Shown: positions 1-32,140 of the stretch, one piece after another
How the letters are laid out: every line of letters begins with the position of its first letter
Numbering within the stretch: the first letter of the stretch is position 1
DNA from: an uncultured Bacteroidales bacterium
GTDB taxonomy: Bacteria; Bacteroidota; Bacteroidia; Bacteroidales; UBA4417
Direction of reading: 5' to 3'
Assembly (NCBI GenBank): GCA_903864265.1
Contig: CAIPFN010000183.1
Span: 1-32,140, forward strand
Length of the DNA stretch: 32,140 nt
Position numbers and translations under genes: made by a program
Notes under the pieces: generated by a model
What the model was told of the DNA's origin: nothing
The model's input: the letters and a program-made list of their open reading frames with translations, nothing else
Database searches by the model: none

Positions 1-118
1 CAAAAACTAACTCTATTTCTTTGGTGTCTGTATCAACAAGAGCAATGGCTATTTCAACAATGGCATCTGTCTTTCTGTAAAATCCTGTGGTTTCTATGTC
101 TACTACTAATAATTTCAT
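1..118 (-). CDS. DEDDh-type 3'-5' exonuclease, N-terminal part only (runs off the window)
   Basis: Only the first 39 codons are inside the window. The visible N-terminus reads MKLLVVDIETTGF and then has a hydrophobic IVEIAIALVD strand, which is the Exo I motif (DxE, here D7 and E9) and following beta-strand of the DnaQ/DEDDh exonuclease fold. Such enzymes remove nucleotides from DNA or RNA 3' ends using two metal ions held by the acidic residues; motifs II and III lie outside the window. The start is the ATG at 116-118, directly behind a strong promoter match (123-153), so the message may be leaderless. The sequence is clearly more AT-rich than the sugar genes to the right. Short exonucleases of this type occur in phages, plasmids and chromosomes, so the exact role is open. 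Confidence 0.72.
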   Translation of the reverse strand, partial: MKLLVVDIETTGFYRKTDAIVEIAIALVDTDTKEIELVF

Positions 119-122
119 AGTG

Positions 123-153
123 CAAAACTACGAATAATTAATTTAAAATGCAA
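123..153 (-). promoter_or_regulatory. Bacteroidota sigma(ABfr)-type promoter for the exonuclease gene
   Basis: On the minus strand there is TTG (plus 151-153), a 20-base spacer, then TAGTTTTG (plus 123-130), which fits the Bacteroidota -33/-7 consensus TTG...TAnnTTTG. The expected start point is at about 118-120, essentially at the ATG of the exonuclease. Confidence 0.6.
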
Positions 154-161
154 TATTATTT

Positions 162-350
162 TTAAGCAGCTCTCCTAGACCTATCATAATAGGTGCTATA
201 AACATCACCAGATAATCCAAAGTCTATTATAACAATGGTATCATGACCATCTCTTTTTACTAAACCATATGTACTTAGTCTATCAAGGTCCCCTGCTGTT
301 TCTATACTACCAGCAAATTTTAGTATTAGCCTAACCAATCTTTTCATCAA
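162..350 (-). CDS. Small ORF of unknown function, possibly a phage-gene remnant
   Basis: A 62-codon ORF in the AT-rich left edge, upstream of and in the same direction as the exonuclease. The first part is basic and helical (KRLVRLILKFAG). The second part predicts beta strands and includes VIIDFGLSGDVYSTYYD. That hydrophobic-D-F-G-L stretch recalls the C-terminal end of larger kinase-like or structural proteins in Bacteroidota phages, as I remember them, in which case this would be the tail of a gene whose 5' part is missing. I cannot name a family with confidence, and no clear ribosome binding site or promoter is visible in front of it. It could also be non-coding. Confidence 0.35.
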   Translation of the reverse strand: MMKRLVRLILKFAGSIETAGDLDRLSTYGLVKRDGHDTIVIIDFGLSGDVYSTYYDRSRRAA

Positions 351-378
351 AATTAAAGCTGATGCTTGACTGATTGAA

Positions 379-1617
379 TTATTTTTTTATCCGTAAAGGC
401 TTGATGTCGCTTTCCATTTGTTCCAACGTTTCCTGGATATCAGCTTTTTCATAAAAAACTGCCTGGAGTGCAGATTGGGTGATCGTATACCAACGTTCGT
501 TGTAATCGACCTGGAAAACTTTAGCAAACGCTACACTTCCCATAAAGTACTTGTACAACGGATGATCGATATAGCCGAGTTCGATAGCCACACTTTTTCG
601 TGTTGGCATCGCAATTCCTGTGCTGGTCCACACTTTCATTCCTTCTTTGCCGGTAAGGTAACTCATCAACTTCCAGGTTTCCGGTTTGAGATGATTTTCT
701 TTTGCGGAGCTATACGAAACGGTAAAGGCAATGGTAGCCATTTGTTTGCCTTTTGGCAGATAAGCAATTTTATACTTTACATCTTTAAACTGATCTTTCA
801 GCTGTGGCAAAAACCATCCGCCGGATATAAGCATGGCGGCGCGTTTGCGGCCAAAAACCTCTTCAGTATTGTTCATGCTAACTTGCGAAGGCATGGTAGC
901 AATATTCTTTTGGTATAATCCGTAATAAAATTCCAGGGCTCCTTTAAATTCTGGGGTATTGATAGAGAGGTTTCCTTCCTTATCCTGGAAACTGCCCATA
1001 TTCTGGTACACGAAAGGCATCAGCTTATCGATAGAAGGCTCAACTACAAAACCATACTGATCAATTTTGCCATCACCATCGGTATCCTTGGTTAACTTTC
1101 TTGAAAATTCTTCCATTTCAGCCCAGTCTTTTGGTGGACCGGTCAGGCCTGCGGCTTTAAACATTTCTTCATTGTAAAACAGAACGAAAGGGCCAAAATC
1201 TTTTGGGATGCCATAGATTTTCCCGTTTTTGGTGAATGCATCCAGGAACTGAGGATAAAAATCGGCTAAATCGAAAGTGGTATCTTTTTCGATAAATTCG
1301 TTGAGTGATTGCAACACATCATATCGGAGATAGGAAGGAGCCAGCCAGTCTTTGATATAAAAAATCTGCGGGGCTGAATGCGTGCCCAGCATCAGCTGTA
1401 TTTTCTCGGAATAATTTCCCGGAATAAGTTCGAACTTAACTTTGGTTTCAGGATACTTTTCAGTAAAACAATGCAGCAACGAATCGGTAAGCCTTTTCTC
1501 CGAAGGATTTGATTGCCAGCTCGAAAAACGGATGGTGTTTTCTTTATCTTTGACACATGAGGTTATCATAGCCAGAAAAGAAGCCAGCAATATAAATATG
1601 AATCTGCTTTTTGTCAT
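379..1617 (-). CDS. Carbohydrate ABC transporter solute-binding lipoprotein (MalE-like, family 1)
   Basis: A 412-residue extracellular sugar-binding protein. The N-terminus is a lipoprotein signal (MTKSRFIFILLASFLAMITSC) with a lipobox ending at Cys21. The mature part starts with the strand TIRFSSWQSNPSE and contains SBP family 1 hallmarks: YGIPKDFGPFVLFYNEEMFKAAGL at about residues 135-158, a GxW segment near residue 180, and ISGGWFLPQL around 265. Length is normal for the family. It is the last gene of the kinase-phosphorylase-SBP run, 29 bases after the phosphorylase stop codon. ABC permeases normally sit beside such a gene, but none is visible here; the DNA changes character right after its stop codon. 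Residues after Cys21 (VKDKE) resemble the K-D/E surface-export signal described in Bacteroidota, so it could be displayed on the cell surface. The ligand is unknown; sucrose or a related glucoside is inferred from context. Confidence 0.9.
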   Translation of the reverse strand: MTKSRFIFILLASFLAMITSCVKDKENTIRFSSWQSNPSEKRLTDSLLHCFTEKYPETKVKFELIPGNYSEKIQLMLGTHSAPQIFYIKDWLAPSYLRYDVLQSLNEFIEKDTTFDLADFYPQFLDAFTKNGKIYGIPKDFGPFVLFYNEEMFKAAGLTGPPKDWAEMEEFSRKLTKDTDGDGKIDQYGFVVEPSIDKLMPFVYQNMGSFQDKEGNLSINTPEFKGALEFYYGLYQKNIATMPSQVSMNNTEEVFGRKRAAMLISGGWFLPQLKDQFKDVKYKIAYLPKGKQMATIAFTVSYSSAKENHLKPETWKLMSYLTGKEGMKVWTSTGIAMPTRKSVAIELGYIDHPLYKYFMGSVAFAKVFQVDYNERWYTITQSALQAVFYEKADIQETLEQMESDIKPLRIKK

Positions 1618-1646
1618 ACAAAAATGATGTGTCGGATTATTCAGGC

Positions 1647-3116
1647 TTAGAGTATATAGTTCTCAATTTTACCGGCATCGTCCTGAAACCTGATTTCAGA
1701 CGAAAGAGTGTTCATATCGATGTGCAGAATGCAACTCTTTTCATTTTTTTTCCAGGATAGATGTATTTCCGTATCTGGAGAATTTAGCACAGAAAATTCA
1801 CCATTAAAGGCCGGGTATTCGTTTCGGAACCCGATAAGTTTCAGAAGGCGTTGAACAACCGGTTTCTCTGTAGCCTTTTCAATTTCGGCAACACTGAAGT
1901 TCTGGCGGTTAATTTCCCGGCCTTCGCCTGTTAAAGTTACATTTTCAATGTCATTTTCCCCGGCCAGTAATCCTACATAATAAACCTGCGGAATACCGGG
2001 GGCAAAAAACTGAATCGCCCTTGCGGCTATGTATGCATCGTCATCGCAATCAAGCAGCGAATAGTAGGAGCCCCTGATCTGGTGAACATCGAAGCCATCA
2101 TCCGCTTTGTGCTTGTCAGAAAAAACAAGGCTTAAGTTAGCTCCTCGATCCATGCAAATATCGATTAATTTTCTGGCTTTTTCGGCATTAATCAATCCAT
2201 CCAAATCCGGTTTTACAGGAACTCCATCGTGGCAATCGAGCATGGTAAACTGCTTATGAGGCCTCACTTTAAGATATTCACATAATTTTGAGCTCGTCCT
2301 GTTAATAAGGGAATCCAGAATAGTGTAAGGCAAAATGAAATCGTAAATCCAATATCCGCGTTGTGCAAGTTTAAACTGGGTAATGAAATTAGCATGGACT
2401 TCGGGAAGTAGTTCAATTCCAAGTGGATTGGCTATATCTGAAATCCATTCCAGGAACTGGTAAATTTCAGGTTCGATAAAAAAGCAGCTGGTTCCTGATT
2501 TTTTCGTGATATATCCGACGGCATCAAGCCTGACAACCTTAACATTTTGTTTTCTGAAATTAACAAGGAATTCCTTCAGTATCCGTCGGGTAAGATTTGA
2601 ATTTGTATCGAGATCAATTTGCTCCGAAGGATCCTGTTTTCCAAAAGTAGTCCAAATGTTCTCCGTTTCATTGCTATTCTCAATGCTAAAAGTAGAAAAA
2701 GGAATGGTCCGGCGTCGGAACATTTTGGCAATATCTTCTTCTACCGGTTTTCCATCCGGCCATATTTTATCAAGAGTAATAAACAAATCAGCAAACTCCG
2801 ACTGTTTTCCTTTTTCCAAATAATCCTGAAACCATGCCGATTGCCTCGAAATATGATTCACCATCAGGTCTAACGTCACATCGAAGTTCTCGCTGATGAT
2901 CTTGATGTCGTCCCATGTACCAAATTCAGGTGCAATTTCCATGTAAGTTAAGGGTGCAAAACCTCTGTCGCCTGATGATGGGAAAGGTGGCAAAATGTGA
3001 ATTCCACCTCTGAAAATACCAGGAAAGTGTTTTAAGAGGACGTTGTTGAGTGTTTTCAAGTCGCCTCCCAGAGAATTGGGATAGGTAATTAGTTGAACCT
3101 GGTTTTTAACGGACAT
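1647..3116 (-). CDS. GH13_18 alpha-glucoside phosphorylase (sucrose or sucrose-6F-phosphate phosphorylase)
   Basis: A 489-residue cytoplasmic enzyme with no signal peptide, close in length and layout to Bifidobacterium sucrose phosphorylase. The N-terminus NQVQLITYPNSLGGDLKTL and HILPPFPSSGDRGFAPLTY are diagnostic of the subfamily. The retaining machinery is complete: nucleophile Asp198 in RLDAVGY, acid/base Glu239 in LLPEVH, and transition-state Asp297 in LDCHDG. FFAPGIPQVYYVGLLAGEND is the conserved late motif. The reaction is glucoside plus phosphate giving alpha-glucose 1-phosphate plus the acceptor. The acceptor loops differ from plain sucrose phosphorylase: Arg135 follows FR in loop B, and His345 sits in loop A (FDVHQ) where the Bifidobacterium enzyme has Tyr (DLYQ). 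These are the positions I recall as phosphate-binding in the Thermoanaerobacterium sucrose-6F-phosphate phosphorylase. Glucosylglycerol and glucosylglycerate phosphorylases belong to the same subfamily and remain alternatives. It lies 12 bases after the P-loop kinase gene. Confidence 0.9.
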   Translation of the reverse strand: MSVKNQVQLITYPNSLGGDLKTLNNVLLKHFPGIFRGGIHILPPFPSSGDRGFAPLTYMEIAPEFGTWDDIKIISENFDVTLDLMVNHISRQSAWFQDYLEKGKQSEFADLFITLDKIWPDGKPVEEDIAKMFRRRTIPFSTFSIENSNETENIWTTFGKQDPSEQIDLDTNSNLTRRILKEFLVNFRKQNVKVVRLDAVGYITKKSGTSCFFIEPEIYQFLEWISDIANPLGIELLPEVHANFITQFKLAQRGYWIYDFILPYTILDSLINRTSSKLCEYLKVRPHKQFTMLDCHDGVPVKPDLDGLINAEKARKLIDICMDRGANLSLVFSDKHKADDGFDVHQIRGSYYSLLDCDDDAYIAARAIQFFAPGIPQVYYVGLLAGENDIENVTLTGEGREINRQNFSVAEIEKATEKPVVQRLLKLIGFRNEYPAFNGEFSVLNSPDTEIHLSWKKNEKSCILHIDMNTLSSEIRFQDDAGKIENYIL

Positions 3117-3128
3117 TATGTAATTTTT

Positions 3129-3782
3129 TTATTCAGGTAGTATTACGTCGTATTCTTTTGTAATCACAAAATCAGCCAGTTGCCTGTGTCCCGCAATGAT
3201 TTTGTGCTCGGTTAATAAAATCTGTTCGGTAAATAAATCCTTAATTTCATTTCCCCGGTTTCTTTTTGTACGATGCTCCAAGGTATCCAGCCTGTTTCGG
3301 GCAATAAAAATCCGGGTATCCAGATTTTTAAGCAGCGATGTATATGTTCCTTCAGCTATAACTACTTTAACGCCGATTAAATTGATTTTTACTTCCTCAA
3401 TGGAGTTTTCGTTGTAGTCAATTAAAGGTTTGGTTATTTCATCTTTCCAATTTATAGCATCCTTAAGGTTATTGTCCAGTATGTCAAACTTAATCTCTGC
3501 ATGCGGCCCCAACCATTCAGTGTCTTCTTTTCTTTTTAAATCATTCGATTTTGGTGGCAAATGAAAATAATCATCCTGTGCGAGAATAACAGTTAAGATC
3601 CCGTATTTCCCTAACTCCTCGGCTATAGCCAGAGCTGTTTCCGATTTGCCGCTTCCCGATTCGCCTGCAACCGAAATCGTATAACGTGCAGATTTGCTCT
3701 TTATTCGTTCAACTATCTGTGATACAATTGTATAAGCTGCTTTCTTGTGATGTTCTTCAAGTATAATAATATCGCCTTTCAT
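3129..3782 (-). CDS. P-loop kinase of the uridine kinase/phosphoribulokinase superfamily, substrate unknown
   Basis: A 217-residue cytoplasmic kinase. Walker A is GESGSGKS at residues 40-47, a DDYF motif at 70-73 matches the catalytic acidic position of uridine-kinase-like enzymes, EGTY at 144-147 is the following strand, and an R-rich lid (ARNRLDTLEHRTKRNRG) lies at about 161-177. I chose the ATG at 3780-3782 because the reading frame extends upstream only to a TTG at 3858-3860 with a non-conserved 26-residue leader, whereas MKGDIIILEEHHKKA is a natural start. The gene opens the operon with the GH13_18 phosphorylase (12-base gap) and the sugar-binding lipoprotein. By context it probably phosphorylates a sugar or polyol connected with that phosphorylase, such as the released acceptor or the disaccharide before cleavage. 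Similarity to uridine kinases alone does not decide the substrate, and the usual automatic label, uridine kinase, is doubtful here. Confidence 0.85.
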   Translation of the reverse strand: MKGDIIILEEHHKKAAYTIVSQIVERIKSKSARYTISVAGESGSGKSETALAIAEELGKYGILTVILAQDDYFHLPPKSNDLKRKEDTEWLGPHAEIKFDILDNNLKDAINWKDEITKPLIDYNENSIEEVKINLIGVKVVIAEGTYTSLLKNLDTRIFIARNRLDTLEHRTKRNRGNEIKDLFTEQILLTEHKIIAGHRQLADFVITKEYDVILPE

Positions 3783-4061
3783 GTTCTTTTGTAGGAGAAT
3801 TAATAATTTAGATGATTCGTTGTTTTTACATCCCGGTAAATCAGGACAAATGGTGATCAATTTAATATGGGTTAAAAAAATCTTCCATATTTAAATTAAT
3901 ACCTGTAGTTGATTGAAATTTAGTGATAGGCTAAGAGTTTTCCAATCAGGAAACAGAACCCTCTATGACCTTTGAACCGGGGTTGGCACATTATAAAAAA
4001 GAGTATTGAATGTGTTAAATTCAACTTCTTGTATTTGACTTAGAACAGTTGGATTTCAGAG
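3783..4061. other. Intergenic region between SusD1 terminator and the kinase operon
   Basis: About 280 bases with no supported gene. It must hold the promoter of the kinase-phosphorylase-SBP run unless that operon is read through from SusD1. I see no clean TTG/TAnnTTTG pair on the minus strand and no operator-like palindrome. The TTG codon at 3858-3860 is in frame with the kinase but I do not believe it is the start. Confidence 0.5.
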
Positions 4062-4128
4062 AAAAAAAGTTTGAAAAGGGGAGGCTCAAATTCCCAACCT
4101 CAACGATAGGAATTATGAGCCTTACCCC
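4062..4128 (-). terminator. Intrinsic terminator of the SusC1-SusD1 transcript
   Basis: On the minus strand a long hairpin is formed by CCCC-GGCTCA-GGAATT type arms: plus 4078-4094 pairs with 4109-4128 with only a small bulge, enclosing a 14-base loop. It is followed in transcript order by U-rich sequence (complement of the A runs at 4074-4077 and 4062-4068). It starts about 60 bases past the SusD1 stop codon, so it should separate susCD1 from the kinase operon. Confidence 0.8.
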
Positions 4129-4187
4129 CTCTGACAAACAAATCTAACCAAACCAATGAATTAAGACTTTCTGTTATTTAAATTCTG

Positions 4188-5702
4188 TTACTTGTATCCC
4201 TCATTCTGTTTCAGGTTTTTATTGGCTCCTATCTGTTGACTTGGGATTGGAAACAAGGCTCTGAATGGTTCGGAGACGCCTTTCATGTCCCATGCAGCGG
4301 TGAATTTGCCGAATCGGATCAGGTCATTCCTGCGGAGAAGCTCCCAGGTAAATTCACGTCCACGTTCGTCGAGCAGTATGTTCAGATCGATTGATGGCAA
4401 TGCCCTGAGCGGATCACCGGCTTCGAAAGCACGGGCTCTTACCGAATTGACCAGGTCTAATGCGGAGGATCCTTTCGGATCGCTCCCTCCATTCAGAATG
4501 GCTTCTGCTTTCATCAAAACAACATCCGCATAACGGAATATGGCGAAATCATTATTCAGGAAATAAAGTGGGCCTGCACCACCAGGAATATACTTCAATA
4601 CTCTTGCACCATCAGTTTCAGCGGCATTATCAATGCCTTCGGCTGTGGTGTATTCAGGAGTGAAAATCAATGGTGTAACCCCATCTCTGCAATACAATAT
4701 TTCGCCATTAGGGCCTAATTGCTGGCCAACCAGGAAAATATAGTTGCGTTTATCAGTGGATGTAAACTTCTCGTAGAAGCTCTTGGTTGTCGAAAAACCA
4801 TTCCAGCCACCGCTTGTTAATCCAAACTGAGGACCCTGGTTGTAATGCAAGGTGAAAAAATGAATGTAATACCCCGAGCCCCAGGTGCTTGTTGTAGCAT
4901 TATCGCGGAAAGCGTAAATGTTCTCCGGGCTGTTGTCGTTATCATAATTGAATATTGATTTATAATCATCAGCCAGATGATAGACGCCTGCATCAATTAT
5001 TTTATTGCAATATTCAATGGATTTATCCCACTGTGCTGCTCCTGTAAAAACCTTGGCATTAATGTATAACTTGGCCAACAGGAAATTTGCAGCATTTACA
5101 TTTACCCTTCCTATTTCGCTTGTTGCCGGCAAAATAGCAGCGATTTCTTTCAGTTCGGTTTCCAGGAAAGCAAATACTTCGGCACGGGTATTATTTGAAG
5201 GCGGATTAGATGGATCCACAACATCGGTTATAATAGGCACATTTCCGAACATGTCGATCATGTTGTAATAATGGAATGCGCGTACAAACCTTGCTTCCGC
5301 TTCAATTATATCAACATCAGTTCCTGTAAGCCCTGAACCCTTCAGAGCTTTAATAAAAAGGTTTGCCTGGGCTATACCTGAGGATAAATTGTTATATGCG
5401 TTGTTGATCTCACCGTTCTCAACAGTCCATGTGTGTTTGTGTAAGCTCTGCAAATCGATTGATTTCCAGTCGCCACCTCGGGCAGGCACAACAGCCTCAT
5501 CAGTGCACGATTCGTTTACTTTAAACAAACCGTCCATATAGCAACCGGCAGTCGAATAAACGCCTGACAAGCCGCCCAGCAGATCACTCTTGGTTTGATA
5601 CGCATTTTGATCGGTGAGCTGGCTCTTGGGATTCATATCGAGCTTGGTACAACTTATGGCAGTCAGTACAACCAGAAGCAATATATATGTTATTTTTTTC
5701 AT
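4188..5702 (-). CDS. SusD/RagB-family nutrient-binding outer membrane lipoprotein (pair 1)
   Basis: A 504-residue SusD homologue. The signal peptide MKKITYILLLVVLTAISC ends in a lipobox with Cys18, so the protein is lipid-anchored and expected on the cell surface as the lid of its SusC partner. Typical SusD features are the N-terminal DMNPKSQLTDQNAYQT start, the EAEARFVRAFHYYNMIDMFGNVPII helix pair near residues 133-157, the C-terminal DFAIFRYADVVLMKAEAIL helix and the ERGREFTWELLRRNDLIRFGKF motif near the end. It begins 12 bases after the SusC1 stop codon and is followed by a terminator. No surface glycan-binding protein or enzyme follows it, which suggests uptake of a small ligand that needs no surface cutting. 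The ligand is inferred to be sucrose-like from the LacI regulator and phosphorylase nearby. Confidence 0.95.
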   Translation of the reverse strand: MKKITYILLLVVLTAISCTKLDMNPKSQLTDQNAYQTKSDLLGGLSGVYSTAGCYMDGLFKVNESCTDEAVVPARGGDWKSIDLQSLHKHTWTVENGEINNAYNNLSSGIAQANLFIKALKGSGLTGTDVDIIEAEARFVRAFHYYNMIDMFGNVPIITDVVDPSNPPSNNTRAEVFAFLETELKEIAAILPATSEIGRVNVNAANFLLAKLYINAKVFTGAAQWDKSIEYCNKIIDAGVYHLADDYKSIFNYDNDNSPENIYAFRDNATTSTWGSGYYIHFFTLHYNQGPQFGLTSGGWNGFSTTKSFYEKFTSTDKRNYIFLVGQQLGPNGEILYCRDGVTPLIFTPEYTTAEGIDNAAETDGARVLKYIPGGAGPLYFLNNDFAIFRYADVVLMKAEAILNGGSDPKGSSALDLVNSVRARAFEAGDPLRALPSIDLNILLDERGREFTWELLRRNDLIRFGKFTAAWDMKGVSEPFRALFPIPSQQIGANKNLKQNEGYK

Positions 5703-5714
5703 GATTCTTATGTA

Positions 5715-8690
5715 TTAAAAGTTAATGTTTAAACCAACAGAAATGCTGCGCGCTTTAGGATAATTGTTGTAATCGATTCCTACTGAAGAGGCTGAAGAAT
5801 TTCCTGCATATGTGTTTACTTCAGGATCGTAACCTGTGTATTTTGTGATTACAAAAAGATTCTGACCGGTACAATAGATTCTGGCTTTCAATTCTGTTCC
5901 GATTTTAAGTTTGAGGTTATAGCCCAATGTCAGGTTGTCGAGGCGCAAGAAATTACCTTTTTCGAGCCAGCGTGTCGATGAATAATTGTAAGCGGCATGT
6001 GCAACGCCGGCAGCGCCTTCCTGGCTTACATTCTGGCCGGGTAAACGGTTCGTCTGTGATATTTCGGCTCTTGTATTGTTGTAGAGCTCGTTGCCAAAGC
6101 AACCTCTGAAACCGATATTCATATCAAAATCATTGTATCTTAAGGTTGAGCTCAGTCCATAAGTAGCTTTTGGAAGAGCATGTCCGATAATTTGTTTATC
6201 CTTATCGTCAATTACGCCATCAGTATTCAAATCGGTAAATATTTCTTTTCCGGCATTGTCCAGTCCTAAATATTCGTAGCCATAGTATGAACCATAAGGT
6301 TCTCCTACACGGATAATCTGTATTCCCTGGCCCGGTGCTCCGGCCCCGCTGATAGCGCCTGTATGAATATCAGAGCCTTCGTAAAGTTTAGTGATTTCAT
6401 TTTTGTTGCTGGCTATATTGAAATCCAGATTCCATTGCAGGTTTTCTTTCTGAATGGCTTTCACCCCAATGCTGAATTCAATCCCTTTATTGGTCATTTC
6501 ACCAATATTATCAAGATATACCGAAGAAACTGCAGGCTGAACGGCAACTAATTCAACAAGGAGTTTTGTGGTATTTTTGTTGTAATAATCGAGTGTTCCA
6601 TACAAACGTTGTTTGAAGAATCCGAAATCAATACCAACATTGGTTTGTTTTGTTTCCTCCCATTGTAATCCCGGATTTGGAATTGTATTGGCATTGTATC
6701 GCGAATAATACGTGTTTCCGAAATATGAACCGCCCATTTGATTAACTGAAAGCGTTGACATAAAACGGTAGTTCCCGATTTCCTGGTTACCTGTCCCTCC
6801 ATAACCTAATCTTACTTTCAAATCAGAAAAGAGGGTATTGTTTTTCAGGAATTCTTCGTTAATTGCACGCCATGCAAAACCTACCGAAGGGAAAAGTCCA
6901 TACTGGTTATCTTTGCCAAAACGCGATGAGCCGTCGGTACGCAAAGTTGCCGTAAGCATATAACGGTCGCTGTATGAATAATTTACACGTCCGAAGAAAG
7001 AAATCAGCCTGTTAGCTTCATTAACGATGTTGATGGTTTTTGTACCGGTTACATCCATGCTGTTGTAACCCAGGTTATCGTTGCTATATCCTTCGGCGGT
7101 TGTATTAGTGAAATAATTATCATATTGCTGCCATGAGTAACCACCTAACACATTTACCAAATGCTTGTCAATTTGCTTATTGTAGGTGAGGTAAAACTCC
7201 AGTAATTTGCTGGCGTTAGTCTGGTCGGTATTTATTCCCCTGCCGTGAACATCTTTTCCTATCGAAGATGCGATGGGCTGATAAATATTCCGTTGCTGCG
7301 CATCACGGTCATAGGCCAGATTCAGTTTTGCCTTTACCTCGCTGAAAAGGCTGACTTCCGTTTCCAGATTTCCGATTACGCGGTTACCGTCGGTTATATC
7401 GGTTACCTGGTTCTGCAGAGCAACAGGGTTGCGCACATCATTTGAATATTCATGGTAGGTGCCATCCTCATTTTTTACCGGCTGAGTTGGATCCATTTTA
7501 AATATATTGTTCAACACTCCTCCTCTGAAACCTCCGGTTTGTTGTTCAATCAGGTTACTGGAATTGTAATTGGTGTTAGCCAGGTTGAACTGGAATTTCA
7601 GCTTGTCGTTCAAACATTTCTGGCTTACGTTTACACGTGCATTGTACCTTTTCATATCGGTGCCAATAATGATACCGGCCTGATTTTGAGTTCCAAGCGA
7701 AACCCTGTATTGTGTTTTTAGACTTCCACCGCTGAAAGCTACATTATGACTTTGTGAGTAGGCCGTGCGGTAAATTTCGTCCTGCCAGTCGGTATTTGCA
7801 GTGCCAAAAGTGGCAGATAAACCTTTTGAAGTAACCGCACTTTTATACTCATCGGCTGAAAGGATATCCAGTTTCTTAGGAAGTTTGCTCATTCCGAAAG
7901 ATCCATCATAGCTTAATTTCACTTCACCGGCAGCCCCTTTTTTGGTAGTTATCATAATTACACCGTTGGCGCCGCGTGAACCGTAAATAGCAGTTGCCGA
8001 AGCATCCTTCAAGATGGTCATGGTTTCAATATCTTCAGGAGCGAGCATTACCAATGGATTGATACTCCCGTTGTTAAGCCCGTTATCGGAATTGGAGTTC
8101 AGGTTAAGCTGTTTCCGGTTATTGTCGACAGGAACACCATCAATTACAAAAAGGGGTTCGCTTCCCGCCGTAATGGAGTTGGTTCCACGTATGCGGATGC
8201 TGGAAGAACTTCCTGGTTGACCATTGGTGGAAATTATCTGAACGCCGGCAGTTTTCCCATTTAAAAGTTGCTCGGGCGAAAAAGCCATTCCTTTATTAAA
8301 TTTATCAGAGCTAACGGTTGTAATTGCGCCGGTGTTGTCTGATTTTTTTTGAGTTCCATAACCAATAACAACAACCTCACTGAGATTGGTCGCGTCCTGG
8401 AATAAGGTAACATCCAATGTTTTTTGTCCATGTAAAGCTATTTCCTGAGTGGTGTATCCCACAAATGAAAAAATAAGAGCAGTACCGGTTTCTGGAACAT
8501 TTAATGAAAATTTGCCATTTACATCAGTTACAGTTCCCTGTGTAGTTCCTTTTATTTGAATACTTACACCCGGAAGTGTCCCGGCGTCATCTTTAACAGT
8601 ACCGTTAACCGTTCCCTGGGCGGCAGCAAAACCTGAGCTTAGCAAAACAAAGCACAGGGTGTAAATAAATAGTTGAAAGGTTTTTTTCAT
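5715..8690 (-). CDS. SusC/RagA-family TonB-dependent outer membrane transporter (pair 1)
   Basis: A 991-residue TonB-dependent receptor. A signal peptide (cleavage after about residue 24, AAAQ) is followed by a carboxypeptidase-regulatory-like domain (about 27-105, GTVNGTVKDDAGTLPGVSI and VGYTTQE), then the SusC plug: SEVVVIGYGTQKK, the LLNGKTAGVQI segment and the SusC signature FVIDGVPVDN with DASATAIYGSRGANGVIMITTK. The rest is the 22-strand barrel ending in an aromatic residue (GLNINF). It imports glycans across the outer membrane with TonB energy, together with SusD1 12 bases downstream. The gene is divergent from the LacI-family regulator, and a LacI-type palindrome lies about 115 bases upstream of its start, so repression by that regulator is likely. 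Length and all domains look intact. Confidence 0.96.
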   Translation of the reverse strand: MKKTFQLFIYTLCFVLLSSGFAAAQGTVNGTVKDDAGTLPGVSIQIKGTTQGTVTDVNGKFSLNVPETGTALIFSFVGYTTQEIALHGQKTLDVTLFQDATNLSEVVVIGYGTQKKSDNTGAITTVSSDKFNKGMAFSPEQLLNGKTAGVQIISTNGQPGSSSSIRIRGTNSITAGSEPLFVIDGVPVDNNRKQLNLNSNSDNGLNNGSINPLVMLAPEDIETMTILKDASATAIYGSRGANGVIMITTKKGAAGEVKLSYDGSFGMSKLPKKLDILSADEYKSAVTSKGLSATFGTANTDWQDEIYRTAYSQSHNVAFSGGSLKTQYRVSLGTQNQAGIIIGTDMKRYNARVNVSQKCLNDKLKFQFNLANTNYNSSNLIEQQTGGFRGGVLNNIFKMDPTQPVKNEDGTYHEYSNDVRNPVALQNQVTDITDGNRVIGNLETEVSLFSEVKAKLNLAYDRDAQQRNIYQPIASSIGKDVHGRGINTDQTNASKLLEFYLTYNKQIDKHLVNVLGGYSWQQYDNYFTNTTAEGYSNDNLGYNSMDVTGTKTINIVNEANRLISFFGRVNYSYSDRYMLTATLRTDGSSRFGKDNQYGLFPSVGFAWRAINEEFLKNNTLFSDLKVRLGYGGTGNQEIGNYRFMSTLSVNQMGGSYFGNTYYSRYNANTIPNPGLQWEETKQTNVGIDFGFFKQRLYGTLDYYNKNTTKLLVELVAVQPAVSSVYLDNIGEMTNKGIEFSIGVKAIQKENLQWNLDFNIASNKNEITKLYEGSDIHTGAISGAGAPGQGIQIIRVGEPYGSYYGYEYLGLDNAGKEIFTDLNTDGVIDDKDKQIIGHALPKATYGLSSTLRYNDFDMNIGFRGCFGNELYNNTRAEISQTNRLPGQNVSQEGAAGVAHAAYNYSSTRWLEKGNFLRLDNLTLGYNLKLKIGTELKARIYCTGQNLFVITKYTGYDPEVNTYAGNSSASSVGIDYNNYPKARSISVGLNINF

Positions 8691-8770
8691 GGTAGGTGGT
8701 TGTTGTTGGTTAATGAATTATTTCCACACAAAGAAAATACATAAGTTTGAATTAAAAACACCTGTAAACC

Positions 8771-8785
8771 AATGCGATGCGCATT
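8771..8785. repeat. Short inverted repeat, possible second protein-binding site
   Basis: AATGCG, a three-base spacer, then CGCATT form a perfect 6-base inverted repeat 18 bases from the CACAAACGTTTGTG palindrome. It lies in the SusC1-facing half of the divergent promoter region. Its function is not shown by the sequence. Confidence 0.35.
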
Positions 8786-8803
8786 ATTGACCCCAAACGT
8801 TCT

Positions 8804-8817
8804 CACAAACGTTTGTG
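8804..8817. promoter_or_regulatory. LacI-family operator candidate (perfect 14-base palindrome)
   Basis: CACAAACGTTTGTG is a perfect 14-base palindrome with a central CG, the usual shape of LacI/GalR-family operators. It sits between SusC1 and the LacI-family gene, next to another AAACGTT half site nine bases to the left. I found no comparable palindrome in the other intergenic regions of this window, so the regulator probably controls SusC1/D1 and itself. Confidence 0.7.
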
Positions 8818-8979
8818 GTTGATAACTTTCATAAAATAAATTAAAGAGCTGCCATTAATTTACACCCAAATGAAAATAAATTTTGAAATGGCAGGCATTT
8901 TTATACTTTTACCGGGGCGAAAAACACGAATCATTTCCCCAACCTACTTAACAACTCCCTGTAATTCAAGCAATAGCTT

Positions 8980-9990
8980 ATGAGAGTAAACACCATTAAA
9001 CTTAAAGATATCGCAAAAGCTCTTAATCTTTCCATCTCAACGGTAAGCCGTGCCCTGAAAGATCATCCTGATGTAAAACCCGAAACTATTAAAGCGGCAA
9101 AGCAACTGGCGGAGTTATTACATTATAAACCTGACACCAATGCACTTTCGCTCCGAAGCAGGAAAAGCAAAATAATAGGTTATATTACACCAGAGATTTC
9201 CTATTTCTTTTTCCCTTCGGTGTTGAAAGGTATTGAAGAAATAGCCAACAGGAAAGGATACAATGTGATGATTCTTCAATCAAACGAAGACTACCTGAGA
9301 GAAGTTGACTGTACCGAAACCCTGTTGTCGAATAATGTGGATGGACTGATTATATCCGTCACCAAAGAAACAAATACTTTTCATCATTTCGACATGGCTA
9401 AGAGGGGAAATGTTCCCATTGTTTTTATTGATAAAGTGCCCAAAAATTATGAAGGAGATAAAATTTCGGTCGATGGCGAAGACGGAACATTTAAAGCTAT
9501 AGAATACCTGATAAATGAAGGGTATAAACGAATTGCAATCGGTTTGGGCAATCCGAATATTTCCATTTCACGGGACCGGCTGAATGGCTACCTAAGGGCC
9601 TTAAATAAATACAATATCCCTGTAAATGATGAGTATGTTTATCACAGCAACAGCATTGATGAAGCCGAACTCCTCACCTATAAATTACTTCAACTCCCCT
9701 CACCTCCCGATTCCATATTTTCGATAAGCGACCAGGTGGTTGCAGGTGTAATGATCGCGCTTAATAAAAAAAACATGAAAATACCCGAGCAAATAGCGGT
9801 ATTAAGTTTCAGTGATGAGCCATTTTGTAATATGTTCAATCCTCCTTTAACAACAGTTACTCCCTTGGGTTACGAACTTGGAATGGAAACAGCTCAATTG
9901 TTAATTGAACGGATCGAAAGCAACGAAATGTATTATAATCCGGTGGTTAAAAAGCTTAAAACCGAACTGGTAATACGAAAATCTACCTGA
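8980..9990 (+). CDS. LacI/GalR-family transcriptional regulator
   Basis: A 336-residue DNA-binding sugar-responsive regulator. The helix-turn-helix is at residues 7-26 (LKDIAKALNLSISTVSRAL) with the hinge YKPDTNALSLRSRKS at about 50-64, followed by a periplasmic-binding-protein-like effector domain (IIGYITPEISYFFFPSVLKGIEE, then VPIVFIDKVP, the YLINEGYKRIAIGLG segment and the C-terminal PLTTVTPLGYELG motif). The start is the ATG at 8980; length is normal. It is divergent from SusC1 with a perfect LacI-type palindrome between them, which makes it the likely repressor or activator of susCD1 and perhaps the phosphorylase operon beyond. The effector is not shown; sucrose, fructose or a phosphorylated product are reasonable. 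It is followed by the HTCS gene in the same direction but with a 342-base gap, so the two are probably separate units. Confidence 0.95.
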   Translation: MRVNTIKLKDIAKALNLSISTVSRALKDHPDVKPETIKAAKQLAELLHYKPDTNALSLRSRKSKIIGYITPEISYFFFPSVLKGIEEIANRKGYNVMILQSNEDYLREVDCTETLLSNNVDGLIISVTKETNTFHHFDMAKRGNVPIVFIDKVPKNYEGDKISVDGEDGTFKAIEYLINEGYKRIAIGLGNPNISISRDRLNGYLRALNKYNIPVNDEYVYHSNSIDEAELLTYKLLQLPSPPDSIFSISDQVVAGVMIALNKKNMKIPEQIAVLSFSDEPFCNMFNPPLTTVTPLGYELGMETAQLLIERIESNEMYYNPVVKKLKTELVIRKST

Positions 9991-10332
9991 CAAAACTGTG
10001 TTTGAAAGCATCGAAATATGCCTTGATACTTTCATGATACGTAAGCATATCTTACACTGGTTTGCAGTCTGTTTGATAAAAAATTTAGGCTGCGACATTT
10101 GCCAGGCTTATGGGAACTGAGTAGTTGTAACTTCCAACCACAACGACCAGGTTTAGCGGCATTGTGGATATTAGAGAGCCGTTAAACAAAGCATTGACAG
10201 GCATACGACAGAGCACCGGCACCTGTTTTTTAACTGCATGCGCAGAGTGTTATTGTGTTTATAATAACAATTTCCTTTTCCATCCTGACTTTTAGTATCT
10301 TTATCACAAATTCAAGAAACACCCCTAAGGCA
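9991..10332. other. Intergenic region before the HTCS gene
   Basis: No supported gene. The frame of the HTCS is open back to a GTG at 10255, but the stretch 10255-10332 codes for an atypical leader and I treat it as untranslated. It contains an inverted repeat TGTTATT / AATAACA (10248-10254 and 10263-10269, 8-base loop) that could be a regulator site, and TATCTTTA near 10296, a near match to the -7 element. No clear terminator for the LacI gene is seen. Confidence 0.4.
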
Positions 10333-13140
10333 TTGAAAAAAATCTTACTGCTTTCTTTTGTCATAATTATACTCTTTCACGGTATACTTGCCGATGCGCA
10401 GAAAACAGCCGCAAAAACCAAATTTCTGATTGGGTTCTCCCAATGTACAACTGCGGATGCCTGGCGTAAATCGATGGATCAGGAGATGCAGAATGAGTTA
10501 TTATATTATCCGAATCTCCAGCTTATTATCAGGGATGCCTCCAACAGCAGCATGAAACAGATCAAGGATATCAGGGAGATGCTGACTTTGGGCATTGATC
10601 TGCTGATTGTTTCACCCAATGAATCTGAACCATTAACAGGAATAGTCAGCGAGGTGTATCGCAAAGGCATACCGGTAATTGTAATCGACCGCAAGATTGA
10701 ATCAAGCGACTACACCGCCTTTATAGGTGGCAATAATTATCAGATAGGCAAAGAAGCGGGGAAATACGCTCTCAAGCTGTTAAAAGGAAAAGGGCGCATT
10801 GTTGAAATATGGGGGCTCAAAGGATCTTCACCGGCCAAGGAGCGGCACAAGGGTTTTGTTGAAGAAGTATCCAAAGCCCCCGGAATAAGCATTATCAACT
10901 CCCTTTCAGGCGAATGGGAGGCGAAAAGCGGTGGAGAGGTAATGAGTTCGTTTCTGGAACTAAATGAACACTTTGATCTCGTTTTTGCCCATAACGATGT
11001 CATGGCAATCAGTGCGTACAAAGCCTACATCCGGAAATACACGACAAAAAACGCTTTCTTTATCGGCGTTGACGGCTTACCCGGTACATCCTGCGGCATA
11101 CAGGCTGTGATGGACCGAAAACTGGACGCAACCATGCTGTATCCTACAGGTGGCAGCCTCGCTGTTTCGATGGCATGGGATATACTGAATAAAAAACCCA
11201 TCAACAAGGAGAATATATTAAATACCCTGGTCATTGACTCCACCAATGTACGCGCCTTGAAATTTCAAACCGATGAAATACTGAACCTGCACCACCGGAT
11301 AGTTAGTTCCAGACAAATACTCGACCAACAGGTAAAAAGGTACCTGAGCCAGCAATTCTGGCTGATTGTGGCACTCAGTTCATTGTTTGTGGTTATCATC
11401 TTAATCGTGCTGCTGCTGCGAGGATTCCGTAACAAGGCGAAAGCCAACCTCAAACTTGAAGTTCAGAAACAGGCCATCACCCGTCAAAACGAAGAATTAA
11501 GAAAAATTTCGCTGGCACTCGAAGCCGCCACCAATGCCAAAATGGTCTTTTTTACCAATATCTCCCATGAATTCCGCACACCGCTTACCCTGATGCTTGG
11601 CCCGCTGGAAAACATTCTTTCGGAGAACAAACTATCGGTTAACCTCCGCAACCAGCTACAGATGATGCTCCGCAATGCTTCGAGGTTGTTACGGCTGATC
11701 AACCAGCTGATGGATCTCCGGAAAGTGGAGGATGAAAAAATGAAACTCAATGCGTGCGAATACGACATCATCGGCTTTTCCCGCGAAATTAAAGAAGCGT
11801 TCGACGAACTGGCATCCAGAAAGAATATCTGTTTCAGGTTCAATACCTCCCTGGAAGAACAAATGTTATACTTTGACCGGGACAAGGTTGACAAAATCCT
11901 GTTTAACCTGCTGACCAATGCCTTTAAGTTCACGTCTGTTTCGGGCAGTATTGAGTTAAACATCAGCCGGGTGCAGCATACATTCGGGGGTATGGAAAAA
12001 GAAGCCGTTGAAATTGAAGTAAAAGACAACGGGATAGGAATTGCCGAAGAAAGTCTGAATAAAATTTTTGAGCGCTTTTACCAGGTTGAACAAAACAAAG
12101 GAAATCTGGTGGCTGGCACAGGCATTGGGCTTCCTTTGTCAAAAGGTTTTGTCGACCTTCACCACGGAAGTATAACAGTTAAAAGTAAAAAAGATGAAGG
12201 GTCTTCCTTTGCCGTCTATTTCCAGTTAGGGCGAGAACATTACGGGGATGACGAAATCATGACTGAGGACAAGGAATATACCAGGATTGAAAGGCAAATA
12301 TTCCCCGAAAGCAGCCAGGTTGAAACGGATGTACCGGGAATGGACCAGGCTCAAATATCGGATGACTATGAGAACAGACCATTGCTGCTCATTGTTGAAG
12401 ACAATGCCGATGTAAGCAAATTCATAAAAAACTGCCTAAGCGACAGTTACAGGATTATGACAGCCATAAACGGAAGAGATGCATTTGAAAAAATATACAT
12501 TGACGAGCCCGACCTCATTATCAGCGATGTGATGATGCCTGAAATGGATGGATTGGAATTTACCAGAAGATTAAAATCCGATATCCGTACCTGTCACATC
12601 CCGCTAATACTGCTCACCGCCTTATCGTCGCACGAACACAAGATAGAAGGCCTCGAAACCGGAGCCGACTCTTATATTGCCAAGCCTTTCAACAAAAAGC
12701 ACCTGCAGGTGAGGGTTCAGCGTTTGATTGAAAACCGGCAACAGATCCGCAAGCATTACCAGCAGGATGTAATTACTCAATTTGTAAGCGAAAATAAAAT
12801 ATCGCAGCTCGACAGCAATTTTCTTAAAAAATGCAATGCCATCATTGAGAAGCATTTAACCGACAACGAGTACGGGGTTGAACAGGTAAGCGTCGAAATC
12901 GGGCTATCGAGGGTGCATGTGTACCGCAAGATCAAGCATCTGACCGGGCTGACGGTGAGCGAATTTATCAGGAATATAAAACTGAAGAAAGCCGCCGTGA
13001 TGTTAGAGGAAAGCGGTAAAAGTATAGCAGAAGTAGCTTACGAAACAGGGTTTTCAAGCCCATCGTATTTTTCAAAATGCTTTAAAGACCTGTTTAATAT
13101 CTCTCCCACGGAGTATGTTCAGCATAACACATCGGATTAA
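10333..13140 (+). CDS. Hybrid two-component system regulator with periplasmic-binding-protein sensor (BT1754-like)
   Basis: A 935-residue one-protein signalling system. The TTG at 10333 gives MKKILLLSFVIIILFHGILADAQ, a standard signal peptide; the frame stays open to a GTG at 10255 but that leader looks unnatural. Domains: periplasmic sugar-binding fold of the ribose/fructose type (about 30-315, FLIGFSQCTTADAWRKSM, FIGGNNYQIGKEAGK, FAHNDVMAISAY), one membrane helix (about 343-362), HisKA with phospho-His412 (SHEFRTPLTLML), HATPase with N box and G boxes (DNGIGIAEES, GTGIGLPLSKG), receiver domain with Asp732 (IISDVMMPEMDG) and Lys784, and a C-terminal AraC helix-turn-helix pair. In Bacteroides thetaiotaomicron the same architecture (BT1754) senses fructose and switches on the fructan locus. 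Here it lies convergent with the GH32/GH36 operon, which it most likely activates. Confidence 0.93.
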   Translation: MKKILLLSFVIIILFHGILADAQKTAAKTKFLIGFSQCTTADAWRKSMDQEMQNELLYYPNLQLIIRDASNSSMKQIKDIREMLTLGIDLLIVSPNESEPLTGIVSEVYRKGIPVIVIDRKIESSDYTAFIGGNNYQIGKEAGKYALKLLKGKGRIVEIWGLKGSSPAKERHKGFVEEVSKAPGISIINSLSGEWEAKSGGEVMSSFLELNEHFDLVFAHNDVMAISAYKAYIRKYTTKNAFFIGVDGLPGTSCGIQAVMDRKLDATMLYPTGGSLAVSMAWDILNKKPINKENILNTLVIDSTNVRALKFQTDEILNLHHRIVSSRQILDQQVKRYLSQQFWLIVALSSLFVVIILIVLLLRGFRNKAKANLKLEVQKQAITRQNEELRKISLALEAATNAKMVFFTNISHEFRTPLTLMLGPLENILSENKLSVNLRNQLQMMLRNASRLLRLINQLMDLRKVEDEKMKLNACEYDIIGFSREIKEAFDELASRKNICFRFNTSLEEQMLYFDRDKVDKILFNLLTNAFKFTSVSGSIELNISRVQHTFGGMEKEAVEIEVKDNGIGIAEESLNKIFERFYQVEQNKGNLVAGTGIGLPLSKGFVDLHHGSITVKSKKDEGSSFAVYFQLGREHYGDDEIMTEDKEYTRIERQIFPESSQVETDVPGMDQAQISDDYENRPLLLIVEDNADVSKFIKNCLSDSYRIMTAINGRDAFEKIYIDEPDLIISDVMMPEMDGLEFTRRLKSDIRTCHIPLILLTALSSHEHKIEGLETGADSYIAKPFNKKHLQVRVQRLIENRQQIRKHYQQDVITQFVSENKISQLDSNFLKKCNAIIEKHLTDNEYGVEQVSVEIGLSRVHVYRKIKHLTGLTVSEFIRNIKLKKAAVMLEESGKSIAEVAYETGFSSPSYFSKCFKDLFNISPTEYVQHNTSD

Positions 13141-13548
13141 GGGAACTCCATTACAAGCCACTACTGTCTGGCCAAAAGGCCCCTGATTATGTTCAGTACT
13201 CTACCTCGTTTCAGGGCTAGGTTACTTACAAGCTTCAGGCAAACAGAAATGCAGCGTCATGACAATCCCTCCTATCCACTTTTACACCTGCCAGCTAATT
13301 CTGATTTCCACCAGGTCCGCAAACTGCAATTTTCCATCAGTCAAAGCAAGAACGCATAAAACTATTTGAAAGCCAGACCCTTAGGGCCAGGCCGTCATGA
13401 CATCCTGTCTTTATTTTCATTTATCCGACGGCTTGATAATGCATTCCCAAATATTCATGGATACAGGAAACCCAAAGCTGGCCCTATTTGCCGTGGGCTC
13501 ACAATTGAAACGAAATGCCTGGCTATGCAGGAATTAACACCGCTACTT
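13141..13548. other. Non-coding gap between the convergent HTCS and GH32 genes
   Basis: About 400 bases without a gene I can support. A 90-codon plus-strand frame (13366-13638) overlaps the terminator and has no recognisable motif or promoter, so I reject it. A small GGCC-AAAA-GGCC hairpin sits at 13171-13182 just past the HTCS stop but has no U-tract. Otherwise nothing is seen. Confidence 0.55.
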
Positions 13549-13608
13549 AAAAAAATACAACCTGATTCCTCGCTGCCCTGTAGTAAGGAGCAGTTCGGAA
13601 CCAGGTTG
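13549..13608 (-). terminator. Intrinsic terminator of the GH32/GH36 operon
   Basis: Arms at plus 13558-13569 (CAACCTGATTCC) and 13597-13608 (GGAACCAGGTTG) pair over 12 bases with one G-U in the minus-strand RNA, and the transcript then runs into a U-rich tail (complement of the seven A at 13549-13555). It lies about 117 bases after the stop codon of the last GH32 gene and marks the end of the long operon. Confidence 0.78.
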
Positions 13609-13724
13609 CCACCCAACCTCAAATCACCAACCAAGTGAATCTTAATTATCGTTTTAAAGCTACCGTTTAGAGATTATATCCCTTTGCGGGTCAATGTATA
13701 TTTTGCAAACTTTGATGCCCGCGA

Positions 13725-15305
13725 CTACTTCCATATCGTGGTAAGCTTGTACACCGTACAGGAGTCAAGTTGTATATTGCCATTCCTGCTGTAAAGCCTG
13801 ATGCCGGTGAATCCTTCGGAGGGAAAGAATATTTCGGTCATTACAACCCTTCCCTGCATTGCAAATAGCTCGACGGAAGCAGCATCAATGATCAGATGCA
13901 TTTCGACCGGCTCCCCGCTGAATGTAAAAGGCGATGTGTGAATCCCTTTGAAATCTTTCGAAAAATCGCTTAGTCCGGCCTTCTCCCTGTTCATATAGAA
14001 TTCGTTCTTGTTTTTATCGTACCCGATCAGCAGGTTTTCGCCTTTTGTATTATAGAGTTCGATCCCGAAATCACTGGATGCTTCTGTTTTGGGAAATGTG
14101 AGTGCCAGCTGATATTCGATCGGATATAAGGGCTGTGCCAGGTTTTGATCCAGGTCGAATACATCTTTAACCAGGGCAGGTTTGAGTTCAGCCTTACGCT
14201 CGCGCAACAGCTGAATTTCCTTTACCGGTTGTGAAGCCAGTATATACTTATTGTTTTCGGATACCAGGCTGAGTTCGCGTGGCAATGTCATAGCACTTCT
14301 CCATACCCCGGTAGGAACCACCTGGGCATATTGCCAGTTGCTCATCCAGCCGATGGCAATGCATCTTCCGTCCGATTCGGGGATATTTGAAAATGTCACT
14401 AAGGCATAATTATCTTTCCCCTGGTCGGCCCATTGAATATCGGTTGACTCGTTAGTAAATTTATGACCGTCGAATTCGCCCGTAAAATATTGTGTTGCTG
14501 ATCCCCCGTTAGGTCCGCCTGGATTTATATTTACAATCAATACCCATTTCTTTAGACCTGCTTTGCCTGTAACCGGCAACTGAACCAGGTCAGGGCATTC
14601 CCATACTCCGCCGTGAGCACCTATGCCTTTGCCAAATTCGCTTTCGAGTGCCCATTCTTTAAGGTTGGCCGAGGAATAGAAGCAGACGTGGTCGCCAACG
14701 GCAAGGGTCATTATCCATTTTTTGGTTTCTTTGTTCCACGACACTTTTGGGTCACGGAAATCCTTCTGCCCGGGGTTCTTCAATACAGGGTTCTTATCAT
14801 ATTTTATCCAGGTGCGCCCTTTATCGTTACTGTAAGCGATTCCCTCACTTTCTATATCCGTTTTTCCAGCTTTCTGCCCTTTCATATCATGTAAAGTAAA
14901 AATAGCTACCATGGCCGGTTTCCCATCTTTACCGAATCCCGATGTATTGTTTACGTCAATCACAGCGCTTCCCGAAAAAATAAAGCCCAGACTGTCAGGA
15001 TACAGGGCGATTGGGAGATTCTGCCAATGCATCATGTCGGTACTTACAGCATGACCCCAGTGCATAGGGCCCCAAACGGTTGAATCAGGATAATACTGGT
15101 AAAACAGGTGGTACTCTCCTTCAAAGTAAACCATTCCGTTGGGATCGTTCATCCAGCCTGAGGGTGGAGAAAAATGAACCTGAGGACGATACAACTCGGC
15201 GTACTGAGCCGGCACATCCTTTGTTTTTGTCCCGGTATTCTTGCACGAAGAAAAGAGCAGTGAACCGGAAACAAGTATCAGAAGAAAGAGATTGAATGTT
15301 TTCAT
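13725..15305 (-). CDS. GH32 beta-fructosidase, lipoprotein (levanase/inulinase/invertase type)
   Basis: A 526-residue glycoside hydrolase of family 32. The signal peptide ends in the lipobox LFSSC (Cys21), so it is membrane-anchored, on either the periplasmic or outer face; the residues after Cys21 lack the acidic export signal, which favours the periplasm. The five-blade propeller carries all three catalytic motifs: WMNDPNG with nucleophile Asp54, FRDPK with Asp185, and WECPDL with acid/base Glu236. The C-terminal beta-sandwich ends with the typical VELFAMQGRVVMTEIFFP stretch. It cleaves terminal beta-fructosyl residues from sucrose, raffinose-family sugars or fructans. It is the last gene of the operon, 92 bases after GH36, and is followed by a terminator. 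Exo versus endo action cannot be settled from sequence alone. Confidence 0.95.
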   Translation of the reverse strand: MKTFNLFLLILVSGSLLFSSCKNTGTKTKDVPAQYAELYRPQVHFSPPSGWMNDPNGMVYFEGEYHLFYQYYPDSTVWGPMHWGHAVSTDMMHWQNLPIALYPDSLGFIFSGSAVIDVNNTSGFGKDGKPAMVAIFTLHDMKGQKAGKTDIESEGIAYSNDKGRTWIKYDKNPVLKNPGQKDFRDPKVSWNKETKKWIMTLAVGDHVCFYSSANLKEWALESEFGKGIGAHGGVWECPDLVQLPVTGKAGLKKWVLIVNINPGGPNGGSATQYFTGEFDGHKFTNESTDIQWADQGKDNYALVTFSNIPESDGRCIAIGWMSNWQYAQVVPTGVWRSAMTLPRELSLVSENNKYILASQPVKEIQLLRERKAELKPALVKDVFDLDQNLAQPLYPIEYQLALTFPKTEASSDFGIELYNTKGENLLIGYDKNKNEFYMNREKAGLSDFSKDFKGIHTSPFTFSGEPVEMHLIIDAASVELFAMQGRVVMTEIFFPSEGFTGIRLYSRNGNIQLDSCTVYKLTTIWK

Positions 15306-15397
15306 GATTTTATAAATATTAATTGTTTGTTATTCAATATTTTACTCGTTTAATCTTTGTTGGACCGGATGACATTCATACAGTCGGCCAGGTTTCA

Positions 15398-17608
15398 TTA
15401 TTTCACTTCGGTAATTTCCAGCACCACACTCGATCTTTTGGAATTTACATCCGGATTAATCCCAACCTTCATTAAAAAATCGCCGGAATAGATCTGCGTC
15501 GGGTTCATACTGGAGACTGTTCCCGGATACAGATTAATCTCTTTGATTTTGTATTTCTTTGCCCCATCTAACCCGTTTAACGCGATGGGCCTCCCGGTAG
15601 CGGTTTCCATAAAGCGCGTGCTGTGCAAATAAGTGAACATGATGGCACCTGATTTATCCTCATTTACATATGCTATGGATGCCACCGGGTTTTCGTAAGG
15701 ACTTGCCAGTCGATATTGTGTTCCGTGCCAGACTATGTCTTTGAACGAATTATAGTTCTTAATGGCATCCTGGCAAAAACTCAGATCATCTTTACTCAAT
15801 TTACCTGCCACAATATCAAAGCCCAGTTTACCCATACTGGCCACATCCACCCTGAATTTAACAGCTTGTTTCCCCCAATCGGTAACATGACAATCGGTAG
15901 CTATGGATGGGAAGAAGTAGGAATAATTCCATTGGAGGAAAATACGTTCAACCGGATCGGTATCATCGCTTGGCCAAAACTCGGTAAAATATTTCAGTAA
16001 CTCATAATCGGCTCTGCCCCCGCCACCGGAACAAAGCATCATCGAAACTGTCGGATATTTTGACCTGATGCGTTGCAACACACTGTAAAGCCCTTTCACA
16101 TAATCCACATACAAATGAGTTTGAGGAATATTCTTCCTGTTGAGGTAAGCCGAATAAGCGTTATAGATAACCGCATTGCAATCCCATTTAATAAAAGCCA
16201 GTTCCGGATTTTTGGTGAAGAGATCGTCAACAATTCCGAAAACAAAATCCTGCACTTCGGGATTTGACAGATCGAGTACCAGCTGGTTACGGTAATATTT
16301 CTCGGGGCGTTCCGGTTGGCGGATCACCCAATCAAGGTGTTTTTCGTACAATTCACTTTTGGGATCCACCATTTCGGGTTCAATCCATATCCCAAATTTA
16401 ACACCTGCAGCTTTTGCTTCTTTTACAAGATAACCAATACCATGCGGCAGCTTTTTAATGTTTTCCTGCCAGTCGCCCAGGCCGGCATCATCGTTATTTC
16501 GCGGATATTTGTTCCCGAACCAGCCGTCATCCAGCAGGAACATATCTACTCCAAGGCTTTTAGCATCCTTAAACAAGGCGGATAATTTAGGCTCGTCGAA
16601 ATCAAAGTAGGTAGCTTCCCAATTATTCAGCAGCGTGAGCCTTTCACCCAGTCCGTTTAAAACACGGTATTTCCGCGCCCAGCTTTGCAACTGCCGGCTG
16701 GCCTGCCCGGTTCCGCTATTTGAAACCGTATAAATGAAGGAAGGCGTTTTGAAAGTTGCGCCGGCGGCCAGGGTATAGGCGGATTCATACGGATTGATGC
16801 CAGCAATGAAACGGAGTGTTTTGTCAGAGGTAACTTCAAAATCCAGTTTATAATTACCGCTCCATGCCAGCTGACCCAGGACTACCTGCCCGCTGTTTTC
16901 TTTAGCCGGACCATCAAAAGACAGAATAAAATTGGGGGTGCCCAATAACATGGCCCTGGTCCCCAATTTTGATTCAATGCTTTTTGTGCCTTGTGATAAC
17001 TTCTCTTCCGTGGGCTGCATTTCCTTCAGGTATTCGCCCTGGAAACTGGTTAAATAGAAGTTTTTATCGCTGAAGAATAAATTTGCAGAAGCATATTTAC
17101 TTAGAACAACAGCTGCTTTTTCAGTATTGGTAATCTGGGCCCATTGTTCAATTACGTTTTCGTTATTCCAGGTTTTATAATACAATTCAACCGTTAATTT
17201 ATAAACAGGATCTATGAGTTTTATGATGGTTAGTGTAACATTGTCAGCCTCTTTCTGCTGTTGAAAACTTACATACTTCAATTCTGTTGAAGGATTGCCA
17301 TCGGCATGAGTAAGCTGCAAGGCAGGCTCCGAAAGGTTCCATGTGCCGGCGGCTGTATAGGCATTATTATAAATTCCTGAATTCCCTTCGGGAAAATGGT
17401 ATTGCTGAGCAGTGGCTGCATAATCAGAAGCATTTAAAAGCTTATTCCCGAAATACACCATCCATAAGCGGTTGTCCTTATCGGTTTGCAGCACTATTGC
17501 ATTATCTTTAGTTTCGATGGGGATAGTGATCTGCTGACCACTGATTTTACCAAAAACCAGGAGTAACAAAATGAAAAGATTCAGCTTTATGAATTTCCCT
17601 GATTGCAT
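15398..17608 (-). CDS. GH36 alpha-galactosidase, secreted to the periplasm
   Basis: A 736-residue retaining alpha-galactosidase. A non-lipid signal peptide (cleavage after about residue 24, KISGQQ) is followed by the N-terminal beta-supersandwich and the catalytic barrel with LLDDGWFG (about 358-365), GIWIEPEMV (406-414), the nucleophile motif FIKWDCN (Asp476), the glycine-rich LCSGGGGRADYELL (525-538) and the acid/base motif WPSDDTDP (Asp548). Length and motifs fit tetrameric bacterial GH36 enzymes that release galactose from raffinose, stachyose and melibiose. Its place between two GH32 enzymes argues that the locus targets raffinose-family oligosaccharides rather than plain fructan. No galactose-handling genes (galK, galM, galT) are in the window, so the galactose must be processed from elsewhere. 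Confidence 0.95.
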   Translation of the reverse strand: MQSGKFIKLNLFILLLLVFGKISGQQITIPIETKDNAIVLQTDKDNRLWMVYFGNKLLNASDYAATAQQYHFPEGNSGIYNNAYTAAGTWNLSEPALQLTHADGNPSTELKYVSFQQQKEADNVTLTIIKLIDPVYKLTVELYYKTWNNENVIEQWAQITNTEKAAVVLSKYASANLFFSDKNFYLTSFQGEYLKEMQPTEEKLSQGTKSIESKLGTRAMLLGTPNFILSFDGPAKENSGQVVLGQLAWSGNYKLDFEVTSDKTLRFIAGINPYESAYTLAAGATFKTPSFIYTVSNSGTGQASRQLQSWARKYRVLNGLGERLTLLNNWEATYFDFDEPKLSALFKDAKSLGVDMFLLDDGWFGNKYPRNNDDAGLGDWQENIKKLPHGIGYLVKEAKAAGVKFGIWIEPEMVDPKSELYEKHLDWVIRQPERPEKYYRNQLVLDLSNPEVQDFVFGIVDDLFTKNPELAFIKWDCNAVIYNAYSAYLNRKNIPQTHLYVDYVKGLYSVLQRIRSKYPTVSMMLCSGGGGRADYELLKYFTEFWPSDDTDPVERIFLQWNYSYFFPSIATDCHVTDWGKQAVKFRVDVASMGKLGFDIVAGKLSKDDLSFCQDAIKNYNSFKDIVWHGTQYRLASPYENPVASIAYVNEDKSGAIMFTYLHSTRFMETATGRPIALNGLDGAKKYKIKEINLYPGTVSSMNPTQIYSGDFLMKVGINPDVNSKRSSVVLEITEVK

Positions 17609-17733
17609 TTAAAATTTCTTATTTAGGGTTATGGGCAGGATTGGTAAGGCAGACATGATGCTATACCTTCCTTAAGGCTGTTGTGCAAGAGCTGCCTTTG
17701 ACAGCTAAAAAGCACACTTAACTTAACTTGTCT

Positions 17734-18231
17734 TTATTTTTTTGAAGGGCTAATCAGTTTAAAGAATTTCTCCAGGTACTGATCCTCATCGTCGTAAAGC
17801 AGCAGTTTTTTCTGGGCGGAATACAGGAAAACGGAAGGATATTTCCTGGGGCCAAACTGTGCAATGAACTGATTTTTTGAATCTTGCAGGATGGTCACAT
17901 TTTTTAAGCCGGGCAGATTTGCAGCATACTGCTTGAAAAAGCTATTTATGGCAGCTTTATCCTCCATGGAAATCAGGTATATGGAGATATTCCGGCATTC
18001 GCTTATTCTCTTGCTCAGGGTGCCCAGGGTATGCTGGCAATGATCGCAGGTAACATCAAAAAAAATAAAAAGTGCTTGTTTCCCGGCCGCAACATTTTTA
18101 GTTGTAAAAGGAGTTTTGTCAAGTTTATAAAAAGTGAATTCAGGAATAGTTTGAGAAGGTGTTTGTGCAGAACCCGTGAAAGCCGTAAGTACACAGAGGG
18201 CAAAGGTTATTAGTTTCAAAATATCTTTCAT
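17734..18231 (-). CDS. Periplasmic thioredoxin-like (TlpA/AhpC-type) protein
   Basis: A 165-residue secreted protein. The signal peptide MKDILKLITFALCVLTAFTGSAQ has a standard AxA-type cleavage site and no lipobox. The mature domain has the thioredoxin fold order: FTFYKLDKTPFTT, then ALFIFFDVTCDHCQHT with the redox CxxC (CDHC), a KDxxAINSFFKQY helix and the cis-proline segment KYPSVFLY. It may act as a disulfide reductase or a thiol oxidant-scavenging protein in the periplasm. It sits between GH32 (81-base gap upstream) and GH36 (125-base gap downstream) on the same strand, which is an unexpected place for redox chemistry. A link to the sugar enzymes is unknown; the CDHC active site differs from the classical CGPC of thioredoxin. 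Confidence 0.85.
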   Translation of the reverse strand: MKDILKLITFALCVLTAFTGSAQTPSQTIPEFTFYKLDKTPFTTKNVAAGKQALFIFFDVTCDHCQHTLGTLSKRISECRNISIYLISMEDKAAINSFFKQYAANLPGLKNVTILQDSKNQFIAQFGPRKYPSVFLYSAQKKLLLYDDEDQYLEKFFKLISPSKK

Positions 18232-18312
18232 AAATCTGCTCTCCTGATGGGTTTACCTGCTTTTCATTTTTTGTGCTCCGGACTTTCAATGGACCTACGG
18301 ACAGAGGTTTAG

Positions 18313-20082
18313 TCACTTTTTCCAGACTGACTCTAACTGGTACGCTACTATATGAACATCAGCCAGATCGCTGTTACCCGAAATAGTCAGGTTAGCTGAA
18401 TTTTTATCTTTATTCACAAAGCATTTGGCTATCTGTACGATTCCCTCATTGGCAAATAGTTCCAGCGAGGTTCTGTCGATCAGTAAGCGTAGTTTTATTT
18501 TGCCATCAACCGGGGCTAACGGAGCCTTAATCCCAGTCAGGCTGAGGATTTGGGTCCCCGGATTGTAAGAAATTGTTTGCCCGAAGAGTTCAGTTTTAAT
18601 CACACTATTTGTATCGGTAGCGTGGTATGATTTCAAATCAAACCGAATTTCAATATCCAGCAACTCTCCCTTGAGGCCTGTTACCTGCACAGGATTTTCG
18701 GCTCCCTTCAAAGTGGCCGAAAACGTAATTGGATCAGGTAGCCGTAACTTTTCAATTTCTTTAACCGGTTCCATAAACAGCCGGATGCCATCGGGTGTAG
18801 TGCGCAAAGTCAGGTTCCGCGGGCTGGTAAACTGCTGATTGAAAGGCATTTTGGGATATTCGCCTCCCTGCATCCACGAGAACTGTATACGCCTGCCATC
18901 ATTCGCGGGTATATCACTATAGGATTGAGCTGCATAATCATTCCCGCCGAATTTAGTAGTGAAAGGGCCGCTCTCTATTTTGAACTCTTTTCCGTCGAAG
19001 TTGCCGATCAGATATTTTCCGTTACCGCCCCAGAAAACCCAACGGGACTGCTGTTTGTTATTATCCACGGGCAATTCAAACATATCGGGGCATTCGCTGC
19101 AGCCCAATTTCTTAATATCGCATATTTTTTCCCATTGAATTAAATTCTTTGACGAAAACAAGGCATAATCTTCTCCATCCATAAACAACGCCATAGTCCA
19201 GTGCCCGTTGTTGGGATTTGCCGGATTTTTCCTGTCCTCGTACCAAAATACTTTAGGATCACGATTCCCTCCAATCATATGCGGAAGCACAGGATTTCCG
19301 GGATATTTAAGCCAGGTTTTACCTTCGTCGAGCGAATATACCATCGACTGGGCCGACTTGCCTTTTCCACGATTAGCATCTGTGGAGGTGTAGAAAGCCA
19401 CCAAAGGAGGATTAACGATTTTACCGGCTTTATCTCTTGCAGGATTTGTTTGTAATCCAGATGTATTGTTCCAATCGACCACCGCTGATCCTGAAAAGAC
19501 AACGCCGTTTTTATCGGGTATAACGGCATCGGCCATCTCATTCCAATGTACTAAATCGGTACTTACGGCATGCCCCCAGGTCATATTTCCCCAGCTGGTG
19601 CCATATGGATTGTGTTGAAAAAAGAGATGATACGTTCCTTTATAATAAACCAGTCCATTCGGATCATTGGTCCACCCGCGCCTGGGAGCAAAGTGAAATT
19701 GCGGCCTGTATTCCTCTTTATATACCAGAGGCTCATCCGACATTTGATCAGATGTTTTAATTAAATTCAGCCATTTTGAACCGGGAACAACCGTTTCGGC
19801 CGTTAACACAAGCTTTTTACCCTTCCATTGTCCCACTTCGAGGGTTGCATAGAAGTCAGGGTTTTCGGTTGCCAGTTCAATTTCAAATTCATGCTGCCAA
19901 ACCCCGTCAACATTTACTGTAACCCAGGTTTTTGCAGCCCCGGTTTTGACCGGAAGGAGTACAAATTTTTTATCAACCGGATTACTTTCAAATGACTGAG
20001 CTGTGCTCTGAGCTGATAAACCTGTAAAAGCAGATACAACTCCCAAAATGCATAAACAAAGAATGAGTATATTTTTTTTCAT
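18313..20082 (-). CDS. GH32 beta-fructosidase with N-terminal extra domain, periplasmic
   Basis: A 589-residue family 32 hydrolase. I start it at the ATG 20080-20082 (MKKNILILCLCILGVVSAFTG), since the frame reaches further only to a TTG at 20133. The signal peptide ends near LSAQ and has no lipobox at the cleavage point, so the protein should be soluble in the periplasm. Residues about 30-120 form an extra beta domain of the kind seen before GH32 in Bacteroides. The propeller has RRGWTNDPNG with nucleophile Asp140 (Thr replaces the usual Met), NRDPKV with Asp275, and SECPDM with acid/base Glu330. The beta-sandwich closes with LELFANEGIVQIAK. It is the first enzyme gene after SusD2 in the operon. 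The presence of two GH32 enzymes suggests complementary linkage or chain-length preference. Confidence 0.95.
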   Translation of the reverse strand: MKKNILILCLCILGVVSAFTGLSAQSTAQSFESNPVDKKFVLLPVKTGAAKTWVTVNVDGVWQHEFEIELATENPDFYATLEVGQWKGKKLVLTAETVVPGSKWLNLIKTSDQMSDEPLVYKEEYRPQFHFAPRRGWTNDPNGLVYYKGTYHLFFQHNPYGTSWGNMTWGHAVSTDLVHWNEMADAVIPDKNGVVFSGSAVVDWNNTSGLQTNPARDKAGKIVNPPLVAFYTSTDANRGKGKSAQSMVYSLDEGKTWLKYPGNPVLPHMIGGNRDPKVFWYEDRKNPANPNNGHWTMALFMDGEDYALFSSKNLIQWEKICDIKKLGCSECPDMFELPVDNNKQQSRWVFWGGNGKYLIGNFDGKEFKIESGPFTTKFGGNDYAAQSYSDIPANDGRRIQFSWMQGGEYPKMPFNQQFTSPRNLTLRTTPDGIRLFMEPVKEIEKLRLPDPITFSATLKGAENPVQVTGLKGELLDIEIRFDLKSYHATDTNSVIKTELFGQTISYNPGTQILSLTGIKAPLAPVDGKIKLRLLIDRTSLELFANEGIVQIAKCFVNKDKNSANLTISGNSDLADVHIVAYQLESVWKK

Positions 20083-20180
20083 GTTTGGGTTATCTTTAAA
20101 CGGGAACCTCCCGTTTTGGACTTCAATCTGCAAATTCTATCGATTTATCCCAGCAACAAACGGATCTCAAAGGTAATCAA

Positions 20181-20210
20181 ACAATCAGGCGGTAACAAAT
20201 GCCTGATTGT
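20181..20210 (-). repeat. Perfect 10-base inverted repeat between SusD2 and GH32
   Basis: ACAATCAGGC (20181-20190) and GCCTGATTGT (20201-20210) are perfect reverse complements around a 10-base loop. In the minus-strand transcript this hairpin follows the SusD2 stop codon by about 24 bases and precedes the GH32 gene. Only a weak U-rich stretch follows, so it looks like an RNA stability or partial-attenuation element inside the operon rather than a full terminator. Confidence 0.7.
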
Positions 20211-20233
20211 CTGATTATCAATGGTGTCAGGTA

Positions 20234-21970
20234 TTAATACCCGGGATTCTGGTGATATAAACCTTTGGTGAAGGTAATTTCCCTTTGTGGGATAGGATAA
20301 TACTCATCCCTGCCTTTGGTGAAATGCGCGAAGCTGAGGAAATCCCGTTTAGTTTTTTCAACATCAAGATATGCATTCAGTGTTTCGGCAGCAATACCCC
20401 AACGTACAAGGTCAAAGTAACGGGCGCCTTCCATACCGAATTCAAGTCTTCTCTCGAACATAAGCGCTTTCCATGCATTGTCTTTTGTCCAGTTAATATT
20501 GACTCCATCCTGGTATTCGCTGATCCGGTAATTTGAAGGATTCGTACCATCGGCCAATTTGGTCCTGTTGGTACTTGCCTTAGCCCTGGCGCGGATCTGG
20601 TTGATCAGTGGAAGAGCTTCAGCCTGACGGTTCAGCTGGATTAAAGCTTCAGCACGCATGAGTAAAACATCGGCAAAACGGATGAAATCGATGTTTTTGG
20701 AAGTTCCCATGAAAGGACCTTTTTTGAAATAACAAGCACAATCAGGCGACTGCTGCTCTTTCATATTGCTGAAGAAGCCATAAACTCCCGGTACGCGGGC
20801 CCAGCTTACCTGGTAGATCATCAGGTCAGGCCTGTATTTGAAAGGGTGACCCGGAACTCCGACAGTATGATCCAGTCGTGGATCGACTCCATTGGTTTGG
20901 AAATCGGCCTCATTAACCATATCCGAATTGTTAAAAGTGTCGAACATCGGCAAACCATTAGCATCGGTTTTAAAAGCATTAACCATGTTTTGACTGGCCT
21001 TGTGAAAATCGCAGCAGCCATAAAGCGGAGTGCCGGTAGGCGAATTGAGCCCGGTTGCATAGCTTGCCCTGCCTGCTTCGGTACCGTCATTTAACGAGAA
21101 TTGAGCAGCAAAAATCGATTCCACGCCGTTATCATAACCATCGAGGAAGTTCTCACCATAATCAGGTTGCAGGCTATAGTGGCCCATTACCGTTGCGGTA
21201 AGGTCAACAACTTCCTGTAAACGAGCGGGATTAATATTTGTAACCGTGTGGTTTTCGTCCTGTTCATAAGCCTGGTAGAGCCTCACTTTGGCGAGGTAAG
21301 CTGCAGCTGCAAACTTATTTGCCCTGCCCACCTGGGCCTGTACTTCGGGTAAATTGTCCATGGCAAATTTGAAGTCATCGGCAATTTTGTTCCAAAGGGC
21401 TTCATTGGTAAGATCATTCGAGGTTTTCAGGATTTGCTCCTGGGTCATGGTTTCGTCGATAAATGGAACCTTGTTGAACAGCCTTTTGAGCATAAAATAT
21501 GAGTGGCCACGTAAGAAGCGAAGTTCAGCCTGGCTTGCAGCTTTAGTAGGGTATTGTGCAGCATCTAAACCATTAGCAGCAACCAAAGCTAAGTTAGCCC
21601 TGGAAATAGCCTTATAGTAATTTGCCCAGGTGCGTGGAGCCATCCAGTCACTTCCTCCCTGATCAGGAGTAGTAAGGTAATATTGTTCATATTTGTTGAC
21701 ATCGCCCACATCGTCGACTCCGCCACCACCTTTATAGGCATCATCCGAGCGTACGCTGCCATAAACCCACATGCTGGTTATTGGCCCGATCATATCATCA
21801 TTGGCCATTCCGGCATAGGCCGAAATTACCAGTTTATCAACGTTGGCTGAGGTTGAAACCTGTTCCTGGGTTACAACGCCCTGAGGCTGATAATTTAGAA
21901 AATCTTTCCCGCATGAGGTAAGCAATACCCCTGCCATGACAAAGACCAGTATTTTTGAAATATATTTCAT
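20234..21970 (-). CDS. SusD/RagB-family nutrient-binding outer membrane lipoprotein (pair 2)
   Basis: A 578-residue SusD homologue with lipobox LLTSC (Cys20). SusD signs are KDFLNYQPQGVVTQEQ after the Cys, the AELRFLRGHSYFMLKRLFNKVPFID helical segment near 147-171, IRFADVLLMRAEALIQL and the late LMFERRLEFGMEGARYFDLVRWG motif followed by YYPIPQREI. It is the cell-surface lid that captures oligosaccharide for SusC2, 33 bases upstream in the transcript. It is downstream of SusC2 and upstream of the enzymes, as in known fructan loci. Sequence is quite different from SusD1 outside the family motifs, so the two pairs are unlikely to be a recent duplication. Confidence 0.95.
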   Translation of the reverse strand: MKYISKILVFVMAGVLLTSCGKDFLNYQPQGVVTQEQVSTSANVDKLVISAYAGMANDDMIGPITSMWVYGSVRSDDAYKGGGGVDDVGDVNKYEQYYLTTPDQGGSDWMAPRTWANYYKAISRANLALVAANGLDAAQYPTKAASQAELRFLRGHSYFMLKRLFNKVPFIDETMTQEQILKTSNDLTNEALWNKIADDFKFAMDNLPEVQAQVGRANKFAAAAYLAKVRLYQAYEQDENHTVTNINPARLQEVVDLTATVMGHYSLQPDYGENFLDGYDNGVESIFAAQFSLNDGTEAGRASYATGLNSPTGTPLYGCCDFHKASQNMVNAFKTDANGLPMFDTFNNSDMVNEADFQTNGVDPRLDHTVGVPGHPFKYRPDLMIYQVSWARVPGVYGFFSNMKEQQSPDCACYFKKGPFMGTSKNIDFIRFADVLLMRAEALIQLNRQAEALPLINQIRARAKASTNRTKLADGTNPSNYRISEYQDGVNINWTKDNAWKALMFERRLEFGMEGARYFDLVRWGIAAETLNAYLDVEKTKRDFLSFAHFTKGRDEYYPIPQREITFTKGLYHQNPGY

Positions 21971-22003
21971 GTCTTTTAGTTTTTAAGTTATTTACTATTA
22001 GGA

Positions 22004-25000
22004 TTAAAAGCTTGCGCTTATACCGAATGAATAGCTGGTAGGTACCGGGATTCGGTTGATGTCAGTTCTTTCAGGATCTGCACCAATATATCCTTTAGGC
22101 GTTATCCAGAATAAATTTTCGCCCTGGAAATACACCCGAAGCTGGGTCATTCCTGCTTTCTTGATCATAGCTTCAGGAAGATTGTATCCGATCTGAAGAT
22201 TTCTCAGTTTGAAATAGGAGTTATTTCTCAACAAGTAGTCGGAAGTTCTTTTTTCGTTATTATTATCTACGATGGTAGCAGCAGGAATATCGGAACTTGG
22301 GTTTGAAACAGTCCAGGCATTTAGTGTTCCCGGGCCTGCATTTTCGCGGCTTTCAACGAAATTATTGTAGTAGATGTATGCATCAATACCCTTGCGGCCT
22401 GTTACGCCTGAGCCAAACACGGAAAGATCAAAGTTTTTGTACCCGAGGTTAACGCGTAAACCGTATTCAAGTTTGGGTAAAGTTGTTCCAATCCAATCCT
22501 GATCTAATGAATTTACCACACCATCGCCATTGAGGTCAACATATTTAATACGGCCCGGGGCAGCTCCAATCTGGGTTGGCCATGCAGCTACTTCGGCGGC
22601 ATTCTGGAATATTCCGGCTGATTTATACCCGAACACTTCGTACTGGGAATGTCCTAAGATGGTATTGCCTGGAAGTCCGGGATACCCTGCCTGAACCTCT
22701 TCAGGTAACTTTGTAATTTTATCCTTGAAGGCGCCAAAGTTGGTAGAAACAGAATAGGTAAGACCACCTTTTGTTTCGTCCTGGTATCCCAGGGAAAGTT
22801 CCCAACCTCTGTTATCCTTGGTAGCTCCGTTCAGCCATTTCTGCTGTCCTTCGCCAATTGCCGATGCGATGGGGGGTTTGATCAGGATGTTATCGGTTGT
22901 TCTCATAAAATAATCGAATGAACCGACGATCTTATTGTTTAAAAATCCGAAATCTACCCCCAGGTTGGTTTCTTTGGTCGATTCCCATTTTAAGTTTGGA
23001 TTTGCAGCCTGTATGGACACAAAGCCTGATGGCAGGGTTCCCGTATTCACGCCATTGATATCGTAAGCGGTACCCACATTATAGTATTGTTCGAAGAAGC
23101 CAGCAGAATAATCATTCATCGAAGGGCCATAACGGGCTTCATACAATCCAAACTGTGCCAGGTCACCGATAGACTGGTTGCCGACTTCGCCGTAACCTAC
23201 CCTTACTTTAAGGTTGGTGATCTCCTTCATATCCTTCATGAAAGCCATATTATTAATCCTCAAACCAGCCGTTGCGGAAGGGAAAATACCATATCGGGTA
23301 TCGGATCCGAATCGTGATGATCCGTCTCTGCGAAGTGTAACCGAAGCTAAAAGCAGATCCGAATAGCTGTAACCGATTTTACCGAACTGCGACAACAGCC
23401 GGCTGCCGGTATTAAAGCCCGTAGTAGTCCTTTGGCCTGAAGCAGCGCCTAAAACAAAATATTGTTCTGTTTCAACAGCAAAATCATAGGCAGTGGAGGT
23501 TACATTTTCAACATCTGTTTTAACGGATTCAGTACCGGCAAGAATATCAAAATTGTTTTCACCGCTCTTCAGGTTATAGTTAAGAGTATTGGTGAATGCC
23601 AGGCTCATGTAATCGGAAGTGCTCAGAGCCAGACTATTGGTGCTCCGGGTAACAAATCCGTTATTTATTTTCGTTTCAATATTCTTTTGTTTGAATGCAT
23701 TATAATCCATGCCGACACTTGACCGGAACACCAGGTTACTTAAGATTTTCCATTCGGCAAATGCGTTTCCAAAAATCATGGAGTTATGCGAATTGTCCCA
23801 CTTATTCTTATCCTGCATTAATACAGGGTTATTCCTGTCGGAATATCCTCCGCCTATAGGTCCGCCATAGGTACCATCCAGACCGTACAATGGAATTGTT
23901 GGGGCTAAACTGATGGCCAAACCAGGGGTAGGTGCACTTCCCACATCCGGGGTGGCTCCGGTTTCATTTGATGATGAGAACTGTGAATTAACTCCAAATT
24001 TTAACTTTCCGTTAAATAATTTGAAATTGGAATTAAGTTTCCCGTTGATTCTATCGTAGTTAGTGTAGACTAACATACCGGTATTTTTAAGATAACCAAA
24101 ATTGGCCATGACAAATGCATTGTCGTTGCCTGCCGTTAAGGTAAGATCGCTGTTGGTAACATATCCCTTTTTATAGGATGCTTCCTGCCAATCAGTATTT
24201 CCTGCCGGATAATTAGCATCACCACCCACCAGTGGCTTTACTGCTACGCTGTTAAGAACTGGATTGGTATAATCATTATTCCAGCCATAGGTATATATAT
24301 CACCATAAGCGGCAGCCGGGTCGGTATGATCATTTACGCAGGCCTGCCATAGTACCTTCCCACGGTCTAAGGAACTCATCATTTTGTAACGCTCTTTCTT
24401 TTCGGATAAAACGGAAAGATTGGTATTGAAAGTAAGATTGACTTTCCCGGTATTTTTTGCACTGGTTTTGGTGGTTACAATAATAACCCCGTTGGCAGCT
24501 CTCGATCCGTATATGGAACAGGCCGAAGCATCTTTCAATACCTGAACGGATTCGATTGAACCCGGGTTAATACTTGCAAAAACCTCAGCCCTTGTGGTAG
24601 GAACGCCATCGATAATATACAAGGGATGGGTATCGCCTAATGTATTTACGCCACGGATGAGGATCTGGTCGCTGGCACCGGATGGATTTCCGGATTTGGT
24701 GACATACAGGCCAGGTACATTTCCCTGCAATGCCTGCATCACGTTACCGGAACTCAAACTCGCACTTGCGATTTTTTTCATTTCAACAACTGAAATAGCA
24801 CCGGTTACATCCACCTTTTTCTGTGATGAATATCCGGTTACAATCAGCTGATCCAGAAGCTGAGCTGTAGGTGACAAACTAACATCAATAATGGTTTTAC
24901 CCAGTACCGGCATTTCCTGAGTGGTAAATCCGATAAAACTAAATACGAGTACAGCCTTGGCATTCACATCAATGGTGTACTTACCGTTCAGATCAGTCAT

Positions 25001-25180
25001 GGTCCCTGCATTGGTACCCTTCACCGAAATACTCACTCCGGGAATGGTGCTCTGGTTACTTGCGTCAGTCACGGTGCCCGATATTTTAATCTGGGCCATT
25101 GCACTGGCTACCGATATTCCCAGGAAAAGTACCAGCAGGAAGTACCGGATTTTTAATTGTTTAGAGGTAAAGTTTCTCAT
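22004..25180 (-). CDS. SusC/RagA-family TonB-dependent outer membrane transporter (pair 2)
   Basis: A 1058-residue TonB-dependent importer. The signal peptide ends near ASAMAQ. Then come the carboxypeptidase-regulatory-like domain (IKISGTVTDASNQSTIPGVSI, FIGFTTQEM), the plug with LDQLIVTGYSSQKK, LQGNVPGLYV and the SusC motif YIIDGVPTTRAE followed by DASACSIYGSRAANGVIIVTTK, and a long barrel ending in SFGISASF. It works with SusD2, whose gene starts 33 bases later. It follows the fructokinase by 88 bases on the same strand, and it probably brings in fructosyl oligosaccharides for GH32 and GH36. No obvious promoter consensus was found in the 88-base gap, so it may share the promoter before the MFS gene. 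Confidence 0.96.
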   Translation of the reverse strand: MRNFTSKQLKIRYFLLVLFLGISVASAMAQIKISGTVTDASNQSTIPGVSISVKGTNAGTMTDLNGKYTIDVNAKAVLVFSFIGFTTQEMPVLGKTIIDVSLSPTAQLLDQLIVTGYSSQKKVDVTGAISVVEMKKIASASLSSGNVMQALQGNVPGLYVTKSGNPSGASDQILIRGVNTLGDTHPLYIIDGVPTTRAEVFASINPGSIESVQVLKDASACSIYGSRAANGVIIVTTKTSAKNTGKVNLTFNTNLSVLSEKKERYKMMSSLDRGKVLWQACVNDHTDPAAAYGDIYTYGWNNDYTNPVLNSVAVKPLVGGDANYPAGNTDWQEASYKKGYVTNSDLTLTAGNDNAFVMANFGYLKNTGMLVYTNYDRINGKLNSNFKLFNGKLKFGVNSQFSSSNETGATPDVGSAPTPGLAISLAPTIPLYGLDGTYGGPIGGGYSDRNNPVLMQDKNKWDNSHNSMIFGNAFAEWKILSNLVFRSSVGMDYNAFKQKNIETKINNGFVTRSTNSLALSTSDYMSLAFTNTLNYNLKSGENNFDILAGTESVKTDVENVTSTAYDFAVETEQYFVLGAASGQRTTTGFNTGSRLLSQFGKIGYSYSDLLLASVTLRRDGSSRFGSDTRYGIFPSATAGLRINNMAFMKDMKEITNLKVRVGYGEVGNQSIGDLAQFGLYEARYGPSMNDYSAGFFEQYYNVGTAYDINGVNTGTLPSGFVSIQAANPNLKWESTKETNLGVDFGFLNNKIVGSFDYFMRTTDNILIKPPIASAIGEGQQKWLNGATKDNRGWELSLGYQDETKGGLTYSVSTNFGAFKDKITKLPEEVQAGYPGLPGNTILGHSQYEVFGYKSAGIFQNAAEVAAWPTQIGAAPGRIKYVDLNGDGVVNSLDQDWIGTTLPKLEYGLRVNLGYKNFDLSVFGSGVTGRKGIDAYIYYNNFVESRENAGPGTLNAWTVSNPSSDIPAATIVDNNNEKRTSDYLLRNNSYFKLRNLQIGYNLPEAMIKKAGMTQLRVYFQGENLFWITPKGYIGADPERTDINRIPVPTSYSFGISASF

Positions 25181-25268
25181 AGGTGTATTTATTTGGTTTT
25201 TGATTGATTAGTTCAGGCGTTAATTCATATAAATCATTTAATTTGTCTTTTGCACATAATAGGGAGTT

Positions 25269-26156
25269 TCAGCTTTTAATAAATTCGCCGATCACATCGC
25301 GGGTGTAAGAGGGTGTAGCGCCGGGCTGTGAAGCTACATAAGCTCCTATGGCCGATGCTTCTGTGAGCGCCCTGTTCATATCCTTGCCATCAAAAAAAGC
25401 AGCCAGGAAACCGGCCAGGAAGGCATCGCCTGCACCCACCGAATCGGCAGTTTCCACTTTAAACCCCAGATGATGGTAAAGTTCGTTGTGATGAAGCACA
25501 TAGGCGCCGTGTTTGCCCATAGTCACAATCAGGGTTTTCAGATTCAACAAACGATAGAATGACTTTATTCTTTCCTCCAGGGTTCCAGGCAATTTATACC
25601 AGCCCGAAATAGTCATCAGCTCATCATCATTCAACTTTACAATATCCGATTTCAACAGGAGAGGGGTAACAATAGCTTCCGTATCGTAAGGTGGCCTGAG
25701 GTTCACATCCATAATTTTAAGGATGTTATTCTCCAGCAATTTCAAGAGGGTATTCCTGCTCAGGGGGTCACGCGAAGCCAGGGAACCAAACACAATGGCT
25801 GTGGAGGCCTGTGCTTCTTTTTGAAGTTCGGGGGTGAGCGAAATTTCATCCCATGCCACCGGCTCGCATATTTCGTAGGTAGCGGTATTATGTTCGTCAA
25901 GAAAAACCAATACTTCGCTCGTAGGCAGGGAATCATGCACCTGCACCAGGTCGGTCCGCAGCCCGGAGGCTTTCAGAAAATCAAGCAGGCCGGTTCCTTT
26001 ATCATCGTTTCCAATGCCGCTGGCCACTGCGGCTTGTATGCCAAAACGCGACAAATGCAGGGCAACGTTCATGGGAGCTCCTCCCGGAACCGGCCCACTG
26101 GGAAGGTTATCCCATAATATTTCGCCGAAGCACAGGATCTGATTAAGTTGGTTCAT
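25269..26156 (-). CDS. PfkB-family fructokinase
   Basis: A 295-residue cytoplasmic ribokinase/PfkB-family sugar kinase. It opens with ILCFGEILWDNLPSG and the substrate motif PGGAPMNVALHLSRFG (24-39), and carries the C-terminal signature ETADSVGAGDAFLAGFL with catalytic base Asp244 and the anion hole GAGD. DVNLRPPYD at about 150-158 is also typical of bacterial fructokinases. The likely reaction is fructose plus ATP giving fructose 6-phosphate. It lies in the transcript behind the MFS sugar porter and before SusC2, matching the transporter/fructokinase/SusC order idea of fructan loci. The length is normal and nothing is missing. A related kinase for another ketose remains possible but is less likely given two GH32 genes. 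Confidence 0.92.
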   Translation of the reverse strand: MNQLNQILCFGEILWDNLPSGPVPGGAPMNVALHLSRFGIQAAVASGIGNDDKGTGLLDFLKASGLRTDLVQVHDSLPTSEVLVFLDEHNTATYEICEPVAWDEISLTPELQKEAQASTAIVFGSLASRDPLSRNTLLKLLENNILKIMDVNLRPPYDTEAIVTPLLLKSDIVKLNDDELMTISGWYKLPGTLEERIKSFYRLLNLKTLIVTMGKHGAYVLHHNELYHHLGFKVETADSVGAGDAFLAGFLAAFFDGKDMNRALTEASAIGAYVASQPGATPSYTRDVIGEFIKS

Positions 26157-26227
26157 AGCTATTTTGTTAATTTAAAATTAGTTATTCCAGGTTTAAATCC
26201 GTGAGTCCATCCCTCTGGGCTTGAGGC

Positions 26228-26241
26228 ATTCCTGCAGGAAT
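26228..26241. repeat. 14-base perfect palindrome between the MFS porter and fructokinase
   Basis: ATTCCTGCAGGAAT is self-complementary and lies in the 157-base gap between two genes of the operon. No U-tract follows on the minus strand. It could be a protein-binding site or a small RNA hairpin; nothing further can be said. Confidence 0.4.
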
Positions 26242-26313
26242 TCCGTTCTTCCCTTTTTCCGGCTTCCGGCCCTCACCAGGCTTTATTCCGGTTTACAGAT
26301 GCCACCACCCCTT

Positions 26314-27651
26314 TTATTTCAACATTTCTGCCTGTATAGTTTCGAGGGATTTTCCTTTGGTTTCGGGAATCCAGAGTTTTACAAAAATCCAGGAAAGTAC
26401 CGTGAAGAATCCGAAGATGCCAAACAGATACTGAAGGCCCAGTGCGCCATGGATCACGGGTGCAAAATATACGGTCAGGAATGTACAAAGCCAGCTTACG
26501 GCGGTTGAAAACGACATGGCCACACCCTTGATACGGTTAGGGTAAATTTCGGAAATGATTACCCACATCACCGGGGCAAAGGAGGCTGCAAAGAAGGAAA
26601 TGTAGACGAGAAGCGCAATCAGTACTCCTGTTCCGTTCTGATGTGCTTTAGCAAATTCAAAGGTGAGATATACAAGGGAAAAAAACATACCCACAGCTCC
26701 CCAGAGAAGCAGTGTCTTGCGACCTTTCTTATCAACAAGCCATAAAGCAAATATGGTCATGAGGAAGTTAACCGTTCCTACTATCATCGACATCATCAGC
26801 GAATCCACTTTGGCGGATCCGGCAGCCTGAAAAATATCAGGGGCAAACATGATCACGGCGTTAATTCCGGTAATCTGCTGAAAAGCTGCGATCAGAGTTC
26901 CGATCAGCACAATCTTCCCGGTTTTCCCTTTAAACAGTTCGCTTACCGACATTTTTTCCTTTTTCTGTTCGGCTGCCAGGGCTTGTTCCATTTCCGGCAA
27001 CTCTTCATCCACCAGTTTTTGTCCGCCCAGTTTGATTAACACTTTTTCAGCTTCTTCCCTACGTCCGTGAGCTAACAACCAACGCGGGCTTTCCGGAAAA
27101 TCGAGCAGCAGGAAAACCAGGTACAGTACCCCGAAAATAGCGGGGACCGCCAGCATGAAACGCCAGTTGTCGGAGCCGGTACCCACCAGGAGATAATCAA
27201 AAATATAAGCTACCACTATACCTATAGTAATAGCAAACTGATTGAACGACACTAAGCGGCCGCGTTTTTTAGCCGGTGAAATTTCGGATATATACATGGG
27301 TGCAACCACCGAGGTTGCCCCTACGGCAAGACCTGATAGAATGCGAAACGCGATCAGCATTAAAGAGGAACCGGCAAAAGCACAACCCAGGGCTGAAATA
27401 ATGTATAGTACGGCGGTAGCGATCATCACATTTTTACGACCGTACTTTTCGGTGAAATTGCCGGTAAACAAGGCGCCGATCAGGCATCCTATTGTTAACA
27501 GGGCCGCTACCGTACCCAGGCCGCTGTCAGTCAGCGCAAAATCGCCTTTAATCCCATCCACGGCACCTGATATTCCGGCCATATTTAATCCAAACAGTAA
27601 CCCGCCCATCACAGCGATAAAAGTCACCCAGCTTAAGAATCGTGTATTCAT
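26314..27651 (-). CDS. MFS sugar porter (fructose/hexose:H+ symporter type)
   Basis: A 445-residue inner membrane transporter of the sugar porter family. I start it at the ATG 27649-27651 (MNTRFLSWVTFIAVMGGLLFGL); the frame extends to a TTG at 27741 with a polar leader that does not look like a membrane protein start. Twelve hydrophobic helices are split by a central cytoplasmic loop. Family motifs: EKYGRKNV after helix 2, RILSGLAVGA, ISPAKKRGRLVS, PESPRWLLAHGRREEA, QQITGINAVIMFAP in helix 7, DKKGRKTLL, and the C-terminal PETKGKSLE. It should move the monosaccharide released in the periplasm, most likely fructose, into the cytoplasm for the PfkB kinase encoded next. It is the first gene of the long operon. 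Confidence 0.94.
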   Translation of the reverse strand: MNTRFLSWVTFIAVMGGLLFGLNMAGISGAVDGIKGDFALTDSGLGTVAALLTIGCLIGALFTGNFTEKYGRKNVMIATAVLYIISALGCAFAGSSLMLIAFRILSGLAVGATSVVAPMYISEISPAKKRGRLVSFNQFAITIGIVVAYIFDYLLVGTGSDNWRFMLAVPAIFGVLYLVFLLLDFPESPRWLLAHGRREEAEKVLIKLGGQKLVDEELPEMEQALAAEQKKEKMSVSELFKGKTGKIVLIGTLIAAFQQITGINAVIMFAPDIFQAAGSAKVDSLMMSMIVGTVNFLMTIFALWLVDKKGRKTLLLWGAVGMFFSLVYLTFEFAKAHQNGTGVLIALLVYISFFAASFAPVMWVIISEIYPNRIKGVAMSFSTAVSWLCTFLTVYFAPVIHGALGLQYLFGIFGFFTVLSWIFVKLWIPETKGKSLETIQAEMLK

Positions 27652-28025
27652 TTCTTTAAATGTTAAATTTCTACTATCCAGATTAGTTGTTCGATTCGTT
27701 GTTTGTTGCCTTTTAAGAATTCCGCACTTGTAATTAGCCAAAGACTTTTAGAACAAATATGATAATCCGTTTAAAAGGACCTGGGAAACTGCCCTGTGAA
27801 TCCAATAACAAATATACTCCCGGCAACAGCCAAAGTCGTTAAAAATTGTTACAAAACCCATAGCTTATGTTACATTTACCTGGTTTTTACCGGGTTTCGG
27901 ATCCCAATATCACTCATGTTACACAGCTGTCAAATTTTGAAACAGCAGGAAGGATATTCCCTACATATTTGAAGAAACGGATCATTTCAGCAAAATGCAG
28001 CCACTAAAGGAAAATCTTCATAGTT
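27652..28025. promoter_or_regulatory. Divergent intergenic region: sugar operon versus Rieske/cytochrome b genes
   Basis: About 370 bases between two divergent operons. For the minus strand, TATATTTG (plus 27809-27816) matches the -7 element exactly but has no -33 TTG at the proper distance. For the plus strand, TAGTTTTG at 28021-28028 matches the -7 element and overlaps the proposed TTG start of the Rieske gene. The ORF part before the MFS start (27652-27741) is open but not believed to be translated. No LacI-type palindrome like that at 8804 is present. Confidence 0.45.
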
Positions 28026-28457
28026 TTGGCATTCAATAAAACCGGTTTGGAACAGGGTAAATTTATCAGTCGGAAAGCATTTCTGAGGCTTGCCACAATG
28101 GCGGCGGGGGCGGCATTTATTTCCATCTGGAACCGATTGAGCAGCCGGAATAAACTGTTATCGGGTAAACCGCTTACAAACTCAGTAAATACTGCCAAAC
28201 TGGGTGCCGGGATTTATTGGTTCGACAATTTCATAATCGTAAAATCTGCTTCTGAACTGAAAGTTTTCTCCAACCGCTGCACCCACGCAGGCTGCCGCAT
28301 AAACCGGGAAATCGACGGGCAACTGGTTTGCCCTTGTCACGGGTCGAGATACGAAGCGGCCAGCGGGAAAGTGCTGCAAGGTCCTGCAGGGCTGCCACTC
28401 CGGGTCATTCCTTACACCACCGACACGAAAAGCGGTGAAATCCGATTTAAAGCCTGA
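28026..28457 (+). CDS. Rieske [2Fe-2S] iron-sulfur protein
   Basis: A 143-residue Rieske protein. The cluster boxes are CTHAGC (85-90) and CPCHGS (102-107): Cys85, His87, Cys102 and His105 bind the cluster and Cys90 and Cys104 can form the usual disulfide. Ser107 and Tyr109, which raise the redox potential in bc1-type proteins, are both present. The N-terminus has SRKAFLRLATMAAG, an RK variant of the Tat signal or a membrane anchor, as expected for Rieske proteins exported folded. There is no ATG; the TTG at 28026 or the TTG at 28047 (giving MEQGKFISRKAF) is the start, and the second is quite plausible. The stop codon is three bases before the cytochrome b/c gene, so the two are surely cotranscribed and act in one complex. 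Confidence 0.93.
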   Translation: MAFNKTGLEQGKFISRKAFLRLATMAAGAAFISIWNRLSSRNKLLSGKPLTNSVNTAKLGAGIYWFDNFIIVKSASELKVFSNRCTHAGCRINREIDGQLVCPCHGSRYEAASGKVLQGPAGLPLRVIPYTTDTKSGEIRFKA

Positions 28458-28460
28458 GTT

Positions 28461-31178
28461 TTGAAAATACCCGGAAACCTATTAAAAGGAATCGCCTTCG
28501 ATACATACGGATGGATAGCAACGGCATCCGTCATACTGTGTGCCGTTTCGGGAGCCTTGCTGGCCATTCCCTACGACGTGGCCGCACCCTATCTTTCGGT
28601 TACCAGGTTTGTAACCGCCAATCCGGCCGCTTCGCTGGTGCGAAATATTCATTACTGGAGCGCACAGCTGTTTCTTATTCTGACCCTGGTACATATTTTC
28701 GAGCATTTGTGGAAAGGAAGCGAAAGCAATATCCGGAATAAGGGCTTATGGTTCAGGCTTACCCTCTCGATAGGATTTACATTTTACGTGATGCTTTCAG
28801 GATTTATCCTGAAAGCTGACGGTGACAGCTTGCAGGCACAGCTTATATTGTCGTCGCTTATCGAAAGCCTTCCCGTAATCGGCCATCTGCTGCAACAAAC
28901 CTTTATAGGGCCCGGCGGCCACCTGCAGCTGCTGTATATACAGCATGCTTCAACGGCAACTGTCATATTGTTCATCATCATCATAGAGCATGCCCGCAGC
29001 TTAAAGGTAAACCTGCTCACTATCCTGATCACGGTTGCACTGATCACGCTTACCGGTCTTTTCTTCAGGGCCCCGCTTAACGGATTGAACGACATGGTAA
29101 TGAAAGGCCCCTGGTACTTTGTGGGAATGCAGGAAGCACTTCATTGGCTCCAAAACCCGCTTGTAGCCACATTGGGATTGACAATGCTGTTCATTTTATT
29201 TTTCCTGCTGCCCTGGGTAAAACCTTTTTATAGCAAGCTGATTAAACGCGCCTTTGTCACCATACTCATTTTCTACGTTTTACTAACAATTACCGGCTTT
29301 TTCTTCCGGGGCCCCATGTGGCAGTGGCAATGGCCGGGACAGGCGGAATATAAGCTTCCATCGCTTTTTTATTCGGAAACGATCCGCTTATCAGGTCAGG
29401 ATAGCACACAGACTGTTGTAGTCCAGGGGCATGCCGAGGGTTGTGTTTCCTGCCACAAAGGGATGAGCGGGTTTTCGGATGCCCACAGGCCTGAGTATAT
29501 CGGTTGTTTTTCGTGTCATGGCGGCGATCCGTTTACACTGGATAAAGCCAAAGCCCATCGTACCATGTTCGCTGTTCCCGGCAATTTATCCAATGCACCC
29601 GAAAGCTGCGGCAACACCGGCTGTCATCCGGGTATTGTGAACCGGGTGAACCTTTCCCTGATGTCGTCGTTAAGCGGTATGATCAGCGTCGACAAATGGG
29701 TCTTCGGGGAAAATGACAGCCTTAACCAGGCTGAGCATGAGAATAATATAGGATATACCCCGGCCGGCATGCATCTGCGTAACCTATGTGCCGGCTGCCA
29801 CCTGGGGAACGAAAAAACCGGGACCGGTCCCCCTGCCTGGCTCGAAAGAGGAGGCGGTTGCCTGGCCTGCCATCTCACTTATGACGACAAGGCTCTGGCC
29901 TCGCTAAAGCAGCTTAGGGGCAGGCGACCACCGGACAATACCCTGCCGCTTTTTCACCCGGCCCTGAACCTGAATATTACCAACGACAAATGCAGGAGCT
30001 GCCACAGCCGTTCGGGCAGGATTTCGATGAATTATGAAGGCTGGCACGAAACGGAGCTGAAACCGGCACAAATCCAGGGTGAACCCGAATACCAGGTTTT
30101 ACCCGATCAGCGTGTTTTCAAAAAAATGCCCGAAGATATTCATCATCAAAAAGGCCTGCTGTGCATCGACTGCCACGGATCGTACGAACTGATGGGCGAC
30201 GGCAAACCTTATGCCCACAAGGAAGAAGCCGTTAAGGTACAATGCAGTGATTGCCATAGCCTGAAAGCTAAAAAACAGACATTCCTGGCCGAAACCGACC
30301 AGGAGTCGCAACTGATTTCCTGGCTGCGGAAATACAAAACAGAGGGAATACGGGTAATAGTCACCGAAAAGGGAGATCTCCCGCTCTTAAATACCCGGGT
30401 GGAAGCACAAGGCAGCCACCTGAGCCTGGTCAAAAAATCGGGGGCAGGTAGCGTGATTATGAAACCGCCTGCCAAGGCCTGCACCGAAGGCAAGGCCCAT
30501 GCCCGGCTGAGTTGCGAAGCCTGCCATACGGCCTGGGCACCTCAATGTATAGGATGCCATAACAGCTATGAAAAACAGGCAAGGGGTTTTGATATGTTGA
30601 AAAACTCCGTTCGAAAAGGAAGCTGGGTTGAATATGCATCCGAAGGCCTGGCCGAATTGCCGGTACTCGGTATAAACTTCACGGACAAGACGAAGAAAAA
30701 CGGGCAGGTATGCACTTTTACCCCCGGCATGATCCTTACCATTGACAAGGCTTCCTTCGCGGAAAGCGGGAAAACGGTTTTTCACCGGCTCTTTGCGCCT
30801 TCGTCGGCACATACCACGCAGCGCATGGGCAGGAGTTGTAAATCGTGCCATAACGACCCGCTGGCCCTGGGCTATGGAAGGGGAATACTGGCTTTCTCTT
30901 CCACAGGCAAGTGGTCCTTTGAACCTATGTATAAAAACAATATCCATGATGGATTGCCTGAGGATGCCTGGACCGGATTCCTGCAGGAGCGGAAGGATCA
31001 GGCTGCAACCCGGCAGGGCATGAGGCCCTTTAACGTGGAGGAGCAAAAAAGAATACTTACGGCGGGGGCATGCCTTACCTGCCACGCTGCAAATTCCAAA
31101 ACGATGAAGGCTGCTCTACAGGACTTCGAAAACACCATGGCTAAAAAAAGCAGGAAATGCGTATGGCCGGTATTCTGA
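28461..31178 (+). CDS. Cytochrome b fused to a 12-heme cytochrome c (quinol-oxidising complex subunit)
   Basis: A 905-residue fusion starting at TTG 28461, three bases after the Rieske stop. Residues 1-283 are a cytochrome b6/subunit IV-like core with seven predicted helices (about 17-37, 64-84, 98-118, 158-178, 183-203, 232-252, 263-283). Its two b-heme pairs are His64/His78 (13 residues between) and His162/His177 (14 between, the b6-type spacing). The quinol-site motif is GPWYFVG at 216-222 rather than PEWY. Seven helices leave the C-terminus in the periplasm. There follow eleven CxxCH sites (Cys328, 349, 443, 467, 511, 568, 595, 685, 696, 793, 871) and one CX4CH at 383-389, giving up to 12 c-hemes. 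Heme-free, beta-rich stretches lie at about 600-684 and 701-790. The protein probably takes electrons from menaquinol through Rieske and the b hemes to a periplasmic acceptor, which is unknown. Confidence 0.92.
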   Translation: MKIPGNLLKGIAFDTYGWIATASVILCAVSGALLAIPYDVAAPYLSVTRFVTANPAASLVRNIHYWSAQLFLILTLVHIFEHLWKGSESNIRNKGLWFRLTLSIGFTFYVMLSGFILKADGDSLQAQLILSSLIESLPVIGHLLQQTFIGPGGHLQLLYIQHASTATVILFIIIIEHARSLKVNLLTILITVALITLTGLFFRAPLNGLNDMVMKGPWYFVGMQEALHWLQNPLVATLGLTMLFILFFLLPWVKPFYSKLIKRAFVTILIFYVLLTITGFFFRGPMWQWQWPGQAEYKLPSLFYSETIRLSGQDSTQTVVVQGHAEGCVSCHKGMSGFSDAHRPEYIGCFSCHGGDPFTLDKAKAHRTMFAVPGNLSNAPESCGNTGCHPGIVNRVNLSLMSSLSGMISVDKWVFGENDSLNQAEHENNIGYTPAGMHLRNLCAGCHLGNEKTGTGPPAWLERGGGCLACHLTYDDKALASLKQLRGRRPPDNTLPLFHPALNLNITNDKCRSCHSRSGRISMNYEGWHETELKPAQIQGEPEYQVLPDQRVFKKMPEDIHHQKGLLCIDCHGSYELMGDGKPYAHKEEAVKVQCSDCHSLKAKKQTFLAETDQESQLISWLRKYKTEGIRVIVTEKGDLPLLNTRVEAQGSHLSLVKKSGAGSVIMKPPAKACTEGKAHARLSCEACHTAWAPQCIGCHNSYEKQARGFDMLKNSVRKGSWVEYASEGLAELPVLGINFTDKTKKNGQVCTFTPGMILTIDKASFAESGKTVFHRLFAPSSAHTTQRMGRSCKSCHNDPLALGYGRGILAFSSTGKWSFEPMYKNNIHDGLPEDAWTGFLQERKDQAATRQGMRPFNVEEQKRILTAGACLTCHAANSKTMKAALQDFENTMAKKSRKCVWPVF

Positions 31179-31311
31179 TTATGCCGGGAGGTACAACCAT
31201 AAAAATGTGAATAAATAACAGGAAAACCGCGGGTAGCCAAAAGACTTATTGCTCCATTTTGAATTCATCAGACCCACTCCCCCAAAATCCTATTCCTGAG
31301 CTCTGGTGTTT

Positions 31312-32046
31312 TTAAAAGAAAAACAGCTTAATACTTGCCGCTATCAGCACCACCGATAATACCCGTTTCAGGTTCAGTTCCGAAATAGTACGGCTGCCCA
31401 TGGCCGAACCTAACAAAGCTGCCGCCATCACCCCCGAAATCCAGTAAACAATATGAGGCTGAAGACTGATATGCTTACTCATCAGGCCGGTGAGCCCGCT
31501 GGCCGAATTGAGGAATATGAACAAGGCTGCTGCAGCTGAGGCTTCTTTAATCCTGGCGTAGCGGGCAAGGATAAGCACCGGCGACAGCAAAATACCTCCG
31601 CCTATACCAATAATGCCTGAGACCAGTCCGAGCAGCAAGCCCAGGCCCATCCCCGGCCAGAAGGGAGGATCGTGAGTGGTGTCGTTCTCCGTATTCCTGA
31701 CCAGCAGCATCCGCATCACCGCTATGATCAGCATGATGCCCAGGATGATTTTATACATCGTAGGGTTGATACTGATTTTAGCACCCAAATAGGCTGCAGG
31801 CATCGAAGTTAGCAGGAAAGGCAACACCTGCCTCCACCTGAAAAACCCGGCCCTGAAATACGAAATAAACGCGATGAGCGAAACCACCAGGTTCAATATC
31901 AGCGCATAATAACGGATGGATTCGGGTGCGAAGCTGAACAGCGCCATAAGGGCGAGATAGCCGCTGGCTCCGCCGTGCCCGACCGAAGAGTAGAAAAACG
32001 CGATCAGCATGAGGCCGGTCACGAAAAGCAATTCATTTTGTACCAT
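31312..32046 (-). CDS. TauE/SafE (TSUP)-family membrane permease
   Basis: A 244-residue integral membrane protein of the sulfite exporter TauE/SafE family (formerly DUF81). The first half carries LMLIAFFYSSVGHGGASGYLALM and the second half GLLLGLVSGIIGIGGGILLSPVLI, the paired glycine-rich motifs of the inverted repeat, with about eight hydrophobic helices. I chose the ATG at 32044-32046 because GGAAAGGAG lies four bases in front of it; an ATG at 32071-32073 would add nine polar residues. Members export or take up sulfite, sulfoacetate, thiosulfate or other organosulfur anions; the substrate cannot be read from sequence. It converges on the cytochrome gene with 133 bases between stops and no clear terminator. 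A functional link with the cytochromes is only a guess. Confidence 0.88.
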   Translation of the reverse strand: MVQNELLFVTGLMLIAFFYSSVGHGGASGYLALMALFSFAPESIRYYALILNLVVSLIAFISYFRAGFFRWRQVLPFLLTSMPAAYLGAKISINPTMYKIILGIMLIIAVMRMLLVRNTENDTTHDPPFWPGMGLGLLLGLVSGIIGIGGGILLSPVLILARYARIKEASAAAALFIFLNSASGLTGLMSKHISLQPHIVYWISGVMAAALLGSAMGSRTISELNLKRVLSVVLIAASIKLFFF

Positions 32047-32140
32047 GGTTCTCCTTTCCAATTCAGTTTGCATTCGGGAGGCTGTACTGTTTCCGGCGAC
32101 AACCCATCGGTTGCAATTTCATAAATCTTTCAATTCTTAG

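Follow-up and report, generated by a model that had tools for sequence, protein, structure and literature searches.

A Rieske protein and a cytochrome b fused to a long multiheme c-type domain, encoded by two adjacent genes of a Bacteroidales genome, raise the question of which quinol-oxidizing complex they form and to which acceptor its electrons are passed. The window analyzed here, 32,140 nucleotides long, is the entire contig C183 of this genome (3.6 Mb, 64% complete). A sequence-only reading had interpreted the pair as a compact, alternative Rieske/cytochrome b complex, in a phylum that mostly uses alternative complex III (ACIII), which could carry electrons from menaquinol directly to a distant or outer-membrane acceptor. 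In our analysis, the b6f-type unit fused to a twelve-heme domain stood; the outer-membrane wire was not supported, and a replacement of ACIII was rejected for the genus. The remainder of the contig is mostly a polysaccharide-utilization region with no obvious bearing on the gene pair. The features considered are the following.

28026..28457, + strand: Rieske [2Fe-2S] protein gene, ExtO/PetC-like, 143 aa, listed start TTG, Pfam Rieske 7e-12
28278..28295, + strand: Rieske box I, CTHAGC, residues 85-90 (C85-T-H-A-G-C90), from the translation
28329..28343, + strand: Rieske box II, CPCHG, residues 102-106, from the translation
28461..31178, + strand: fusion gene, cytochrome b6/subunit IV core plus 12-heme c domain, 905 aa
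28461..29330, + strand: membrane core, residues 1-290, ExtP-like b6 (four helices) plus ExtQ/subunit IV-like part (three helices)
28650..28694, + strand: helix B with predicted heme-b ligands H64 and H78, 14 apart, aligning with b6 H86/H100
28944..28991, + strand: helix D with predicted heme-b ligands H162 and H177, 15 apart, from the alignment
29103..29117, + strand: Qo-motif-like segment KGPWY, residues 215-219, aligned by eye, GPWY in place of PEWY
29418..31175, + strand: 12-heme c domain, ExtM-like, residues 320-905, NCBIfam ExtM 3e-76
29442..29456, + strand: first heme site, C328-H332
29607..29627, + strand: third heme site, C383-H389, CX4CH variant
31071..31085, + strand: twelfth heme site, C871-H875
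31312..32073, - strand: TauE/SafE family permease, convergent neighbor, Pfam TauE 1.5e-32

The Rieske protein and the fusion protein

The Ext names refer to the extHIJKLMNOPQS cluster of Geobacter, in which ExtM is a 12-heme cytochrome, ExtO a Rieske protein, ExtP a cytochrome b and ExtQ a membrane protein (PMC2825233, PMC5877670), and which was proposed to be an inner-membrane quinol-oxidizing bc complex (PMC2825233). The Rieske boxes noticed earlier are confirmed in the translation and by the Pfam match, and they are kept in 17 of 17 aligned relatives, box I as C-[TS]-H-x-G-C and box II as CxCHGS. The N-terminus of the protein is Tat-like (SRKAFLRL), and its top matches are PetC of b6f among the NCBIfam models (9e-15) and a b6f Rieske protein in the PDB (9e-11). 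The fusion gene starts 3 bases after the Rieske stop codon, a gap from which we infer that the two genes are co-transcribed. In the fetched neighborhoods, a Rieske gene lies beside every fused copy, with the single exception of L081 at a contig end, and beside none of the unfused 12-heme copies.

The N-terminal part of the fusion protein matches Pfam Cytochrome_B over residues 16-150 (2e-9) and NCBIfam ExtP (3e-13, under the curated cut-off), and a PDB cytochrome b6 profile matches the core (4e-7). Structure prediction succeeded for this part and not for the full length: the AlphaFold2 model of all 905 residues is of low confidence (pLDDT 36, pTM 0.22, 11 rows), and the usable model is that of residues 1-300 (pLDDT 57), which has the fold of a bc-complex cytochrome b across helices A-G (best match Z 18.0, 276 residues). 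H64, H78, H162 and H177 are invariant in 19 of 19 aligned full-length fusions, and together with the fold they bear out the seven-helix cytochrome b6/IV-like core that had been claimed. The spacing of 15 between the histidines of helix D is typical of b6f, not of bc1. The assignment of residues 181-290 to ExtQ was made on where the segment lies and how long it is, and not on sequence similarity.

In the Qo-motif-like segment, the usual Glu of PEWY is replaced by Pro; Q224, E225 and H228, downstream of KGPWY, are all invariant. The heme-cn cysteine (b6 Cys35) has no counterpart at the aligned position, around T15/Y16 of the fusion. Both the GPWY segment and the missing cysteine count against a b6f-type complex running a Q cycle, and they would suit a non-electrogenic quinol dehydrogenase with structural b hemes and a modified Qo site that does not bifurcate electrons. 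The four b-heme ligands and the dedicated Rieske partner are nevertheless strictly kept, and position 2 of the Qo motif varies across bc complexes in correlation with the quinone used (PMC9162462), so that we regard a dehydrogenase of this kind as very unlikely.

The twelve c-heme sites reported earlier, eleven CXXCH and one CX4CH, are all present and recur with near-constant spacing in 26 of 26 aligned proteins. Against the ExtM model (NF040943), the domain scores 257 bits, compared with a curated cut-off of 800 bits, and all NCBIfam scores are likewise far under their cut-offs; by these scores the domain is homologous to ExtM without being a formal member of the family. Only eight distal histidines are invariant across the 26 proteins, leaving four hemes without a conserved His partner, and five of the 26 have just 22-23 histidines throughout the domain, whereas twelve bis-His hemes need 24. 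These counts argue that at least some hemes are not bis-His and have as sixth ligand some other residue, such as Met, or none at all, leaving the site open. Other invariant residues of the domain are M401, M578, M757, K452 and C900.

The domain may thus be more than a wire, and it could itself be the terminal enzyme, acting for example on selenite, tellurite, polythionate or sulfite. The incomplete set of distal histidines and the five invariant residues would fit such a role, and in Geobacter the ext cluster has been tied to selenite and tellurite reduction (PMC5877670). That selenite effect, however, was shown for the porin ExtI and not for ExtM, Met ligands would make ordinary electron-transfer hemes, and no catalytic signature was identified in the domain; we consider this reading unlikely.

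Distribution of the fusion and its link to a Psr-type module

A scan of contigs found 15 relatives, all from Bacteroidales/Bacteroidetes. When 395 genomes of the phylum were searched, with the window genome counted in, the 12-heme protein was found in 13 genomes of six families, as the full fusion in six and as the 12-heme domain alone in seven. The full-length fusion occurs at 42-74% identity across several families (at least six) and is carried by nearly all members of the genus of the window organism. A frameshift or an assembly error joining separate genes had been considered as a source of the fusion; since it is found unbroken in numerous independent assemblies from several families, one of them a single-contig genome of 3,300,414 bp, the chance of such an artifact is vanishingly small.

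The 12-heme gene has a constant companion. A PsrA-type molybdoenzyme is encoded in 13 of 13 genomes with the 12-heme protein, compared with 30 of the 382 without it (Fisher p 5e-14, uncorrected for descent), and in 17 fetched loci the gene of this Tat-type enzyme lies less than 5 kb from the 12-heme gene. In most loci, the genes that come after it encode subunits of the ferredoxin and NrfD types, two YedE/Sulf_transp halves and one or two rhodaneses, and MobA and MerR genes are frequent there too. The closest PDB relative of the linked molybdoenzyme is Thermus PsrA (2vpw, 3e-191; next best 8e-47), an entry deposited as thiosulfate reductase. This partnership of PsrABC, YedE and rhodanese points to chemistry of the sulfur, arsenic or selenium type. 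The earlier observation that no terminal reductase adjoins the pair is correct for C183 itself; in relatives, however, a Psr-type operon is adjacent, and the host carries an entire psr operon on another contig, C54. The convergent TauE/SafE permease (cluster cl9) is present in 8 fetched loci and conserved in the genus, and its tie to the complex is weak.

In the seven genomes with an unfused 12-heme protein, searches for a b6/IV core elsewhere gave weak matches only, mostly to a different cytochrome b of about 360 residues. Seven of 13 genomes therefore keep the 12-heme protein and Psr without any Rieske/b6-IV core; the 12-heme protein thus tracks Psr, with the Rieske/b core an optional extra. 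The absence of the core from these seven genomes counts against the reading favored below, and in them electrons must reach the 12-heme protein by another route.

In one single-contig genome (G188), the Rieske and fusion genes lie immediately upstream of MerR and psrABC. This genome is apparently that of Melioribacter roseus P3M-2, since the order of MerR and psrABC beside the pair matches Mros1773 and Mros1774-1776, and the pair itself would be Mros1771/1772, at about 2,066,035-2,069,149. The genome paper of this species reported no cytochrome bc1 genes (PMC3534657). If the identification is true, the complex is present in a cultivated host.

Proposed electron flow through the complex

We think that the pair probably encodes a two-gene, b6f-type Rieske/cytochrome b menaquinol oxidoreductase that runs a Q cycle within a module containing the Psr-type molybdoenzyme. 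Menaquinol would be oxidized on the periplasmic side by the Rieske/b site; one electron would pass by way of the Rieske cluster to the twelve-heme domain, and the other would cross the membrane by way of both b hemes and end at a second quinone site, which would make the reaction electrogenic. Because the seven-helix core has the usual cytochrome b topology, the C-terminus, and with it the 12-heme domain, is expected in the periplasm. Besides the complex, the module would comprise PsrABC, the two YedE halves and the one or two rhodaneses, with the Psr-type enzyme and the complex drawing on a common menaquinone pool. The potential of menaquinone is about -74 mV; the Rieske branch needs an acceptor above it, and thiosulfate and polysulfide are therefore unlikely acceptors. 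The acceptor could instead be arsenate, selenite, nitrite or a cytochrome pool.

As to the order of the enzymes, we put at just short of even the chance that they act in series, with PsrABC passing electrons from reduced sulfur (or similar) compounds to menaquinone and the complex draining them to a periplasmic acceptor of higher potential. We lean slightly to this order over a purely reductive module, for example one for arsenate respiration, because two menaquinol-consuming enzymes in one module would otherwise compete and because a similar order, from sulfur to quinone to Rieske/cytochrome b to cytochrome c, has been proposed for cable bacteria (PMC13047784).

In the reductive module, electrons would run from menaquinol through the Rieske cluster, the cytochrome b and the twelve hemes to the periplasmic Psr-type enzyme, which would reduce arsenate or a similar acceptor of fairly high potential. 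The psrA gene of Melioribacter roseus, which adjoins the fusion, is strongly induced during arsenate respiration (PMC5492636), an observation that favors the reductive role and counts against the series order; the strict linkage to Psr, kept even where the Rieske/b core is absent, would suit it as well. On the other hand, PsrC/NrfD already joins the Psr enzyme to the quinone pool, and the YedE and rhodanese genes indicate sulfane sulfur over arsenic. We consider a reductive module a real possibility that falls short of being probable.

Extracellular electron transfer, with the hemes as a wire from the inner to the outer membrane, could be imagined from the presence of twelve hemes within one periplasmic domain, from a match, weak and under the cut-off (2e-6), to the MtrC/MtrF domain II-IV model and from the ability of Melioribacter roseus to respire Fe(III) (PMC3534657). 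A porin of the MtrB/PioB type (PF11854), the one family covered by the genome search, was nevertheless found in 0 of 17 genomes, and no porin family match occurred among the identified neighbor genes. The direct wire to the outer membrane proposed by the sequence-only reading is accordingly not upheld, and we give extracellular transfer little likelihood.

A different proposal would unite menaquinol oxidation and a catalytic heme site in one polypeptide, an electrogenic enzyme that passes electrons from quinol to a sulfur, selenium or arsenic compound and whose 12-heme half would also serve Psr alone; we hold this to be distinctly improbable.

Relation to known systems

ACIII contains ActB-type molybdopterin-like/FeS and NrfD subunits, whereas the pair described here consists of a Rieske protein and a cytochrome b. 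Replacement of ACIII by the fusion within the genus was rejected: the ACIII signature TIGR04519 is present in 8 of the 10 members searched, a set that included the host, and the members that have it also carry heme-copper oxidases. The host itself, 64% complete, gave no match, and its three NrfD proteins, as sorted by eye, are PsrC, one NrfD of the Nrf/Dsr type and one of the HybB type. Organisms relying on ACIII can thus hold a second, Rieske-type quinol-oxidizing unit linked to a Psr-type molybdoenzyme. Such a unit would alter the modeling of energy conservation in the sulfur and arsenic respiration of these lineages, and genome annotations stating that a bc complex is absent from them may need revision.

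Several known systems resemble the complex in part. With cytochrome b6f it shares the helix plan of b6 plus subunit IV, the histidine spacing of helix D and a PetC-type Rieske protein, but b6f has cytochrome f, the heme-cn cysteine and PEWY where the complex has an ExtM-like 12-heme acceptor domain, no such cysteine and GPWY. Caldithrix abyssi, which encodes ACIII as well, likewise has a Rieske/b pair, Cabys_2558-2557, next to a molybdoenzyme cluster (PMC5317091); its cluster is, however, a nap locus for nitrate reduction, with no fused multiheme domain described. In Kuenenia, Kuste3096-3097 are likewise two genes, for a Rieske protein and a cytochrome b-diheme c fusion (PMC12954380), but that complex is bc1-like with two c hemes, whereas the present one is b6f-like with twelve hemes of the ExtM type. 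Kuste4569-4574 and Kustd1480-1485 of the same organism also combine b6, subunit IV and Rieske with multiheme c (PMC12954380), but as separate subunits, with a five-helix SUIV and proposed NAD(P) reductase subunits, unlike here.

The Geobacter ext cluster has four modules in common with the complex: a 12-heme c protein, a b6-type cytochrome, a Rieske protein and a small membrane subunit. Its bc-type complex has been a candidate quinol-oxidizing site since 2010, without characterization. The two-gene fused form in Bacteroidota, one of them apparently in the cultivated Melioribacter roseus, would be far simpler to express, delete and study structurally. ExtP, ExtQ and ExtM are separate genes in Geobacter, whereas here they are fused into one polypeptide and only the Rieske protein (ExtO) is separate. 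The Geobacter cluster further includes ExtN (10 heme), ExtKL, ExtS, ExtH and the porin ExtI, through which it is tied to selenite and tellurite reduction; equivalents of these were not recognized among the fetched neighbors, themselves partly annotated, and PsrABC, YedE and rhodanese are linked instead. In the open-access literature searched, we found no description of the fusion, of its link to Psr or of its presence in Melioribacter roseus. In conclusion, the parts belong to a family already named, that of ExtM and ExtP, and each of them is known separately; what is new is their fusion into an ExtP-ExtQ-ExtM-like protein with a dodecaheme domain, and the strict link of that domain to Psr.

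Carbohydrate and sulfur-related genes around the Rieske-fusion pair

The region of the window that carries two GH32 enzymes, a GH36 alpha-galactosidase and a PfkB kinase, together with uptake genes (two SusC/SusD pairs and a sugar MFS transporter) and regulators (LacI, along with a two-component regulator of the hybrid type), appears to be a locus of the sucrose/fructan/raffinose type.

Window 379-27741: carbohydrate-use region

In some members of the genus (loci L011, L013, L015, L076, L078 and L081), the Rieske and fusion genes are separated by small sulfur-related genes, among them OsmC, thioredoxin and a protein that carries a Zn ribbon of the IS1595 type. The psr operon of the host, found on another contig, shows 68-97% identity to the fusion-adjacent operon of locus L077.

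L101 (host G000, contig C54) 1367-7858: PsrABC-YedE-YedE-rhodanese-rhodanese operon

A locus apparently of Melioribacter roseus

Genome G188, apparently Melioribacter roseus, carries Rieske and fusion genes, despite the statement of the M. roseus genome paper that no bc1 genes were found (PMC3534657).

L060 (G188) 8036-15518: Rieske and fusion genes, upstream of MerR-psrABC
L060 11381-11821: MerR-family regulator (cluster cl10), between the 12-heme gene and psrA

Because this regulator has a long, cysteine-rich C-terminal tail, its sequence suggests metal, metalloid or sulfur sensing.

A likely second quinol route and cytochrome b-like proteins

A second quinol-to-multiheme route is likely present in the host, formed by a molybdenum-free pair and its neighbor.

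L104 (G000, contig C91) 375-2955: NrfC/NrfD pair adjoining a small multiheme c protein

Many Bacteroidota genomes also encode a widespread protein of ~360 residues (for example G074:C9 and G393:C3:961505), weakly similar to residues 17-150 of cytochrome b. In family f19 (L031-L035), b6-like (about 255-261 aa) and subunit-IV-like (about 294-331 aa) proteins are encoded by separate adjoining genes. This family also belongs to the phylum but is not that of the fusion, and its Rieske/b-type complex is of a different kind, with the two parts split.
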